Assembly: GCF_014836545.1 (NCBI RefSeq)
Contig: NZ_JACSQS010000001.1
Span: 238,928-302,927 of the forward strand
Reading direction: 5' to 3'
Source: Stenotrophomonas lacuserhaii
GTDB lineage: Bacteria; Pseudomonadota; Gammaproteobacteria; Xanthomonadales; Xanthomonadaceae
Length of the DNA stretch: 64,000 nucleotides
Made by a program: the position numbers and the translations under genes. Shown here in pieces: positions 1 to 64,000 of the stretch; within the stretch, counting starts at the first letter, position 1; every line of letters starts with the position of its first letter. The notes beneath the pieces are model-generated. The model was not told the origin of the DNA. It worked only from the letters and a program-made list of their open reading frames with translations, and did no database searches.

Positions 1-76
1 TGGTGGAGCCAAGCGGGATCGAACCGCTGACCTCCTGCATGCCATGCAGGCGCTCTCCCAGCTGAGCTATGGCCCC
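1..76 (-). tRNA. tRNA-Ala (anticodon GGC)
   Basis: The minus strand folds as a full cloverleaf. The 5' acceptor strand GGGGCCA pairs with TGGCTCC, allowing one G-T pair, and the 3' end carries an encoded discriminator A and CCA. The anticodon stem CCTGC/GCAGG encloses loop ATGGCAT, giving anticodon GGC, which reads GCC alanine codons. The T-loop has the expected GGTTCGATCC pattern. The 3' CCA lies at the first bases of the window, so what follows downstream of the tRNA cannot be seen. Confidence 0.96.
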
Positions 77-584
77 ACGTCGCTGAGGTGCGAAATCATA
101 GCGATGGGTACTGGGGTTGGCAAGCATTTATTGCAGCTTTCTGCATGCCGATCCAGACACCCGGAAGCCGCTGCGAACGCAGCCGAAGTGCGTTGCTGCT
201 CACCGATACCGAACCCAGGCGCATCGCCACCGCCGCGTACGGCCGAAAGCATCAGCAACACGCCTGTCTTCTCAAGGCAAAAGGCAGCGCAGCGGCGGTC
301 GGTCGGTCGGTAACAGCTGTTGCCGCTCATAACGGCGGACGATATCGATAGGCACGCTGGCACGGCGTGCGGGTTGACCCCTATCCAGAGAGCCCTCCGA
401 ATGTGACCACCATCAACTCTTGAGTGAGGTCTAGAGCCCCTAGCCGCTGAAAAGCAAGGCTTCTGACGCAGTTTGCAGCTTTCTTCATAGCCTCGGCCTG
501 TACGCGATTCCTAACCTGCAGCCACCGAAGAGCCACGCCGTCAATGGCGGCGGCTCTGTTCGCGGGAGGCAAGAGGAGGAGCTG
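77..584. other. intergenic region without a convincing gene
   Basis: No reading frame here looks like a conserved protein; the short open frames overlap each other on both strands. A triple GGTC run lies near 297-308, and GCACGC/GCGTGC arms form a possible hairpin at 352-370. The right end presumably carries the promoter of the following AraC-family gene, whose Shine-Dalgarno-like GGAGGAG lies just before its ATG. Confidence 0.5.
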
Positions 585-1628
585 ATGGACGCAAACAAGA
601 ACGAGCTGACAGAAATCGCAGTAGTGGAATACCCGGGTGCTGACCCTTCGGCTGCATCGATGCTGGCCGAGATGGCGCATGTCGGAAACCGGCTGGCGCA
701 GCAACAGGGTCGGCATACGGCCCGCATTCTGGTGTCGCGCTGGATCATGGCCAGCGATGGTGGCGGACCACAGCGGGTAGCCGGCGCGGAGATGCTGGAT
801 GCGACCGTGCCTGCGATCATCGCCCTGCCTGGGCAGGTCAGCCAGAACGGACAGATCCGTGATGAGACCGTGCTGCTGGACTGGTTAAGCGCCCACTACG
901 ACGGCGGAAGCCTGATGGCGGCGGTGAATGACGGAATCGGCGTGTTGTCACGCGCCGGACTGCTGGCTGGCCGGACGGTTGCCAGCGTGGACGCCACCCG
1001 CTTCCCGGGGCTGTCATCGCAGAGCGGAAGCTGGGTTCCCAGTGAACGGTTGCTGGTGGACGATGGCGACCTGCTGACCGTCACCGGATCCCAAGCGTGG
1101 CGATTCCTCGCCCTGCGCCTGCTTTACCGGGTGCACGGCCAGGGCGTGATGGCGGCGGTGGCTCACCAGCAGGGCATCGTGGTGCCTGCCGGCATCCAGC
1201 AGGACCTGGAGCGCTTCAGTGCCAACTTCGCCCATGGCGATCGCGACGTGCTCAAGGCGCAACGATGGCTGCATACCACGGCCGCGCGCGGTGCCACGCT
1301 GGGGGCGATCTGCCAGGCCTCGGGACTGGAGCCGCGCACGCTGCAGCGTCGCTTCCTGAAGGCAACCGGGCTGCGCCCGATCGAGTATTGCCAACGGCTG
1401 CGCATCGCCAAGGCACAGCTGCTGCTGCAACTGGGCGGAGCCATCGATGAAGTGGCCTGGGGCGTCGGTTATGCGGACCAAAGCGCATTCCGCCGTCTGT
1501 TCCTGCGTATCGTCGGCATGACCCCGGCAACGTACCGGCGCATGGTGGCCGGCAAGCAGCGCGCCGCGCAGTCAGGCCCGTCGCCGATGGGCAGCCCGTT
1601 CCGACCCGTCGACCGGCACGCTGCCTGA
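585..1628 (+). CDS. GlxA-type transcriptional regulator (DJ-1/PfpI-like domain plus AraC HTH)
   Basis: This 347-residue protein has the two-part build of GlxA-like AraC regulators. The N-terminal ~190 residues resemble a DJ-1/PfpI amidotransferase-like fold (hydrophobic start, ARILVSRW strand, VPAIIALPG strand), and the C-terminal ~100 residues form an AraC/XylS double helix-turn-helix. The HTH shows GLEPRTLQRRFLKATGLRP for the first unit and VGYADQSAFRRLFLRIVG for the second, the usual signature. In this family the N-terminal domain is thought to sense a small ligand and is not catalytic. The start at 585 follows a strong GGAGGAG. No obvious target operon lies beside it; the thioredoxin gene downstream is separated by ~94 bp on the same strand. 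The ligand cannot be predicted. Confidence 0.85.
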   Translation: MDANKNELTEIAVVEYPGADPSAASMLAEMAHVGNRLAQQQGRHTARILVSRWIMASDGGGPQRVAGAEMLDATVPAIIALPGQVSQNGQIRDETVLLDWLSAHYDGGSLMAAVNDGIGVLSRAGLLAGRTVASVDATRFPGLSSQSGSWVPSERLLVDDGDLLTVTGSQAWRFLALRLLYRVHGQGVMAAVAHQQGIVVPAGIQQDLERFSANFAHGDRDVLKAQRWLHTTAARGATLGAICQASGLEPRTLQRRFLKATGLRPIEYCQRLRIAKAQLLLQLGGAIDEVAWGVGYADQSAFRRLFLRIVGMTPATYRRMVAGKQRAAQSGPSPMGSPFRPVDRHAA

Positions 1629-1722
1629 ATGGAAACCTGTCCAGTGGGTTGCTGCGGCCGTGATGGTGAACGACCCTCGTTCCTGCTGAACCTGCCGGAC
1701 AGGATCCGTTGAAGACACACCT

Positions 1723-2526
1723 GTGATGATGAGCCTGGGACCAGTGCCACTGCCGGTGGCACTGGCCATCTTTTTCCTGCTGCTGGCGTTGCTGGTGGCG
1801 CGCCTGTGGCCGCGCCCGCCCGGCGCGGCATGGCGGCCCGCCACTGCCTTGCTGGTGGACATGTTCCTGCTGGGGCTGCTGGCTGCACGGGGATTGTTCG
1901 TGCTGCGCGCCGCACCCTTGTACCTGACCGATCCCGGGTCGATCCTGCGCATCGGTGATGGCGGCTTTGACCCCATTGGATTCTTCGCCTGTGCCGTGGG
2001 CTGGGGCGCGTGGAAGCTGCGTCGGCACCGTTCACTGCGCCCGGCCGTCGTTGCCGCCGCGCTGTTCGCCACGGCCGGTTGGTGGGTTGCCACCGCTGGC
2101 CTGCAGCATTGGCAGGCAGGGCAGGTCAGCCTGCCGGCGATGGTGCTGCACGACCTGGGTGGCCAACCGGTTGCATTGGCCGCAGGGCAGGGCAGCCCGC
2201 TTGTGGTAAACCTGTGGGCCAGTTGGTGTGGGCCGTGCATCCGCGAGATGCCGGTATTGGCAGCGGCACAGCGAGCGCACCCGCAGGTGCGTTTCCTGTT
2301 CGTGAACCAGGGCGAGGATGCGGAGACGGTGCAGGACTTCCTGCGCGTGCATGCGCCAGGCCTGCAGGGCGTGCTGCTGGACGAGCCGGCCCGCACGGCT
2401 GAGGCGATGGGCGTGCAGGCCTACCCGAGTACCCTGTTCTTCGACCGCGAAGGCGAGCTTCGCGAACTGCACCTGGGCGAACTGACCGCTGCAGGCCTCG
2501 AGCACAAACTGCGTCGGCTACGGTAG
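1723..2526 (+). CDS. membrane-anchored TlpA-like thioredoxin with an Lgt-like N-terminal half
   Basis: The C-terminal ~135 residues are a TlpA/ResA-type thioredoxin fold with the motif NLWASWCGPCIREMP; the redox cysteines are Cys169 and Cys172 counted from the GTG at 1723. The cis-proline segment is AYPST. The N-terminal ~130 residues hold about four hydrophobic segments, and one stretch (AARGLFVLRAAPLYL followed by a DPGSILRIGDGG segment) resembles the central part of prolipoprotein diacylglyceryl transferase (Lgt), probably without its catalytic function. The thioredoxin domain should face the periplasm. The gene lies 29 bp before a DsbG-like gene, so it may pass electrons to that protein. 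The start could be the GTG or either of the two following ATG codons. Confidence 0.82.
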   Translation: MMMSLGPVPLPVALAIFFLLLALLVARLWPRPPGAAWRPATALLVDMFLLGLLAARGLFVLRAAPLYLTDPGSILRIGDGGFDPIGFFACAVGWGAWKLRRHRSLRPAVVAAALFATAGWWVATAGLQHWQAGQVSLPAMVLHDLGGQPVALAAGQGSPLVVNLWASWCGPCIREMPVLAAAQRAHPQVRFLFVNQGEDAETVQDFLRVHAPGLQGVLLDEPARTAEAMGVQAYPSTLFFDREGELRELHLGELTAAGLEHKLRRLR

Positions 2527-2555
2527 CCTGCGCGGGCATTCAATCAGGAGTTGTC

Positions 2556-3392
2556 ATGCTTTCCACGTATCTGCGCGCCGCACCAGCGGCGCTGGTGTTG
2601 CCGATCCTGCTGGCGGTGTCCGGCTGTGGCCAGGCGCAGGCGCCGAAAACCGCGGCTCAGGCAACGCCTGCCGCTGCGGGTGCCAGTGGGGACGCAACCG
2701 GCGTCCCGGCCCCGATCAAGGGCCTGCAGAAGCTCGGTTTCGAAGTGGTTTCAGAGTTCGAAGCGCCTGGCGGCCTGCGCGGGTTTGCCGGTGTGGTCAA
2801 TGGCCAGCAGCCTGCCGCCGCTTACCTGACTCCCGATGGCAAGCATGTGGTGGTGGGCAGCCTGTTCGATGCGCAGGGCAATGACGTGGCGCGCGATCTG
2901 CTGACCGAAAAGGTGGCCGGGCCGATGACCGAGAAGATCTGGTCGCAGCTCCAATCCAGTGCCTGGGTCGCCGACGGCAAGGCCAGCGCGCCGCGCGTGG
3001 TGTACACCTTCAGCGATGCCAACTGCCCCTACTGCCACAAGTTCTGGGATGCGGCGCGGCCGTGGGTGGATGCTGGCAAGGTGCAACTGCGCCACATCTT
3101 GGTGGGCGTGATCCGCGAAGACAGTCCGGGCAAGGCAGCGGCCATCCTGCAAGCGGCCAATCCGAGCGCTGCCCTGCTGGAGAACGAGCACGCCTTTGAC
3201 CGCGGTGGCATCAAGCCGGTGGCGATCAGCGCCGATGCGTCGCGCAAGCTGGATGCCAACCAGGCGTTGATGGTCGAGATGGGTTTCCAGGGCACGCCGG
3301 GAATCCTGTTCAAGGATGCTGAAGGGCACGTGCAGCGTCGTTCGGGGCTGCCGCAGGGCAACGATCTGGAACTGATGTTCGGGCCGCGCTGA
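2556..3392 (+). CDS. dsbG: DsbG-like thiol:disulfide interchange lipoprotein
   Basis: The product is 278 residues. It starts with a lipoprotein-type signal whose lipobox VSGC places the acylated cysteine near residue 24. An N-terminal dimerisation region precedes a DsbC/DsbG thioredoxin fold containing FSDANCPYCHKFW; the active-site cysteines are Cys157 and Cys160, and the CPYC sequence matches DsbG. The cis-proline loop is QGTPGILF. DsbG keeps single cysteines of periplasmic proteins reduced and needs an electron donor; here the donor may be the membrane thioredoxin encoded immediately upstream. A hairpin follows the stop codon. A lipid anchor is unusual relative to the soluble E. coli protein. 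Separation from DsbC rests on the CPYC motif and overall feel, so the symbol is likely but not certain. Confidence 0.83.
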   Translation: MLSTYLRAAPAALVLPILLAVSGCGQAQAPKTAAQATPAAAGASGDATGVPAPIKGLQKLGFEVVSEFEAPGGLRGFAGVVNGQQPAAAYLTPDGKHVVVGSLFDAQGNDVARDLLTEKVAGPMTEKIWSQLQSSAWVADGKASAPRVVYTFSDANCPYCHKFWDAARPWVDAGKVQLRHILVGVIREDSPGKAAAILQAANPSAALLENEHAFDRGGIKPVAISADASRKLDANQALMVEMGFQGTPGILFKDAEGHVQRRSGLPQGNDLELMFGPR

Positions 3393-3405
3393 TTTTGTGC
3401 TGGTT

Positions 3406-3426
3406 TGCCGGGCCTGCGGCCCGGCA
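3406..3426 (+). terminator. hairpin terminator candidate after dsbG
   Basis: TGCCGGGCC and GGCCCGGCA form a perfect 9-bp stem around a TGC loop, 14 bases after the dsbG stop, followed shortly by CTTTT. This suits a rho-independent terminator, although the T tract is short and displaced. Confidence 0.6.
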
Positions 3427-3711
3427 CCCGCTTTTCAAGTTGAAGCAACGGCAACGTCAACGGCTGCAGGGCTGGTTGTTGGCGGGGCGGGGTGGCTGTG
3501 CAGGACACGGGTCCACGCCATCGCATTCGCGCTGTCGCTCCCTCGCTTTGCTGCGCAAACCGTGGGCCCCTCCTCACCAGCACCCACACCCCGCCGCTTC
3601 GCGGCCGCCCCTGACTCAGGGGCTCCCTCCACCCCACACGCTGCAGGGGCCTTCGGCGCTACCGCTTTTCTTCTTCTCTACGCGGGTGGCGGCCACCGGA
3701 ACCTGTGAGAG

Positions 3712-3810
3712 GGCCGGGCGGGGAGGCTGTGCGGGGCCTTGAGCGGCAGGAGCCGCGAAGAGCTACATGGACGTACTTGCGCGTGCCCCGCATAGCCTCC
3801 CCGCCCGGCC
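3712..3810. repeat. 25-bp near-perfect inverted repeat in a gene-free stretch
   Basis: Arms 3712-3736 and 3786-3810 are complementary at 24 of 25 positions (one G/A difference) and enclose 49 bases that include a small CGGC/GCCG hairpin and the sequence GCTACATGGACGTACTTGC. The ~480-base stretch from 3393 to 3874 has no convincing gene. The element could be a long intergenic palindromic repeat of the genus or a bidirectional terminator between the dsbG gene and the convergent gene at 3875-4381. No second copy was noticed in this window. Confidence 0.7.
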
Positions 3811-3874
3811 TCAAGCACGTAGCCAGCTGTACGCAGCCACCCGCGAGGGGGTTCCACCCGTTCGACCCACCCGC

Positions 3875-4381
3875 CTACGGCGCCGAAGGCGTCCCCGGCC
3901 GCACGTAGAACGAGCGCCCGGTATCGTCCACGAACATCAGCTCGGGCGCGCCCTGCCACGAAGTCAGCATCGCGCCCGTATTGTTCTGGTGCTTGACCAT
4001 CAGCGTGGCACCCCGGTCCGGGTTGGCGACCACCTTGAAGACTTCGGTGGCGCCGGTGGCATCGTCCAAGGTCAGGACAGCTTCGCCGCCGACGTCCGCG
4101 GTGCCATAGCCGCCGCGTTCGGAGCCGTCCGGGCCGAGCAGTACCAGGCCGGACAACGGGGCGCCACGCGGGCCCAGCGGCTTGCCGCCAGTGGTGGGAT
4201 CGGGGACCGGGGCGCCCAGGATCAACCGCGCCTGGCCGTTCGCGTCGGTGATGATGAGTCCGCGGGCATGCAGCACCTGGTCGGGCGATTGCGCCCGCTG
4301 CTGGCGCCATGCGGTCCAGCCGCAGGCGGCCAGGGCGACCAGGGAGAGCGCGAGGGCGGTGCTGCTCAGGGCACGTGACAT
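3875..4381 (-). CDS. conserved hypothetical exported protein
   Basis: I do not recognise a named family. The product is 168 residues with an N-terminal hydrophobic segment (ALALSLVALAACGWTAW) that could be a membrane anchor or a lipoprotein signal (LAAC). The rest looks like a compact beta-rich domain with repeated short motifs: RGLIITDANGQARLILGAP, then SGLVLLGPDGSERGGYGTAD, then GAMLTSWQGAPELMFVDDTG, each a strand pair around a D/N-G turn. The start at 4381 is chosen because AAGGAAGGA lies upstream; a longer frame beginning at 4465 would lose that site and add a non-hydrophobic leader. It is divergent from the GH3 gene. Confidence 0.7.
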   Translation of the reverse strand: MSRALSSTALALSLVALAACGWTAWRQQRAQSPDQVLHARGLIITDANGQARLILGAPVPDPTTGGKPLGPRGAPLSGLVLLGPDGSERGGYGTADVGGEAVLTLDDATGATEVFKVVANPDRGATLMVKHQNNTGAMLTSWQGAPELMFVDDTGRSFYVRPGTPSAP

Positions 4382-4697
4382 GGACGGATTCCTTCCTTGG
4401 ATCGATCCACGACAATAGCCGATGCACGCGGCGTGCTCCAGTCGTCCATGCGACCTTCGCCGCATGCGACGGAGGTTGACAGCAACAAACCCCCTCGACC
4501 ACTCTTCACCTGTTGGATTGCCTCGCAGTCCAGGAGCAGGTTGTCACGCCGGACGGAGGGGTCCGTGCGCAGGCCCGCTCCGCCCCGGTCCCTGCAGCAT
4601 CGCTTCGGCGAGGCCTGTATGCGGGCTAGCGCTGCTCCCTTCGGCGGCACCCTTTCCAGGACCGACTGCGCAGGCATCGGGTTTGAAACGTCTGTCG
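4382..4697. promoter_or_regulatory. divergent promoter region upstream of the GH3 glucosidase gene
   Basis: This 316-bp gap separates the divergent hypothetical gene and the GH3 gene. It contains a 13-bp palindrome, GCACGC-G-GCGTGC at 4424-4436, and two related words CATGCGAC at about 4448 and 4464. Either could be an operator for a carbohydrate-responsive repressor, but no regulator gene is adjacent. No clear -35/-10 pair was found. Confidence 0.35.
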
Positions 4698-7484
4698 ATG
4701 AAAACGATTACAAAGCAGCTCTCCCTTTCCGCCGCCGTTGCGCTGGCGCTCTCCGTTCCGGCCTTCGCTGCCGATACCACGCCTTCCTTCACTGTGTTGG
4801 CGCTGGACAAGGCACCGCAGGCCGCCGATGTCGGTTCGCTGGCCACCCAGCTGACGTCGGTGCAGGCCGATGTGGTGACGGTGCTGGACGTGGAGCGTGC
4901 GGTCGGGGCGATCGATCCGCTGCAGACGCTGGCTGACCAGCTCGGCTTTGCCTACCGCTTTGTCCAGGCCGAGGTGGATGCCGAAGGCACTGCGCAGGGC
5001 CAGGTGATCCTCAGCCGTGTCCCGGTGCAGGCCGAGTCCGGTCCGGACCAGATCGGCCGGGGTTATCTGCGACTGGCCGATGACCGTCATGTGGTGGCGC
5101 TGTATGCGCAGGCCGGTGCGGATGCGACGGCGCTGCCGGCCCTGCTGCAGTCCTCGCGCCTGGGGGCGCCGGCGGTGCTGCTGGCGTCGCAGGCGGTGCG
5201 GGCCGACGGCTTCGCCGCAACCGCGGTGGACGGCGTGGCCAGCAACGGATTCGCTGAAGGCCGCGCCTCCACGCTTGACCTGCGCGATGGCGCGGGTCGC
5301 AAGCTGCAGGCACGGCTGCTGACCTTGCCGTATGCGCAGGGCGCGACGCCGCCGCAGCCGTGGATGGACACCACGCTGGGCGCCGATGAGCGCACCCGCC
5401 TGCTGTTGGGTGAGATGACCCAGGACGAAAAATTCCAGATGCTGCGCAGCTACTTCGGGCTGGGCAAGGACGGCGGTCCGCTGCCGAAAGGCGCGGTCGG
5501 TTCGGCCGGCTTCGTGCCCGGCGTGGCGCGGCTGGGCATCCCGGCGCAGCAGTCGGCCGATGCCGGCGTAGGCGTGACCAACCCCGGCGGCATCCGCAAG
5601 GGCGACTTCGCCACCGCGATGCCGTCCGGTCCATCCACGGCGTCCAGCTGGAACCCGCTGATCGCCTATGTCGGCGGCGCCACGATGGGGCGCGAAGCCT
5701 GGCAGCAGCGCTTCAACATCCTGCTCGGTGGCAGCGTCAACCTGCAGCGCGATCCGCGCAACGGGCGCAACTTCGAATACGCCGGTGAAGATCCGCTGCT
5801 GGGCGGGGTGATCGTGGGTGAGTCGATCCGCGGCATCCAGAGCCAGCACGTGATCTCCACGATGAAGCACTACGCGCTCAACGACATGGAGACGCGGCGC
5901 AACTTCCACAGCGTGCAGATCGGCGACCAGGCGATGCACGAGTCGGACCTGCTGGCCTTCGAGATCGCCATCGAGCTCGGCAAGCCGGGTTCGGCGATGT
6001 GTTCCTACAACAAGATCAACGGCATCTACGGCTGCGAACATCCGTACCTGATGAACCAGGTGCTGAAGCAGGAATGGAAGTTCCCCGGTTTCGTGATGTC
6101 CGACTGGGGCGGCGTGCACAGCGGCTCGAAGGCGGCGCTGGCCGGCCTGGACCAGCAGTCGGCCGGCGAAGTGTTCGACGCCACCACCTTCTTCGACCAG
6201 CCGCTGCGCCTGGCCGTGGCCGGTGGCACGGTGTCGCAGGCGCGGTTGGACGACATGGTGTCGCGCATCCTGCGCACGATGTTCCTGCACGGCAACTTCG
6301 ACAACCCGCCGCAACACCAGCCGATCGACGTGGAAGCCGGCTATGCCGCGGCCCAGCGCACGGTGGAAGAGGGCAGCGTGCTGCTGCGCAACGAAGGCAA
6401 CCTGTTGCCGCTGGCCGAGAGCGTGAAGCGCATCGTGATCATCGGCGGTCACGCCGACAAGGGCGTGATCGGAGGCGGTGGTTCGTCGATGGTGGGCATC
6501 ACCGCCAAGGGCACCAACGCGGTACCGGGCGTGATGCCGACCACCTGGCCGGGTCCGGTGATCTTCCACCCGTCTTCGCCGCTGGAAGCGCTGCGCGCCG
6601 AGCGGCCCGATGCCCAGATCACCTATGTGGATGGCCGCAATCCGGCGGCCGCCGCGCGCGCGGCCGCACAGGCCGATGTGGCCCTGGTGTTCGCCACCCA
6701 GTGGTCGGCCGAATCGGTCGACTTGCCGGACATGCAGCTGCCCGACCAGCAGGACGCGCTGATCAGTGCGGTGGCCAAGGCCAATCCGAAGACCGTGGTG
6801 GTGCTGGAAACCAACGGCCCGGTGCGTACGCCGTGGCTGGCCCAGGTGCCGGCGCTGCTGCAGGCGTGGTATCCGGGCATCCGTGGTGGTGAGGGCATCG
6901 CCGCACTGCTCACCGGCAAGGTCAATCCGTCCGGTCGCCTGCCGGTGACGTGGGTGGTGGACGAATCACAGCTGCCGCGCCCGCACGTGCCGGGACTGGG
7001 GTTCAACCCGAAGCAGCCGGCGGTGGACATCTTCGATTTCGATATCGAAGGTGCCAACGTGGGTTACAAGTGGGCTGCAGCCAAGGGCCTGGTGCCGACC
7101 TTCGCCTTCGGCCATGGCCTGTCCTATTCCAGCTTCGCCTACGAGAACCTGCAGGTGAGCGTGGAAGGCCAGCGCCTGGTCGCCAGCGTGGACGTACGCA
7201 ACACCGGCGCGCGTGCCGGCGCCGATGTTGCCCAGCTGTACCTGAAGCTGCCACAGGGCCACACCACGCCGATCCGCCTGGTCGGTTTCGACAAGGTCAG
7301 CCTGCAGCCGGGTGAGCAGCGCCGGATCCGCATCGAAGCCGAGCCAAAGACCCTGGCTGATTTCGATCCGACCGCGCGGGAGTGGAAGATTGCCGCTGGT
7401 GACTACCAGCTGCAGCTGGGTCGCAACGCGGCCGAGCCGCTGCAGGTGGTGGATGTGACGCTGCAGGACACCGTGGTTCGCTGA
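4698..7484 (+). CDS. exported glycoside hydrolase family 3 beta-glucosidase with extra N-terminal domain
   Basis: The product is 928 residues. A signal peptide (MKTITKQLSLSAAVALALS, then VPAFA) justifies the start at 4698 over an upstream in-frame ATG that would add a low-quality leader. Residues ~230-620 form the GH3 catalytic barrel, with GREAWQQRFNILLGG, NFEYAGEDPLL, the KHYALNDMETRR substrate loop and the nucleophile region GFVMSDWGG (Asp469). A GH3 C-terminal domain follows (VIIGGHADKGVIGGGGSS), then a fibronectin III-like domain at the end (ASVDVRNTGARAGADVAQLYL). Residues ~25-215 are unusual: they resemble an endonuclease/exonuclease/phosphatase fold (SLATQLTSVQADVVTVLDVE, GQVILSRVPVQ) but appear to lack its catalytic GDxN. 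It should hydrolyse beta-linked glucosides or xylosides in the periplasm or outside the cell; the exact substrate is unknown. Confidence 0.9.
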   Translation: MKTITKQLSLSAAVALALSVPAFAADTTPSFTVLALDKAPQAADVGSLATQLTSVQADVVTVLDVERAVGAIDPLQTLADQLGFAYRFVQAEVDAEGTAQGQVILSRVPVQAESGPDQIGRGYLRLADDRHVVALYAQAGADATALPALLQSSRLGAPAVLLASQAVRADGFAATAVDGVASNGFAEGRASTLDLRDGAGRKLQARLLTLPYAQGATPPQPWMDTTLGADERTRLLLGEMTQDEKFQMLRSYFGLGKDGGPLPKGAVGSAGFVPGVARLGIPAQQSADAGVGVTNPGGIRKGDFATAMPSGPSTASSWNPLIAYVGGATMGREAWQQRFNILLGGSVNLQRDPRNGRNFEYAGEDPLLGGVIVGESIRGIQSQHVISTMKHYALNDMETRRNFHSVQIGDQAMHESDLLAFEIAIELGKPGSAMCSYNKINGIYGCEHPYLMNQVLKQEWKFPGFVMSDWGGVHSGSKAALAGLDQQSAGEVFDATTFFDQPLRLAVAGGTVSQARLDDMVSRILRTMFLHGNFDNPPQHQPIDVEAGYAAAQRTVEEGSVLLRNEGNLLPLAESVKRIVIIGGHADKGVIGGGGSSMVGITAKGTNAVPGVMPTTWPGPVIFHPSSPLEALRAERPDAQITYVDGRNPAAAARAAAQADVALVFATQWSAESVDLPDMQLPDQQDALISAVAKANPKTVVVLETNGPVRTPWLAQVPALLQAWYPGIRGGEGIAALLTGKVNPSGRLPVTWVVDESQLPRPHVPGLGFNPKQPAVDIFDFDIEGANVGYKWAAAKGLVPTFAFGHGLSYSSFAYENLQVSVEGQRLVASVDVRNTGARAGADVAQLYLKLPQGHTTPIRLVGFDKVSLQPGEQRRIRIEAEPKTLADFDPTAREWKIAAGDYQLQLGRNAAEPLQVVDVTLQDTVVR

Positions 7485-7497
7485 TTGCGGTCAGGGA

Positions 7498-7582
7498 GGT
7501 GACGACCAACGGTCGTCACCCATCTGGAGGTCGTCACCCACTTGGAGGTCGTGACCCACCGGGCGGTCGTCACCCGCCCGGT
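7498..7582. repeat. palindrome followed by four 18-bp tandem repeats between convergent genes
   Basis: A perfect 10-bp hairpin GGTGACGACC-AAC-GGTCGTCACC (7498-7520) leads into four 18-bp units that each begin GGTCGTCACC or GGTCGTGACC, at 7511, 7529, 7547 and 7565. It lies between the GH3 gene and the convergent old yellow enzyme gene. The hairpin resembles the SMAG-type GTCGTCAC palindromes elsewhere in this window, so the array may have grown by tandem duplication of one arm. It may also act as a bidirectional terminator. Confidence 0.8.
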
Positions 7583-7602
7583 TGCATGTCAGCCCGTGTT
7601 GT

Positions 7603-8691
7603 TCACAGCGGCGGGTAATCGGTGTAGCCCTTTGCACCGCCGCCATACAGGGTGGCCTGGTCGAGTTCGGCCAGCGGTGCGTCGCGGCGCAGGCGTTCGA
7701 CCAGGTCCGGGTTGGCGATGAACGCACGACCGAACGCCACCGCATCGGCATAGCCCGATGCCAGCGCGGCTTCGGCCCGCGTCTTGTCGTAACCGTTGTT
7801 GGCGATCCATGCGCCGCCGAAACGCGAACGCAGGGCCGCGTAGTCGAACGGGATATTGTCCCGGTCACCGCCGGTGGACCCTTCGATGACGTGCACGAAG
7901 GCCAGCCCCTCGATAGCGTCCAGGCGTTCCACGGCGCGTTCGAACAACGGCTGCGGATCGCTGTCGTGGGCATCACCGGCCGGGGTAGTGGGGGACAGCC
8001 GCACGCCGGTGCGCGCCGCACCGATCGTGTCGGCCACTGCGCTGACCACTTCGAACAACAGGCGGGTACGGTTCTGGATGCTGCCGCCGTAGGCGTCCTC
8101 GCGCTTGTTGCTGCCATCGCGCAGGAACTGATCGATCAGGTAGCCGTTGGCCGCATGGACTTCCACACCGTCGAAGCCGGCTTCGATGGCGTTGTGCGCG
8201 GCCTTGCGGTAGTCCTCGATCAATGCCGGGATCTCGTCCAGGGCGAGCGCGCGCGGCGTGGACACGTCTTCGAAACCGTTGGCGGTAAAGGTCTTCGCAT
8301 CGGCGCGGATGGCACTGGGCGCGACCGGCACCTCACCTTCCGGCAGCAGGCTGGTGTGCGAGATGCGGCCGACGTGCCACAGCTGCAGCACGATCTTTCC
8401 GCCGCGGGCGTGGACCTGGTCGGTCACGGCCTTCCAGCCCTGCACCTGTGCGCTGCTGTAGATGCCCGGTGTGTCCAGGTAACCCTGGCCCAGCGGACTG
8501 ATCTGTGTCGCTTCGGCGATGATCAGCCCGGCGCTGGCGCGCTGCCCGTAGTACTCGACCGCCAGCGGCGTAGGGACGCGGTCCGGCAGGGCGCGATTGC
8601 GGGTGAGCGGGGCCATCACCACCCGGTTGGCGAGGGCGATCGCGCCCAGGCGTGTAGCAGAAAACAGCACATTGTCATCGGTTGGCATCAA
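7603..8691 (-). CDS. nemA: old yellow enzyme family NADH:flavin oxidoreductase (N-ethylmaleimide reductase-like)
   Basis: This 362-residue protein is a one-domain FMN TIM barrel typical of the OYE family. Recognisable parts are the N-terminal VVMAPLTRNRA, the QLWHVGR strand, the substrate-binding GVEVHAANGYLIDQF with the His/Asn pair, SNKREDAYGGSIQNR, and the C-terminal phosphate-binding VAFGRAFIANPDLVERL. Such enzymes reduce activated alkenes, maleimides and nitro compounds with NAD(P)H in the cytoplasm. The length equals that of E. coli NemA. The start is one of two adjacent ATG codons at 8691/8688. It stands alone between the repeat array and the divergent SDR gene. No NemR-type repressor is adjacent, so electrophile-responsive control cannot be claimed. 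Confidence 0.9.
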   Translation of the reverse strand: MMPTDDNVLFSATRLGAIALANRVVMAPLTRNRALPDRVPTPLAVEYYGQRASAGLIIAEATQISPLGQGYLDTPGIYSSAQVQGWKAVTDQVHARGGKIVLQLWHVGRISHTSLLPEGEVPVAPSAIRADAKTFTANGFEDVSTPRALALDEIPALIEDYRKAAHNAIEAGFDGVEVHAANGYLIDQFLRDGSNKREDAYGGSIQNRTRLLFEVVSAVADTIGAARTGVRLSPTTPAGDAHDSDPQPLFERAVERLDAIEGLAFVHVIEGSTGGDRDNIPFDYAALRSRFGGAWIANNGYDKTRAEAALASGYADAVAFGRAFIANPDLVERLRRDAPLAELDQATLYGGGAKGYTDYPPL

Positions 8692-8881
8692 GCATCCTTC
8701 GTTGGGGGAGGAAGGGCCGCATCAGGGCCCGTGCGCCGAGCATAGGACCTGGGTTGTTGCAGCGATGGGAAGGCCTGTTGCACGCGCCGTGGACGCATGT
8801 TGCGGGCGCGTCACGAGGCGCGGCGTAACGTTGCCGGTGATGGCTGGACCCCATCCAGACCAACGCAACAGGAGTCGAGCA

Positions 8882-9640
8882 GTGATTGATTACCAACTCA
8901 AGGGCAAGACCGCGATCGTGACCGGCGGCGTTTCCGGGATCGGGCTGGCCGTGGCGGAAATGCTGGCCGCGTCCGGTGCTGCGATTTCGGTATGGGACCT
9001 CAGGCAGGAGGCGGTTGACGCCACTGCCGAAGCGCTGCGTGGCAAGGGCGCAAAGGCGCTCGGCATCGCACTGGACGTTACCGACGAGACCGCCGTGGAA
9101 GCGGCCGTGGCAAGCACCGTGGCCGAACTTGGCAGCGTGGATATCGCGGTCAACAACGCCGGCATCGGCGGTCCGGCCGCGATCAGTGGGGACTACCCGG
9201 TGGAGGGCTGGCGCAAGGTCATCGACGTGAACCTGACCAGCGTGTTCCTGTGCCAGCGCGCGCAGATCCAGGCCATGCGCAAGGCCGGCCGTGGCGGCAG
9301 CATCATCAACATGGCCTCGATCCTGGGCCAGGTGGGGTATGCCGGTTCGGTGGCCTACGCGGCGGCCAAGCATGGCGTGGTGGGTCTGACCCAGACCGCG
9401 GCCTGGGAGCATGCCGCCGACCAGATCCGCATCAACGCGGTCGGACCCGGTTTCATCAGCACCCCGTTGCTGGAACAGATGGATCCGAAGGTACGGGCCA
9501 CGCTGGAAGGCCGGCACGCGCTCAAGCGCCTGGGTACGCCTGAAGAGGTCGCCGCGCTGGTGGCCTGGCTGGCCAGCGATGCCGCATCGTTCGCTACCGG
9601 CACCTACTACGCCATCGATGGCGGCTACTTGGCACAGTAA
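8882..9640 (+). CDS. short-chain dehydrogenase/reductase
   Basis: The product has 252 residues and is a classical SDR. The Rossmann cofactor motif TGGVSGIG lies near residue 14, NNAG near residue 87, and the catalytic Ser (NMASILG) and Tyr-x3-Lys (YAAAKHG) follow at the usual spacing. The C-terminus IDGGYLAQ is typical of the glucose/3-ketoacyl reductase branch. The start is a GTG at 8882 preceded by AGGAG at about 8 bases; a longer upstream frame has no export or conserved features. The Asp in the VWDLR region after the second strand suggests an NAD preference. It is oxidoreductase-like with unknown substrate and does not look like part of a larger operon, though mgtC follows 69 bp downstream. 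Confidence 0.85.
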   Translation: MIDYQLKGKTAIVTGGVSGIGLAVAEMLAASGAAISVWDLRQEAVDATAEALRGKGAKALGIALDVTDETAVEAAVASTVAELGSVDIAVNNAGIGGPAAISGDYPVEGWRKVIDVNLTSVFLCQRAQIQAMRKAGRGGSIINMASILGQVGYAGSVAYAAAKHGVVGLTQTAAWEHAADQIRINAVGPGFISTPLLEQMDPKVRATLEGRHALKRLGTPEEVAALVAWLASDAASFATGTYYAIDGGYLAQ

Positions 9641-9709
9641 CCATCGGCTTTCACGGTCCTCGCACGGCATTCCGGCGACCTTCACGATTTGACCAAGGGA
9701 AGACGTGCG

Positions 9710-10159
9710 ATGGATTTCAGCCAGGATATCTCCCTGCTGCTGCGGGTAGCCGCGGCCATGCTGTTCGGCGGGGTCATCGGGTTCGAGCGCGAACTGGGCA
9801 AGCATGCGGCGGGACTGCGCACGCACATGCTGCTGGCCGGCGCGGCGGCGCTGATCGTCGGGCTTGGCGATTCAGTGGCCGAGCATTTCCAGCAGGACCA
9901 GTATCGGGACCTGCTGCAGGTCGATCCGATCCGCCTGATCGAGGCGGTGGTGGCGTGCGTGGGCTTCATCGCCGCCGGCACCATCATCCGCGGTACGCGC
10001 GATGGCGAAGTCAGCGGCCTGACCACCGCCAGTTCGCTGATCATGTCCGCCGCGGTCGGCATCGCAGTCGGTATCGGCGCGTATGTGATCGCCAGCGGGG
10101 TGACGCTGATGTGCGTGGTGGTGCTGACCGTGATGCGCCGAGTCGAGAAAAAACTGTAA
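9710..10159 (+). CDS. MgtC/SapB family inner membrane protein
   Basis: The product has 149 residues and is almost entirely membrane-embedded, with about four hydrophobic segments. It carries the family signature: LLLRVAAAMLFGGVIGFERE, then the conserved HAAGLRTHMLLAGAAAL, and later GFIAAGTIIRG and VSGLTTASSLI. MgtC-like proteins are linked to growth at low magnesium and intracellular survival, in part through control of the F-type ATPase. This copy ends after the membrane domain and lacks the cytoplasmic ACT-like domain of Salmonella MgtC, so it belongs to the short form. The ATG at 9710 follows AAGGGAAG and starts at the expected residue of the family. It is followed by lldD after 60 bp. Confidence 0.9.
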   Translation: MDFSQDISLLLRVAAAMLFGGVIGFERELGKHAAGLRTHMLLAGAAALIVGLGDSVAEHFQQDQYRDLLQVDPIRLIEAVVACVGFIAAGTIIRGTRDGEVSGLTTASSLIMSAAVGIAVGIGAYVIASGVTLMCVVVLTVMRRVEKKL

Positions 10160-10219
10160 ACCGGCGCATTCGCCGAAAGGCGAATTGCCTGGCGGCCCCG
10201 TTTGCGCTCACAGTCGGAC

Positions 10220-11359
10220 ATGATCATTTCCGCCTCCACCGACTACCGGGCAGCGGCGCAGCGCCGGTTGCCGCCGTTCCTGTTCCATTACGTGGACGGG
10301 GGTGCCTACGCCGAGCACACGTTGCGGCGCAACGTGGAGGACCTGGCCGGGATCGCGCTGCGCCAGCGCGTGCTGCGCGACATGTCCGAACTGGACCTGC
10401 AGACCGACCTGTTCGGCGAGACGCTGGCGATGCCGGTTGCGTTGGCGCCGGTCGGCCTGACCGGCATGTTCGCGCGGCGTGGCGAGGTCCAGGCCGCACG
10501 TGCGGCAGCCAGCCGGGGGATCCCGTTCACGCTGTCCACGGTATCGGTGTGCCCGATCGAAGAGGTGGCCCCGGCGATCAGCCGGCCGATGTGGTTCCAG
10601 CTGTATGTCCTGCGTGATCGTGGCTTCATGCGCAATGCGCTGGAACGCGCACAAGCGGCCGGGGTGACCACGTTGGTGTTCACCGTGGACATGCCGGTGC
10701 CCGGTGCGCGCTACCGCGACATGCATTCGGGGATGAGCGGGCCGAATGCTGCGCTGCGTCGCGCCGGACAGGTGCTGGCGCATCCGCGCTGGGCCTGGGA
10801 CGTCGGCGTGCGCGGGCGCCCGCACGATCTGGGCAACGTCTCGGCTTACCGCGGCGATGCCACTGGGCTGGCCGACTATATCGGTTGGCTGGGCAGCAAC
10901 TTCGATCCGTCGATCAGTTGGAAGGACCTGGAATGGATCCGCGAATTCTGGAAGGGATCGATGGTGATCAAGGGCATCCTCGACGCTGATGACGCGCGCG
11001 ATGCGGTGCGTTTCGGTGCCGATGGCATCGTGGTGTCCAACCATGGCGGGCGCCAGCTGGATGGGGTGCTGTCGACCGCGCGCGCCTTGCCGGCCATTGC
11101 CGATGCGGTAAAGGGCGAGCTGAAGATCCTCGCCGATTCGGGCATCCGTAGTGGCCTGGACGTGGTGCGCATGCTGGCGCTGGGCGCCGATGCGGTACTG
11201 CTCGGACGCGCCTTCGTGTACGCCCTGGCCACCCATGGAGAAGCCGGGGTGGCCAACCTGCTGGACCTGGTGGCGAGGGAGATGCGGGTAGCGATGACCC
11301 TCACCGGGGCGCGTTGCATCGCCGACATCAGTCCCGACCTGCTGGTCCGCGCGGACTGA
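10220..11359 (+). CDS. lldD: FMN-dependent L-lactate dehydrogenase
   Basis: The 379-residue product matches E. coli LldD almost residue for residue over long stretches, for example [20 protein letters not shown] at the start, [16 protein letters not shown], and [17 protein letters not shown] containing the catalytic His and substrate-binding Arg. LldD is a peripheral membrane flavoenzyme that oxidises L-lactate to pyruvate and feeds electrons to quinones. The ATG at 10220 aligns exactly with the E. coli start. In many bacteria lldD sits with a lactate permease and a GntR regulator (lldP, lldR); neither is present here, so lactate uptake must be encoded elsewhere. Confidence 0.97.
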
Positions 11360-11379
11360 AGGCTGCCCCGGTGCTGCGA

Positions 11380-11682
11380 TTACTCGCAGCGCACGGCGGT
11401 GATCACGTCCTGCTTGTCGATGAAGACGCGCAGGCGATCGGTTCGCAGGTCTTTGGTGGTGATCGTGCCGGGGCCGATCGGGTTGACCAGCCCGGCGCCG
11501 CTTTCGCGCGACAGCCGCCGCATGTTCGCCTCGTTCGCAGGCTGGCCCACGGCCCATCCCAGCGCGCTGGCCTGGCACTGGCCACTGCCGCGCACCTGCG
11601 GGCCCGGGCTGCTGGCACAGCCGTTCAGGGCCAGCGTGCCGAGCAGGGCGAGGGGGATCATCATGCCGTGGCGGGTATCCAT
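11380..11682 (-). CDS. I78-type peptidase inhibitor lipoprotein
   Basis: The product is a 100-residue lipoprotein. The signal sequence ends in lipobox LNGC (ALLGTLALNGCASS), so it should be acylated. The mature part carries the layout of the I78 inhibitor family: an ALGWAVGQPANEANMRRLSRE helix, then a turn, then paired strands DRLRVFIDKQDVITAVRCE ending in a cysteine. Members related to Elastase inhibitor AFUEI bind serine peptidases; in bacteria they probably protect the envelope against exported or host proteases. I place the start at 11682, which gives a normal lipoprotein signal; a second ATG at 11664 is also possible. It is convergent with lldD, only 20 bp away. Confidence 0.75.
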   Translation of the reverse strand: MDTRHGMMIPLALLGTLALNGCASSPGPQVRGSGQCQASALGWAVGQPANEANMRRLSRESGAGLVNPIGPGTITTKDLRTDRLRVFIDKQDVITAVRCE

Positions 11683-11742
11683 CAGTGCGCTTCCACAGGG
11701 GCGGTGGAAGCACCATAGCACTGCCTGGCGTGATGGCCATGG

Positions 11743-12372
11743 TCAGTGTGGCAGCGCGCCCTGCAGGTAGCTTTCGATGACATAACTGAAAGGCCGCTGC
11801 GCGCTGTCGCGCAGCAGGGCACGCACTTCCAGCACGGTGGCGCCGGCACCCTCGCCGCGAGCGGGCCAGTAGGTTTGATCACGCAGGGTCTGGCGCTTGA
11901 AGCCGAGCGCTGCGACCACCCGGCCGAACGGTTCGTCACTGCCATCGAGCACGCTGTTCATCGCAGGCGTCAGCAGCGCGGGCACGTACCAGTTGTCCGC
12001 TTCGGACAGCACCCGCGGACCGCAGGCCAACTGCACGCGGCGGTAGCGCAGCGGCGTGCTGGCGTCGACCTGCAGCGCCCTGCGTACGTCGTCGGGCGCA
12101 TCGCGCTGTACGCCCTGGACCCGTACCGCGCGGACCCGCCCCTTGTCGGCCAGGCCATGTTCGGCGCACCAGGCTTCCAGGGCCGCCGTGGCGCTGCGGC
12201 CGGCCAGCACACGCTGGTGCAGTTCCTCCACGCGCTGTTGCGGCGTTGCGGACGCCGTCGGGGCGTTCTGCCCGGTCTGCGCATCGGCCGCGGCCAAGGC
12301 GGCAACCGGCGCTGCCGCCAGCAGCGAGGCGGCCTGCCAGCGAAGGCGGTCGGTGCGGTCGAACGGGCCCAT
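11743..12372 (-). CDS. hypothetical exported protein with a chorismate lyase/UTRA-like domain
   Basis: The product has 209 residues. An N-terminal hydrophobic stretch (WQAASLLAAAPVAALAAADA) is a likely signal peptide. The mature part recalls the UbiC/UTRA fold: VRAVRVQGV, then PLRYRRVQLACGPRVLSEAD, then NWYVPALLTPAMNSVLDG and PFGRVVAALGFKRQTL. The arrangement 'strand - acquired label - NWYVP - PFG' is what one sees in chorismate lyase-like proteins, but export argues against a role in ubiquinone synthesis. I would call it a conserved protein of unknown function with this fold as inference. It stands alone, with the decayed amidohydrolase piece divergent from it. Confidence 0.65.
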   Translation of the reverse strand: MGPFDRTDRLRWQAASLLAAAPVAALAAADAQTGQNAPTASATPQQRVEELHQRVLAGRSATAALEAWCAEHGLADKGRVRAVRVQGVQRDAPDDVRRALQVDASTPLRYRRVQLACGPRVLSEADNWYVPALLTPAMNSVLDGSDEPFGRVVAALGFKRQTLRDQTYWPARGEGAGATVLEVRALLRDSAQRPFSYVIESYLQGALPH

Positions 12373-12404
12373 GGATCCTGCTGTGGTGGTTGCGTCAGCG
12401 CTAG

Positions 12405-12734
12405 TTTACCCGCTCCTGCGGTCGACCCGCTGCCGGGGCACCGGGCAGTGGCGTGGTGGATGCCACCGGCAACGGCGACCTGCTGCAGCGCGCGATGTTG
12501 ATCGGCTACCTGTCCGGCTTCCATACCGACGCCGGGCTGCTGCTGGCGCTGGCCATGGTCACCACCCACGCCGCTGCGGTGCTCGGCTTGCTGGAACATG
12601 GGCTGCGGGAGGGCTTGCCGGCGACCTTCGTGGCGGTACGCGCCGATCACGGACCGGCAGCGGTGGCGGGCGTGCCGTCGGACCGCGTTTCGATGCGCCG
12701 GGGACGCTGGATCCTGCCCCCGCGCAGCGCCTGA
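12405..12734 (+). pseudogene. C-terminal remnant of a cytosine deaminase-like amidohydrolase
   Basis: The frame from just after a TAG at 12402 to the stop at 12734 encodes GNGDLLQRAMLIGYLSGFH, then ALAMVTTHAAAVLGLLEHGL, then a short strand and RVSMRRGRWI. This is the typical C-terminal end of cytosine deaminase/amidohydrolase enzymes (last barrel helix, THxAAxxLGL, composite beta domain). The metal-binding HxH, the other catalytic residues and roughly the first three quarters are absent. A short protein could start at the GTG at 12453, but it would not be a functional enzyme. It abuts the LysR gene, suggesting a deletion that removed most of a purine/pyrimidine salvage gene. Confidence 0.7.
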
Positions 12735-12743
12735 GCAGGCCGG

Positions 12744-13616
12744 TCACCGCGTTTCGCTGTCGACCTGGCGCTTCAGCTCCAGCGCAAGTGCGCGCACGCC
12801 GTCGTCGGCGTTGTCACGGTAGAGGATGCCGATTTCGTAGCTGTCGATCACCGGCAGTCCGTGTTCGCCATCGATGATGCGATGGTCGGCGGTCACCGCA
12901 CGACGTGGCAGCAGGCTGATGCCGATGCCATCGGCCACCGCGCCCTGGATGCCGCTCAGCGAGGAACTGGTGAAGGTGATCCGCCAGCGCCTGCCGAGCG
13001 TTTCGATCGCATGGATCATCTCATCGCGGTACAGCCCACGGGGGGGGAAGGTCACCAGCGGCAGCACGTCCTGGCCAGCGCTGGGCGCGGCCCTGCCGTC
13101 GATCCAGTGCATCGGTTCGGGCCAGCAATGCACGGCGGGCCGGCTGTTGCGGCGTTGCTTGACCAGCACCAGGTCCAGCTCACCGTGGTCGAAGCCCTGC
13201 GCCAGGTCCCGGCTCAGGCCGCTGCTGATTTCCAGTCGGACCTGCGGATTGCTCCGGTTGAAGGCGGCCAGCATGCGCGTGGTGGTCGGGTTGACGAAAT
13301 CCTCGGGCACGCCGAGGCGCAGCGTCGTGGCCACCGTTGCACCCGCCAGCGCCTGCAGCAGTTCGTCGTTCAAGCCGAGCATGCGGCGCGCGTAGCCCAG
13401 CAGCGTCTGGCCGGCGTCGGTAGGCTGCACGTCGCGGTGACCGCGTTCCAGCAGGCGATGGCCGGCCAGCTGTTCCAGGCGGCGCACCTTCTGGCTGATG
13501 GTGGACTGGGTGGAGTGCAGTCGGCTGGCGGCCGCGGTGAAACTGCCGCAGTCGGCGACCATGACCAGGGCGCGCAGCAGATCCAGTTCAAACAATGATC
13601 TATTCGCCTGGTTCAT
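12744..13616 (-). CDS. LysR family transcriptional regulator
   Basis: The 290-residue product starts with a winged HTH typical of LysR proteins (FELDLLRALVMVADCGSFTA, then RLHSTQSTISQKVRRLE). A periplasmic-binding-like effector domain follows (LRLGVPEDFVNP, LSGIQGAVADGIGISLLPRRA). The amino-terminal part with QSTISQKVRRLEQLAG resembles the branch around LrhA/HexA. The gene is divergent from the exported amidohydrolase at 13744, across a 127-bp gap, which is the classic arrangement for a LysR regulator and its target. The downstream side meets the decayed amidohydrolase. Effector and exact targets cannot be read from the sequence. Confidence 0.9.
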   Translation of the reverse strand: MNQANRSLFELDLLRALVMVADCGSFTAAASRLHSTQSTISQKVRRLEQLAGHRLLERGHRDVQPTDAGQTLLGYARRMLGLNDELLQALAGATVATTLRLGVPEDFVNPTTTRMLAAFNRSNPQVRLEISSGLSRDLAQGFDHGELDLVLVKQRRNSRPAVHCWPEPMHWIDGRAAPSAGQDVLPLVTFPPRGLYRDEMIHAIETLGRRWRITFTSSSLSGIQGAVADGIGISLLPRRAVTADHRIIDGEHGLPVIDSYEIGILYRDNADDGVRALALELKRQVDSETR

Positions 13617-13743
13617 CGCTGATATTCAGTTATTTTGTTTCCGCATGGATGAAGCGACTTCTACCATGCGCTGACGCGGTGTGCCAGCGCGCATACCCGA
13701 CTTGATTCCCACGGCCTGCGCGCCGTGCAACCGGATGCCGCCC
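13617..13743. promoter_or_regulatory. divergent promoter between LysR gene and amidohydrolase gene
   Basis: This 127-bp spacer is locally AT-rich next to the LysR start (TTCAGTTATTTTGTTTCC around 13625-13642). A LysR-type T-N11-A operator is expected here but none is unambiguous. Position and orientation alone support joint control of the two genes. Confidence 0.4.
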
Positions 13744-15216
13744 ATGTCTGCTCGAACCGTCTGCCTGCTTGCCTTCGCCCTTGCCGGGGCCGGCGTCCCC
13801 GCTGTCCCGCTGGCCTCGCCGAAGGTCGCCGACGTGCTGATCCAGCACGCCACGATCGTCGACGTCGAAGCGGCCACGACCCGTCCCGGACAGAGCGTGG
13901 CACTGCGTGGCGAGGACATCGTCGCCGTCGGTGACGATGCCTCCATGGCCTCCCGATGGTCCGCCGCGCGGCGGATCGATGCGGGCAACCGGTACCTGGT
14001 TCCAGGGCTATGGGACATGCACGTGCACTTCGGCGGTGGCCCGGCCCTGATCGAGGAGAACAAGGCCTTGCTTCCGCTCTACGTCGCGCATGGCATTACC
14101 ACCGTACGCGATGCGTCCGGCGACCTGCCGCAGCAGGTACTGCAGTGGCGCGGGCAGATCGCCAGCGGTGCGCTCGAGGGGCCGCGGCTGCTGACTTCCG
14201 GGGCCAAGATCGAAGGCCTCGAACCGGTCTGGAAAGGCACGCTGGAAGTGGGCAGCGAGGCGGACGTGGATGCGGCGATCGCGCAGCTGCGTCGCGACCG
14301 GGTGGACTTCGTCAAGATCACCGACAGTACGTTGAAGCCCGAGCTGTTCCTGTATGCGGCCAGCGCGGCGCGCAAGGCCGGACTCAAGGCCTCCGGGCAC
14401 ATCCCGATGGCCTTGACGGTGGAGCAGGCCGTCGATGCCGGCCTGGCGTCCATCGAGCACCTGGATTACGCGTTCAAGGCCGGCAGTCGGGAACAGGCCG
14501 CCATCGCCGCGGATTTCGGCGCCGGGCGGATCGACCGCGCGCAAGCCAACCAGCGCCTGGATGCCAGCTTTGATCGGGACACTGCGATGTCGGCCTACCG
14601 TGACTTCGCCCGTCGCGGCGTCTTTGTCACGCCCACGCTCAACGGCGGACGCATCCTGGATTTCCTCGACCAGGACGACCATCGCCACAATCCCTACCTG
14701 GCCTACATCGGGCCCGGGCTGCGCGCCACCTATGCATGGCGCGTGGATCGCGCCGCCAAGGCCACGCCGGCGCAGGTGCAGGCGCGCCACCGGCAGTACC
14801 ACCAGGTGGCTGCGGTGCTGCCGATGCTGCAGCAGGCCGGGGTGACGATCATTGCCGGTACCGATGCCGGGTTCCTCAACGCATTCAACTATCCCGGCAT
14901 CGGGCTGCACCAGGAACTGCAGTTGTTCGTGCGCGAAGGACTGACGCCGCCGCAGGCACTGGCGGCAGCTACCCGCGCCGGTCCGGCCTGGTTCGGCCAG
15001 ATGGACCGTTACGGTTCGGTGGAAGCGGGCAAGGCCGCCGACCTGGTGCTGCTGGACGCCAATCCGCTACAGGACATCAGCGCCACCGAGTCGATCAACA
15101 CGGTGGTGCTGCGTGGCAAGGTGCACGACCGCGCCGCGCTGGACGCGATGTTGCAGCAGGTGCGCAGCAAGGTGAAAGCCTGGGACGCGGCGCAGGGCGG
15201 CGCGCGCGTCGATTGA
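13744..15216 (+). CDS. exported metal-dependent amidohydrolase
   Basis: The product is 490 residues with a cleavable signal peptide (ARTVCLLAFALAGAGVPAV), so it acts in the periplasm. The core is an amidohydrolase TIM barrel. An N-terminal beta part (ILIQHATIVDVE-like strand) precedes the metal-binding LVPGLWDMHVHFG with HxH. Later metal ligands are in KASGHIPMA and SIEHLDYAF, and the catalytic Asp is in IIAGTDAGFLN. The C-terminal GSVEAGKAADLVLLDANPL strand closes the composite domain. It is related to imidazolonepropionase and prolidase-like exported amidohydrolases; the substrate could be a dipeptide or a cyclic amide. The ATG at 13744 gives a proper signal peptide. The divergent LysR gene is the likely regulator. 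Confidence 0.87.
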   Translation: MSARTVCLLAFALAGAGVPAVPLASPKVADVLIQHATIVDVEAATTRPGQSVALRGEDIVAVGDDASMASRWSAARRIDAGNRYLVPGLWDMHVHFGGGPALIEENKALLPLYVAHGITTVRDASGDLPQQVLQWRGQIASGALEGPRLLTSGAKIEGLEPVWKGTLEVGSEADVDAAIAQLRRDRVDFVKITDSTLKPELFLYAASAARKAGLKASGHIPMALTVEQAVDAGLASIEHLDYAFKAGSREQAAIAADFGAGRIDRAQANQRLDASFDRDTAMSAYRDFARRGVFVTPTLNGGRILDFLDQDDHRHNPYLAYIGPGLRATYAWRVDRAAKATPAQVQARHRQYHQVAAVLPMLQQAGVTIIAGTDAGFLNAFNYPGIGLHQELQLFVREGLTPPQALAAATRAGPAWFGQMDRYGSVEAGKAADLVLLDANPLQDISATESINTVVLRGKVHDRAALDAMLQQVRSKVKAWDAAQGGARVD

Positions 15217-15231
15217 ACCGCGTACCGCGGT

Positions 15232-15438
15232 TCACTTCGGGTGTTCAACCGCGATGAAGACGATGCTCAGCAGGCGGCCGTGCGGTCGATGGATGTCCGC
15301 CACGCTGTCGAGCATGAGCACCAGGACGTTGAGCACGATCACCAGCATCACCGCTGCTTCCAGACGGCGTGCCACGCGGCCACGCTCGGCGATGCGGCGC
15401 GCTGCATGCCGGAGGTGCGGGAGCGCGGGATTTGGCGG
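15232..15438 (-). pseudogene. N-terminal fragment of a voltage-gated ion channel
   Basis: On the minus strand the open frame from 15438 to the stop at 15232 encodes RRIAERGRVARRLEAAVMLV, then IVLNVLVLMLDSVADIHRPH, then GRLLSIVFIAVEHPK and a stop. This looks like the cytoplasmic lead and first transmembrane helix (S1) of a six-helix potassium/ion transport protein, followed by the start of the next conserved helix. The voltage sensor, pore and selectivity filter are missing, and no ATG starts the frame, only an internal GTG. The rest of 15217-15584 holds a low-complexity G-rich run near 15440-15490 and nothing else convincing. Confidence 0.6.
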
Positions 15439-15584
15439 TCAGGACGGGCAGGGAGGGCAGGGCGGGCAGCTTGGTGGGTTGCGGCAGGGTGCGGAATACA
15501 AGAAACACGAAAAGGTGAATCCGCCGCCTTCGCCTCTTGGCCGGCGTTCATCATTGCCGCAGCGTGGAGGCAAGGAGGATCGCC

Positions 15585-15983
15585 ATGCACGCTTCAGCCT
15601 GGTGGTTGGCGGTCGGCATCGGTGTCTGCTCGGCTGCCTTTGCAGGCCCGGTCCATCGGTGTGGCAGCGGCGCCGCAGTGCGTTACCAGGACGCAGCGTG
15701 CGCGGCGGGCGAGCCGGCGGTGCGGTGGACGCTCCCGGACAGCGCGGCAAGCGGGGAAACCGCGGCCGCAATGCCCGTTGCCCAGCCACGGCCGCCGCCC
15801 GTCAGCCGCAGGACGCGTCAGCAACGGCCGGGTCGGCTTGTGTTGATCCCCCTGCAACGCGATCCGCAGGCCTGCAGCCGCGCGCAGCGTGCACGCAGGA
15901 ACGCCCTGCAGCGGCGACGCCGACGCGAATCCTTCGTCCAACAACGGCACTGGGACGATCGGCTGCGCGATGCCTGTCGATGA
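15585..15983 (+). CDS. DUF4124-type exported protein
   Basis: This small protein of 132 residues has a signal peptide (MHASAWWLAVGIGVCSAAFA), a short DUF4124-like module (GPVHRCGSGAAVRYQDAACA) with two conserved cysteines, then a proline-rich linker and a strongly basic C-terminal part (RNALQRRRRRESF). DUF4124 proteins are periplasmic and of unknown function, and the module is often found N-terminal to other envelope domains. The start at 15585 follows a textbook AAGGAGG. The basic tail may bind nucleic acid or anionic surface polymer, but this is only inference. It precedes the sensor kinase pair by 87 bp. Confidence 0.75.
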   Translation: MHASAWWLAVGIGVCSAAFAGPVHRCGSGAAVRYQDAACAAGEPAVRWTLPDSAASGETAAAMPVAQPRPPPVSRRTRQQRPGRLVLIPLQRDPQACSRAQRARRNALQRRRRRESFVQQRHWDDRLRDACR

Positions 15984-16070
15984 AGGTCCAGCGCGCTCGC
16001 CGTTTCAGTCGCGTCCTATGGGGATCGAGGACGGGTCCGACTAACGTGCAGGTCATCTCCAAGGAACCCT

Positions 16071-18839
16071 GTGGCAACCAGGAACGCCGCGCGCTGCGTG
16101 GATCCTGCCTGCCTGCACGCCCCCAGCATGATTGCCTGCCTGCGGCCCTTCATCTACCTGTCGCGCCTGCGTGGACGTGATCGACCTGGCGGTGACCTGC
16201 GCGTGGTCCATCGGCATACGCGGCGCCTGCTGCTGGCGGCGGGGATACTGCTCAGCATGCTGTCGTGCATCGCACTGGCGATCACCGTGGCGTCCTGCGT
16301 GCGTGCCAGGCAGCAGGACCATCTGCACGATTTCCTGCGCGCACGCGCAGCAGTGGACGCGCACCTGCTCCATGACCACGACCACTACGCCAAGCTTGCC
16401 CGCTTGACCGCCTACGCATGGCGACGGGGTACGGAAAGGGATCCTGCGCTGCAGGCAGCGGATCTGCGGCGTTACTTCGCCGATGGCCAGACGCTGCGGG
16501 TCAAGCAGGGAGCGGGTGCAGCCGTGCAGCTGGTGATTGGACGGGATACGCAGCGATGGCCCGCAACACGGCTGAGGCGCTACCTGGCGCTGTCGCGATC
16601 GATGTCGCTTCTTTCGCAGCTGGAGACCGATGGTGCAGCGGCTGCGAGCGTGGCTTACTTCCTCGATCCCAGCGGACACTTTGCCGTGCTCGACGACGGC
16701 CTGCAGGACAGTGCGCTGGCCCGTGCGCTGTCCGGCGCGGACCGTGATGCGCCATTCGGCCAGCTGCGCGCGTATGTAAGATCGAGCCTGCCTGGGCCTT
16801 TGGGCGGCAGCGTGGCGACACCGGGCCCGACCCACGGCGATCACCGCAACCGCATCGGCATGGCTGCCCATCCCCTCAGCGGAAGGCCGTCGCGGATCAC
16901 CGCGTTTCCGGTCCATGACGGCACGCGCGCGGTGGGTGTGCTGGTGGCCTTCGAACCCGTCGCAGCGCTTGCCGGCCTGCTTCGCCAGGCAACGGCCGAC
17001 AATCTGCTGGTGGTTGGCCCCGATGGCGAAGTCATCGTGGGTTCGCGCACGGACGCGCCCGTCGACCTGCTGCACGAATTGAAGGATATCCGCCGATGGC
17101 CACGAGCCGGCTCGGGCATCAGCGAGTACCTGCACGAAGGCAGGCTGGGGTTCGCTGCGCCGCTGGCGGGAACCGGCTGGTCGCTGGTCAGCCTGCTGGA
17201 CGGGCGTGAACTGCTGGCCGAGGCACGGCGCGAGCTGGGCATCGCCGTGGCCGTGTGGGCGCTGGGCATGGCCACGCTCTGGATCCTCCTGGGATGGTTG
17301 GACCGACGCGTGCTCGCGCCGGCAGCGCATCGGTCGCGGCAGGTGCATGCCGATGAACAGCTGTTCCGCTCGCTGATCCAGATGACGCCGGCCGGGCTGT
17401 GCCTGATAGACACCGAAGGGGCGCAGGCGGTGGTCCAGAATGAGCTGATGCTTCGTTACGCGGCCGCGGCCGAGCGATGCGGCATGGACCTGTATGCCGC
17501 CCTGGTGGAGGGCCACACCCGCGCGCGCGGGGTGGGCGGTGAGGGCGATCCGGCGATCGCCGAATTCGAACTGTCTCATCCTGCAGCGGGCCGGGTCGCC
17601 GCGCGTCACTTGCTGGTCAGTGCGACCCAGGTCGTCCACGAGCAGCGCAGCGTACTGTTGTGCGTGCTGCAGGACCTGACCGCCCGGGTTGAACTGCAGG
17701 ACCAGAAGGACCTGCTGCATGACCAGGCAGAATCCGCGCACCGCGCCAGATCGCGCTTCCTGGCCGCGATGAGCCATGAGATACGCACGCCACTGCATGG
17801 CATCCTGGGCCATCTGGAGCTGTTTGCGCGCTCGCGGCTGGACAACGAGCAGCACGCGCGCCTGCGTCGCATCACCCAGTCCGCCGATTCGTTGCTGCTC
17901 ATCATCAGTGACGTGCTTGATCTGGAGCGCGCCGAGGCGAACCAGCTCGGGCTGCAGGTGGTGCGCTTCGAGCCAGCGGTGCTGATCGAAGGCGTAGCCC
18001 TGCTGTATGCGCCATTGGCGCTGGGCAAGGGGGTGGACCTGGACCTGCTGGTCGATCCGCTGCTGCCCAGCCACTGCACCGGCCCGATGGCACGCATCGA
18101 GCAGGTGCTGCGCAACCTGGTCGGCAATGCCATCAAGTTCACGCCTTCCGGCAGGATCGAGATCCGGCTGCTGCCATCGGCGCAGCCGGGAGCGCTGCGC
18201 TGGGAGGTCGCCGATTCGGGAATCGGGCTGACCGAAAGGCAGCAGGAGAATCTGTTCGAGCCTTTCATCCAGGCCGACGACTCCATTGCCGGCCGCTTCG
18301 GCGGTTCCGGCCTTGGCCTGTCGCTGTGCCGGCAGTTGTGCCGGCTGATGGGCGGGGACATCGATGTGCACAGCACGCCGGGGGTGGGCAGCGTGTTCGG
18401 TTTCGATGTCCCGCTGCTGCCTGCCGAACGTCCCTGCGAGGGAGGGCGGGGTGTGCTCTCAGGTCGCCGGGTGCTGCTGCATTCGACGGTGACCAGTTGG
18501 CGCGAAGAGCTGGCGCGGCGGCTGCGCCGATGGGGCGCCGAGGTCCTGGTGCTGGACACGTTGGGGCAGGCGGACAAGGCCGATGACAGCGGACCGTTGC
18601 CGCTGGTGATGTTCGAACGCAACCAGCGCGCTACCGGTCCAGCGCGGCACGCCGGGGTCGAGCGTATCGTCCGTGTGCGCAGTGACGGGCCGCTGCGGGC
18701 CGCGCTGCGCGAAGGGGTCTGGCAGGTGTCGGCTTATTCGGCCGCATCGCTGCTGGAAGCACTGCTGGAACCGGGACACACGGAGGACGGGTCGGTCGCG
18801 ATGGATGGGTCGATGGCAACCCCGGCAGCGATCGGCTAG
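16071..18839 (+). CDS. sensor histidine kinase ending in a degenerate receiver-like domain
   Basis: The product is 922 residues. A first membrane helix lies near residues 50-75, a long periplasmic sensor region runs to ~400, and a second helix (IAVAVWALGMATLWILLGWL) follows. A PAS-like region (~440-540) leads to HisKA with FLAAMSHEIRTPLHGILGHL (phosphoacceptor His569), then HATPase with NLVGNAIKFTP, DSGIGL and GGSGLGLSLC. After the ATPase, ~110 residues look like the degenerate pseudo-receiver (ABL) of RcsC/BvgS-type kinases. True receiver and Hpt domains are absent, unlike the neighbour downstream, to which it is clearly paralogous. It probably passes phosphate to, or signals through, the neighbour's domains. 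The GTG at 16071 follows AAGGA at 5 bases; the ATG at 16128 is an alternative. Confidence 0.82.
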   Translation: MATRNAARCVDPACLHAPSMIACLRPFIYLSRLRGRDRPGGDLRVVHRHTRRLLLAAGILLSMLSCIALAITVASCVRARQQDHLHDFLRARAAVDAHLLHDHDHYAKLARLTAYAWRRGTERDPALQAADLRRYFADGQTLRVKQGAGAAVQLVIGRDTQRWPATRLRRYLALSRSMSLLSQLETDGAAAASVAYFLDPSGHFAVLDDGLQDSALARALSGADRDAPFGQLRAYVRSSLPGPLGGSVATPGPTHGDHRNRIGMAAHPLSGRPSRITAFPVHDGTRAVGVLVAFEPVAALAGLLRQATADNLLVVGPDGEVIVGSRTDAPVDLLHELKDIRRWPRAGSGISEYLHEGRLGFAAPLAGTGWSLVSLLDGRELLAEARRELGIAVAVWALGMATLWILLGWLDRRVLAPAAHRSRQVHADEQLFRSLIQMTPAGLCLIDTEGAQAVVQNELMLRYAAAAERCGMDLYAALVEGHTRARGVGGEGDPAIAEFELSHPAAGRVAARHLLVSATQVVHEQRSVLLCVLQDLTARVELQDQKDLLHDQAESAHRARSRFLAAMSHEIRTPLHGILGHLELFARSRLDNEQHARLRRITQSADSLLLIISDVLDLERAEANQLGLQVVRFEPAVLIEGVALLYAPLALGKGVDLDLLVDPLLPSHCTGPMARIEQVLRNLVGNAIKFTPSGRIEIRLLPSAQPGALRWEVADSGIGLTERQQENLFEPFIQADDSIAGRFGGSGLGLSLCRQLCRLMGGDIDVHSTPGVGSVFGFDVPLLPAERPCEGGRGVLSGRRVLLHSTVTSWREELARRLRRWGAEVLVLDTLGQADKADDSGPLPLVMFERNQRATGPARHAGVERIVRVRSDGPLRAALREGVWQVSAYSAASLLEALLEPGHTEDGSVAMDGSMATPAAIG

Positions 18840-18873
18840 ATTCGAGCCGCGCAGGTGCGCAAAGGGAATCGGC

Positions 18874-21800
18874 TTGGATACGTTGCCAACCAGTGTTGCA
18901 TCGACCGTGCGGGGACGCTCACTGTTGCCGTCGCTACGCCGCCACCAGCGCAGGCTGTTGTTCGGCGGCGGGGGCGTGGTCAGCCTGTTGATCCTGGCGA
19001 CCCTGCTGGTGGCCCTGTTGTCCGACGTGGGCGCGTTCCATGCAGCGCAGCAGCAGCGGTTCGCCGAAGCGCGCGCCTCGGTCGACTATTTCCTGTTCCA
19101 GCGCGACCGTGCCTATGCCGCCAACATCAACGGCAGCGAGGCCATGTGGAACGGGCAACAGGCACAGCTGCAGGCGCAGGGACGGCCGCTGGCAGACCGC
19201 TTCCTCGCCGCTGGCGGCCAATGGGTGGTGCGCGCGGAGGGACGTACCGCCGTGCCGTGGCTGGTACTGGGGGCGAAGGACAACCCGCTGCCACGGCCGC
19301 AGCTGGATGCCTACCTTGGCATCATGGTCGAGTACTCGGCCTATACCGCCGCTACCGTGACCGCCTTGCGTGCCTCTGGTCCGGTCACGATGTATCTGTA
19401 CGAACCGCAGGGACGCCTGTTGGCGGTTGCCGGGGTTGCCGACGAGGCCCAGCTGCTGCGCGCGCTTGGGGTTGCCAATCGTGAAGAAGCCTTCGCCCGG
19501 TTGATGGTCGATGAAGAAAGGGCCCGGGCCATGCGGCCGCAGGTGGGTCCAGTGGAAAGTGCCGCCTCCGGCGGCCGCTTGATCTCGCGCTTCGATACCA
19601 ACCCGATTACCGGCCAGCCGTCGCTGGTCGGCGTGCAGACCCTGCTGCAGGGGCGGGATCCGGCGTTCCGACGCATCGCCTTCGAGCCGGTCGAGACCAT
19701 CAAGACGCGGCTGGATGAGCGCGTTTCCGGTGCCTACGCCGTGGTCACCCGCGACGGGCGCACGGTGCTGCGCAGTGCCGGCCTGGCGCGTGATGTCAGC
19801 CCCGCGCTGGCGCGGCGGATCGCCGGTGCCGTCCCGACGGGGGACGGCCGGCTGCATGTGGGGGGGCAGTTCATCGTGCATGGGCCGGTATATGGGGTGG
19901 ACTGGACCGTCCTGCACCTCTATGACTGGGTTGATCTGTGGCACGAGAAAGGCACGCGGCTGCTGGGGCAGGCGCTGGCTGCGGCGGTGATCCTGCTGGC
20001 GTTGTGGCTGCTGCTGCTGCGGCTGGACCGTCGCGTGTTCACCCCCGCGCTGGCAGACGCCTCCCGCGTGTACGAAAGCGAGGCGTTGAGCAGGGTGATC
20101 ATCGATACTTCGCCGGTCGGGCTGGTGCTGATCGACCCGTCCAGCGGTGAGCCGCTGGTGGAAAACGAGCCGGCCCGGCAAATGGCCGCACAGGGCGTGG
20201 CCGCGGACGGCCAAGCGCTTTACGCGGTGTTGTCCGGGCGCGCGCGTGACGCCGTTGCGGCCGACGGCGATAGCGCCCATGAGTTCCAGTTGAACGCCGA
20301 GGGACCTGCCCGGCATGCGCTGAAACTACAGGTGGCGATGGCCCCGGCCATGTTCCGCGACCGTCCCGTGTGGGTCTGTGCGTTGCGCGATGTCACCGCG
20401 CAGGCAGAGCTGGAACAGACGCTGCGGGTTGCGCGCAGCGATGCCGATCGCGCGCGCGCGGCGGCCGAGTCGGCATCGCAGGCGAAATCCGCCTTCGTTG
20501 CCACCATGAGCCACGAGATCCGCACCCCGCTCAATGGGGTGCTGGGCCACCTGGAGTTGCTGGCGCGTTCGCCGATGCAACCAGCGCAGCAGGAGCGCGT
20601 AGAACGCATCCGGCTGTCGGCCGACGCCTTGCTCGGCATCATCAGCGATGTGCTGGATTTCTCCAAGATCGAAGCAGGCCAGCTGGACATCGACCCGGTG
20701 GCGTTCGAGCCGCGGCCGCTGATCGAACAGGCTGCGCTGTTGTTTTCCGCACAGGCCCAGCGCAAGGGGGTGAAACTGTACTACGCGCTGGATCCGGCGC
20801 TGGACAGCGTGTTCCTGGCCGATGTGCAGCGCATCCGCCAGGTGCTCAACAACCTGCTGGGCAATGCAGTGAAGTTCACCGAGTCCGGCAGGATCGTGGT
20901 CAGGGCCGCGCTGGTGGAGCGCCCCACCGCGCCGGATCCTCTACTGCGGCTGCAGGTGGTGGATTCAGGCATCGGGCTCGCCGAAGACCAGCTGGGGCAG
21001 TTGTTCCAGCCCTTCCAGCAGGCCGATGCGAGCGTCTCGCGTCGCTACGGCGGCAGCGGGCTCGGGCTGGCGCTGTGCCAGCAGCTGGCGCGCCTGCTGG
21101 GCGGCAGCATCGGCGCGGAAAGCACGCTGGGCGTGGGCAGTGTGTTCACCCTGGAGGTACCGGTGCAGCGTGCCGGGGTGCCCGTCCGTCCCGCTGCAGT
21201 GCTTGCCGGCCAGCGCATCACGCTGCTGTCGGCCGCGGCGGAATGGCGGCTGGAAATCGGCGGGCTGTTGCAGCGGGTGGGGGCGGACGTGACGGTGCTG
21301 GAGCAGCCGCCACTGGAGCCGGTGGCCAGCGAGGGCGCCACGCTGCTGCTGTTCGGCGAGCGGCGCGCGTGGAGCGCCGATGACGAGGCGGCACTGGTCG
21401 CACGCCACCGCTATGTGGTGCGTGCCTACGCCAATGGACCCCTCTCGCCGCAGCAGATGGCCGATGGGGTGCATGTCAGCTGCTATGCAGGACAGTCGCT
21501 GCTGCGTGCGCTGGGCGCGCTGCACGGCGCTGTTTCGCCCCTGCCGCCCGCACCGCCGGCGGCGGCCGTCAGCGCGCGCGGCAGGGTGTTGCTGGTGGAA
21601 GACAATCCGATCAACCGCGAATTGATCCAGCAGCAGCTGGAAACACTTGGATTTACCGTGGACACCGCAGAGGACGGCAAGGAAGGGCTGCTGGCGTGGC
21701 GCCAGCATGAGCACCTGGCCGTGCTGACCGACATCAACATGCCGGTGATGGATGGTTACGCGCTGGCGCGTGCGCTGCGGGAACGCGCGGCTTCGCTGCC

Positions 21801-22296
21801 GATCCTGGCGATAACCGCCACCGCACTTGCCAGCGAGCGCGAGCGCTGCCGCCAGGCCGGCATCACCGACCTGTTGCTCAAGCCGCTCAATCTGGAGACG
21901 CTGGGTCGCGTGCTGCTGCAGCATCTCGGTCCGATGCCCGGCATTGCCGTGGAGGCTGCCGTGCGGCCTGCCAGGCCGGCCGACGTCGCCCCGCCGGGCG
22001 GCGGGATGGTACTCCCGGACCACCTGCGCCGCACGTTCGTCAACAGCTCCAGGGACGACCTGCAGCGCATCGCGCGTGCCCGCGCCGATCAGGATCAACC
22101 CGCCCTGCTGGATCGGGTACACGCGCTCAAGGGCGTGCTGATGATGCTGGGGCAGCGCGGGTTGGGGGAGCGCTTCAGCGAGATCGAAGCGCAGTTGCGC
22201 GAGGGCGGACCGGTGGACGCCGCCGCGCTGGATGGGGTGATCGAAGCGCTGCAGGTGCTGGTGGACCAGCAGGCGGCGCAGCTTGGCGCAGGCTGA
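18874..22296 (+). CDS. hybrid sensor kinase (HisKA-HATPase-pseudoreceiver-REC-Hpt), RcsC/BvgS-like
   Basis: From the TTG at 18874, after AAAGGGA, the product has 1140 residues. The upstream in-frame leader overlaps the previous gene and is rejected. An N-terminal membrane helix (VVSLLILATLLVALLSDVGA), a periplasmic sensor of ~340 residues and a second helix (AVILLALWLLLLRL) precede a PAS-like domain. HisKA (FVATMSHEIRTPLNGVLGHL, His547) and HATPase (NLLGNAVKFTE, DSGIGL, GGSGLGLALC) follow. Then come an ABL-like pseudo-receiver, a true receiver (LLVEDNPINR, phosphoacceptor Asp953 in TDINMPVMDG) and a C-terminal Hpt with His1083 in HALKGVLMMLG. This is a complete phosphorelay kinase of the RcsC/EvgS type. 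The two RcsB-like regulators nearby are natural recipients. The sensor region is related to that of the previous kinase, so they may form heteromers. Confidence 0.88.
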   Translation: MDTLPTSVASTVRGRSLLPSLRRHQRRLLFGGGGVVSLLILATLLVALLSDVGAFHAAQQQRFAEARASVDYFLFQRDRAYAANINGSEAMWNGQQAQLQAQGRPLADRFLAAGGQWVVRAEGRTAVPWLVLGAKDNPLPRPQLDAYLGIMVEYSAYTAATVTALRASGPVTMYLYEPQGRLLAVAGVADEAQLLRALGVANREEAFARLMVDEERARAMRPQVGPVESAASGGRLISRFDTNPITGQPSLVGVQTLLQGRDPAFRRIAFEPVETIKTRLDERVSGAYAVVTRDGRTVLRSAGLARDVSPALARRIAGAVPTGDGRLHVGGQFIVHGPVYGVDWTVLHLYDWVDLWHEKGTRLLGQALAAAVILLALWLLLLRLDRRVFTPALADASRVYESEALSRVIIDTSPVGLVLIDPSSGEPLVENEPARQMAAQGVAADGQALYAVLSGRARDAVAADGDSAHEFQLNAEGPARHALKLQVAMAPAMFRDRPVWVCALRDVTAQAELEQTLRVARSDADRARAAAESASQAKSAFVATMSHEIRTPLNGVLGHLELLARSPMQPAQQERVERIRLSADALLGIISDVLDFSKIEAGQLDIDPVAFEPRPLIEQAALLFSAQAQRKGVKLYYALDPALDSVFLADVQRIRQVLNNLLGNAVKFTESGRIVVRAALVERPTAPDPLLRLQVVDSGIGLAEDQLGQLFQPFQQADASVSRRYGGSGLGLALCQQLARLLGGSIGAESTLGVGSVFTLEVPVQRAGVPVRPAAVLAGQRITLLSAAAEWRLEIGGLLQRVGADVTVLEQPPLEPVASEGATLLLFGERRAWSADDEAALVARHRYVVRAYANGPLSPQQMADGVHVSCYAGQSLLRALGALHGAVSPLPPAPPAAAVSARGRVLLVEDNPINRELIQQQLETLGFTVDTAEDGKEGLLAWRQHEHLAVLTDINMPVMDGYALARALRERAASLPILAITATALASERERCRQAGITDLLLKPLNLETLGRVLLQHLGPMPGIAVEAAVRPARPADVAPPGGGMVLPDHLRRTFVNSSRDDLQRIARARADQDQPALLDRVHALKGVLMMLGQRGLGERFSEIEAQLREGGPVDAAALDGVIEALQVLVDQQAAQLGAG

Positions 22297-22316
22297 AGCG
22301 GCCTGCGCGGATCGGC

Positions 22317-22967
22317 TCAGCTGGCGGCCCCCGACAGGCCCAGTTCGACGGCGTATTTGAACAGGTCCGCATCGCGCTCGATGCCCAGTTTGGCCATTCC
22401 GTTGACCTTCTGCGTGCTGACGGTCTGCTTGCGGCGGCCGAGTTTTTCGGCAATGGCGTTGACGCTCCAGCCGGCCACGAACAGGGTCAGTACCTCACGC
22501 TCGCGTGGCGACAGTGCCAGAGGGGGGCGCTGGGTGCCGCGCGAGGGCAGCAGGGGGGCGATGCTGGGCGAAAGATACCGGCGCCCTACGTGGGCGGCGG
22601 TGATCGCAGCGGCGATGTGGCTTACGTCATCGGCCTTGCTCAGGATATGGCTGATTCCCGCTTCGAACAGCGTCTGCACGATCGCGGCCTGGTCCAGGCC
22701 CGTGAACACCACGATCTGCAGTTCCGGATAGCGCTCGCGCAACAATTGCAGCAACGGCAGGCCATCGCCATGGGCGCCGCCCGGCATGGCGTAATCGGTG
22801 ACCAGTACGTCACAGGCTTGTGCATCGAGCAGCGCTATCAGTTCGGTAGAATCGGCGGCGGATCCCACATGGACCAGGGCCGGGATCGAATCAAGGGCGG
22901 ACTCGACGGCCATCCGGATCAGCGGGTGATCGTCTGCCACGACGACGTGGATCGAATTATCGGCCAT
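22317..22967 (-). CDS. RcsB-like response regulator (receiver plus LuxR-type HTH)
   Basis: The 216-residue product has an N-terminal receiver (VVVADDHPLIRMAVE, phosphoacceptor Asp58 in VTDYAMPGG) and a C-terminal NarL/LuxR HTH (LSPREREVLTLFVAG, then TVSTQKVNGMAKLGI). The 'TVSTQK..AM.KLG' recognition helix is characteristic of RcsB and BvgA. The next step in an RcsC-like relay would be the Hpt of the hybrid kinase, whose gene is convergent and ends only 20 bp away. It is divergent from a second RcsB-like gene, and the two share a promoter region. Regulators of this kind often control capsule, biofilm and motility; no such targets were identified with certainty here. Confidence 0.9.
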   Translation of the reverse strand: MADNSIHVVVADDHPLIRMAVESALDSIPALVHVGSAADSTELIALLDAQACDVLVTDYAMPGGAHGDGLPLLQLLRERYPELQIVVFTGLDQAAIVQTLFEAGISHILSKADDVSHIAAAITAAHVGRRYLSPSIAPLLPSRGTQRPPLALSPREREVLTLFVAGWSVNAIAEKLGRRKQTVSTQKVNGMAKLGIERDADLFKYAVELGLSGAAS

Positions 22968-23017
22968 TCAGGACTCCAGCTTTCGTGGTCAGCCCCTGCA
23001 GATAGGGGGCGCGGCGC

Positions 23018-23055
23018 AACTATATGACAGCTTCGATTGAAGGTGGCATATAGTT
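23018..23055. promoter_or_regulatory. perfect 9-bp inverted repeat between divergent response regulator genes
   Basis: AACTATATG at 23018-23026 and CATATAGTT at 23047-23055 are exact reverse complements with a 20-bp spacer, placed near the middle of the 120-bp divergent promoter. They are AT-rich in a GC-rich region. The likely reading is a pair of half sites for one or both encoded RcsB-like proteins, allowing auto- or cross-regulation. The words TATAT also resemble -10 elements facing both ways, so one element may serve both as promoter and operator. Confidence 0.6.
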
Positions 23056-23087
23056 CCCGGAATACCCTCAACCCATGGGCCGATGAC

Positions 23088-23762
23088 GTGCCACTTCGCA
23101 TAGCGATCGCCGATGACCACCCCGTGCTGCTGGCCGGGATCACCCATCTGCTCCAGTCCGAGGCCGACATTGAGGTCGTGGGCGTGGTGAAGGACTCCAC
23201 CGCCCTGGTGGCGCTGGTCAGCGGGCACGGGGTGGATGTGGTGGTCACCGATTTTTCGATGCCGCATGGGCAGTACGGTGACGGCATCGCCATGCTGCGG
23301 TTCCTGCATCGCCGGTTCCCGCAGACCCGGCTGGTGGTGCTGACCGGGATGGAGAGCCCACTGGTGCTGAACAATATCCTGGCGGCGGGCGTGGAATGCA
23401 TCGTCAGCAAGAGCGATCCGATCGAGGAAGTGTTGCCGGCGCTGCGGATGGCGTGGGCGCAGCGCGGCTATCTGTCGCCGCAGGTGCGGGCGCGCCTGGT
23501 GCCGGAAGCCGGGGCGGATGACGAGGGCCAGCAGTTGTCCAAGCGCGAGAAGGAAGTGCTGCGCATGTATGCCGAAGGGCTTTCGGTGATCGAGATCGCT
23601 GCCCGCATCGGACGCTCGCGCAAGACCATCAGCACGCAGAAGGTGTCGGCGATGCGCAAGCTGGGGCTGGCGACTGACGCCGATGTGTTCCAGTACGCCA
23701 TTGCCCATGGCCTGGTGAATGCCTCGCAGCAGGCCCGGGCGAATGCGGCCGAAGCGGAGTAG
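23088..23762 (+). CDS. second RcsB-like response regulator
   Basis: Read from the GTG at 23088 the protein has 224 residues. The receiver starts at once (LRIAIADDHPVLLAGITHLL; phosphoacceptor Asp55 in VVTDFSMPHG). The HTH has LSKREKEVLRMYAEGLSVIE and KTISTQKVSAMRKLGL, again the RcsB/BvgA pattern. It is a clear paralogue of the divergent regulator at 22317-22967, with ~35-40% identity by eye. A TTG at 23037 would add 17 residues and lie inside the inverted repeat region, so it is less likely. The pair of regulators matches the pair of kinases, suggesting a duplicated system with possible cross-talk. Confidence 0.88.
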   Translation: MPLRIAIADDHPVLLAGITHLLQSEADIEVVGVVKDSTALVALVSGHGVDVVVTDFSMPHGQYGDGIAMLRFLHRRFPQTRLVVLTGMESPLVLNNILAAGVECIVSKSDPIEEVLPALRMAWAQRGYLSPQVRARLVPEAGADDEGQQLSKREKEVLRMYAEGLSVIEIAARIGRSRKTISTQKVSAMRKLGLATDADVFQYAIAHGLVNASQQARANAAEAE

Positions 23763-23875
23763 CGTTTAGTCCGGGTCCGATACGCGGCGCGTGCGCATGC
23801 CTCTATGGTGGCATGCAATGTCGTGGATCAACCGGTGCCGATGTGCTGCCCCTTCCACCCGCCCCTGTCGTGCTG

Positions 23876-24058
23876 ATGCTGGCCCGGTTTTCCGATCTCG
23901 ACGCGAAAGGGCAGGCTGCCTTCCTTGATGCGCTCAATGCGTATCTGTATGCCTCGCCGCAACAGCGCAGGCGCCTGCGCGATGCCTGGCGCCTGCACGA
24001 CTACGGTGCATCCTGCGCGGACGACCCGCCCTGCAACGACCCGCCCGGCCTCGGCTGA
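23876..24058 (+). CDS. small hypothetical protein
   Basis: A 60-residue product reads MLARFSDLDAKGQAAFLDAL and continues with a helical segment containing YASPQQRRRLRDAW. It looks like two amphipathic helices, with a short Asp/Pro/Cys-rich end. I recognise no family. The ATG at 23813 in the same frame would add 21 residues with a proline-rich stretch. The ribosome site is weak for both. It follows the response regulator gene by ~110 bp and could be part of its transcript. The evidence that it is translated is only its protein-like composition, so confidence is low. Confidence 0.4.
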   Translation: MLARFSDLDAKGQAAFLDALNAYLYASPQQRRRLRDAWRLHDYGASCADDPPCNDPPGLG

Positions 24059-24106
24059 CCCTCGATGGCGCCGTGCAGCGCCATCGTACGGGCCAGCACG
24101 GTCGGA

Positions 24107-24808
24107 TCAGTCGACCTGCGGGGCCGACGTCGGCGACGGCGGCGGGGTCGGCGTGGGCAGCGTGGTTTCCGGATTGCCCTGTTGCAGCTGCAACTGCTGG
24201 ATGCGCTGCTGCAACGTGCCGAGCTGGCTGTTGCTGCTCTGCAGTTCGGTGCTCAGGCTGACCGCCTGCTGCTGTGCCTGCTGCAGCGCGGTGCTTACCT
24301 GCAGCGACTGCGCGCGTTCCTGTTCCACCTGCGCCTGCAGGGTGCGCAGGCGCTCTTCGTTGAAGCTGACCAGGCGCTCGGTGTAGCGCTTGCCCGCATC
24401 CAGGCGGATGGTGTCGATGTTGACCTGCGCCAGCTGCTCGGTCTGCTGCACGAACGTGCGGTAGACGTGGTCGGCATTCTCCACCGAATCGGTCTTGATC
24501 ACGCGCCAGAAATTCTTTTCCTGGAACAGCGCCACGTAGTAGTTCAGCGTGCTGGGATTGAACAGCAGGCTGGCACCGTAGTTGCCGTTGTAGGTGGTGC
24601 GCAGCTCGGTCAGCTGCTTGGCGTCCATGAGCTGGCGCAGTTCGTCGACCGAATTGCGCGCTACCGGCGCGGTGCGTTCGGTATCCGGCATCGGCGTGCG
24701 CTCTGCGCGCGCGGCATGCGCTGCCGGCACCGAAAGGATCATCGCCAGTGCAGCCGCCACGACGCGCGTGCGTCGAATGGGCGCTGCCGTCCCTGAGTCA
24801 TGTCGCAT
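24107..24808 (-). CDS. DUF2968 family exported coiled-coil protein
   Basis: The product has 233 residues. A signal peptide (RVVAAALAMILSVPAAHAAR) is followed by a globular part, ELRQLMDAKQLTELRTTYNG through NYGASLLFNPSTLNYYVALF, that fits DUF2968. The second half, residues ~125-210, is a long coiled coil rich in Gln and Leu (ERLRTLQAQVEQERAQSLQV and following), and the tail is Pro/Thr-rich (LPTPTPPPSP). The function of DUF2968 is unknown; features suit a periplasmic structural protein. It is 98 bp after tadG on the same strand and might be read through from the Tad operon, but its family is not a known Tad component. Confidence 0.78.
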   Translation of the reverse strand: MRHDSGTAAPIRRTRVVAAALAMILSVPAAHAARAERTPMPDTERTAPVARNSVDELRQLMDAKQLTELRTTYNGNYGASLLFNPSTLNYYVALFQEKNFWRVIKTDSVENADHVYRTFVQQTEQLAQVNIDTIRLDAGKRYTERLVSFNEERLRTLQAQVEQERAQSLQVSTALQQAQQQAVSLSTELQSSNSQLGTLQQRIQQLQLQQGNPETTLPTPTPPPSPTSAPQVD

Positions 24809-24906
24809 GTATGGACCACCCACGAGTGGATTGTTGTTGATGTCGATAGTTCCCCGAACGCAGTCTAGCATGCGCGATTCCGTCGCCAATGCCACCGGTG
24901 TCGCAT

Positions 24907-27081
24907 TCAGTACACCAGCTGCGCGCTGTTGCACTGGATAGACTGCACGTGCACATCGGTGCGCCCCAGTTCCAGCCCGAGCACAGTGGCCAGGGTGGTG
25001 GTGAGCAAGGTGCCGATGCCATTGAGGGCAGGCTTCAGTACGTCCAGCACCGGCTTGAGCAGCGTGCACAGAAGGCCCCTGCAGCTGACCTGGTTGCCCG
25101 GCGCGGTGACGCCGCTGCCGAGGTAGGCATCGAGCACGCCTTCCGGTGCGGTCTGCAGATAGGAGGCCAGGTTCTTCTGCACGCAGCTGTTGTAGCCGAC
25201 CAGGTTGCTGATCAGGCTGTCGCAGCGGTTGATCAACAGGCCGCCGGTGAGCGATCCCAGCAGGCCGTTGAGCACGCCCAGTCCCTCGCCGGTGACGGTG
25301 GCCTTGAAGCCGTCCCAGACCGGGCCGGTCCTGAAGCAGGTGTTGAGGCCGAGAAGGTTGCATGCATAGGGGACGCCGTTGGCCAGCTGCCACTCGGCGA
25401 ACGGTTCGATGCCATTGTGGGGTTGGGTGCGGCGCAGGAAGGTCACGGTGTCGTTGACGTTGTAGCGCCCGCCGCCTGGATTGGCTGCCTTCAGCAGCTG
25501 GTCGGCCAGGTTGTCGGCGGCCTGGCTGGTGTTCATGCCGCTGTTGGCCGGGCTGAGCAGGTTGGACAGCACCCGCAGCAGCTCCTCGACGATGCGGCTG
25601 ACGGCATCGCCGATCAGCAGCGGATTGATCCGGGTGGAGGCGGTCTCGCCCGCGGCGAGGGTGACCTGTTGGCTGTCCTGCAGCGCGTCCAGGCTGAGTT
25701 TGTCATTGATCAGTGACGCGCCGAGCAGGGTGATCATCTGCTCGTTCTGCAAGCTGGTGCCGCACACGTTGCGGGTGGAGAAGCGCTCCGCTTCGGCGAC
25801 CTTGCCCACGCAGCTGCGCAGTACCGAGGAATCCACCCGGATGGTCGCGGTAGGACGTTCGGTGGTGCACTGGAGCGACACCAGCGTGCCCATCGCGTTG
25901 GTCACATCGGCGTGCACCGGCAGCTTGACCCGGATGCCGAGGTTGCCGAGCAGCTGGCCCAGTCCCAGGCCCAGGATGCGGATGCCGTTGGTGTCCACGT
26001 CGGCGACCACGCGCACCTGCGCGTTGTAAGCCGTCGCGCCCACCCCGCCGATGCCGATCGACGGCGGTTCGACCACGCCGGTTCGCACGCTGACCGCATC
26101 GCCGAGCAGGTTCAACTGGTTGATCGACACGCCGCGGCCGTCACTGGCGATGGTGATGCCGGTGGTCAGCAGGTCCAATGCGCTGACATCGGCCTGCAGT
26201 GCACTGGAGGCTGACCCATCCGGTGCAGTGACCTTGGCGAACAGGCCGCTGCCGCTGGCGTCACTGCCCAGCTGCACGGCCAGTGCGTCCAGATCAAGTT
26301 TCGTGGCGAGCGCGTTTCGCAGCAGGCGGAGGTCGGCGCCGGCCACGCCACTGCGTGCGAGGACGCTGGCGGTGGCATCGACCAGCCGTCCGAGCGAGAC
26401 CTTGTGCGCAGCCAGCAACGCGTTGAAATCGCCGATGCTGATGTTGGCATCCACCGGGATGCCCAGCGCCTGCAGCAGCCCGCCAGGGGTAACGCGTGCC
26501 TGGGCCAGCCCGTCATAGCCGAGCAGGGTGGTCTGGTCCAGGTCCACGCCGACCAGTTTCAGCGTGCTGCCCAGCGGGGTGTTGCCATCGACCCGCAGCA
26601 GTTGCGAGCCGACGCTGAACACCGCCGTGGGCGCGCTGCGCTTGGCCACGGCCTGTGCACTGATCTGCGGCAGCGATGCGTTCTGGCCGAAGAACGGGAC
26701 CACGCTGCGGCTGGCGGACACCTTGACGGCGTTGAGCGGATGGCTCGCCGAGACGCCCGCCACGAAATGATCGAGGGCAGGATGATTGGTGTTCCAACTA
26801 CCACACTGGATGGCCAGGGTGCCGGCAAAGCGGTTCTGTCGTTCGGCGTTGTTGCGTGCCGCGCTGTTGTCGCTGTAGCTGGCGTTGCACAGGTCCAGGC
26901 GTTGCGCACCGGCGATCGCCGAAAGGTCGGCGACCTTCTGCGCGTCGCGCTTTGCCCAGTACAGGTAGCCGATCTCCACCAGGCCGAGCATCGCCACCAG
27001 GCCGATCATCACCAGCAGCATCGTCACCGACATGGCGCCGCGCTGCCGGTGTGGGAAGCCGGGCGTGCACGGACGCGGCAT
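24907..27081 (-). CDS. tadG: TadG-like pseudopilin/adhesin subunit
   Basis: The 724-residue product begins with a short basic lead, QRGAMSVTMLLVMIGLVAML as a single membrane helix, and a following EIGYLYWAKRDAQKVADLSA helix that is the TadE/TadG signature. A large extracytoplasmic domain follows, rich in small and polar residues and in Cys pairs. In Tad systems TadG-type proteins are large pseudopilins thought to cap or start the pilus. The gene is the last of the minus-strand tad block and starts 2 bases after the DUF3613 gene stop. It is longer than many TadG proteins (often 400-600 residues), and the extra length lies in the C-terminal half. It could also be described as a DUF2134-type pilus assembly protein. 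Confidence 0.85.
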   Translation of the reverse strand: MPRPCTPGFPHRQRGAMSVTMLLVMIGLVAMLGLVEIGYLYWAKRDAQKVADLSAIAGAQRLDLCNASYSDNSAARNNAERQNRFAGTLAIQCGSWNTNHPALDHFVAGVSASHPLNAVKVSASRSVVPFFGQNASLPQISAQAVAKRSAPTAVFSVGSQLLRVDGNTPLGSTLKLVGVDLDQTTLLGYDGLAQARVTPGGLLQALGIPVDANISIGDFNALLAAHKVSLGRLVDATASVLARSGVAGADLRLLRNALATKLDLDALAVQLGSDASGSGLFAKVTAPDGSASSALQADVSALDLLTTGITIASDGRGVSINQLNLLGDAVSVRTGVVEPPSIGIGGVGATAYNAQVRVVADVDTNGIRILGLGLGQLLGNLGIRVKLPVHADVTNAMGTLVSLQCTTERPTATIRVDSSVLRSCVGKVAEAERFSTRNVCGTSLQNEQMITLLGASLINDKLSLDALQDSQQVTLAAGETASTRINPLLIGDAVSRIVEELLRVLSNLLSPANSGMNTSQAADNLADQLLKAANPGGGRYNVNDTVTFLRRTQPHNGIEPFAEWQLANGVPYACNLLGLNTCFRTGPVWDGFKATVTGEGLGVLNGLLGSLTGGLLINRCDSLISNLVGYNSCVQKNLASYLQTAPEGVLDAYLGSGVTAPGNQVSCRGLLCTLLKPVLDVLKPALNGIGTLLTTTLATVLGLELGRTDVHVQSIQCNSAQLVY

Positions 27082-27083
27082 GC

Positions 27084-27536
27084 TCAGTTGCTCCCGCCCG
27101 GTGTGCTCTGGCCGACCGTGTTCTCGAAGAACTCGGGGATGTCATGTTCGAAGCTTTTCAGGTAGCGCGCATAGCTGGCGTGGGCCTGGTCACCGAGCAC
27201 CGGCAGGCCGCGTCCGCCCTGTGCGCCCGATGCCTGCAACCGCAGCAGGTGGCGGGTGGCATCGCCGGGTTCGGGACGCGCTGCGCGCTGCGCCAGGGGC
27301 GCGGCGGGGGCATCGACGTAGCGCGGTGGCGGTGGCGGTGCGGCATGCTGCAGGCCGGGTTGCGGCGCAGCGCGGGTCGGGGCGGGGCCGAGCGCTGCAG
27401 GGCGGGCTGGCGCCGGCGCGGGTGAGGTGCCGCCGAGCATGCGTCCGGTGACCGGCGCCTGCTGCGCGTGGGCGAGGCCAGCGGCCAGCAGCAGCGACAT
27501 GGCCAGCCCGCGTGCAAGGATCAGGGAACAGGTCAT
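27084..27536 (-). CDS. DUF3613 protein of the Tad locus
   Basis: This is a 150-residue exported protein: signal peptide (LILARGLAMSLLLAAGLAHA), then a long Pro/Ala-rich linker, then a short conserved C-terminal part DATRHLLRLQASGAQGGRGL through ASYARYLKSFEHDIPEFFEN. That C-terminal module is found in DUF3613 proteins, which recur at the end of tad operons of Proteobacteria; their function is unknown. Its start overlaps the stop of tadD by 4 bases (ATGA), implying translational coupling. The extended linker suggests it spans the periplasm. Confidence 0.8.
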   Translation of the reverse strand: MTCSLILARGLAMSLLLAAGLAHAQQAPVTGRMLGGTSPAPAPARPAALGPAPTRAAPQPGLQHAAPPPPPRYVDAPAAPLAQRAARPEPGDATRHLLRLQASGAQGGRGLPVLGDQAHASYARYLKSFEHDIPEFFENTVGQSTPGGSN

Positions 27537-28420
27537 CGGGTGCTCTCCGTGGCTGGGGTGGGATGGCCGAAGCGTTCGAGCATGGTGGCCGGCAGCGTTG
27601 GATCGCCGCGCTCGGCACTGCCTTGGACAACGGCCGAAACCGCGCGGGGATCAACAGGTACGCGGCGCGGCACGCTGTCGGCACGCCCGGCAGCCGCTGC
27701 GGGGGCGGGTGGGGTCTGCGCGGGCGCTGCGGCTGCGGTCGCGACGACCGGTCTGCGCTGGCGCAACGCAATGGCCTGCCGTTGCACTTCGGTGCGGGTG
27801 GTCTCGCTGACCTTGCCCTGCTGCATTAGGCGTTCGGCGGTGCCGGTGTCGCCGCGCAGCAGCGCCCACACCGCCAGGTTGGCGACCGCGCGGGCATCGT
27901 CCGGGGCCAGCTCCAATGCCTGTGCGAGCGGGGCGCGGGCCTGCTCCAGCTGGCCGGCACGCAGCCGCGCATAGCCCAGGTCGCCCAGCACGGAGGTGTC
28001 CAGTGGGGTCAGCTGGGCGGCGCGTGCCAGTGCGGCTTCGGCCACCGCATCCTCGTCGCGCTGGGCGGCAATCAGGCCCAGGCCGTGCCACGCCGCTGCG
28101 GCCTGCTCGCCACGGGTCAGTCCGTCATAGAGTGTGCCGGCGGCATCCAGCTGGCCGGTGTGGCGCAGCGCATCGGCCTGTAGCAGGCGCAGCGCGGCAC
28201 TATCGCCGTGGCGCTGGCGGAATGCCTCGATGTGCGCCAGAGAAGCGTAGTACGCGCCCTGTTTCTGCATGCGCCGGATCAGGTCGAGGTAGGTGCCGCG
28301 GGTATCCACCGCGTCGGCACCGGGTTCGGCGAGGCTGGGTGCAGCCTGGCGATAGCCGCCCACGGTCTGCGAGCAGGCGGCGAGGGCGAAACAGCAGACA
28401 AGGATCAAAGGCCGCAACAT
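27533..28420 (-). CDS. tadD: TadD-like TPR lipoprotein
   Basis: The product is 295 residues. It has a lipoprotein signal (LILVCCFALAACSQ) followed by about four to five tetratricopeptide-type helix pairs (TYLDLIRRMQKQGAYYASL, AAWHGLGLIAAQRDEDAVAE, LGDLGYARLRAGQLEQARAP, AVANLAVWALLRGDTGTAER). A Pro/Ala-rich tail ends the protein. TadD is needed for secretin assembly or stability and acts like a pilotin in the Tad system. Its position between tadC and the DUF3613/tadG genes is standard. Overlap with the next gene indicates coupled expression. Confidence 0.9.
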   Translation of the reverse strand: MLRPLILVCCFALAACSQTVGGYRQAAPSLAEPGADAVDTRGTYLDLIRRMQKQGAYYASLAHIEAFRQRHGDSAALRLLQADALRHTGQLDAAGTLYDGLTRGEQAAAAWHGLGLIAAQRDEDAVAEAALARAAQLTPLDTSVLGDLGYARLRAGQLEQARAPLAQALELAPDDARAVANLAVWALLRGDTGTAERLMQQGKVSETTRTEVQRQAIALRQRRPVVATAAAAPAQTPPAPAAAAGRADSVPRRVPVDPRAVSAVVQGSAERGDPTLPATMLERFGHPTPATESTR

Positions 28421-28425
28421 GGGCG

Positions 28426-29355
28426 TTACATCCGGGTAAGGGTTGAGGCCAGCGCCATCAGCGCCGGACCGGAAAGCACCAGCATCAATGCCGGCAGCAG
28501 GGTCACCATCATCACCACGGTCATCTTCACCGAGAGCTTGCCGACCTTTTCCTTCAGCGCGTGCCGACGCTGTTCGCGCAGCCGCACGCTGAACTGCTTC
28601 AACGGTTCCTGCACCGCGCCGCCGTGCGCATGGACCTGCACGATCAGCTGCACCAGGCTGCGCAGGTCTTCGTCGTCATAGGCTTCGGACAGGCGCCGCA
28701 GCGACTGCGGACGGCTGCGGCCCAGGCTGTAATTGACATTGGCATCGTGGATTTCCTGGCCGAGCACCGGCAGCGCCGGACGCAGTTTGTCGCCCAGCGT
28801 CTGCAGGCTCTGGTCCATGCTGAAGCCCACGCCCTGCAGCAGGCGCAGCAGGTCGATCAGCATCGGCAGTTCGTTGCCGACGCGCCTGCGCCGTCGTCCG
28901 GCCCAGACGCCCAGCACGACCTTCGGCAGCAGCAGCCCGGCAGCCAGTGCGCCGAAGCAGGTCAGCAGGCCGGCCATGCCCTCGACAGGGGCAAGCGCCA
29001 GGACCAGCAGCAGTACCGACAGCGCCAGCAGCAGCCGCAGTGCCAGGTACATGGCGGTGCCGCTGCGGGTGTTCCAGCCGCCCAGGTCAAGCAGCATGCG
29101 GTCCTCGCTGGCCAGCAGTGCGCCTTCGATGCGGCTGCCGCTGAACTGCGCACCGAATGCTTCCAGCCATGCCCATCGGCTGCGTGCGGCGGGCGGCGCG
29201 GCTGGCGTGGCCGCACCGCGCGGTTGCAGAGCCGTTTCCAGGGTGGCTTCGCTACGCTGCAGGCGCGCGCCCTGCACCCAGTACGCCACGCCGAACAGCG
29301 CGATACCGGCAGCAAGCAGCACAAGCGCCAGGATCCACAGCATGGCCGGGCTCAT
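28426..29355 (-). CDS. tadC: Tad pilus inner membrane platform protein TadC
   Basis: The 309-residue product is a T2SF/TadC-type platform protein. An N-terminal membrane helix (AMLWILALVLLAAGIALFGV), a central pair and a C-terminal helix (MTVVMMVTLLPALMLVLSG) frame the cytoplasmic GspF-like helical domain, with GVGFSMDQSLQTLGDKL and VQLIVQVHAHGGAVQEPLKQ as conserved parts. TadB and TadC form the membrane platform on which the ATPase TadA drives pilus subunit insertion. Order tadA-tadB-tadC-tadD is as in other loci. Confidence 0.93.
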   Translation of the reverse strand: MSPAMLWILALVLLAAGIALFGVAYWVQGARLQRSEATLETALQPRGAATPAAPPAARSRWAWLEAFGAQFSGSRIEGALLASEDRMLLDLGGWNTRSGTAMYLALRLLLALSVLLLVLALAPVEGMAGLLTCFGALAAGLLLPKVVLGVWAGRRRRRVGNELPMLIDLLRLLQGVGFSMDQSLQTLGDKLRPALPVLGQEIHDANVNYSLGRSRPQSLRRLSEAYDDEDLRSLVQLIVQVHAHGGAVQEPLKQFSVRLREQRRHALKEKVGKLSVKMTVVMMVTLLPALMLVLSGPALMALASTLTRM

Positions 29356-29386
29356 CGGTCTGGTCCTGCGGCGTCCGGGGTGCGGT

Positions 29387-30370
29387 TCATATGGATTTGG
29401 CCAGCCGATACAGCAGGAAGCCGCCGACCAGCTCCAGTCCCAGCGCCGCCAGCAGGATCTTGTGGCCCTGCGGCTCGCGCAGCATCGGTTCGAAGAAGCC
29501 CGGGCTGACCAGCGCCATCATCAGTGCGCTGATCGGCGGCAGCAGGGCCAGCACCCAGGCGGACATCCGGGTTTCAGACGTGGTCGCCTTGAGCTCCTGC
29601 TGGGCCTGGTCCAGGTCTCGCATGAAATCGCTGAGCCGCTGCAGGACCTGGTCGGAGCGGCCGCCGATGCGCACGCACACGCCCAACACCACCGACAGCA
29701 CCTCCAGCGCTTCCACCCGCCATGGCGCGGCCGCCTGGGCCAGTGCACGGTCCAGATCCATGCCCCCGCGCGCGTTGCGCAGGGTGGTGTCGAGCAGCTC
29801 GCGCAGCGGTGCCACGGTCTGCACCGAGGCGGTCTGGAAGGACATCTGCAGGCTGTTGCCCAGTGCGGTGAGACGCACCAGGTTGTCGAGGAAATCCGGC
29901 AGCTGGCGGATCAGCTTCTGCTGCAGCTTGCCGATGCGCCGCTGCAACAGCAGCCATGCGACCAGCATGTACAGCAGCAGGGTCAGCGGGAAGGCCCAGC
30001 CGGTGCCCAGCCGCATCGCCGCAAAGCCGGCCAAGGCCAGTCCCGGCACCAGCGCCAGCACCGGCGCACGCCAGCCGGGTTTCATCCCGGCGCGCAGCAG
30101 GGCGGCATCCCACGGCAGGGAGGGGCGGCCGGCCGCCGTTGCCTTGCCATCGACGGCGGCAGGACCGGCGAGCGCGGCCGGCGCCGCTGAGGGCGCCGCC
30201 GCGGTCGTAGCTGCCATCGACACGGCGCTGCGCTGCAGGCGCTGTTCCGCATGGCCGAGCGTGGCCTGCGCACGTGCGCGCCGCTGCGCGCTGCCCAGCA
30301 GCAGCATTGCGCCGGCACCGAGCAGCGCGGCAAGGCTCAGCAGCAGCAGGACGCTACCCACCGTCACCAC
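29387..30370 (-). CDS. tadB: Tad pilus inner membrane platform protein TadB
   Basis: A 327-residue paralogue of TadC with the same T2SF module: N-terminal membrane helix (SVLLLLSLAALLGAGAMLLL), a central hydrophobic pair (APVLALVPGLALAGFAAM, FPLTLLLYMLVAWLLL), the cytoplasmic domain with RLTALGNSLQMSFQTASVQT and EALEVLSVVLGVCVRIGGRS, and C-terminal helices ending in GFLLYRLAKSI. The start is GTG (GTG-GTG-ACG) and overlaps the end of the tadA gene by 7 bases. It belongs to the same operon. Confidence 0.93.
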   Translation of the reverse strand: MVTVGSVLLLLSLAALLGAGAMLLLGSAQRRARAQATLGHAEQRLQRSAVSMAATTAAAPSAAPAALAGPAAVDGKATAAGRPSLPWDAALLRAGMKPGWRAPVLALVPGLALAGFAAMRLGTGWAFPLTLLLYMLVAWLLLQRRIGKLQQKLIRQLPDFLDNLVRLTALGNSLQMSFQTASVQTVAPLRELLDTTLRNARGGMDLDRALAQAAAPWRVEALEVLSVVLGVCVRIGGRSDQVLQRLSDFMRDLDQAQQELKATTSETRMSAWVLALLPPISALMMALVSPGFFEPMLREPQGHKILLAALGLELVGGFLLYRLAKSI

Positions 30371-31710
30371 GCCCCGGGGCTGAAGGAGTCGCGCAGCGCC
30401 TGCCGGAACGGCTCGAGCTTGTGCGAATGTGGATGGAAGCCGAGACCAATCCAGCGATCGGTTTCACGGCCTGCTTCGTCGATCTGCACCTCGTGGCGGA
30501 ACATCTCCTGGGTGGAGATCATGTTGTCGCTGACGCCGGTGATTTCCGTGATGGAGACGAGCACGCGGCGTCCGCTGCCGAGGCGCGAGATCTGCACGAT
30601 GAAATCGATCGCACTGGCGATCTGCCGGCGCAGGCTGTCCTCGCTGCCCTGGAACCCTGCAAAGCCGGCCAGCATCTCGATCCGGTACAGGCAGTCGCGC
30701 GGTGAATTGGCGTGGATGGTCGCCATGGAGCCGTCATGCCCGGTGTTCATCGCCTGCAGCATCTCCAGCACTTCGGCGCCACGCACCTCGCCGACCACGA
30801 TGCGGTCCGGACGCATGCGCAGACTGTTGCGGACCAGGTCGCGGATGCTGACCGCGCCTTGTCCATCGGCACCGCCAAGCCGGCTTTCCAGACGCACCAC
30901 GTGCGGATGGTTGAGCGAGAGTTCGGCGGTATCCTCCACCGTCAGCACGCGCTCGTTTTCGGGGATGTAATGCGCCAGTGCGTTGAGCAGCGAGGTCTTG
31001 CCCGAGCTGGTGCCGCCGGACACCAGTATGTTGCAGCGACCCAGCACCATGGCCTGCAGCAGCGCCTGCATCGGCTTGTCGAAGGTGCCCATCTGCAGCA
31101 GCTCCTCCGGCGTGTAGGGATCCTTGCGGAACTTGCGGATCGACACCATCGGACCGTCCACGGCCAGTGGCGCGATGATTGCGTTGAGGCGGCCGCCATT
31201 GGGCAGGCGCGCATCCACCATCGGATTGGAGTCATCCAGGCGGCGGCCGAGCGGGGCGATGATCCGGCGCAGGATGCGCAGCAGGTGGGTGTCATCGGTG
31301 AAGCGCTGGGTGGCGCGTTGCAGCCGGCCGCCCTGCGAGACGTGCACGTCCTTGTAGCCGTTGATCAGGATGTCTTCGATGGCCGGGTCGCGCAGCAGGT
31401 CGTCCAGCGGCCCGAAGCCGGTCAATTCCTTGACCAGTCCGGCAGCGACGTCCTGCATTTCCTGCTCGTTGATGGGGATGCGCCACTCCTGCACGAACGC
31501 TGCCGTTTCGCCCTGGGCCCAGCGGCTGACCGTGTCCGGCGCCCACGCGTCGATGTCGATCCGCTCATCCTCGATCCGGTTCAGCAGGTGCTCGTGCGCG
31601 GCCGACAGCACCTTCTGGTACTGGTCGGTCTGCGCGAACGGCGTCGCGGCAGGTTCGGCCGGCACCTCGCGGAACGGTGCATTCGGGAAGGGCATCACTT
31701 TGTCTTCCAT
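30364..31710 (-). CDS. tadA: Tad pilus assembly ATPase (CpaF/TadA)
   Basis: This 448-residue secretion ATPase has an N-terminal helical part (EEQ..MQDVAAGLVKELTGFG-like), the conserved DPAIEDILINGYKDVHVSQG motif, Walker A NILVSGGTSSGKTSLLNAL, the Asp box and Walker B (DRIVVGEVRGAEVLEMLQAM), and the His box MNTGHDGSMATIHAN. These are the signatures of the CpaF/TadA family, which powers both assembly and retraction of Tad pili. Its start overlaps tadZ by 16 bases, and its end overlaps tadB. Gene and protein length are normal. Confidence 0.97.
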   Translation of the reverse strand: MEDKVMPFPNAPFREVPAEPAATPFAQTDQYQKVLSAAHEHLLNRIEDERIDIDAWAPDTVSRWAQGETAAFVQEWRIPINEQEMQDVAAGLVKELTGFGPLDDLLRDPAIEDILINGYKDVHVSQGGRLQRATQRFTDDTHLLRILRRIIAPLGRRLDDSNPMVDARLPNGGRLNAIIAPLAVDGPMVSIRKFRKDPYTPEELLQMGTFDKPMQALLQAMVLGRCNILVSGGTSSGKTSLLNALAHYIPENERVLTVEDTAELSLNHPHVVRLESRLGGADGQGAVSIRDLVRNSLRMRPDRIVVGEVRGAEVLEMLQAMNTGHDGSMATIHANSPRDCLYRIEMLAGFAGFQGSEDSLRRQIASAIDFIVQISRLGSGRRVLVSITEITGVSDNMISTQEMFRHEVQIDEAGRETDRWIGLGFHPHSHKLEPFRQALRDSFSPGAW

Positions 31711-32939
31711 TGCAGGCTACTCAGGGCGGAGGCGAACCGGTCGCGCAGTCCCTGCGCCTCCGGTGGGCTGGTGGTCGGGTCAAAACGGGCAAGCAGCGGC
31801 GCAAGCGCCCGCAGGTACGGATCGCGCGGTGCGTCATCGAGCAGCAGGCGGCCCTGGCTGGCACTGGCGCGCAGACGCGGGCGCTCGGGCAGGGTGGCCA
31901 GCAACGGCAGCCCGAAGCGTCCGGCAATCTGGGCGGCCGCCATGCCGGCCTCTTCATCGTTGCGGTTGACGATCAGCTTCAGCCGATCGCCTTCGCGCAC
32001 GCCTGGCGGCAACTGCTTGAGCACCTGGTCCATCGATACCAGGCTGGCGATGGCACCATCGGTGACCAGCCAGATCTCATCTGCATGTTCCAGCAGTGCG
32101 CCGGGAATCTGCCGCAACGGCGTACCGCCCAGTTCGCACAGGACGCTGCAGAACAGGCCGCACAGCCGCTTGAGCAACAGGCCCGGATCGCTGGGCGGCA
32201 GCGATTCACTGCCCACGGCGCGATCCAGCAGTACCAGCCCACCTGGATGGCGGGCCATCGCGGTGCGCACCAGGGTGGCATCGAGCCGGCTGGCGCTGCG
32301 CAGGGCTTCGTCGTAGTGGAAGCGGCTTTCGATGTTGAGGTACAAGGCCACATCGCCCGCCGGTTGGCCCATGTCCAGCAGCAGCACGTCCTGGCTGTTG
32401 CCGGCCGCGCGCATCTGCTGCGCCAGCACGCACAGGTGCGCAGCCAGCGTGCTGGTTCCCATGCCGGGGCGCACGCCCAGCATCAGCGTCAGCGGAGCCT
32501 TGCGAGCCGCTACCGGGATCGGGGCTGCGGCAGGCGCGGTGGCGCGCCTGAGCACGGCCTGCACCTCTTCGGTATCGGCATCCAGGTCGACGAAGTCGCG
32601 CAGCCCGACGCGCAGGGCGGTGACCACGCCCTCGACCTGGTTGACGCTGGTGGCACCCACCGCGACCATCGCCAGTTCCGGGCGCAACTGGCGTATCTGC
32701 CGTACCAGTTCGGCCGACGCCGCCGCGCGCGCGGCATGGAAATCCAGCAGCACCAGCGTCTGGGGGCCGACCCGCAACTGCTGCACCGCGCCGGGGAAAC
32801 CGGCGTCGTGGTAGGTCAACGGCCAATGCGGCGGCAACTTCGCCGCCAGCCGTGACAGCAGCTCCCGATCACTGGCGAACACGACCAGGTTCATCGGCAA
32901 TCCCGACGAAGGCAGCTGGCGTGCAGTGGCGAAGGGCAT
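31695..32939 (-). CDS. tadZ: TadZ/CpaE-like localisation ATPase with deviant P-loop
   Basis: The product is 414 residues. An N-terminal receiver-like domain (VVFASDRELLSRLAAKLP, then VLLDFHAARAAASAELVRQI) without clear phosphoacceptor pocket is followed by a MinD/ParA-like ATPase (TLMLGVRPGMGTSTLAAHLC). The P-loop reads RPGMGTST, in which the canonical GK lysine is absent, as reported for TadZ proteins with atypical Walker A. LLLDMGQPAGDVALYLNIE corresponds to the Walker A'/B strand. TadZ sets the polar site of the Tad machine. A second ATG at 32894 (MNLVVFASD) matches the family start well and may be the true start; I keep the longer form because of GGAGCA upstream. Confidence 0.88.
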   Translation of the reverse strand: MPFATARQLPSSGLPMNLVVFASDRELLSRLAAKLPPHWPLTYHDAGFPGAVQQLRVGPQTLVLLDFHAARAAASAELVRQIRQLRPELAMVAVGATSVNQVEGVVTALRVGLRDFVDLDADTEEVQAVLRRATAPAAAPIPVAARKAPLTLMLGVRPGMGTSTLAAHLCVLAQQMRAAGNSQDVLLLDMGQPAGDVALYLNIESRFHYDEALRSASRLDATLVRTAMARHPGGLVLLDRAVGSESLPPSDPGLLLKRLCGLFCSVLCELGGTPLRQIPGALLEHADEIWLVTDGAIASLVSMDQVLKQLPPGVREGDRLKLIVNRNDEEAGMAAAQIAGRFGLPLLATLPERPRLRASASQGRLLLDDAPRDPYLRALAPLLARFDPTTSPPEAQGLRDRFASALSSLQWKTK

Positions 32940-32962
32940 GTGCTGGGTGCTCCGGTCATGGA

Positions 32963-34288
32963 TCAGCGCGAGAAGCCGGGGACGGCGTCAGGCCCGGCCG
33001 GCCCGATCAGCCAGGATCCCCATACCGGCAGGTTGGCGCGCGCTTCGCGGTCACCTGGCAGCGGCAGTTCGGTATTGCGGGCCAGTGGCTTGACCAGCCG
33101 CGGCGTCACGATGATCACCAGTTCCTTGTCCTGGCGCTTGTAGTCCAGGTTGCGGAAGAACGAACCGATGATGGGAAGGTCGCCCAGCAGCGGCAGCTTG
33201 TTGACGGTGGAGGCCACGGTGCTGCTGACCAGCCCGCCGATGACGAAACTTTCGCCATCGCCGAGCTCCACCGTGGTATCGGCACGTCGGGTACTGATCG
33301 AAGGCACCTGGACGCCGTTGAGGGTCAGCGCGTTGCTGTAGTCCAGGTCGCTCGCTTCGGGCGCCACCTTCAAGGCGATGCGGTCGGCCGACAGCACCGT
33401 CGGCGATACCGTCAAGCCGATGCCGAACGGCTTGTAGGTGATGGTGGTGGTGCCCAGTCCCTGTGGCTCCAGCAGCGGCAGTTCACCGCCGGCCAGGAAG
33501 CTGGCGCTCTGGCCGGACAGCGCGACCAGCGTCGGTTCGGCCAGCACGCGCGCCATGCCATTGCTCTGCAGCAGGTCGATGTCGGCGCTCCACAGGTCCT
33601 TGCTGGAACCGAATACCAGCTTGAACGCCGACTGCAGCGGGGTGCTGCCGCTGTCCCCATCGCCGCTGGCCACGCCACCCGGGCGCGCGATGCCGTACGA
33701 GAAGGCGCCGTTCTGGTTCTGGAAGTTGATCCCGATCCGGCGCAGTACGCTGCGGTTGAACTCGACTACTTTCACTTCCACCTGGACCACGCCGCCGATG
33801 CCCACGGTGGATACATCGGCAACCCGGCCGTCGGCACCGGTCGCCGCCTCGGCGGCCTTGCGCGCCTGCGCATGATCCAGCAGTGACGGGCTGCTGCCGC
33901 TGAGCAGCGCGTCGTTGCCCTGCACGGTCAACGCGGGCCCGCCCTCGATGGCCAAGCCGCCCTGTACCGCGCTGCGCACGTCCACCTGCAAGCGTTGCGG
34001 TTCGGACTGGCCGCGCTGCCACAACAGCAGGGTGGTGGTGCCCGGTGCCTTGCCGACCAGCAGCGCCTGGCGGTTGCCGCGCAGCATCACCACGTCGGCC
34101 ACGCCGGGGTCGGCGATGGCCACCCGTTCCAGGTTGGCCGGCAGCGTCCACGGCCGTTGTTCTCGGGTCTGCAGGACGAAATCCGGCTGGGGCTGGGCCT
34201 CCAGGCCGGGAGGGCAGGCCAGTGCGACGGCCAGCAGGGCCAGCAGCAGCGGGCGGCGGAACAGGCGAGGGGTGCAGCGATACGTCAT
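32963..34288 (-). CDS. cpaC: Tad secretin (CpaC/RcpA)
   Basis: The 441-residue protein has a signal peptide (PLLLALLAVALACPPGLEA), N-terminal BON/N0-like domain (NLERVAIADPGVADVVMLRG, GKAPGTTTLLLWQRG) and a C-terminal secretin domain (VEVKVVEFNRSVLRRIGINF; LAEPTLVALSGQSASFLAGG; VPSISTRRADTTVELGDGES; LPLLGDLPIIGSFFRN). It forms the outer membrane channel for the Tad pilus. The gene follows cpaB by 17 bases. The typical order cpaB-cpaC-tadZ-tadA is kept. Confidence 0.95.
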   Translation of the reverse strand: MTYRCTPRLFRRPLLLALLAVALACPPGLEAQPQPDFVLQTREQRPWTLPANLERVAIADPGVADVVMLRGNRQALLVGKAPGTTTLLLWQRGQSEPQRLQVDVRSAVQGGLAIEGGPALTVQGNDALLSGSSPSLLDHAQARKAAEAATGADGRVADVSTVGIGGVVQVEVKVVEFNRSVLRRIGINFQNQNGAFSYGIARPGGVASGDGDSGSTPLQSAFKLVFGSSKDLWSADIDLLQSNGMARVLAEPTLVALSGQSASFLAGGELPLLEPQGLGTTTITYKPFGIGLTVSPTVLSADRIALKVAPEASDLDYSNALTLNGVQVPSISTRRADTTVELGDGESFVIGGLVSSTVASTVNKLPLLGDLPIIGSFFRNLDYKRQDKELVIIVTPRLVKPLARNTELPLPGDREARANLPVWGSWLIGPAGPDAVPGFSR

Positions 34289-34305
34289 GGTCGGTCTCGT
34301 CTCGT

Positions 34306-35349
34306 TCAGGGGGTGCCGCTACCACGGATGATTTCAATGCCGGCCGGCGCGCGCGGGACGCTGCTGCGGCGTGACGGTGCGGCGGTAGCTGCGACCGGCG
34401 CTGCACCGGCACGCACGCTGTTGCGGCCTGCCAGCGCATCGCCGTCCAGCCCGGCGTAGGCATCGTTTTCCGGTTGCGCCAGCGCGGCGGCGCGTTCGCC
34501 TTCCAGGCCACGTGCCGCGGCCAGTACCGGCCGGGGCAGGGGGAACAGCGAGGGGTCCGCGATGCCGGTATCGGCAGGATTGCGCAGGGCAAGGAACAAC
34601 TTGCCCTGCTGCGCGCCGAGCAGCAGGCGGTTGGCATCGGCAACCGGCACGGCCAGCACCGCACTGCGCGCAGGCGCCTCCGGCGTGCCTGACGACGACG
34701 CGCTGCCGGCCGCGCTGGAGCCGCGGATGTCGGCTGCACGCGGATCGCCTTCGGTGCTGGCAGTGGCCCCGCCTTCGCCCTGTGGCGATGGCGGCGGCGG
34801 GCGCAGATCGTGTGCGCCGTAGCTCAGCACCCGCAGCCGCGACAACAGCAGGCGTGCCTGCGCGGCCTCCTGCTCGCCGTAGCCCTGGCTGCCCTTCAGG
34901 TTGAGGAACACATCGACGAAATCGCCGGGCAGGATCCGGTTGCCGGCGGCCGCCAGTTCATCCACCGGCACCGCCAGCGCGCGCTCGCCCGGACGCAGCT
35001 GCAGCGAGAAGCCCTGCGCCAACAGGCCCTGCTGCAGCACCGTGCCTTCAGGTACGTCCTGGGTCGGTACAAGCCCGACTACGCTGACCACGTCCAGGTA
35101 GGCACCTGCCGGTGGCTGCGCGCGGCGGGCCATGCGCACCTGGCCTGGCTCGATCGGAACGCCTGCGGCCAAGCGGCCGCCGGCCTTCACCACCATGACG
35201 CCCTGCGGTGTTTCGCTGGCAGTCAGGGCAGGCGCGGCATTGGGTGCCTGCGTTGTCGCGGCACGACGGCCGATCACGAAGGCAACCACGGCCAGCAGCA
35301 CGGCGAGGGCGATCAAGGCGATGGCGGCGATGCGGGTGAACTTGAGCAT
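34306..35349 (-). CDS. cpaB: Tad pilus assembly protein CpaB/RcpC with a low-complexity insertion
   Basis: The 347-residue product has an N-terminal membrane helix (IAAIALIALAVLLAVVAFVI), a SAF domain (VMVVKAGGRLAAGVPIEPGQ, TQDVPEGTVLQQGLLAQGFS) and the RcpC/CpaB domain (ALAVPVDELAAAGNRILPGD, FVDVFLNLKG). CpaB helps the secretin and may bind peptidoglycan. A ~45-residue Pro/Gly/Ser-rich insertion (from RPPPPSPQGEGGATAS onward, genomic ~34680-34810) splits the RcpC domain before SAVLAVPVADANRLLLGAQQ. The ATG at 35349 follows AAGGAGA, and an upstream leader in the same frame overlaps tadE and is rejected. Confidence 0.92.
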   Translation of the reverse strand: MLKFTRIAAIALIALAVLLAVVAFVIGRRAATTQAPNAAPALTASETPQGVMVVKAGGRLAAGVPIEPGQVRMARRAQPPAGAYLDVVSVVGLVPTQDVPEGTVLQQGLLAQGFSLQLRPGERALAVPVDELAAAGNRILPGDFVDVFLNLKGSQGYGEQEAAQARLLLSRLRVLSYGAHDLRPPPPSPQGEGGATASTEGDPRAADIRGSSAAGSASSSGTPEAPARSAVLAVPVADANRLLLGAQQGKLFLALRNPADTGIADPSLFPLPRPVLAAARGLEGERAAALAQPENDAYAGLDGDALAGRNSVRAGAAPVAATAAPSRRSSVPRAPAGIEIIRGSGTP

Positions 35350-35369
35350 TGAACGTCTCCTTGCGCCTT

Positions 35370-35852
35370 TCAGTTGCTGCCCAGGTCGAGCTGGGCGACG
35401 GCGGTGCTGCTGATGGGTCGATCCAGCACCCAGCCGTACAATTGGCCGGTGCCTGGAAGGAACGGGGTGGCGCGGTAATCGAAGCTCACAGACACCTGCA
35501 TGCACTGCGCATCTGCCAGCCCGGAACACGGCGCCGCCGGGGAGACCACGATCGGTGCGCTGCTGGCGCTGCTGCAGTCCGGTGTCTGCGCGGCATAGGT
35601 CAGCAGCCATTGCATGGAGCGCCGCGCGGCTTCACAGGCCGCCACCCGGCGCTGCTCCAGCGGGGCGAAGCGCAGTGAGGCACGCGCGCCTTCCGAAGAG
35701 GCGGTGGCCAGGGTCTGCTGCACCGCCATCAGCATCACCCCGGTGTAGGTGAGCAGCAGCAGTGGGATCAGGCCGAACATCAGCATGAAGGCATATTCGA
35801 TGGTGACCACGCCGCGTTGCGTGTTGCGCGTTGCGCGTCCGATGCGTTTCAT
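35370..35852 (-). CDS. tadE: TadE-like minor pilin
   Basis: The 160-residue product starts with QRGVVTIEYAFMLMFGLIPL, the TadE signature with a Glu after a short lead, and a single membrane helix. The extracytoplasmic part has two Cys pairs and ends in TAVAQLDLGSN. TadE pseudopilins are processed by the TadV peptidase and form minor parts of the pilus. ATG at 35852 overlaps the stop of the prepilin peptidase gene. A TadF gene is not present; with TadE and TadG this locus has two pseudopilin-type subunits. Confidence 0.9.
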   Translation of the reverse strand: MKRIGRATRNTQRGVVTIEYAFMLMFGLIPLLLLTYTGVMLMAVQQTLATASSEGARASLRFAPLEQRRVAACEAARRSMQWLLTYAAQTPDCSSASSAPIVVSPAAPCSGLADAQCMQVSVSFDYRATPFLPGTGQLYGWVLDRPISSTAVAQLDLGSN

Positions 35853-36394
35853 GGCGCGGTCCCCCACAGGGTCCAACCGGTCCAGCCGATGCTGGTCAGG
35901 CCAAGATACGCGGCATACGGAATGCCTTGCCGGCCGCCGCGCGCCTGTTGCACCTGATGCAGGGCAGGGGCCAGCACGCGGTGCTGGGTGAGGTTGTGCT
36001 GCAGCAGCGTCAGCGGCAGCGGAAGATGCAGGCGCAGGCTGCGCCAGCCGTATACCGCCACCGCGTGCACGCCGGCCAGCAGGCTGGCGCCGATCCAGAC
36101 CGGCAGCAGCGCCTGCCACCCGAGCAGGAAACCGAGCACGGCGAAGAACTTGACGTCACCGGCGCCCATCCAGCGGATGACGTAGAAGGGAAGCAGGCTG
36201 CACAGGCCCAGCAGCAGTCCGGCGGCATGCGGCGCGGCATGGGCGATGCCGTGGTGCATGGCCTGCCAGGCCAGCAGCAGCGTGCCCAGCAGCAGTGCGC
36301 CCAGCAGCCAGCGGTTGGGTACGCGTCGTGCGTACAGATCGCTGGCGATGACCCGCATGCTCAACGTGGTTGCCAGCATAGCGAACAGCAACAT
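35849..36394 (-). CDS. cpaA: Tad prepilin peptidase (CpaA/TadV)
   Basis: The 181-residue polytopic protein matches A24 prepilin peptidases of the short CpaA/TadV type. The first catalytic Asp lies in RVIASDLYARRVPNRWLL, the second in the conserved WMGAGDVKFFAVLG (GxGD-type motif). Four or more further hydrophobic segments follow. It cleaves Flp and TadE/TadG precursors at the cytoplasmic face. The ATG at 36394 with GGGAGG upstream is preferred over an ATG at 36448 that would add a polar leader. Confidence 0.95.
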   Translation of the reverse strand: MLLFAMLATTLSMRVIASDLYARRVPNRWLLGALLLGTLLLAWQAMHHGIAHAAPHAAGLLLGLCSLLPFYVIRWMGAGDVKFFAVLGFLLGWQALLPVWIGASLLAGVHAVAVYGWRSLRLHLPLPLTLLQHNLTQHRVLAPALHQVQQARGGRQGIPYAAYLGLTSIGWTGWTLWGTAP

Positions 36395-36503
36395 GTGGCC
36401 TCCCTTTCCCTGGAAACGATGCGGGCTTGCAGCTAGCCGCCGCCCCACGCTGCAGGCCGGAGCGTGCAGCGATGGGCTCCACCACCCCGCGAATGGCGGG
36501 GAG

Positions 36504-36692
36504 TCAGGCGGGCGGGGTGGTCGCGGTGGTGACCATGCCCGTCAGGGCGTCGAAAAGGGTTTCGAAGAAGTCCCGGATCGCCGGGCCGGCGACGGCGACC
36601 AGGGCGCCGGCGACGAGCGCCGCCAGCAGGCCGTATTCCAGCGCGGTGACGCCGTCTTCTTCTTTCAGGAACGTGCGGATCGATGCATTCAT
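36504..36692 (-). CDS. flp: Flp/Fap type IVb major pilin
   Basis: This 62-residue protein is the structural subunit of the Tad pilus. The prepilin leader ends at G-V (LKEEDGVTALEYGLLAALVA): cleavage after Gly leaves VTALEYGLL with the conserved Glu-Tyr pair of Flp pilins. The hydrophobic helix is followed by a short helical tail (RDFFETLFDALTGMVTTATT). It is first in the minus-strand block and has a strong AAGGAG site, consistent with high expression. A 109-bp gap separates it from the peptidase gene, where a processing or partial termination site would fit. Confidence 0.96.
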   Translation of the reverse strand: MNASIRTFLKEEDGVTALEYGLLAALVAGALVAVAGPAIRDFFETLFDALTGMVTTATTPPA

Positions 36693-37277
36693 GACGGTTT
36701 TCTCCTTATACCTGTCAACGGTTGCATGGCAGTTCCTCTGGATTAACCGGACGTGGCCGGGGTGATAATCAAAAGGCCATGCGAGGGCGCGGCCGACTTA
36801 ATGCGGCCGTGGATACAGGTGGCAGGTTCCAAGGATCAAACACCGCGCCGCCGCCACCGGCGCCGTCGCTTCCATAGATAGTGGGATGTGCGTCACATCG
36901 CCACGTTTCCCCCGGGTAGCCAGATGTCCCCCGGCCAACCACCGTGTTCGTACTGTGCCGTAGTTTCACCCAGCGGCTACATCAATCAATACGCAAATTC
37001 GGCACGAATTCGAAATCGGCCGGCCTGCGGTGGCCGTTACCGTGATCATTTCCGTTTGGATCGTATTAAACCAAGCCGGGCATTCGATGGGCGACGGAAA
37101 ATTGACGCCCGCCACTTAACCGTTAATGTGACGACCGCCACGGAGTTTAGGCAGGTTTACGGCCAGAGATAATCAGGCATACTCGGCGGCAAGAAATGCA
37201 AAGGGCTGCAGCAACCGCAGGAATGTTGCTTTCGCAGGCCGCCGTACGGAACCAGGAAAAGGGGGGTCGTCACTGTC
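36693..37277. promoter_or_regulatory. 585-bp divergent regulatory region between flp and the AraC gene
   Basis: There is no convincing gene. The region is less GC-rich than its neighbours in the middle (36960-37080). It contains TTAAC-C-GTTAA at 37116-37126 and the word ATTCGGCA at 36997-37004, which is the reverse of TGCCGAAT, the core of the repeat array before the adhesin gene. Both the pilin promoter (minus) and the AraC-gene promoter (plus) must lie here. No clear sigma-54 or -35/-10 pair was found. Confidence 0.5.
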
Positions 37278-38267
37278 ATGGCAGATGGTGTGGGAAGCGA
37301 GAGCACGGATGGGTTGAGGCCGATGGACCTGGCCACGCTGGGCAACGTGCTGCGCGTGTGCGAGGTGGAACTGGTGCTGCTGGATGGCAACGGACCGCGC
37401 GCTGCAGTGGATGCGCGGGTACAGGATGAAGCGTTGTTCTGCCACGCGGTCACCGGCTTCCAGGCACGTGGCCGGTTCATGCTGCCTACCGACTGGGCCC
37501 TGCTGGGCTACGTGCATGCATCGGACCCGGCCCTGAGCTGGTGCCACGGTGTGCCACTGACCGCAGGCACGGTGTTGACCGTGTTGCCGGATGGCATCAG
37601 CGAGTTCGCGCTCGGCGCAGGCACGCGCCTGACCCTGGTGATGGTGTCCGCGGCGCGGCTGCAACGCAAGCTGGCCGAACTCAGCCTGCGCAGCATGCCA
37701 CCGTCCGGCCAGGCACTGAATCTGTTCTCGATGGCAGAACATTCGCCGCTCGCCAGCCACTATCGCCAGCTGCAGGATGCACTGGCGGCAGGCGACACTG
37801 CGGCAATGGCGGCCGAGGGCAGCGAGCGACTGCTGCACGAGCACGTGCAGGCACTGCTGGCGGCCGGACCGGGCGAGCAGGCGATGAACACCCGTGCGCG
37901 GCGTACCCATTACCTGATCGTGCAACGGGCCGAGAACTTCATGCGCCTCAACCTGCGGCGCAACATCTACATGAACGAGATCTGTGACGCGGCGGGGGTC
38001 AGTGAGCGTGGCCTGCGCTATGCGTTCGAGGATCTGTTCGGGATCTCGCCCAACCGCTACCTGTCGATGCTGCGGTTGTGCGCGGCGTGCCGCGGATTGT
38101 CGATGGCCGACGGTGGCCGGCGGTCAGTCAAGTCGATCGCGCTCAGCTGCGGCCTGTGGGATCTTTCGCGTTTCGCCGACAACTATCGCAAGGTGTTCGG
38201 CGAACTGCCACGCGACACGCTGATGCGCGCACCCGGTGCGCCAGGGATCGTCGGGCAACCTGCCTGA
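37278..38267 (+). CDS. AraC family regulator of the attachment locus
   Basis: The 329-residue protein has an N-terminal ~210-residue sensor region and a C-terminal AraC HTH (NIYMNEICDAAGVSERGLRY, FEDLFGISPNRYLSMLRLCA, SIALSCGLWDLSRFADNYRK). The N-terminal part (GRFMLPTDWALLGYVHASDP, LTAGTVLTVLPDGISEF) looks like a cupin-type barrel found in AraC proteins that respond to surface or metabolic cues. It stands between the divergent Tad operon and the adhesin operon, so control of one or both is likely. Four phased direct repeats lie 30-115 bp after its stop and before the adhesin. The first ATG is used; one 15 codons later is possible. Confidence 0.85.
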   Translation: MADGVGSESTDGLRPMDLATLGNVLRVCEVELVLLDGNGPRAAVDARVQDEALFCHAVTGFQARGRFMLPTDWALLGYVHASDPALSWCHGVPLTAGTVLTVLPDGISEFALGAGTRLTLVMVSAARLQRKLAELSLRSMPPSGQALNLFSMAEHSPLASHYRQLQDALAAGDTAAMAAEGSERLLHEHVQALLAAGPGEQAMNTRARRTHYLIVQRAENFMRLNLRRNIYMNEICDAAGVSERGLRYAFEDLFGISPNRYLSMLRLCAACRGLSMADGGRRSVKSIALSCGLWDLSRFADNYRKVFGELPRDTLMRAPGAPGIVGQPA

Positions 38268-38297
38268 TACCTGTGCGCGACGCGCGCAGGACCCGCT

Positions 38298-38381
38298 TGC
38301 CGAATTGGTGCATCGCGCTGCCGAATCTGGTCGAGGTCTTGCCGGAATGCGCGCTTGCCCTGCCGGAATGAAGTGCCCCGC
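38298..38381 (+). promoter_or_regulatory. four direct repeats with exact 21-bp period upstream of the adhesin gene
   Basis: TGCCGAAT starts at 38298 and 38319, and TGCCGGAAT at 38340 and 38361; every step is 21 bp, about two turns of the helix. The array is 86-169 bp upstream of the adhesin ATG, where activator sites would lie. A CTGCC-AGCA-GGCAG hairpin at 38412-38425 sits in the presumed leader. The adjacent AraC regulator is the best candidate to bind, since AraC proteins often use direct repeats on one helix face. Confidence 0.65.
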
Positions 38382-38466
38382 CACCATTGCACGCGCTGAA
38401 ATAGGAGTCACCTGCCAGCAGGCAGATCTCTGACTCACGAAGCGTCGTCCACGGGGGACTGAACTC

Positions 38467-41400
38467 ATGAATCGTATTTTCCGCTTGGTGTGGAGCAGGC
38501 AGCTGCGCGCCATGGTCGTGGCCTCTGAACTGGCCACCGGCGCCCACGGCGCCTCCTCGCTCATCGATCAACGTGCCGCGCTGCCGGCCCCCGCGCTCCT
38601 GGCCGTTGCCCTGGCACTTGCCTTGTGCGCCGGTACCGCAACCGCTTCGGAGAACAACCAGACCCTGCGCGACCTGCAGGCACTCGCGGCCAAGTACACC
38701 CAGCAGGCCCCGGTCAAGGTGGACGCGGACGTGGCGCTGGCCGCCATCGCCGGGCAGCCTGCGGGCAATGCCTTGGCCAACGTCGATGCCAGCGTTTCGT
38801 TGGGGGTTGCCCGCCGCCTGCCGGTGGTTCGGCATGTACTGCCGGCGAAGGTGGACGTCGTAGCTGCTGTGCGCACGCCGAACGTCGCCAAGCCTGCACC
38901 GTCAGTTGCCGCACAGCTGGGCGTCAATGCGGCAGTGGGCGCAGCGGATGCGCCTTCGGGCACGCTTGCTGCGATCAACGCCTCGGTCGATGCCGGCATC
39001 GCCGTCGCACCGACCCCGGCCTCGCTGGTGCAGGCAAAGCTGGCTACCGCAGTGGACGCGGAGGTCGCGGGCAGCCACGCACTGGATGCGAAGGTTGCTG
39101 CCGAAGCAGCCGTCCGCCTGGCTGCCAAGGACGAAGAACGGATCGCCACCGATGCCGCGGTCAGCGCCGCGCTGGATACCGGCGTGGCCGGTGGCGTGGG
39201 CGTGGGGGGTGAAGCCCACCTGCTGGCGGTGGCCGACCGCAATCCGAAGCTGGCCACCCAGGCGACCGCCGCAGCGCAGGCCAGCGGGCTCAATCTGGGC
39301 AGCGTGGTCGGGGGTGTCGGATCGCTGCTGGATGGCGTCGGCAACGCGGTCGGCGGCCTGGTCCAGGGCGACCTGGGCGGGGTCGTCGGCGGGGTCGTGG
39401 GGGGCGTAGGCGGACTGGTCGGTGGCGTAACCGATGGCCTCGGCCTGTCATCGCCCTCGGCCATCCCCCCGACCAGCCCGAAGGCGCCGCGCCCGGCCGA
39501 TCCCAATTCCGGCCTGATCATCGGCAGCGGTGGCCTGGTCGGCACCCTGTCCACGCTGGTCGGCCCGACCGCGCAGGGCCTGCTCGGCGGCGATGGCTAC
39601 GTCCGCAACGGCAACCTGGCCGTCAACAGTGCCAACGTGCAGCAGACCTATTCGGTCACCAACGTGCTCGGCCTGCCGGTGGTCAACCTGACCCCGGTCG
39701 GCACCCTGCTCAACGGATTGGGCGGTGCCACCACCGGCGGCAGTTCGCACCTGACCCTGATCGGCGGAGTGACCTCGGACAGCTACATCTACAACATCAA
39801 CAACGGCGACCCCAATGGCCTGCTCGGCCTGGTGCTGCCGGGCCAGGCGCCGGACTGGGCCGCCTCGTGCCTGAATGTGCTGGGCGCCGTATCGATCGAT
39901 TGCTGGGCGGTCAACCCGGCCCAGGACTACCAGGTGCTGGTGGGCGATGGTGCGTATGCCAATGGCTCGCGTGAAGTGGTGATCGGCGCCAACGCCAGCC
40001 ACCGGCTGCCGATGCAGGATGCCAACCTCGCGTTCCCGGGCATTGACGAGAACGATCCGACCGATCCGACCGGGGTGCCGACCGCCGACTATGCCGCACG
40101 CATGGGCCATTCGGTGATCGTCGGCGACAGCGCCAGCGGCACCGCCAACGGCCAGGTGCTGCTGGGTGCCGAAGCCACGTCCGACAAGGCCAACAGCGTG
40201 GCGCTGGGCTACCGTTCCAGCGCGCTGCGTGGCGCACAGGCCAGCTACAACGCGTATGGCCTGGACACCGCGCAGGTATCCAGCGGCGAAGTGTCGGTGG
40301 GCTTTGCTGGCGGAGAGCGGCAGATCAGCAACGTGGCCGCCGGCAGCCTGGGCACCGATGCGGTCAACGTCGCGCAGCTGCAGGGTGCGGTCGAGCTGAT
40401 CAACGATGTCGGTGTGATGGCGATCACCTACGACGACGATGGCACCGGCGCGCCGGACTATCGTCGTGCCACCCTGGGCGGCGGCACCGGTACCACCACG
40501 CTGGCCAATGTGGCCGATGGCGTGGATGCCAATGATGCGGTCAACGTGGGTCAACTGCAGGCGGTGGAGCAGGGTGCCGTGCGCTACGACGTGGCCGCCG
40601 ACAACAGCATCGATTACCGCAACGCGACGCTCGGCAATGGCAGTGGCACCACCCGGCTGGGCAACCTCAGCAATGGGCTGGTCGCGGCAGGCAGCACCGA
40701 GGCCATCACCGGCGCCCAGTTGTCGTCCACCAATGAAGCGCTGGTGGCCTATTTCGGTGGCACCACCGCGTTCGATCCGGCCACCGCGCTGTTCACCGCG
40801 CCGGCCTTTGCGATCACCTCGGTCGCGGCCGACGGCGTGCTGGCCCCGGGTGTCTATGACAACGCCAGCGATGCCTTCGCAGCGGTGGATGGCTCTCTGG
40901 TCAACCTCAACACCCAGATCAACGACATCCGCAACGGCGAAGCATCGCGCTTCTTCAAGGTCAACTCGGCCGGCGTGGATGCTGCTGCCGGCGGCCTGGA
41001 ATCGATCGCCATCGGCGGTGGCGCCAGCGCTACGGCGGCCGACGCGGTGGCGATCGGCTCGGGCAGCATCGCCGACCGCGATGGCACGGTGTCCATCGGC
41101 GCCGCCGGTGCCGAGCGCCAGCTGGCCAACGTCGCCGATGCGACAGCGGCCACCGATGCGGTGAACCTGGGCCAGCTGCAGGCTTCCGAACAAGGCGCGC
41201 TGCGCTATGACATCGCCGCCGATGGCAGCGTGGATTACAGCAGCGCCACGTTGGGCAGCGGCACCACCGCGACCACGCTGAGCAACCTTGGGGCAGGCGA
41301 GGTATCGGCCACCAGCAGCGAGGCGATCAACGGCGCGCAGCTGTTCGGCAGCAGCCAGTCCGTGGCCACCCATCTGGGGGGCGGTGCCGGCGTGGATGCC

Positions 41401-43095
41401 GGCGGCGCGATCACTGCGCCGACCTACACGCTCAACAACGTCGCCGTGGATGGCAGCCTCAGCAGTGGCGACTACAACGACGTGGGCAGCGCCTTCGATG
41501 CCGTCAGCACCTCGCTGGCCAACGTCGCCGACAAGACCGATACGGTCGACCGCCTGGCAGTGAAGTACGACGCCGACATGGCAGGCAACGCGAGCAACCG
41601 CATCACCCTGGCCGGTGACGGCACGGGCACTGCGGTGGTGCTGGACAACCTGGCCGACGGCAGCGTGACCGCCGGCAGCCGCCAAGCGGTCACCGGCAAC
41701 CAGCTGTCGGCGACCCACCAGACCGTGGCGAGCTACTTCGGAGGGACCACAATGTACGACGGCGGAAGCAACACCTGGACCGCGCCGACCTTCCGGGTCT
41801 CCTCCATCGCCACCGATGGCACCGTGACCGGCAACGACTACGGCAACGTGACGGTCGCATTCTCGGCCGTGGATTCCTCGCTGCTCAACATCAACCAGCG
41901 CATCGACAACATCGCCGGTGGCAACCCGTTCCTGGCAGTGAATTCGGCCAAGGCCGGCGCCACCGCCAGTGGTGTCGATGCGGTGGCGGTCGGGCCTGAA
42001 GCCAGCGCAGCCGGAGCGGCCAGCGTGGCGATCGGCGATGGCGCCGATGCGTCGGCCGACAACAGCGTGGCGCTGGGCGCAGGCTCGGTTGCCGATACCG
42101 GGGCGCAATCCGGCTACACCGGCGCCTATGGGCTGGCCGGATCCAGCAGTTCGGCAGGCGAAGTGTCGGTGGGCAGCAGCGGCAGCGAGCGCAAGGTCAC
42201 CCACGTGGCAGACGGTTCGGAGCGCTACGACGCGGTCAATGTCGGCCAGCTGCAGAACGGGGTGAACTACGCCATCGACGAATCCAAGAGCTACACCGAC
42301 CAGCAGATCAACAACATCAACAACGGCACTTCGGGCATGTTCCAGGTGAACAACTCGCAGGGGCTGGCCAACCCGTCGGCCAGCGGGGCCAACGCGGCCG
42401 CCGGTGGTGCCGGTTCCAGTGCAGCGGGCGCCAATGCCACCGCGCTGGGCAATGGCGCGCAGGCACAGGCCGACAACACGGTGGCATTGGGTGCCGGCTC
42501 GGTCGCCGACCGTGACAACACGGTGTCGGTGGGCAGCGCAGGGGCGGAGCGGCAGATCGCCAACGTGGCCGATGGCAGCCAGGCCACCGACGCGGTCAAT
42601 GTCCGCCAGCTGCAGGCCTCGCAGCAAGGAACGCTGCGCTATGACAACAACACCAACGGCACCACCAACTTCAGCAGCGTCACCCTCGGGCAGGCGGGCA
42701 GTGGGCCGACCCAGGTACGCAATGTCGCTGCCGGTACCGCCGGCACCGACGCGGTCAACGTGGACCAGCTGCGCAGCGGCATGGCGCAGACCCTGGACTG
42801 GTCCAAGGCCTACACCGATGAGCGCATGGACGGCTTCGACCGCAACCTGAAGCGGACCGATGACCGCGCTTCGGCCGGTATCGCCTCGGCGATGGCAGTG
42901 GCCTCCCTGCCACAGCCCAGCGAAGCCGGCCGCAGCATGGCGTCGTTCGCGGCGGGCAGTTTCAACGGCGAATCGGGCATGGCGGTCGGTCTTTCCGGCG
43001 TCTCCGATGGCGGGCGCTGGATCTACAAGTTCAGCGGTTCGACCAATACCCGCGGTGATGGCGGGGTGGCCGTAGGTGCCGGCATCCAGTGGTAA
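38467..43095 (+). CDS. trimeric autotransporter adhesin (YadA-like)
   Basis: The 1542-residue product begins with an ESPR-type extended signal (MNRIFRLVWSRQLRAMVVAS) and hydrophobic core ending near TATASE. Residues ~55-275 are an unusual Ala-rich region; ~277-330 is a Gly/Val zipper (NAVGGLVQGDLGGVVGGVVG). From ~500 on come YadA-type head repeats (SVALGYRSSALRGAQ, AVAIGSGSIADRDGTVSIGA), about nine neck-like motifs (TDAVNVAQLQ, NDAVNVGQLQ, SEAITGAQL and others), five 'RYD...TLG' modules and three 'YFGG...SVAADG' modules. The C-terminal ~90 residues are the YadA anchor (FDRNLKRTDDRASAGIASAM to GVAVGAGIQW). It should trimerise on the outer membrane and mediate attachment and autoagglutination. 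The start has GGGGGA upstream. It is co-directed with an SmpA/OmpA lipoprotein gene. Confidence 0.95.
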   Translation: MNRIFRLVWSRQLRAMVVASELATGAHGASSLIDQRAALPAPALLAVALALALCAGTATASENNQTLRDLQALAAKYTQQAPVKVDADVALAAIAGQPAGNALANVDASVSLGVARRLPVVRHVLPAKVDVVAAVRTPNVAKPAPSVAAQLGVNAAVGAADAPSGTLAAINASVDAGIAVAPTPASLVQAKLATAVDAEVAGSHALDAKVAAEAAVRLAAKDEERIATDAAVSAALDTGVAGGVGVGGEAHLLAVADRNPKLATQATAAAQASGLNLGSVVGGVGSLLDGVGNAVGGLVQGDLGGVVGGVVGGVGGLVGGVTDGLGLSSPSAIPPTSPKAPRPADPNSGLIIGSGGLVGTLSTLVGPTAQGLLGGDGYVRNGNLAVNSANVQQTYSVTNVLGLPVVNLTPVGTLLNGLGGATTGGSSHLTLIGGVTSDSYIYNINNGDPNGLLGLVLPGQAPDWAASCLNVLGAVSIDCWAVNPAQDYQVLVGDGAYANGSREVVIGANASHRLPMQDANLAFPGIDENDPTDPTGVPTADYAARMGHSVIVGDSASGTANGQVLLGAEATSDKANSVALGYRSSALRGAQASYNAYGLDTAQVSSGEVSVGFAGGERQISNVAAGSLGTDAVNVAQLQGAVELINDVGVMAITYDDDGTGAPDYRRATLGGGTGTTTLANVADGVDANDAVNVGQLQAVEQGAVRYDVAADNSIDYRNATLGNGSGTTRLGNLSNGLVAAGSTEAITGAQLSSTNEALVAYFGGTTAFDPATALFTAPAFAITSVAADGVLAPGVYDNASDAFAAVDGSLVNLNTQINDIRNGEASRFFKVNSAGVDAAAGGLESIAIGGGASATAADAVAIGSGSIADRDGTVSIGAAGAERQLANVADATAATDAVNLGQLQASEQGALRYDIAADGSVDYSSATLGSGTTATTLSNLGAGEVSATSSEAINGAQLFGSSQSVATHLGGGAGVDAGGAITAPTYTLNNVAVDGSLSSGDYNDVGSAFDAVSTSLANVADKTDTVDRLAVKYDADMAGNASNRITLAGDGTGTAVVLDNLADGSVTAGSRQAVTGNQLSATHQTVASYFGGTTMYDGGSNTWTAPTFRVSSIATDGTVTGNDYGNVTVAFSAVDSSLLNINQRIDNIAGGNPFLAVNSAKAGATASGVDAVAVGPEASAAGAASVAIGDGADASADNSVALGAGSVADTGAQSGYTGAYGLAGSSSSAGEVSVGSSGSERKVTHVADGSERYDAVNVGQLQNGVNYAIDESKSYTDQQINNINNGTSGMFQVNNSQGLANPSASGANAAAGGAGSSAAGANATALGNGAQAQADNTVALGAGSVADRDNTVSVGSAGAERQIANVADGSQATDAVNVRQLQASQQGTLRYDNNTNGTTNFSSVTLGQAGSGPTQVRNVAAGTAGTDAVNVDQLRSGMAQTLDWSKAYTDERMDGFDRNLKRTDDRASAGIASAMAVASLPQPSEAGRSMASFAAGSFNGESGMAVGLSGVSDGGRWIYKFSGSTNTRGDGGVAVGAGIQW

Positions 43096-43132
43096 GCACG
43101 CCGGAGGGGCCGGTGCGATGCCGGCCCGTGCT
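43095..43132 (+). terminator. hairpin between adhesin gene and its partner lipoprotein gene
   Basis: GGGCCGG (43107-43113) pairs with CCGGCCC (43121-43127), and outer arms AGCACG (43095-43100) and CGTGCT (43127-43132) can also pair. There is no T tract. It may be an attenuator or mRNA-stability element that lets the large adhesin and the small lipoprotein be made in different amounts. Confidence 0.5.
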
Positions 43133-43159
43133 GGCTCCAGCAATGACAGGGGGAACCTG

Positions 43160-44008
43160 ATGGACACGACGAATACGCATTACCGGGCGCTGCGCGGCGT
43201 GCTGCTGCCCGCCCTGCTGGCCTGCATCACGCTGGCCGGCTGCCGCAGCCATGGCGCGGCGGGCGAGGCACCGGTTGCCGGCAGCCCCGCCGGCGAAGCG
43301 GTGAGCTTCCCGGAGCCCGGCAAGGCCGCGCTGAAGGAAGGCGTGTTCGCCGACCCGGCCGACCTGCGCCGCTTCGCACCGGGCATGAGCAAGCGCCAGC
43401 TCTACGCGTTGCTGGGCACGCCACACTTCAACGAAGGCATGTGGGGCGTGCGTGAGTGGAACTACCTGTTCAACTTCCGCACCCCGCAGCGCAGTGAGTA
43501 CTTCACCTGCCAGTTCCAGGTGCGGTTCGATGGCAAGGGCATCGCGCAGGGCGGGTACTGGAAGCCGCAGTCGTGCGCTGCGCTGGTGGAACCGCCGCCG
43601 CCGCCCACTGCTGGTTTGCCCGCAGCGTTACCGCAGGAGCCGCTGCGGCTGGCTGCTGATGCCCTGTTCGCCTTCGACAGTGCCGAGCTGAGTGCCGCCG
43701 GCCGCCGTGCAGTGGACGGGGTGCTTGGCCAGGTGCAACGGGCCAGCGAGGTGCAGCGGATCGAGGTGGTCGGTCATACCGATCGCATCGGTAGCCCGTC
43801 CTACAACCAGACGCTGTCCACGCGTCGTGCCGAGGCCGTGCGCAGTGCGCTGGTGGAAGGCGGAGTGGCCAGCGGGACGATCCGTGCCGAGGGCCGCGGC
43901 GCTGCCGAACCGCTGGTGCAGTGCGACCAGCGCAGCCAGCCGGCGTTGATCGCCTGCCTTGCGCCGAACCGCCGGGTGCAGATATCCGGGCGTGCCCGGA
44001 TCGACTGA
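43160..44008 (+). CDS. SmpA/OmlA-OmpA fusion lipoprotein, TpgA-like adhesin partner
   Basis: The 282-residue product has a lipoprotein signal (LLPALLACITLAGCRS, lipobox LAGC). Residues ~60-140 form an SmpA/OmlA-like fold (LRRFAPGMSKRQLYALLGTP, REWNYLFNFRTP). Residues ~165-280 are an OmpA-C peptidoglycan-binding domain (ALFAFDSAELSAAGRRAVDG, VVGHTDRIGSPSYNQTLSTR, CLAPNRRVQI). In Acinetobacter, TpgA is a peptidoglycan-binding lipoprotein coupled to the trimeric autotransporter AtaA; domain content and gene order match here. The start at 43160 is preceded by AGGGGGAA. It is likely to stabilise adhesin insertion or anchor it to the wall. Identity to TpgA itself was not checked. Confidence 0.85.
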   Translation: MDTTNTHYRALRGVLLPALLACITLAGCRSHGAAGEAPVAGSPAGEAVSFPEPGKAALKEGVFADPADLRRFAPGMSKRQLYALLGTPHFNEGMWGVREWNYLFNFRTPQRSEYFTCQFQVRFDGKGIAQGGYWKPQSCAALVEPPPPPTAGLPAALPQEPLRLAADALFAFDSAELSAAGRRAVDGVLGQVQRASEVQRIEVVGHTDRIGSPSYNQTLSTRRAEAVRSALVEGGVASGTIRAEGRGAAEPLVQCDQRSQPALIACLAPNRRVQISGRARID

Positions 44009-44139
44009 CGTTCTCTTTCGTGGGCAGCCTGCGGGCCGGCCCATTTCCCGTGTCCCCCTGGTTCCCCGGCACGCGCGGCAGCGTCTCCCCCGTCCAGCCC
44101 GCGCGTGCCGGTGAACCAGTTCTCTCCAGGCAGCATTGC

Positions 44140-44424
44140 ATGAACGCCCAACTGGCGATGAAGACCTACACCACGATCAGCCTGTATGGACAGCTCGGCA
44201 ACCATGCCGTGGTGCGTCTGCCGGGGCGCCGCCATCCCGGCCTGATCGTGCAGTCCGACACCGTGGCCGGCTTCATCGCGCAGCTGCAGGAAGCGCAGGT
44301 GTCACTCCGTGCTGGCCGCCTTCCACGCGCCGATGCGGAAATGGACCTGTTGATCGAGGTGCTGCAGGATTGGTATGCGCAGATCGAAGAGCGCCTGGCC
44401 GATGCCGGCGAGGCGATGGGCTGA
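44140..44424 (+). CDS. conserved hypothetical small protein
   Basis: The 94-residue product has no signal peptide. It has an N-terminal strand-rich part (KTYTTISLYGQLGNHAVVRL, PGLIVQSDTVAGFIAQLQ) and a C-terminal amphipathic helix (DAEMDLLIEVLQDWYAQIEE). I recognise a family of unnamed soluble proteins but no function. It might bind another protein through the helix. An ATG six codons later is also possible. It lies between the TpgA-like lipoprotein gene and the M14 peptidase gene; operon membership is possible because all are on the plus strand, but gaps of 131 and 62 bp make this uncertain. Confidence 0.65.
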   Translation: MNAQLAMKTYTTISLYGQLGNHAVVRLPGRRHPGLIVQSDTVAGFIAQLQEAQVSLRAGRLPRADAEMDLLIEVLQDWYAQIEERLADAGEAMG

Positions 44425-44486
44425 GTCCAGCCGTGCGTGGCTGCGGTGCTAAAATGCGCGCTGATTTCCGTTGCCGCGAGACCGCC

Positions 44487-45407
44487 ATGAGCCCTGTTGC
44501 CTTCTATCCCGTGGGATCCCCCGGCCAGCCCTGGGGCGAGGCCGAGCGCACGCAGTGGCGGGCACGGCAGCAGCGGCTGCGTCGCTTCGACCAGGACGTG
44601 TTGCCGCGCATCGAAGCGCTCGCTGGTTCCTTTGAGCCGGTGCAGTACGGTGCGCTGGACTACGCCGGCGAGACCTATCCGCTGCTGGCGCTGCGCAGCC
44701 CCGACTGGAATCCGGCGCTGCCGGCGGCACTGGTGACCGGCGGCGTGCACGGCTATGAGACCAGCGGCGTGATGGGCGCGCTGGAGTTCCTGGAACAGCA
44801 TGCCGCCGCCTATGCAGGGCGCATCAACCTGCTGGTGGTGCCGTGCGTGAACCCTTGGGGCTATGAGCGCATCAACCGCTGGAATTTCGATGCCATCGAC
44901 CCGAACCGCAACTTCCGCCAGGGCGCTCCGGCACGCGAGTCGACCGCGCTGATCGAGCTGGTGGCCCGGTCGAAGTCGCAGTTCGTGCTGCACATCGATC
45001 TGCACGAGACCACCGACAGCGATGAAAGCGAGTTCCGCCCGGCGGTGGCTGCACGCGACGGCAAGCCGTTCGTGCCCGGCCTGATTCCGGATGGGTTCTA
45101 CCTGGTGGATGACACCGAAAACCCGCAGCCGGCGTTCCAGCAGGCGGTGGTGGCGGCGGTGGAGCAGGTGACCCACATCGCACCGGCCGACGAGGCCGGG
45201 GAGATCATCGGGTCGAAGGTGGTCTCGCGCGGGGTGATCGAGTACCCGCTGGTGGCGCTGGGCCTGTGCGCCGGCATCACCGGGGCCCGCTACACCACCA
45301 CCACCGAGGTCTACCCGGACAGCCCGCGCGCCACCCCGGCCCAGTGCAACCGGGCCCAGGTCGTGGCGGTGACCGCTGCGCTGGACTACGTATTGGCTGC
45401 TGCGTGA
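44487..45407 (+). CDS. M14 family zinc carboxypeptidase
   Basis: The 306-residue protein has no signal peptide and so is cytoplasmic. The zinc site is visible: HGYE in VTGGVHGYETSG gives His88 and Glu91, and LHIDLHETTD gives a third His (His169 or His173). The substrate-binding Asn-Arg pair is in DAIDPNRNFRQG. The catalytic Glu is probably in the C-terminal segment TTTTEVYPD. Related M14 peptidases cleave C-terminal residues from peptides or muropeptide-related substrates, and some hydrolyse succinylated amino acids. The upstream frame in the same phase is discarded as it overlaps the small hypothetical gene; the ATG at 44487 gives a normal family start. Confidence 0.85.
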   Translation: MSPVAFYPVGSPGQPWGEAERTQWRARQQRLRRFDQDVLPRIEALAGSFEPVQYGALDYAGETYPLLALRSPDWNPALPAALVTGGVHGYETSGVMGALEFLEQHAAAYAGRINLLVVPCVNPWGYERINRWNFDAIDPNRNFRQGAPARESTALIELVARSKSQFVLHIDLHETTDSDESEFRPAVAARDGKPFVPGLIPDGFYLVDDTENPQPAFQQAVVAAVEQVTHIAPADEAGEIIGSKVVSRGVIEYPLVALGLCAGITGARYTTTTEVYPDSPRATPAQCNRAQVVAVTAALDYVLAAA

Positions 45408-45426
45408 CGTAATCGACTGTCGGCTT

Positions 45427-45463
45427 CCGCCAGAAATCACGCTAAATGCTTGGTTTCTGGTGG
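45427..45463. promoter_or_regulatory. inverted repeat before the BCCT transporter gene
   Basis: CCGCCAGAAA at 45427-45436 and TTTCTGGTGG at 45454-45463 match as an inverted repeat with one mismatch, 17 bases apart. It lies 20 bases after the peptidase stop and 31 bases before the chosen transporter start. It may be a weak terminator or an operator of the BetI type. No BetI gene is adjacent. Confidence 0.4.
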
Positions 45464-45493
45464 CCTTCATCACGAATCGATGATGGGACCGTC

Positions 45494-47515
45494 ATGATGG
45501 TACGGATACCCCCTGATTCGGAGCAGGTCGCTTTCATGGAAGCCCTGGAGCCTCAACATAACCCGGTGCGGACGCTGCGGCCTGTCTTTGCCATCGCCTC
45601 GCTCATCGTCGTGGCGTTCGCCGTGTTCGTCAGCGTCTACCCGCTGGGTGCCGGGCGGATGCTCATGCAGGCGCAGGACTGGGCCTCGTCCAACGTGGGC
45701 TGGTACTACCTGCTGGCGATGACGCTGTACCTGGTATTCGTGGTGGTCGCCGCGCTGTCGCCGTATGGCAGCATCAAGCTGGGCGCCGACCACGACGAGC
45801 CGGAGTTCAGTTATCTGTCCTGGGCCGGCATGCTGTTCGCCGCCGGCATCAGCATCACCCTGTTCTTCTTCTGCGTGTCCGAGCCGCTGACCCACTTCAT
45901 GCAGCCGCCGCAGGGTGACCCGGCGGCAGGCGAAGCGGGGGCGCGCCAGGCCATGCAGCTGTTGTTCCTGCACTGGGGCCTGCACGGCTGGGGCGTGTTC
46001 GCGTTGGCGGCGATGGCGATGGCCTACTTCGCCTACCGGCACAACCTGCCGCTGGCGCTGCGTTCGGCTCTTTACCCGCTGATCGGCAATCGCATCAACG
46101 GACCGATCGGTTACACCGTGGATGCCCTCGGTATCGTCGCCACCGTGTTCGGGCTCGGCGCGGACATGGGCTTTGGCGTGCTGCATCTCAACGCCGGCCT
46201 GGCCAATCTGTTCAACGTGCCGCATACCCACGGCGTGCAGATCACGCTGATCGTGCTGATGATGGGCGCGGCGGTGGCGGTGGCGGTGACCGGCGTGGAA
46301 AAGGGCGTGCGCTGGATGTCCAACATCAACATGCTGCTGGCCATCGCGCTGGTGCTGTTCATGCTGTTCGCCGGCCCCACCCAGTACCTGCTTGGCACGC
46401 TGATGCAGAATGCAGGTGACTACCTGGGCAGCGTGGTGGGCAAGAGTTTCGATGTCTATGCCTACGGCGGGAAGCCGGGCTGGATGGGAAGCTGGACGGT
46501 GTTCTACTGGGCGTGGTGGATCGGCTGGTCTCCGTTCGTGGGACTGTTCATCGCGCGCATCTCGCGCGGCCGCACCATCCGCCAGTTCGTGTTCGGCGTG
46601 TTGCTGATCCCGCTGGGGTTCACCCTGGCGTGGCTGTCGATCTTCGGCAACAGCGCGCTGGACCAGGTGCTGCACCATGGGCAAACGCAGCTGGCGCAGC
46701 TGGCCATCGATGACCCTCCCACCGTGCTGTACGCCTTGCTGGAAAGCTATCCGTGGAGTCGGGCGGTGATCGCGGTGACGGTGCTGGTGAGTTTCGTGTT
46801 CTTCGTGACCTCCGCCGATTCCGGTGCGGTGGTACTGTCCACGCTGTCATCGCATGGCGGGGCGCCCGAAGACGACGGTCCGCGTTGGCTGCGGGTGTTC
46901 TGGGGCACGGTGACCGCGGTGGTCACCGCCGGGCTGCTGCTGGCCGGCAACATGGATGCGTTGAAATCCGCGGTGGTGCTGGCCTCGCTGCCGTTCTCGG
47001 CGGTGCTGCTGCTGATGGCGTGGGGGCTGATGCGGTCCTTCGCCGATGAGTCGCATCGCAAGCGGGCGCTGCAGTACCGGGCCTCGCCATTGGTGGGGGC
47101 CAGCCGGCACCACCAGGGCTGGCGCCAGCGGCTGGGGCGGGCGGTCAATTTCCCGGTGCGCGACCAGGTGTACCGCTTCATGGATACCGACGTGAAGCCG
47201 GCGATGGAGGCGGTGGCCGAGCAGCTGCGCGGGGATGGCTGGGAGGTTTCCACGCGGCTGGAAGCGGGTGACATGGAGCTGTCGGTCAATCATGGGGAGC
47301 AGCAGGATTTCCTGTACCGGGTGATCCTGACCGGCTACCGGGTGCCGTCGTTCGCCTCGCACCAGGCGCGCAACAGCCGCTACTACCGGGCCGAGGTGCA
47401 TCTGTACGAGGGCAGCCAGGATTACGATCTGGTCGATTACAGCTGCGAGCAGATCATCAACGACATCATCAGCCAGTACGAGCGCCACGTGCAGTTCCTG
47501 CACCTTAGCCGCTGA
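45494..47515 (+). CDS. betT: BCCT family choline/betaine transporter (BetT-like)
   Basis: From the ATG at 45494 the product has 673 residues. It closely resembles E. coli BetT over the whole length: FAIASLIVVAFAVFVSVYPL as first helix, GWYYLLAMTLYLVFVVVAAL, the Trp-rich SWTVFYWAWWIGWSPFVGLF segment (transmembrane 8) and SRGRTIRQFVFG, and a long cytoplasmic C-terminal domain (EQQDFLYRVILTGYRVPSFA) with the BetT ending QYERHVQFLHL. BetT imports choline by proton symport under osmotic stress, for conversion to glycine betaine by BetA/BetB. Those genes are not in the window. The long C-terminal domain is associated with osmosensing. Alternative starts at 45446 and 45536 exist. Confidence 0.93.
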   Translation: MMVRIPPDSEQVAFMEALEPQHNPVRTLRPVFAIASLIVVAFAVFVSVYPLGAGRMLMQAQDWASSNVGWYYLLAMTLYLVFVVVAALSPYGSIKLGADHDEPEFSYLSWAGMLFAAGISITLFFFCVSEPLTHFMQPPQGDPAAGEAGARQAMQLLFLHWGLHGWGVFALAAMAMAYFAYRHNLPLALRSALYPLIGNRINGPIGYTVDALGIVATVFGLGADMGFGVLHLNAGLANLFNVPHTHGVQITLIVLMMGAAVAVAVTGVEKGVRWMSNINMLLAIALVLFMLFAGPTQYLLGTLMQNAGDYLGSVVGKSFDVYAYGGKPGWMGSWTVFYWAWWIGWSPFVGLFIARISRGRTIRQFVFGVLLIPLGFTLAWLSIFGNSALDQVLHHGQTQLAQLAIDDPPTVLYALLESYPWSRAVIAVTVLVSFVFFVTSADSGAVVLSTLSSHGGAPEDDGPRWLRVFWGTVTAVVTAGLLLAGNMDALKSAVVLASLPFSAVLLLMAWGLMRSFADESHRKRALQYRASPLVGASRHHQGWRQRLGRAVNFPVRDQVYRFMDTDVKPAMEAVAEQLRGDGWEVSTRLEAGDMELSVNHGEQQDFLYRVILTGYRVPSFASHQARNSRYYRAEVHLYEGSQDYDLVDYSCEQIINDIISQYERHVQFLHLSR

Positions 47516-47522
47516 TTTTCGT

Positions 47523-47580
47523 GTGACGGCCAACGGTCGTCACCCACCGGGGCGGGAAGCGGACGGCCAGCGGCCGTGGT
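47523..47580. repeat. SMAG-like palindromes after betT
   Basis: GTGACGGCC-AAC-GGTCGTCAC (47523-47543) is a 9-bp stem with one mismatch, and ACGGCC-AGC-GGCCGT (47563-47577) is a second, degenerate copy. The words resemble the SMAG palindromes of Stenotrophomonas. It may end betT transcription and precedes the chemoreceptor. Confidence 0.65.
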
Positions 47581-47653
47581 CGCCGCCGGTGATGGTCAAG
47601 AAACCGTCATACGGGTCGATAGAGAGGCTGTCCGCCCCCTTCCGAGTTCCGTG

Positions 47654-50197
47654 ATGCGTACCGCTTTCCTTTCTTCACGCTCCACGCGTCCGCCCAGCGT
47701 GGCCCGGCGCCTGATGCTCGGCACCGGCCTGCTGGCCCTGGCCTGCTTCGGTTTCACCGCCGTGATCAGTTATTGGCGCAGCAGCGATGCATTGCTGGAC
47801 AGCGCGCAGGCGCGGCTGCAGGACCTGGCCGGGCAGGAGGCCCAGCGGATCGCGGCGGAGATCGCGGTGGCCGCCGACACCGGCACGGCGCTGGCCAACA
47901 GTTTCAGCGTGCAGCGATCGCTGGGCAGCCTGGACCGGACGGCGGCCAACGAAATCATCCGCGCCCAGTTGCAGGCGCACCCGCAGTGGCTGGGCATGGG
48001 CACTTTGTGGGAGCCCGATGCCTTCGATGGCAAGGACGCTGCGTTCGTGGACAGCGAGGGCCATGATGGAAGCGGCCGCTTCATGACCTGGTGGGCCTGG
48101 CAGGACGGTACGCTGGTGCGCGAGGCGCTGCGCGATTACGAAAAGCCCGGTGAGGGCGATTGGAACCTCAAGCCGCGGGAGACCCTCGCCCAGGCCGTGG
48201 TGGAACCGTACTACTACCCGGTGGCCGGCAAGGACACCCTTATGACCACCGTGGCCACCCCGATCCTCGAAGACGGGCGCTACCAGGGCGTGATCACGGT
48301 CGACTTCACCTTGGCGGCGCTGCAGGCGCGCATCGCGGCGATGCGGCCGATGGAGGTCGGCCATGCGACCCTGCTGTCGCCTGCCGGTTCGGTGATGGCC
48401 AGCCGTAATGCGGATGAGGTCGGCAAGCTGCGTGACGATACCGGTACCCAGGCGATGCTGGCCGCCGTCGCCAAGGGCGAGACGATCGGCAGCCAAGCCC
48501 GCTTCAATGGCGAGGAGGAGCTGCAGGTGTTCGTGCCGTTGCGGGTAGGCTCGGCGCCGCAGGTGTTCGCCTTGGGCATCGCGGTGCCGAAGGCCCACGT
48601 GATGGCGCAGGCGCGTACGCTGCTGTGGGTGATCGTGGCAGTGGGCCTGTTCTCGGCCGTGCTGCTGAGCGCGGCCTTGTTCGTGCTGCTGCGGGCGCTG
48701 GTGCTGAAGCCCTTGGCCGAGGCCGAACGGGTGTCCGCGGCGGTGGCCGAGGGGCGCCTGGACAGCCGTATCAGCGTATCGCGCAATGACGAAGTGGGCC
48801 GCCTGTTGACCTCGATGGGGGCAATGCAGGACCAGCTGCGCGCGGTGATCGCCGCGCAGGCGGACATGGCCGGGCGGCATGACGAAGGGCAGATGAGCTA
48901 TCGGCTGGATGATCGCGCCTTCCCCGGCGAGTATGGCCGCATGGTGGCCGGCACCAACATGCTGGTGGCTGGGCACGTGGACGTGCAGCGTCGGCTGGTG
49001 GAGGTCATGGCCTGCTACGCGGTGGGCGACATGAGTGCGGACATGGAGGAGCTGCCCGGTGAGAAGGCGATGATCAGCGCGGCGATGCGCGACACCAAGG
49101 CCAACCTGCAGGCGATCAACGCGCAGATCCTGCAGCTGGCACACGCTGCGGCAGCCGGTGATTTCACCCAGCGCGGTGATGCGACGCGCTTCACCCACGA
49201 TTTCCGCAGCATGGTGGAGGGTCTGAACACACTGATGCACACAACCGACGGCAACCTGGCCGAGCTGTCCCGGCTGCTGCAGGCGATCGCCCGGGGCGAC
49301 CTCACCGCGCGCATGCAGGGTGACTTCCACGGCGTTTTCGCCCGGATGCGGCGCGATGCCGATACCACGGTGGAGCAGCTGACGCGCATCGTCGGCGGCA
49401 TCCAGCAGGCCAGCGCGATGATCAACAGTGCGGCAGGCGAGATCGCCGCGGGCAACGAGGACCTGTCGCAGCGTACCGAACAACAGGCCGCCAGCCTGGA
49501 AGAAACCGCTGCGTCGATGGAAGAGCTGACCTCCACCGTGCGCCAGAATGCCGACCACGCACGCCAGGCCAACCAGCTGGTGCAGGGTACCGCCGCGGTG
49601 GCGTCACAAGGGGGGGAGGTCGTCGCGCAGGTGGTGCAGACCATGACCGGCATCGAAGGATCGTCGCGGCGCATCGCCGAGATCATCACGGTGATCGACG
49701 GCATCGCGTTCCAGACCAACATCCTGGCGTTGAATGCCGCGGTGGAAGCCGCGCGTGCCGGTGAGCAGGGTCGCGGTTTCGCCGTGGTGGCCACCGAAGT
49801 ACGCGCATTGGCACAGCGTTCGGCCACTGCCGCGCGCGAGATCAAAGGCCTGATCGATGATTCGGTCGGGCAGGTGGAGCAGGGCGCCCAGCTGGTGCGC
49901 CAGGCCGGCAGCACCATGCAGGACATCGTCACTTCGGTGCACCGGGTAACCGACATCATGGCCGAGATCTCCGCTGCCTCGCAGGAGCAGAGCGCGGGCA
50001 TCGAGCAGGTCAGCCAGACCGTGGTGCAGATGGACGAGGCGACCCAGCAGAATGCCGCGCTGGTGGAAGAGGCCAACGCCGCGGCGCGCTCGCTGGAAGA
50101 GCAGTCACACGAACTGCAGCAGGCAGTGGCGATCTTCCGCCTGCGCGAAACTTCCACCCTTACGCAGCACGCCGCGCTCACCGCCGAGCCTGCGTGA
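47654..50197 (+). CDS. methyl-accepting chemotaxis protein with Cache sensor and poly-HAMP linker
   Basis: The 847-residue product has an N-terminal membrane helix ([20 protein letters not shown]), a periplasmic dCache-type sensor (~50-320; [60 protein letters not shown]) and a second helix ([20 protein letters not shown]). A HAMP follows ([20 protein letters not shown]), then at least three HAMP-like repeats with 'GDM/GDF/GDL' turns ([32 protein letters not shown]). The signalling domain has the conserved hairpin tip [20 protein letters not shown] and [20 protein letters not shown]. No C-terminal pentapeptide for CheR is present. It may sense small organic ligands such as amino acids or amines. 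The ATG at 47654 gives a normal N-terminus. Confidence 0.93.
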
Positions 50198-50207
50198 CGT
50201 CCCGGCG

Positions 50208-50275
50208 GTAGCGCCGAGCCATGCTCGGCGGAATCCTTGCGGCGTCACGGGCAAGAGCCGCCGAGCACGACGCGG
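50208..50275. repeat. SMAG element (GTAG-ended palindrome) after the chemoreceptor gene
   Basis: GTAG at 50208-50211 is followed by CGCCGAGC-CAT-GCTCGGCG (50212-50230), an 8-bp perfect stem, the pattern described for SMAG elements in S. maltophilia. A second GCCGAGC word lies at ~50261, suggesting a paired element. It lies between the convergent chemoreceptor and quinone reductase genes and can act as a terminator. Confidence 0.75.
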
Positions 50276-50300
50276 CGCCAGCGGTCGCGGGATGCCGCGT

Positions 50301-51278
50301 TTACGGACGCAGCAGCACCTTGCCGGTGCGCCCACCGGCCAGGCTGGCTGCGGCCGCGTCGGCGATCTGCGCGAGCAGATAGACCGCCTGCACCGGCAGC
50401 TGCAGGCCACCGGCAGCGGCACGCTCAAACAGCTCGCCCACCAGGCGGCGCTTGTCCTCCACGGCCATCGCCTGGCTGACCTTGCTGCCCCAGAAGCCCT
50501 TCACCGTGGCCTGCTTGAAGATCACGTCACCGGACGGAATCTGCATCGGTTCGCCGGTCATCGAACCGAACGACACCAGCGTGCCGCCCTCGCCAAGCAA
50601 CCCCACCAGATCGCCGCTGGCGCTGCCGCCGATCGAGTCCACTGCGGCGCGCGCCAGCCGGTCGCCGAGCGCGGTGCGCACCGCCTGCTGCCAGTTTTCG
50701 GAGGCGGTGGAGAACACGTTGGCGATGCCCAGTGCTTCCAGTTCGGCGACGCCGTCGTCGCGGCGGACCAGGTTGGCGACGTTGACCCCGCGTGCGCTGG
50801 CCAGCATCGCCAGCGTCTTGCCCACCGCACCGTTCGCGGTGTTCTGCACGATCCAGTCGCCCTTTTCCACGTGCAGGAATTCCAGCAGCATCAGCGCGCT
50901 GAGCGGCATTGCGATCAGCTGCGCTGCGGTCTCATCGTCGATCGCATCCGGCATCGGGATCACCATCCGAACCGGTGCGATGAAGGCTTCGGCCCAGGTT
51001 CCATGCACCGAAGCGGCGGCCACCCGCTGGCCTGGCGCGAGTCCTTCCACACCTTCGCCGAGGGCATCGATGATGCCCAGTCCCTCGCTGCCACCGACAG
51101 CCGGAAGGGTCGGCTTGTAACCATACTGCCCGCGTACCGTCCACAGGTCGTGGTTGTGGATCGGGGCGAGCACGGTGCGGATGCGCACTTCGCCGGGACC
51201 GGGCTCGGGCAGGTTCGTCTGGCCTTCGGAGAGAACAGAGGCGGGGTCGCCAAAGCTGGCGTGGAGGGCGGCGCGCAT
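50301..51278 (-). CDS. NADPH:quinone reductase-like zinc-independent MDR oxidoreductase
   Basis: The 325-residue protein is an MDR-family quinone/enoyl reductase. The N-terminal GroES-like part (MRAALHASFGDPASVL, HNHDLWTVRGQYG, AVGGSEGLGIIDALGEGVEG) leads to the cofactor domain with VQNTANGAVGKTLAMLASAR, where AxGxxG-type residues bind NADPH. The zinc ligands of alcohol dehydrogenases are missing, pointing to quinone oxidoreductase (Qor) or trans-2-enoyl reductase activity. The C-terminal GGRTGKVLLRP is typical. It stands alone between two SMAG-type repeats and might protect against quinone stress; no regulator is adjacent. Confidence 0.87.
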   Translation of the reverse strand: MRAALHASFGDPASVLSEGQTNLPEPGPGEVRIRTVLAPIHNHDLWTVRGQYGYKPTLPAVGGSEGLGIIDALGEGVEGLAPGQRVAAASVHGTWAEAFIAPVRMVIPMPDAIDDETAAQLIAMPLSALMLLEFLHVEKGDWIVQNTANGAVGKTLAMLASARGVNVANLVRRDDGVAELEALGIANVFSTASENWQQAVRTALGDRLARAAVDSIGGSASGDLVGLLGEGGTLVSFGSMTGEPMQIPSGDVIFKQATVKGFWGSKVSQAMAVEDKRRLVGELFERAAAGGLQLPVQAVYLLAQIADAAAASLAGGRTGKVLLRP

Positions 51279-51368
51279 GCGGAATCCTGGTGGGGGGGGT
51301 GAGGTCCACAGGGTGCCACCGCGCGCGGTAACGGCAGGTCAACGGCATGGGGCAGCGGGGGCCGGTGG

Positions 51369-51392
51369 GTGACGGCCAGCGGCCGTCACTAC
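51369..51392 (-). repeat. SMAG element
   Basis: On the minus strand GTAG is followed by TGACGGCC-GCT-GGCCGTCA, a perfect stem with GTAG at its 5' side (51369-51392). It lies between the quinone reductase and TetR genes. The sequence is closely related to the words at 7498 and 47523. Confidence 0.75.
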
Positions 51393-51407
51393 CGGGTCGT
51401 ACCCGGG

Positions 51408-52061
51408 TCAGCGCTTGCGGCGGAAGGCGGCCGGGGTGCGGGCGCCGACGATGATCATGCGCACCATCGTGGAAATCTCTTCGATCAGCTCGGCATCCTT
51501 TTCCGGCGGCTGGTCCATCGCGCTGGCGCCCATCGCGAACACCAGCCGGGTGATCGCCTTGGCGGCCAACTGCGGGGCGTGCAGGCGCACCCCGTCCATC
51601 GCGGCCAGCCTGACCAGGTCGACCTGCAGCTCGTCTTCGAAGTACTGCAGCTCGCGTTCAACCGCGTGCTTGAAGTCGTCCGAGCCGACCGCGCCTTCGC
51701 GCAGCAGCACGTGCAGCAGCTTGTCGTCGGCGCGCAGCTGTTCCATGAAGGTTTCCACCGACACCCAGACCACGCTGGTGGCCGACACCGTGGCACGGCG
51801 GCGGGCCTGGCCGATGATGGTGCGCAGCGAGCGCCCGGCCAGGTCGATCAGCGCGATGGACAGTTCGTCCATGTCACGGAACTGGCGGTAGAAGCTGTTA
51901 GGTGCGATGCCCGCCTCGCGCGCCACTTCACGCAGGCTGAGGGTGGACAGGCTGCGGTGCGGCCCGATCAGCGCCAGCGCCGCGATGATCAGATCCTCGC
52001 GGGTCACCGTACGGCGGACCGGCGTGGCGTCTTCGGGCGGAGGCGTGAGGATGGGGGGCAT
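51408..52061 (-). CDS. TetR family repressor of fatty acid desaturation (DesT/FabR type)
   Basis: The 217-residue product has a TetR HTH (LSTLSLREVAREAGIAPNSF, then YRQFRDMDELSIALIDLAGR). The wording EVAREAGIAPNSFYRQFRDM is very close to E. coli FabR and Pseudomonas DesT. Those proteins sense acyl-CoA or acyl-ACP saturation and control unsaturated fatty acid synthesis. The divergent neighbours are a ferredoxin reductase and a fatty acid desaturase, which are exactly the DesT targets in Pseudomonas. The C-terminal ligand domain is helical. Two palindromes in the shared promoter would fit its operator. Confidence 0.88.
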   Translation of the reverse strand: MPPILTPPPEDATPVRRTVTREDLIIAALALIGPHRSLSTLSLREVAREAGIAPNSFYRQFRDMDELSIALIDLAGRSLRTIIGQARRRATVSATSVVWVSVETFMEQLRADDKLLHVLLREGAVGSDDFKHAVERELQYFEDELQVDLVRLAAMDGVRLHAPQLAAKAITRLVFAMGASAMDQPPEKDAELIEEISTMVRMIIVGARTPAAFRRKR

Positions 52062-52108
52062 GGGGCAACCGGGTGGACCAAGCGTGAATCATACCTGATC
52101 CGGTTCGA

Positions 52109-52133
52109 TATACACCTGTATACACAGCTGTGT
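52109..52133. promoter_or_regulatory. two overlapping palindromes in the desaturase/repressor divergent promoter
   Basis: TATACA-CC-TGTATA (52109-52122) and ACACAGCTGTGT (52122-52133) are both perfect palindromes and share one base. They lie between the divergent repressor and reductase genes. TATAGT at 52143-52148 may be the reductase -10 element, which puts the palindromes over the -35 region, where a repressor would block transcription. Confidence 0.6.
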
Positions 52134-52155
52134 GCGCGCACGTATAGTTGGATCC

Positions 52156-53235
52156 ATGAACACTGCCGTCCGCCCTGCCATGGTTGATCGTCCGTCGCTG
52201 CTCTCGCCGCATCGCTGGCTGTCGCCGGCGCTTTTTGATTACTGGGCGGGGCAGGTCAACCGTCTGTGGACGCTGCGCCAGCCGCTGGCACGCCTGCTGC
52301 GGCGTGAGCCGGCCGGCGAGGGCGCCTGCACCCTCGTACTGCAAACCAACCGCCACTGGCGCGGTATGCAGCCGGGCCAGCACGTGACCCTCGGCATCGA
52401 AATCGACGGCCGTCTGCTGCATCGCAGCTACAGCCCGACGTTGCTCGGGCGCAACCTGCTGGCGATCACCGTCAAGGCCGTCGATGGCGGCCGGGTCAGC
52501 CAGTATCTGGTGTCGCAGGCCCGCCGCGGCAGTGTTTTCCACATCGGTGAAGCGTTCGGTGAGTTTTCGGTGCCGACTGCGGCTCCGCTGCTGCTGCTGG
52601 CCGCAGGCAGTGGCATCACCCCGATGCGCAGTCTGCTGCGCGCCCTGTCCGCGCGTCCGCTCGGTGCGCCGGTGGATGTTTATTACTGGGAGCGCAGCCA
52701 CGCCGGCTTCAGCTTCCGCGAGGAGCTGCTGGCGATGGCGGCCGCCGATCCGCAACTGCAGGTGCGCCTGCTGGCCACGCGCGATGCGCAGGCGCCGGCG
52801 GCACGCATCGACAGCGTGGCCTTCGACAGCCTCGGCGATGTGCCGCTGGCGCAGCGCCACGTGCTGGTCTGTGGTCCGGATGGCTTCGTCGCTGCCGCGC
52901 GCAACCGCCTGCTGCATCACGTGGCAGGTTTCCAGGCCGAAGCCTTCACGGCGCCTGCGCCGCCAGCCGATGACCAGGGCGAGGTCCAGCTGACCCTGGC
53001 CCGAAGTGGCCGCACGCTGACCGTGCCACGCGGCAGGGCACTGCTCGAAAGCCTGGAAGCCCAGGGGCTCAAGCCGAAGCATGGCTGTCGCATGGGCATC
53101 TGCAATACCTGCACCTGCGTGCGCGCCAGTGGCGCCACGCGGCACCTGCGTACCGGCCAGGACCAGGATGAACCGGCGATGCCGGTGCGTATCTGCGTCA
53201 GTGCCCCGACCACCGACCTGGTCCTGGATCTTTAA
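52156..53235 (+). CDS. ferredoxin-NAD(P) reductase for fatty acid desaturation (DesB-like)
   Basis: The 359-residue protein combines an FAD-binding ferredoxin reductase-type barrel (RSYSPTLLGRNLLAITVK), an NAD-binding domain (PLLLLAAGSGITPMRSLL, VLVCGPDGFVAAARNRLL) and a C-terminal plant-type 2Fe-2S ferredoxin with CRMGICNTCTC and a distant Cys in VRICVSAP. It should take electrons from NAD(P)H to the desaturase encoded 15 bases downstream. This matches the DesB-like reductase of Pseudomonas DesCB. The ATG at 52156 is used; the upstream GTG in frame lies inside the operator region. Confidence 0.9.
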   Translation: MNTAVRPAMVDRPSLLSPHRWLSPALFDYWAGQVNRLWTLRQPLARLLRREPAGEGACTLVLQTNRHWRGMQPGQHVTLGIEIDGRLLHRSYSPTLLGRNLLAITVKAVDGGRVSQYLVSQARRGSVFHIGEAFGEFSVPTAAPLLLLAAGSGITPMRSLLRALSARPLGAPVDVYYWERSHAGFSFREELLAMAAADPQLQVRLLATRDAQAPAARIDSVAFDSLGDVPLAQRHVLVCGPDGFVAAARNRLLHHVAGFQAEAFTAPAPPADDQGEVQLTLARSGRTLTVPRGRALLESLEAQGLKPKHGCRMGICNTCTCVRASGATRHLRTGQDQDEPAMPVRICVSAPTTDLVLDL

Positions 53236-53250
53236 AGGAAGCCTTTGCTG

Positions 53251-54381
53251 ATGAGCCGCCCTGATCGTGCCCTGACCCCTGCTGAGCTGAACGCCTTCGG
53301 CGCCGAACTGGACGCGATCCGCGACCGCGTGATCGGCGAGCTGGGCGCCAAAGACACCCGCTACATCCGTCGCGTCGCCGCCGCCGTGCGCTGGTCCGGC
53401 GTGCTCGGCCGCCTGCTGCTGTTCGTTGGTGCGTTCTCGCCGCTGTTCTGGTCGCCACTGCTGTGGCCGGCGTGCATCGCCGGTACGCTGCTGCTGGCGC
53501 TGTCCAAGATCCTGGAGAACATGGAGCTGGGCCACAACGTGATGCACGGCCAGTACGACTGGACCGGAGACCCCAAGCTGGACGGCAACAGCTACGAGTG
53601 GGACATCGTGGCCACCAGTGACAACTGGCGCAAGACCCATAACTTCAAGCACCACACCTATACCAACGTGCGCGGCATGGACGATGACATCGGCTACGGC
53701 CTGCTGCGCATCTTCCCCGAGCAGCGCTGGCGCCCGTTCTACCTGCTGCAGCCGATCATCGCGCCGGTCTTCGCGCTGCTGTTCCAGTGGGGCGTGGCGA
53801 TCCAGGACCTGCGGATCGGCCGTTGGCTGAAGGGCCGCATGACCGCCCGCCAACTGTGGAAGGAGACCCGTCCGGTGGGTGCCAAGATGGCGCGCCAGCT
53901 GGGCAAGGACTACATCCTGTTCCCGGCGCTGGCCGGCCCGTTCTTCCTGCCGGTGATGCTGGGCAACCTGGTGGCCAACGGCATGCGCAACATCTGGACC
54001 TACGTGATCATCTTCTGCGGTCATTTCACCGCCGATGCGGAAACCTTCCCCAAGGACTGCCTGCGCAATGAATCGCGCGGCCACTGGTACCTGCGCCAGC
54101 TGCGCGGCTCCTCCAACCTCAGGGGCGGCTGGGTGATCAACGTGCTGTCGGGCAACCTGAGCCACCAGATCGAGCACCATTTCTACCCGGACCTGCCGGC
54201 CAACCGCTATTCACGCATCGCCGTGGAAGTGAAGGACATCTGCCGCCGCTATGGCCAGCACTACAACACCGGCTCGCTGCCGAGCCAGTTCGGCCAGGTC
54301 GTCTGGCGCATCCTGCGGCATGCGTTCCCCAGCCGTCCGGCGCGCATGAGCTCCCGCGAGCCGGTGGCGGGCGCAGCCTGA
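53251..54381 (+). CDS. acyl-CoA fatty acid desaturase (DesC-like)
   Basis: The 376-residue membrane protein has the three His boxes of desaturases: ELGHNVMHGQYDW, THNFKHHTYTN and LSHQIEHHFYPDLP. Two hydrophobic regions (RLLLFVGAFSPLFWSPLLWP, then a second pair near FPALAGPFFLPVMLGNLVAN) frame the box regions. It probably introduces a double bond into acyl-CoA or phospholipid acyl chains to adjust membrane fluidity. AAAGGAAG precedes the ATG at 53251. Together with the reductase and the divergent TetR repressor it forms a des regulon as in Pseudomonas. Confidence 0.92.
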   Translation: MSRPDRALTPAELNAFGAELDAIRDRVIGELGAKDTRYIRRVAAAVRWSGVLGRLLLFVGAFSPLFWSPLLWPACIAGTLLLALSKILENMELGHNVMHGQYDWTGDPKLDGNSYEWDIVATSDNWRKTHNFKHHTYTNVRGMDDDIGYGLLRIFPEQRWRPFYLLQPIIAPVFALLFQWGVAIQDLRIGRWLKGRMTARQLWKETRPVGAKMARQLGKDYILFPALAGPFFLPVMLGNLVANGMRNIWTYVIIFCGHFTADAETFPKDCLRNESRGHWYLRQLRGSSNLRGGWVINVLSGNLSHQIEHHFYPDLPANRYSRIAVEVKDICRRYGQHYNTGSLPSQFGQVVWRILRHAFPSRPARMSSREPVAGAA

Positions 54382-54390
54382 ACGGCCAGG

Positions 54391-54414
54391 GCCCGCGCTA
54401 TGCAAAGCGCGGGC
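54391..54414 (+). terminator. hairpin after the desaturase gene
   Basis: GCCCGCGCT and AGCGCGGGC form a perfect 9-bp stem around loop ATGCAA, 9 bases after the desaturase stop. There is no T run, so termination efficiency is unknown. Confidence 0.6.
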
Positions 54415-54457
54415 AATCGCTGAGAATTGCACGCATTGCGTTGTTTTCCGTAAAGGC

Positions 54458-55492
54458 GTGCGAGTGAACGTTGCGGTATCGTCCCCGGTCTCCATCGAGA
54501 GCCCATCCCCCTCGCCGCAGCCCTTGCCCGAGTCCCATGCCGCACAGATCGTCGCGGATGTCGGCGGGACCTTCGCCCGCCTGGCCTGGTCGTGCGGCGA
54601 TGGGCGCACGCCACGCATCGAGGGCTTCCGGCGCTACCGCTGTGCCGACCATGCGAGCCTGTCTTCCATCCTGGCCGACTTCGCCGGCGAACGTGCAGGG
54701 CCGGGTTGTGGCGCGGTAGTGGCCATCGCCGGGCTGCTGCGCGGCGATGTGCTGGTCAACGCGAACCTGCCCTGGCCGGTGGCCGTCGAATCCACGCGCC
54801 AACAGGCAGGATTGCATTCGCTGCAGCTGATCAACGATTTCGAAGCGGTCGCGCTGGCGATCCCGCACGTGCGCGCCGATGCACTGGTCGCGCTGCATGG
54901 CAGCGGCGATCCGACCACGGCGTGGCCGGCGCTGGTGCTCGGGCCCGGTACCGGACTGGGTGCTGCGCTGCGCTTTGCCGATGGCGCGCGTCCGGTGCTG
55001 GCCAGTGAAGTCGGTCATTCGGCGCTGTCGGCCGGTACCGCACTGGAGCTGGACGTGCTGCGCCTGCTGCTGCAGCGCTGGGACCACGTCGACAACGAAC
55101 GCGTATTGTCCGGCACCGGCATGCTCAATCTCTACCAGTGCTTGTGCCAACTGCGTGGCGCGAGCGCGCACTGGGACGACACCGAAGCGCTGCTCGCTGC
55201 CGCGCATCGGGGCGATGATCCGCTGGCGCATGAGACCGTCCACATGTTCTGCGGCTGGCTGGGCAGCTTCGTCGGTGACCTGGCGATTGCGTTCGGTGCA
55301 CGCGCGGTCTACCTGGCCGGCGGCGTGTCGGCGCATATCGCGCCGTTCCTGCCGGACAGCCCGTTCGTGGCACGCTTCCTCAACAAGGGCGTACTGGCCA
55401 GCGTGCTGCAGCAGGTGCCGGTGTGGCGGGTTGAACATGGCGAACTGGGCGTACTCGGTGCAGCGGCGTGGAACGCCTCGGTGGCCCGGTAA
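54458..55492 (+). CDS. glk: glucokinase
   Basis: The 344-residue ROK-independent (GlkA-type) glucokinase has the phosphate-binding IVADVGGTFARLAW at the start of the actin-like fold, LQLINDFEAVAL in the catalytic region with the general base Asp, and the conserved VLGPGTGLGAALR. SEVGHSALS carries the usual EVGH motif of bacterial glucokinases, and the C-terminal AVYLAGGVSAHIAP is the adenosine motif. It phosphorylates glucose with ATP in the cytoplasm. The start is a GTG at 54458 with another at 54464. It begins a same-strand cluster with an aspartylglucosaminidase and CutC. Confidence 0.92.
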   Translation: MRVNVAVSSPVSIESPSPSPQPLPESHAAQIVADVGGTFARLAWSCGDGRTPRIEGFRRYRCADHASLSSILADFAGERAGPGCGAVVAIAGLLRGDVLVNANLPWPVAVESTRQQAGLHSLQLINDFEAVALAIPHVRADALVALHGSGDPTTAWPALVLGPGTGLGAALRFADGARPVLASEVGHSALSAGTALELDVLRLLLQRWDHVDNERVLSGTGMLNLYQCLCQLRGASAHWDDTEALLAAAHRGDDPLAHETVHMFCGWLGSFVGDLAIAFGARAVYLAGGVSAHIAPFLPDSPFVARFLNKGVLASVLQQVPVWRVEHGELGVLGAAAWNASVAR

Positions 55493-55537
55493 AACGAGGC
55501 CACGGCGCCCGGTGGCACAACCTACAGAGGGATTCGC

Positions 55538-56542
55538 ATGACCGATCGTAGAAGCTTCCTGCAGGCCGGCGCGTTGGCGGTCGGCGCTCTCGGACTGCCA
55601 CGCAGCGCACGCGCGGCCGCGGCCGATGCCGGGCCCCGGGTGGTGTCGACCTGGGACTTCGGCGTGGGTGCCAACCAGGTGGCCTGGAAGACCCTGACAG
55701 CGGGCGGCAGCGCGCTGGATGCGGTGGAGCAGGGCGCACGCTGGGCGGAGAGCGAACTCTGCAACCCGACCGTGGGGCGCTGTGGCAACCCCGACCGCGA
55801 CGGCAACCTCAGCCTGGATGCCAGCATCATGGACGGCGACGGTCGCTGTGGCTCGGTCGCTGCGCTGATCGACATCCTGCATCCGGTATCGGTTGCGCGC
55901 CGGGTGATGGAACAGACCCCGCACGTGATGCTGGTCGGGCAGGGCGCACAGGCTTTCGCGGTCGAGCAGGGTTTCCCGCGCGGCAAGCTGCTCACCCCCG
56001 CTGCCGAAAAGGCCTGGAGGGCGTGGTTGCAGACCGCAGAGTACGCACCGCAGATCAATGCCGAACGCCGCACCCTTCCTGGCGACAGCAGCAACCATGA
56101 CACCCTGGGTATCCTGGCACGCGACGCACAGGGTCGGCTGGCCGGGGCGTGCACCACCAGCGGCATGGCGTGGAAAATGCAGGGCCGGGTGGGTGACAGC
56201 CCGATCATCGGCGCTGGCCTGTACGTGGACAACGAGGTGGGCGCGGCGACCGCATCAGGGGTCGGCGAGGAGATGATCCGCAACGTGGCCTCGTTCCTGG
56301 TGGTGGAGCTGATGCGCCAGGGCCGCAGTCCGGCCGAGGCCTGCCGCGAGGCGATCGCACGGGTGGTGCGCAAACGCCCCGAAGCCAGCCGCACACTGCA
56401 GGTGTGCTTCCTGGCGATGAATCGCGACGGCGAGGTCGGCGCCTACGCCCTGCATCGTGGATTCGTCTACGCGGTGTGCGATGCGCAACGCCAGGACGGG
56501 CTGCACGATGCCGACTCGGTGTACCGCACGGAGCAGGCCTGA
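55538..56542 (+). CDS. exported N4-(beta-N-acetylglucosaminyl)-L-asparaginase-like Ntn hydrolase
   Basis: The 334-residue protein has a Tat signal (TDRRSFLQAGALAVGALGLP). The Ntn-hydrolase core includes GSALDAVEQGARWAESEL, VGRCGNPDRDGNLSLDASIM and the cleavage site NHDTLGILARD, where the Thr after Asp becomes the nucleophile of the beta subunit on autoprocessing. The beta part has GRVGDSPIIGAGLYVDNEVG, as in aspartylglucosaminidase. It should release asparagine from GlcNAc-Asn after degradation of N-glycans. It sits 45 bp after glk and 2 bases before cutC. Alternative: isoaspartyl peptidase, but overall layout with GRCGNPDRDG favours aspartylglucosaminidase. Confidence 0.88.
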   Translation: MTDRRSFLQAGALAVGALGLPRSARAAAADAGPRVVSTWDFGVGANQVAWKTLTAGGSALDAVEQGARWAESELCNPTVGRCGNPDRDGNLSLDASIMDGDGRCGSVAALIDILHPVSVARRVMEQTPHVMLVGQGAQAFAVEQGFPRGKLLTPAAEKAWRAWLQTAEYAPQINAERRTLPGDSSNHDTLGILARDAQGRLAGACTTSGMAWKMQGRVGDSPIIGAGLYVDNEVGAATASGVGEEMIRNVASFLVVELMRQGRSPAEACREAIARVVRKRPEASRTLQVCFLAMNRDGEVGAYALHRGFVYAVCDAQRQDGLHDADSVYRTEQA

Positions 56543-56544
56543 GC

Positions 56545-57285
56545 ATGCGCCGGCTGCTGGAGATCGCCGCTGATGGGGTCGGATCGGCGCTGGCCGCGCA
56601 GGCCGGCGGAGCGGACCGCGTGGAACTGTTCGCCGACCTCGCCTCTGGCGGCCTGACGCCCTCGCATGCAACGCTCGCGGTCAGCCGCGACCGGGTGCGC
56701 CTGCCCCTGTTCGTGCTGATCCGGCCGCGCGCCGGGGACTTCCTGTATGGCGGTTGGGAAGCGGACGTCATGCTGCGCGACATCCAGCATTGCCGTGCAC
56801 TGGGCATGGACGGCGTGGTGCTCGGCGCGTTGACGGCCGAGGGCGACGTCGATGTCGCGCTGTGCCGCGAGCTGGTGGCGGCGGCAGGCGGCCTGCCGGT
56901 CACTTTCCATCGCGCCTTCGACGCGGCGCGCGACCTGCCCGAGGCGCTGGAGACGGTGATCGGGCTGGGCTGCGCGCGGGTGCTGAGCTCCGGGGGCCAC
57001 GGCTCGGCGCTGGAAGGCGTGGATGTGCTGGCGGGCATGGTCCAGCGGTCTGCGGGGCGCATCGGGATCATCGCCGGGGCGGGCCTTGCCGCCTCCAACA
57101 TCGCCGATGTCGCCCAGCGCAGTGGCTGCACCGAACTGCATGCCTCGGCGAAGGCGCTCAAGCGCAGTGCGATGCAGCACCACAACCGCGCTCTGTCCGG
57201 CCTGGCGCTGGATCATCAGCAGAGTGACGCCACGCAGGTCGCCGCGTTGCGTGCCGCGCTGGATGCGTTGCCGGACCGGCGCTGA
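56545..57285 (+). CDS. cutC: CutC family protein
   Basis: The 246-residue TIM-barrel protein has the family parts RLLEIAADGVGSALAAQAGG, ADRVELFADLASGGLTPSH, LFVLIRPRAGDFLY and VTFHRAFDAARDLPEALE, and the GHGSALEGVD and GIIAGAGLAASNI strands. CutC was linked to copper homeostasis, but the biochemical activity remains unclear; several homologues lie with glycoside-degrading genes, as here. The ATG at 56545 is 2 bases after the previous stop, indicating coupling. A role in sugar metabolism with the neighbours is inference only. Confidence 0.93.
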   Translation: MRRLLEIAADGVGSALAAQAGGADRVELFADLASGGLTPSHATLAVSRDRVRLPLFVLIRPRAGDFLYGGWEADVMLRDIQHCRALGMDGVVLGALTAEGDVDVALCRELVAAAGGLPVTFHRAFDAARDLPEALETVIGLGCARVLSSGGHGSALEGVDVLAGMVQRSAGRIGIIAGAGLAASNIADVAQRSGCTELHASAKALKRSAMQHHNRALSGLALDHQQSDATQVAALRAALDALPDRR

Positions 57286-57312
57286 CGACGGCGTCACGGG
57301 CTGGACACTACG

Positions 57313-57337
57313 GTGTTTATCGTTTATCAATAAACAC
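57313..57337. promoter_or_regulatory. operator-like palindrome before the DUF2975/HTH pair
   Basis: GTGTTTAT (57313-57320) and ATAAACAC (57330-57337) are perfect inverted repeats with 9 bases between. The left arm is also repeated as TTTAT within the spacer. It is clearly AT-rich against its surroundings and lies 36 bases before the GTG of the DUF2975 gene. It is a good candidate for autoregulation by the small HTH protein of the pair. Confidence 0.6.
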
Positions 57338-57373
57338 AGGGCGCTCTTCCGGCGCCTGTCTGCTGGAGGCCCC

Positions 57374-57925
57374 GTGCCAAGCCGTACCCGCCGCGCGCCT
57401 GATCCGCGTGGCATCTTCAAGCTGACCCATGCCGCCATCCACGCTGTCGTGGCGATGTGCTGGCTCGGCATCCTGGCCGCCCTGTGCGCGGTGCCGCTGG
57501 TGTTGCAGCGGCCGGCGCGGCTGCTCGATGCGGTCGACGCGTCGGTGGTGGCCGACCATGGCGATGCGCCGCACCTGCTGCTGCACTTCAGTGCCGGCCT
57601 GCTGGCCATCGTTGTGCTGCTGGCGCTTGGCCTGGTGTTCCTGCGCCACCTGCAGCGCCTGGTGCGTTCGGTGCGCGACCGGCAACCGTTCACCCGGGGC
57701 AATGTCACCCGCCTGCGCCGGATGGCCTGGCTGATGCTGGCGATGGAGCTGCTGTCGATCCTGATCGGCGTCTACGCCAGCTGGATGGGACCGCAGTTCG
57801 CCTGGATGGAAATAGGCGGCGGCATGTCGATCACCGGACTGGTGGCGGTGCTGATGCTGTTCGTCATCGCCCATGTGTTCGCCGTGGGCACTGCGATGCG
57901 TGAGGATCTGGACGGGGTGGTCTGA
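57374..57925 (+). CDS. DUF2975 membrane protein
   Basis: The 183-residue product has four hydrophobic segments (HAVVAMCWLGILAALCAVPL; LLLHFSAGLLAIVVLLALGL; LMLAMELLSILIGVYASWMG; GLVAVLMLFVIAHVFAVGTA). Between helices 2 and 3 it has VRDRQPFTRGNVTRLRRMAW, typical of DUF2975. Such proteins usually precede a small Cro/CI-type HTH gene, as here. They may act as membrane partners or sensors for that regulator. The GTG at 57374 is preceded by TGGAGG. The gene overlaps the next one by one base (TGATG). Confidence 0.87.
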   Translation: MPSRTRRAPDPRGIFKLTHAAIHAVVAMCWLGILAALCAVPLVLQRPARLLDAVDASVVADHGDAPHLLLHFSAGLLAIVVLLALGLVFLRHLQRLVRSVRDRQPFTRGNVTRLRRMAWLMLAMELLSILIGVYASWMGPQFAWMEIGGGMSITGLVAVLMLFVIAHVFAVGTAMREDLDGVV

Positions 57926-58152
57926 TGGCGATCGTCATCACCCTGGACCGCATGCTGCAGCAACGCGGGATGACCCTGTCCGAGCTGGCCGGGCGCATCG
58001 ACATCACCTTGGCGAACCTGTCCATCCTGAAAACGGGCAAGGCGCGTGCGATCCGCTTTTCCACGCTCGATGCGATCTGCCGCGAACTGCGCTGCACGCC
58101 CGGTGACCTGCTCGGGCACGATCCGGCCGCGGCCCAGGACGACGGCGCCTGA
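57925..58152 (+). CDS. small Cro/CI-type HTH regulator
   Basis: The 75-residue protein is a single XRE-type HTH of the YozG kind: [20 protein letters not shown], then [20 protein letters not shown] as the recognition helix, and [20 protein letters not shown] at its end. It overlaps the end of the DUF2975 gene, so the two are translationally coupled. It probably controls its own operon through the palindrome at 57313-57337 and perhaps other genes. Target genes are unknown. Confidence 0.9.
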
Positions 58153-58201
58153 TCCGGCAGCACCCGCACTTTCCCCTTCAATCACAGAAAAGAACCTACG
58201 C

Positions 58202-59746
58202 ATGGAATGGCTGGCTGACCCCTCGATATGGATGGGGCTTGCAACCCTGGTAGTGCTTGAGATCGTGCTGGGCATCGACAACCTGGTGTTCATCGCGATC
58301 CTGGCCGACAAACTGCCCCCGCACCGGCGCGACCGCGCGCGGGTGATCGGCCTGACCCTGGCGCTGCTGATGCGGCTGGTGCTGCTGGCCGCGCTGTCCT
58401 GGATCATGAAACTGACCGAGCCGCTGTTCGAGGTGCTTGGCCATGATTTCTCGGGGCGCGACCTGATCCTGCTGGTGGGTGGCCTGTTCCTGCTGTTCAA
58501 GGGCACCATGGAACTGCACGAGCGGCTGGAAGGCCGTACGCACGAGGGCGGCGGCAACCGGGTATACGCCGGCTTCGGTACCGTGGTGGCGCAGATCGTG
58601 GTGCTCGATGCGGTGTTCTCGCTGGACTCGGTGATCACTGCGGTCGGCATGGTCGACAACCTGGGCGTCATGTATGCAGCGGTGACCATCGCGATGGCGC
58701 TGATGCTGCTGGCCAGCAAGCCGCTGACGCGCTTCGTCAATCGCCATCCCACCGTCGTGGTGCTGTGCCTGGGCTTCCTGCTGATGATCGGCTTCAGCCT
58801 GGTGGCCGAGGGCCTGGGCTTCAGGATCCCGAAGGGCTATCTGTACGCGGCGATCGCGTTCTCGATCCTGGTGGAAGGCTTCAATCAATGGGTGGGCTTC
58901 AACCGCGAGCGCGACCAGGCGCAGCTGCCGTTCCGCCAGCGCACCGCCGATGCGGTGATGCGCATGTTCGGGGTGCGCGATGCCGGCGCGCAGGAGGACG
59001 AGGGTGATCCGGCTGCTGGCGTCGGCGGGGAGCGTCTGCAACCGGTGGAGCAGGACATGATCCGCAGCGTGTTGACCCTGGCCGAACGGCCGGTGTCCAG
59101 CGTGATGACCGTGCGCACCGATGTGCAGTGGATCGATATCAGCCGTGGCACCGAAGATGTCATTGCACGGTTGATCGCCAGCCCCCACACCCGCCTGCTG
59201 GTCGCCGACGGCGACCTGGACCGCCTGCGTGGCGTGGTGCAGAGCCGTGACCTGCTGGCCAACCTGCTGCAGGGCAGACCGCTGCAGCTGGAGACCAGCC
59301 TGCGCGAGGCCCAGTTTGTTTCTTCCAACGCCAGCGCGCTGCAGGTGCTGGAGCTGATCCGACAGCATCCGGTGCCGCTGGCGGTGGTCGTGGATGAGTA
59401 CGGCAGCGTGGAAGGGCTGGTGACCGCCAACGATCTGTTGGCCGCCATCGCCGGCGACCTCGCCGACACCCAGGATGAGCGTTATGGCATCACCGTGATC
59501 GCCGACCAGCAGTGGGAGGCCGACGGCGCGCTGACCCTGGACGACCTGCAGCGCATGGCCGGCATCCGCTTCGAGCGCAGCGGCGACTACCAGACGTTGT
59601 CCGGGTTGGTCCTGCATGCGCTGGACAGGATGCCGCTGGCCGGGGATGTGATCGAACACGCGGGCTTCCGGCTGCGGGTGCTCTCGATGGAGAAGCGCAG
59701 GGTGGGACGGGTGGCCTTGCAGCGCATTTCTGAACAAGTCAGCTGA
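58202..59746 (+). CDS. TerC family membrane protein with CBS and CorC/HlyC domains
   Basis: The 514-residue product has a TerC-type membrane domain (~1-230; [40 protein letters not shown], with conserved Asp in DNL and SLDS), then a CBS pair ([40 protein letters not shown]) and a C-terminal CorC_HlyC domain ([20 protein letters not shown]). This is the YoaE/YegH architecture, thought to handle metal ions, perhaps manganese export or co-translational metal loading. The ATG at 58202 starts the first helix; the upstream frame overlaps the HTH gene. It is 49 bp after that gene, so may be co-transcribed with it. Confidence 0.92.
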
Positions 59747-59818
59747 CGCCGGCCTTGGCAATGCGGAGCACACGACACGCCGCGTCGCGAGTCGCCTTGA
59801 ACGTCTTCACGCGTTGAA

Positions 59819-59841
59819 CACATTGCTGATTGCGTAATGTG
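59819..59841. promoter_or_regulatory. inverted repeat upstream of the stressosome operon
   Basis: CACATT (59819-59824) and AATGTG (59836-59841) are exact inverted repeats with 11 bases between. TTGAAC at 59815 and TAATGT at 59835 could be promoter elements with short spacing. The gap 59747-59965 holds no gene. The site is 125 bp before the rsbR start. Confidence 0.4.
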
Positions 59842-59965
59842 AAGGTTGTCCGGTCGGGGAAGGGGAACGCACCGTACTGCGTTACGTCATACCCGGCTGG
59901 AATCCTTCCGGCCAGATGTCCATGCAATGGCATGCACTGCTGGCCCCACCCAGCAGGAAACTCCC

Positions 59966-60826
59966 ATGGCGGCATTGCAGCAGCGCACCCTTGATCTCAT
60001 CCGCAGCAACGAGGAACAGGTCCTCACGCAGTGGCAGCAGACCCTTGCCGCCGCGGGCCAAGGACAGGACAACCGCATTTCAAGCCACGAAGTGGATTCG
60101 CAGCTTCGTGAGTTCTGGCGGCTGTTCCTGCAGTCCGTCCCGGCCGCCGATGTAGGCAGCCTGCAGGGCCCGGAATGGCAGGGCCTGCGCCGCTTCCTTG
60201 AAGACCTGTCCGCCGATCGCGCGCGCAGGGGCTTCAATTCGTCGGAGACGGCGAGTTTCATCTTCTCGCTGAAGCGCCCGTTGTTCGCCCAGGTCCAGGC
60301 AGCCCTGGCAGCCGATCCGCAACAGCTGGGCGACCAGCTGTGGGCCATCTCCGAACTGCTGGACCTGCTCGGGCTGCAGACCGTTAAGGCATTCCAGAAG
60401 AGCCGCGAAGAGGTCATCCAGCGCCAGCAGGAAGAAATGCTCGAGCTGTCCACCCCGGTGGTGAAGCTGTGGGAAGGCGTGCTGGCGCTGCCGATGATCG
60501 GCACGCTGGATTCGCAGCGTACCCAGGTGGTGATGGAATCGCTGCTGCAGCGGATCGTCGAAACCGGATCGGAAATCGCCATCATCGACATCACCGGCGT
60601 ACCCACGGTGGATACGCTGGTGGCCCAGCACCTTCTGAAGACCGTCACCGCCATCCGCCTGATGGGCGCCGATGCGATCATCAGCGGCGTGCGCCCGCAG
60701 ATCGCACAGACCATCGTGCACCTGGGCCTGGACCTGCAGGGCATCGTGACCAAGGCCAACCTGGCCGACGCCCTTGCACTGGCGCTCAAGCGGACCGGCC
60801 AGACCGTGACCAAGGTGGCTGGCTGA
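59966..60826 (+). CDS. rsbR: RsbR-type stressosome sensor protein
   Basis: The 286-residue protein has an N-terminal helical sensor domain (~1-150; LDLIRSNEEQVLTQWQQTLA, FSLKRPLFAQVQAALAADPQ, the RsbRD_N-like type), a linker helix (QKSREEVIQRQQEEMLELST) and a C-terminal STAS domain (LPMIGTLDSQRTQVVMESLL, IIDITGVPTVDTLVAQHLLK, ADAIISGVRPQIAQTIVHLG). The STAS Thr residues in DITGVPTVDT match the RsbT phosphorylation region of RsbR. It would form the stressosome with RsbS. The start at 59966 is preceded by AGGAAA; longer forms add an unlikely leader. It heads an operon of at least six genes. Confidence 0.93.
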   Translation: MAALQQRTLDLIRSNEEQVLTQWQQTLAAAGQGQDNRISSHEVDSQLREFWRLFLQSVPAADVGSLQGPEWQGLRRFLEDLSADRARRGFNSSETASFIFSLKRPLFAQVQAALAADPQQLGDQLWAISELLDLLGLQTVKAFQKSREEVIQRQQEEMLELSTPVVKLWEGVLALPMIGTLDSQRTQVVMESLLQRIVETGSEIAIIDITGVPTVDTLVAQHLLKTVTAIRLMGADAIISGVRPQIAQTIVHLGLDLQGIVTKANLADALALALKRTGQTVTKVAG

Positions 60827-60827
60827 G

Positions 60828-61190
60828 ATGGATCGCATCCCGATCCTGCAGATGGGCGATCTGCTGTTGGTGACCATCCAGGTGGACATGCACGACCAGC
60901 TGGCGTTGACGCTGCAGGATGACCTGACCGACAAGATCCAGCGCACCTCCGCACGTGGCGTGCTGATCGACATCTCCGCGCTGGATATCGTGGACTCGTT
61001 CATCGGGCGCATGATCTCCACCATTTCCGCGCTGGCGCGGATCATGGATGCCACCACCGTGGTGGTGGGCATGCAGCCGGCGGTGGCGATCACCCTGGTG
61101 GAGCTGGGCCTGGACCTGCGCGGCGTGCGTACCGCGCTGAACGTGGAGCGCGGCATGAAGTTGCTGCAGCTGCCCGCAGGCGACCCATGA
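60828..61190 (+). CDS. rsbS: RsbS-type stressosome scaffold (STAS domain)
   Basis: The 120-residue product is a single STAS domain (IPILQMGDLLLVTIQVDMHD, GVLIDISALDIVDSFIGRMI, DATTVVVGMQPAVAITLVEL). Ser57 in IVDSF lines up with Ser59 of B. subtilis RsbS, the residue phosphorylated by RsbT. With RsbR it makes the stressosome core and holds RsbT until stress. It starts one base after the rsbR stop and overlaps rsbT by 4 bases. Confidence 0.95.
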   Translation: MDRIPILQMGDLLLVTIQVDMHDQLALTLQDDLTDKIQRTSARGVLIDISALDIVDSFIGRMISTISALARIMDATTVVVGMQPAVAITLVELGLDLRGVRTALNVERGMKLLQLPAGDP

Positions 61191-61588
61191 TCGCCGAGAA
61201 CGGATCCCTTCCGATTCGCATCGAGCAGGACGTGGTGCTGGCGCGGCAGGCCGTGCGGCAGCTTGCGGTCCGCTTCGGGCTGCGGCTGGTGGACCAGACC
61301 AAGCTGGTCACCGCCGCCAGCGAACTGGCACGCAACGCGGTGATCTATGGCGGTGGCGGCGACATGCACTGGCACATCGTCGAACGCGGTGTCCGCCGCG
61401 GCATCCAGTTGCAGTTCGCCGACCAGGGGCCGGGCATTCCGGACCAGGTGAAGGCGCTCACCGATGGCTGGTCATCCGGGTCCGGGATGGGCCTGGGCCT
61501 GTCCGGCTCGCGTCGGCTGGTCGATGATTTCGATCTGGACACGGCCGCAGGGCAGGGCACGCGGGTAACCATCACCAAATGGATCTGA
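61187..61588 (+). CDS. rsbT: RsbT-type serine/threonine switch kinase
   Basis: The 133-residue protein is a GHKL-ATPase kinase. The N box ASELARNAVIYGGGGDM, the G1 box FADQGPGIPD and the G2 box GSGMGLGLSGSRRL are all in place. RsbT phosphorylates RsbR and RsbS and, once freed, activates a downstream partner (RsbU in Bacillus). The ATGA overlap with rsbS and a 10-base overlap with the next gene point to strict co-translation. No rsbU homologue follows, so the partner must differ. Confidence 0.95.
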   Translation: MIAENGSLPIRIEQDVVLARQAVRQLAVRFGLRLVDQTKLVTAASELARNAVIYGGGGDMHWHIVERGVRRGIQLQFADQGPGIPDQVKALTDGWSSGSGMGLGLSGSRRLVDDFDLDTAAGQGTRVTITKWI

Positions 61589-62598
61589 ATTTTTCCGGTC
61601 CGCTTACCCGGGTCGTGGTCGTCGAGGAAACCACCCAGGTCGGGCAGGCACGGCGCGAAGCGTTGCGCGTGGCCGCCGAAGCCGGCTTCAACGAAATCGA
61701 TGCCGGCCGCGTCGCGCTGGCCGCCACGGAAATGGCGACCAACCTGTGGCGCCACGGTGGCGGCGGCCGCATGACCTTGTCGGTCATCGCCGGTGCCTGC
61801 GGCCAAGGGGTGGAGCTGTGCACCTTCGACCGCGGCCCGGGCTTCGTGCTGGCCCAGTGCCTCCAGGATGGGTATTCCACCGGCGGCAGCCAGGGCCTGG
61901 GCATGGCCGCCATCGCACGCCAGGCGCGGGTGATGGAGGCCTGGTCCGATGCGCGCGGCTCGATACTGGTGGTGCGGATCCATCCAGAGCGGGCGCCGCG
62001 CGATGCGGACCTTGCCTATGGTGCGGTGCGGTTGCCGATGAAGCATGAGCTCGCCTGCGGCGATGCCTGGCACCTGCGCGTGCAGGACCAGAAACTGGCG
62101 TTGACGGTGATCGACGGCCTGGGCCACGGCGCGCTGGCGGCGGAGGCCTCCGAAGGCGGAGTGCGTGCGCTGGCAGCGCTGCCAACCGCAGGTTCGGCCG
62201 TGGACGCCATCAACGACCTGCACGCCGCATTGTCGGGCTCGCGCGGCGGTGCGGCGGCGGTCGCCTGCGTTGCGCTGGGCAGCGGTGAAATCGACTATGC
62301 AGGCGTGGGCAACATCGCCGGCAGCCTGCTGATCGGCGATACCTCGCGTGGCATGGCTTCGATGCCCGGCATCGTCGGCGTGCAGTACCGCAAGGCGCAG
62401 GCATTCAGCCTTCACGCCCCCGCTGGCACGCTGCTGGTGATGCATAGTGATGGACTGCAGGCGCGGTGGAGCCTGCGCGATTACCCTGGGCTGCAGCATC
62501 GCCATCCTGCCTTGGTGGTTGCCGTGCTGCAACGTGATTTTGATCGTGGTCGCGATGATGTCTGCGTCGTCGCGCTGCGCGTGGGAGCCTTCCGATGA
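61579..62598 (+). CDS. GHKL ATPase-PP2C phosphatase fusion (RsbX-like)
   Basis: The 339-residue protein has two domains. Residues ~1-135 form a second RsbT/RsbW-type ATPase (RVALAATEMATNLWRHGGGG as N box, TFDRGPGFVL as G1, TGGSQGLGMAAIARQA as G2). Residues ~145-339 form a PP2C/SpoIIE-type phosphatase (LACGDAWHLRVQDQKLALTV, IDGLGHGALAAEASEGGVRA, GRDDVCVVALRVG). In Bacillus RsbX is a stand-alone phosphatase that resets the stressosome by removing phosphate from RsbR and RsbS. Fusion to an ATPase domain is found in other Proteobacteria rsbRST loci. It may dock to RsbT or the STAS proteins through the ATPase domain. Confidence 0.9.
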   Translation: MDLNFSGPLTRVVVVEETTQVGQARREALRVAAEAGFNEIDAGRVALAATEMATNLWRHGGGGRMTLSVIAGACGQGVELCTFDRGPGFVLAQCLQDGYSTGGSQGLGMAAIARQARVMEAWSDARGSILVVRIHPERAPRDADLAYGAVRLPMKHELACGDAWHLRVQDQKLALTVIDGLGHGALAAEASEGGVRALAALPTAGSAVDAINDLHAALSGSRGGAAAVACVALGSGEIDYAGVGNIAGSLLIGDTSRGMASMPGIVGVQYRKAQAFSLHAPAGTLLVMHSDGLQARWSLRDYPGLQHRHPALVVAVLQRDFDRGRDDVCVVALRVGAFR

Positions 62599-63467
62599 GC
62601 GTCACCGATCTGTCCCTGCAGCAGGAAATGGAGCGTCTCCGCGCGGAGAACGAAGGCCTGCGCGCTGAGCTGGACGAGACCAACCAGGGGGTGCTGGCGC
62701 TGTATGGCGAACTGGACCAGCAGGCCGAACAGCTGCGCCAGGTGTCCGAGTTGAAGAGCCGCTTCCTGTCCTACATGAGCCACGAGTTCCGCACGCCGCT
62801 CGGGTCGATCCTGAGCATGACGCGGCTGCTCGACGATGGCATGGACGGCGAGCTCAGCAGCGGACAGCGCCAGCAGGTGCTGTTCATCAGCAACGCCGCC
62901 AGCGAGCTGCGCGAGATGGTCGACGACCTGCTCGACCTGGCCAAGATCGAAGCGGGGCGTATCACCATTTCACCGGGCTGGTTCGACTTGATGGATCTGT
63001 TCTCGGCCTTGCGCGGCATGTTCCGCCCGTTGGTCGAAGGCAACGACATAGAACTGGAGTTCATCGCGCCGCCGCAGCTGCCGATGCTGTACACCGATGA
63101 CAAGAAGCTGGCGCAGATCCTGCGCAATTACGTGTCCAATGCGTTGAAGTTCACCCCGCGCGGCCGGATCGTGGTCTCCGCCGAGCTGGAAGGCGATGCG
63201 GCGGTGCGCTTCAGTGTGCGCGACACCGGCATCGGCATCCCGCAGGAGATGCAGGCGGCGTTGTTCGAGGATTTCATGCAGGTCGATTCACCGCTGCAGA
63301 AGCGCCTGCGGGGTACCGGGCTGGGGCTGTCGCTGTGCAAGCGCTTCGCCGGACTGCTGGGTGGCCATGTCGGGGTCAACAGCGTGCAGGGCGAAGGCTC
63401 GGAGTTCTTCGTGGTGGTACCGGTGAACCTTGAAACCGCAGCAGAGGCCATCGATGCCGCACCGTGA
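62595..63467 (+). CDS. soluble histidine kinase of the stressosome operon
   Basis: The 290-residue product has no membrane helix. An N-terminal coiled coil (LQQEMERLRAENEGLRAELD, ALYGELDQQAEQLRQVSELK) leads to HisKA (FLSYMSHEFRTPLGSILSMT, His63) and HATPase (NYVSNALKFTP, DTGIGIPQ, GTGLGLSLCKRFAG). The ATGA overlap with the phosphatase gene and the overlap with the next regulator gene place it in the rsb operon. In such RsbRST loci the two-component pair is thought to be the output, so released RsbT may act on this kinase. Confidence 0.92.
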   Translation: MSVTDLSLQQEMERLRAENEGLRAELDETNQGVLALYGELDQQAEQLRQVSELKSRFLSYMSHEFRTPLGSILSMTRLLDDGMDGELSSGQRQQVLFISNAASELREMVDDLLDLAKIEAGRITISPGWFDLMDLFSALRGMFRPLVEGNDIELEFIAPPQLPMLYTDDKKLAQILRNYVSNALKFTPRGRIVVSAELEGDAAVRFSVRDTGIGIPQEMQAALFEDFMQVDSPLQKRLRGTGLGLSLCKRFAGLLGGHVGVNSVQGEGSEFFVVVPVNLETAAEAIDAAP

Positions 63468-64000
63468 CCGCATCCTGATCGTGGATGACAACGTAGCCAC
63501 GCGCTATGCAGTGCGACGGGTGCTGGAGCATCACGGTTTCCGCGTGGATGAAGCCGGGATGGGACAGGACGGGCTGGATGCGGTGGCGGTCAATGACTTC
63601 GCAGCGCTCGTGCTGGATGTGAACCTGCCCGACATGAGCGGCTTCGACGTGGTCCGCGAGCTGCGCGCACAACCGCGTACCGCGCTGCTGCCTGTGGTGC
63701 ACGTGTCGGCGGCTTCGATCAGCACCGGGGACATGATCACCGGGCTGGACGCCGGTGCCGACGGCTACCTCACTCACCCGGTCGATCCGGAAGTGCTGCT
63801 GGCTACCTTGCGCAGCCTGCTGCGGGCCCGCCGCGCCGAAGATGCGCTGCGCGAGGCCGAGGCCCGTTTCGGCGAGATCTTCCGCCAGATCAACGCGCCC
63901 ATCGCAGTGTTGAACGCCGACCTGAGCGTGCGCGATGCCAATGATGCCTTCGCCCGGTTGCTGGGCACCGGCATCAGTGGCGGCTCGCCCCTGGACCGGC
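63454..64000 (+). CDS. response regulator with PAS domain (runs off the window)
   Basis: The gene starts at 63454 (ATG-CCG-CAC-CGT-GAC), overlapping the kinase gene by 14 bases, and remains open to the window end (182 codons seen). The receiver has RILIVDDNVATRYAVRRVLE, phosphoacceptor Asp in LVLDVNLPDMSGFDVV, the VSAAS Ser switch, and a His-Pro in place of the usual Lys-Pro near YLTHPVDPE. A second part (EARFGEIFRQINAPIAVLNA) begins a PAS domain. The missing C-terminus may carry a GGDEF, phosphatase or kinase output. This is the expected partner of the soluble kinase. Confidence 0.9.
   Translation, partial: MPHRDRILIVDDNVATRYAVRRVLEHHGFRVDEAGMGQDGLDAVAVNDFAALVLDVNLPDMSGFDVVRELRAQPRTALLPVVHVSAASISTGDMITGLDAGADGYLTHPVDPEVLLATLRSLLRARRAEDALREAEARFGEIFRQINAPIAVLNADLSVRDANDAFARLLGTGISGGSPLDR

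Follow-up and report, generated by a model that had tools for sequence, protein, structure and literature searches.

The araI1 and araI2 sites of the E. coli araBAD promoter are two adjacent AraC-family sites, arranged as direct repeats upstream of the -35 region and spaced by two helical turns. The virulence-factor regulators ToxT, Rns and ExsA, also AraC-type, have paired sites near the -35 of pilus or secretion genes, and none of them is known to use a conserved four-unit array. Of the two araBAD sites, the distal is the stronger binder, and recruitment of RNA polymerase falls to the proximal one (PMC4760080). Direct repeats can be bound by AraC-family proteins because their dimerisation and DNA-binding domains are flexibly joined (PMC9723621). 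In Sinorhizobium meliloti, the AraC-type protein CuxR is a c-di-GMP-responsive activator of genes for a surface product, exopolysaccharide (PMC7499043, PMC12538310). At the fha promoter of Bordetella, BvgA dimers sit 22 bp apart on one face of the DNA, a strong distal site nucleating the weaker ones up to the -35 (PMC7250471).

Here we analysed a window (the whole stretch of 64,000 nucleotides of Stenotrophomonas lacuserhaii DNA) in which an AraC/XylS-type regulator gene lies between a tad pilus operon and a trimeric autotransporter adhesin gene. The candidate sites resemble araI1-araI2 in being direct repeats, putatively for an AraC-family protein, upstream of an inferred -35 region. Unlike the two sites there, four are present here (three to four-plus-two among relatives) with an unrelated motif, and one locus would serve two surface-structure promoters. 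The regulator shares the domain plan of ToxT, Rns and ExsA but differs from them in its low identity and its motif. The predicted N-terminal domain has its closest structural counterpart in CuxR (5nla, Z 13.6, rmsd 3.6 over 172 residues), at about 15% identity. BvgA belongs to a different protein family, being a response regulator on inverted heptads rather than an AraC-type protein on asymmetric direct repeats, and may be compared in its mode of work only. An AraC-type direct-repeat operator is a known kind of system. The length of this array, its conservation and the use of one regulator for both a trimeric adhesin and a Tad pilus seem not to have been described in the searchable open-licence literature, where we found no paper on this regulator or its sites, or on an AraC-type regulator paired with this adhesin or pilus in Stenotrophomonas. 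In the genome paper of K279a, a TadE-like cluster and YadA-family adhesins are listed, with no mention of such a regulator in the sections consulted (PMC2643945).

Results

The features of the locus, numbered from the first letter of the window, are as follows.

36504..36692, minus strand: flp, encoding the pilin and heading the minus-strand tad operon
36963..36968, minus strand: putative -10-like box of flp, TGAAAC, occupying offsets 36-41 relative to the flp half-site, as at R4
36989..37004, minus strand: half-site in the flp promoter, TGCCGAATTTGCGTAT, the same element as R1
37278..38267, plus strand: AraC/XylS-type regulator gene, 329 aa, proposed binder of the repeats (PF12833, E 6.6e-19)
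38298..38313, plus strand: R1, distal half-site TGCCGAATTGGTGCAT, the sole unit with a well-kept second box (GYRYAT)
38319..38334, plus strand: R2, half-site TGCCGAATCTGGTCGA, second box degenerate
38340..38355, plus strand: R3, half-site TGCCGGAATGCGCGCT, second box degenerate
38361..38376, plus strand: R4, promoter-proximal half-site TGCCGGAATGAAGTGC, adjoining the inferred -35 region
38397..38402, plus strand: putative -10-like hexamer of the adhesin promoter, TGAAAT (consensus TGTAAT/TGAAAT), 36 bp beyond the R4 start
38467..43095, plus strand: trimeric autotransporter adhesin gene (ESPR, YadA head, stalk, anchor), 1542 aa
43160..44008, plus strand: OmpA/BamE-domain lipoprotein gene, TpgA-like (NF047726, E 1e-50)

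The pentamer TGCCG starts at 38298, 38319, 38340 and 38361, every step being 21 bp; TGCCGAAT occupies 38298-38305 and 38319-38326, and TGCCGGAAT occupies 38340-38348 and 38361-38369. The earlier note had described four repeats phased at 21 bp, placed after the AraC gene and before the adhesin start. Both observations are exact, the array being housed in the 199 bp between the stop of the AraC-type gene (37278-38267) and the ATG of the adhesin gene (38467-43095), and it is single-copy within the 64 kb. The repeats also exceeded chance: no four-unit array arose in 100,000 Markov-simulated 199-bp gaps with the dinucleotide content of the gap itself, and 2 of 20,000 simulations contained a 5-mer, whatever its sequence, in four copies at a constant period between 10 and 40 bp.

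Regulator orthologs were present in 79 of the 91 genomes of the genus. Searching with a four-unit TGCC(R) pattern at exact 21-bp steps recovered the array beside the regulator in all 79 of these genomes versus none of the 12 regulator-negative ones, counts that are not phylogenetically independent. Two regulator-negative genomes (G004, G067) gave pattern matches of another sequence type, coding-looking and recurrent elsewhere in many genomes. A looser three-unit TGCCG pattern was dropped as too unspecific in GC-rich coding DNA. In the loci read directly (L001-L071), four units were seen at regulator identities down to 51%, and the distance from the start of the last unit to a TG(A/T)A(A/C)T hexamer was 36 bp wherever this hexamer was recognised. 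Other Xanthomonadaceae genera with the regulator gene also carry the array, making five genera in all; a locus from another genus (L137) has three units, with the distance to TGTAAT kept. The repeats and their 21-bp step, which the earlier note wanted to see conserved in close relatives, were found to be so across the genus and in five genera in all, as was the distance to the -10-like box. Judged by this comparison, the four repeats are a genuine control site in the DNA, strongly conserved within Stenotrophomonas and among its relatives.

Array length and setting vary in some loci. The S. maltophilia-type loci (L006 and others) have two extra TGCCG units 33 and 12 bp before R1; these are 21 bp apart, and the adhesin ATG follows them at 203 and 182 bp, respectively. 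Five further loci (L028, L034, L052, L054, L055) have from about 200 to 550 bp inserted between araC and the array, the position of which relative to the adhesin is unchanged despite these insertions.

A 7-aa periodicity runs through the array in one reading frame, as might be expected if the repeats were non-regulatory, whether arising by chance or as selfish DNA, coding for heptads, or belonging to an RNA element at the 3' end of araC. The heptad-coding explanation was rejected because the array is intergenic and its spacers diverge. It is the DNA boxes that are conserved, at a fixed distance to the -10-like box, and the same element stands singly in another promoter, that of flp. This pattern of conservation refutes a non-regulatory reading, against which the simulations also speak, and we give it practically no credence.

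As to the unit itself, the core TGCCG(G)AAT proposed in the earlier note is real but too short: the unit is a 16-bp two-box element, TGCCGNWWNNGYRYAT, present in R1 and at flp. R1 consists of TGCCG, an A/T-rich step and GYRYAT, while R2-R4 keep TGCCG and the A/T-rich step well, but not the second box. In the aligned arrays, mean information across R1-R4 was 1.0-1.2 bits per base versus 0.2 upstream, values slightly lowered by one locus (L007) that a chance fifth TGCCG displaced by one unit. Distances between TGCCG copies in 38 non-redundant arrays peak at 21, 42 and 63 bp, with hardly any others. Asymmetric half-sites repeated directly at two helical turns have the form of an AraC/XylS direct-repeat operator. 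No good consensus hexamer is found in the -35 region of the adhesin promoter.

The flp gene and the adhesin gene flank the AraC-type gene on opposite sides. A reverse copy of the core, ATTCGGCA, had been noted in the flp promoter region at 36997-37004 and is indeed there, reading TGCCGAAT toward flp; since flp is on the minus strand, this orientation toward flp is that of the array toward the adhesin. The 8-mer ATTCGGCA alone is no rarer than chance (3 found versus 2.0 expected), so that the significance of the flp copy comes from conservation only. Across 33 non-redundant loci, the 16-bp TGCCGAWTTTGYRYAT is conserved in flp promoters with the spelling of the first repeat, and information above 1 bit is restricted to positions within 0-15 and to A40 and T41. 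These last two bases close a -10-like box that is poor and in which no other base is well kept across relatives. From the shared spelling and footprint it follows that R1 and the flp site are the same element. The flp half-site is roughly as far from its -10-like box as R4 is from that of the adhesin, and takes about R4's place. This conservation of the flp core as the same 16-bp element lends comparative support to the hint, also drawn in the earlier note, that pilus and adhesin may be jointly controlled.

A second site 21 bp from the flp half-site is not conserved in the flp promoters, the pair in L138-L140 excepted, and a single half-site is unusual for a dimeric AraC-type activator. The flp promoters of L138-L140 carry two 16-bp copies 22 bp apart, for example TGCCGATTTTGCATAT then TGCCGATTTTGCGCAT. 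In some relatives (L035, L038-L040, L060-L062, L137, L142) the element also occurs upstream of araC, on the araC strand, which suggests that araC may be autoregulated in those relatives; the window's own genome has no copy upstream of araC.

In the whole genome TGCCGNWWNNGYRYAT has five matches, one at flp, one at R1 and three inside unrelated ORFs, versus none for the reversed control; all three extra matches being within such ORFs, no further regulon members were found in this genome. Among the 297 genomes of the family, TGCCGWWTTTGYRYAT was present in 19 of the 20 that are regulator-positive, every match lying near araC, and in 3 of the 277 that are regulator-negative. The exception among the positives (G149, locus L142) carries TGCCGGTTCCGTGCAT. 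Canonical Flp is found in exactly the regulator-positive family genomes, except G057. The 12 regulator-negative genomes of the genus are all without flp and 11 of them without tad, of which the twelfth shows no more than a divergent CpaF relative, and flp, regulator and adhesin have been gained or lost largely as one locus. Given this joint inheritance, co-occurrence alone cannot name the owner of the sites; as proof of the binder it is weakened by the absence of flp, and in 11 of 12 of tad, from the regulator-negative genomes of the genus, and by the restriction of canonical Flp to regulator-positive family genomes.

With flp, regulator and adhesin co-inherited and the sites following the locus, the array might be bound by another protein, such as a response regulator or a global regulator, the AraC-type gene being adjacent through locus inheritance. 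Response regulators like BvgA do use phased arrays, with 22-bp steps ending at the -35 (PMC7250471). A global regulator, however, would be expected to have sites elsewhere too, whereas almost all genomes have the element at this locus alone, and directly repeated units of two unlike boxes are what AraC-type proteins would be expected to read. Furthermore, three loci (L042, L043, L063) have kept regulator and array where no flp was found and where the adhesin gene has decayed or is absent. The form of the two-box element and these partial losses point to the regulator as the owner of the sites, because araC and the array persist after flp and adhesin are gone, and binding by another protein appears very unlikely.

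In two loci (L035, L061) the adhesin is cut down to a short ESPR remnant and the array is retained. Where the adhesin is a remnant or gone (L035, L042, L043, L061, L063), R4 and the promoter are starting to diverge.

The regulator is a member of the AraC/XylS family with a C-terminal double-HTH domain, matching PF12833 (HTH_18) and PF00165 (HTH_AraC) above cut-off, and a DNA-binding domain of the PF12833/PF00165 type was matched in 29 of 29 orthologs. Its AlphaFold model (mean pLDDT 80.9) consists of a cupin-like N-terminal and a double-HTH C-terminal domain, and structure comparison matched the DNA-binding fold to 3oio and 3mn2. Residues 12-200 of the model form a predicted cupin-like sensing and dimerisation domain similar to those of CuxR (Z 13.6), BgaR (11.9), ExsA (10.8) and AraC (~9.6), with ToxT also among the nearest structural matches; Pfam AraC_binding scored 13.2 bits, below cut-off. 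Mean identity was 99% in the second HTH helix, 86% in the whole DNA-binding domain and 57% in the N-terminal domain. A near-fixed reading head alongside a near-fixed DNA element would be expected if regulator and operator form a pair, but does not prove that they do. The closest named relative of the regulator is that of S. chelatiphaga (95% identity), and outside the family only weak matches were found, mostly at the HTH level (31-41% identity). No clear motif for c-di-GMP sensing by analogy with CuxR was seen in the regulator; such sensing is not indicated, because the sole RxxxR (R223-R227, kept in 26 of 29 orthologs) sits at the start of the DNA-binding domain. Two loci, L022 (G023) and L069 (G076), have one in-frame stop in the regulator (TGA and TAG, respectively) and are otherwise intact, the stops reflecting either real inactivation or sequencing error.

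The adhesin has the domains of a type Vc autotransporter, with PF13018, PF05658, PF05662 and PF03895 all above cut-offs. The lipoprotein gene that follows (43160-44008) is probably co-transcribed with it. Its product resembles TpgA of the Acinetobacter AtaA/TpgA pair, although its 172 bits against NF047726 fall short of the >350 required for assignment to TpgA.

Discussion

Conservation, fixed spacing and the confinement of the element to the locus support the array as a candidate operator of the adjacent AraC-type regulator, as the earlier note had proposed, and at the comparative level its repeats may be interpreted as the binding sites of this regulator. We consider it likely that the array is the tandem 16-bp half-site operator of an adjacent AraC/XylS-type activator, with a single half-site in the flp promoter. 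From the sequence, spacing, conservation, shared element and confinement observed, we infer the binder and its cooperativity, activation and signal as follows. Each 21-bp unit opens with a half-site, box TGCCG being followed about 11 bp on by second box GYRYAT, of a size and shape that would fit one AraC-type DNA-binding domain with its two HTH motifs in two successive major grooves. Since 21 bp is two turns, four subunits would lie on one face of the DNA. Because the match is best in R1 and poorer in R2-R4, binding probably begins at R1, and may spread cooperatively to R4. Adjoining the inferred -35, R4 would bring its subunit into contact with RNA polymerase, as in class II activation of a weak promoter, and the fixed 36 bp between this proximal site and the putative -10-like hexamer would fit a class II site. 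At flp the same protein would act from one strong half-site whose distance to the -10-like box is similar, so that Tad/Flp pilus and trimeric adhesin would be expressed together, in response to a signal that the N-terminal domain presumably senses.

R4 and the flp site adjoin the inferred -35 position, and the regulator might instead repress both promoters, with R4 blocking RNA polymerase until a signal releases it; some AraC-type proteins do repress without ligand (PMC4760080). Yet the -35 region has no good consensus hexamer, and the fixed -10 distance with one-face sites upstream is the arrangement of an activator, which makes repression unlikely. On the favoured reading as an activator, same-face cooperative assembly of four AraC-type subunits (six in some S. 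maltophilia-type strains) could make the adhesin an unusually steep switch, and the single half-site could give the Tad pilus a different response. We offer only tentatively this dedicated two-output attachment switch, the signal for which is possibly a second messenger.

Among relatives, the locus also comes with three, four or four-plus-two half-sites, a natural series in which operator copy number could be related to the AraC-type response, and the exact bases are now given for testing. For Stenotrophomonas, a genus that includes an opportunistic pathogen, these results give a probable dedicated regulator, its operator sequence and a two-target regulon for the Tad pilus and the trimeric adhesin.
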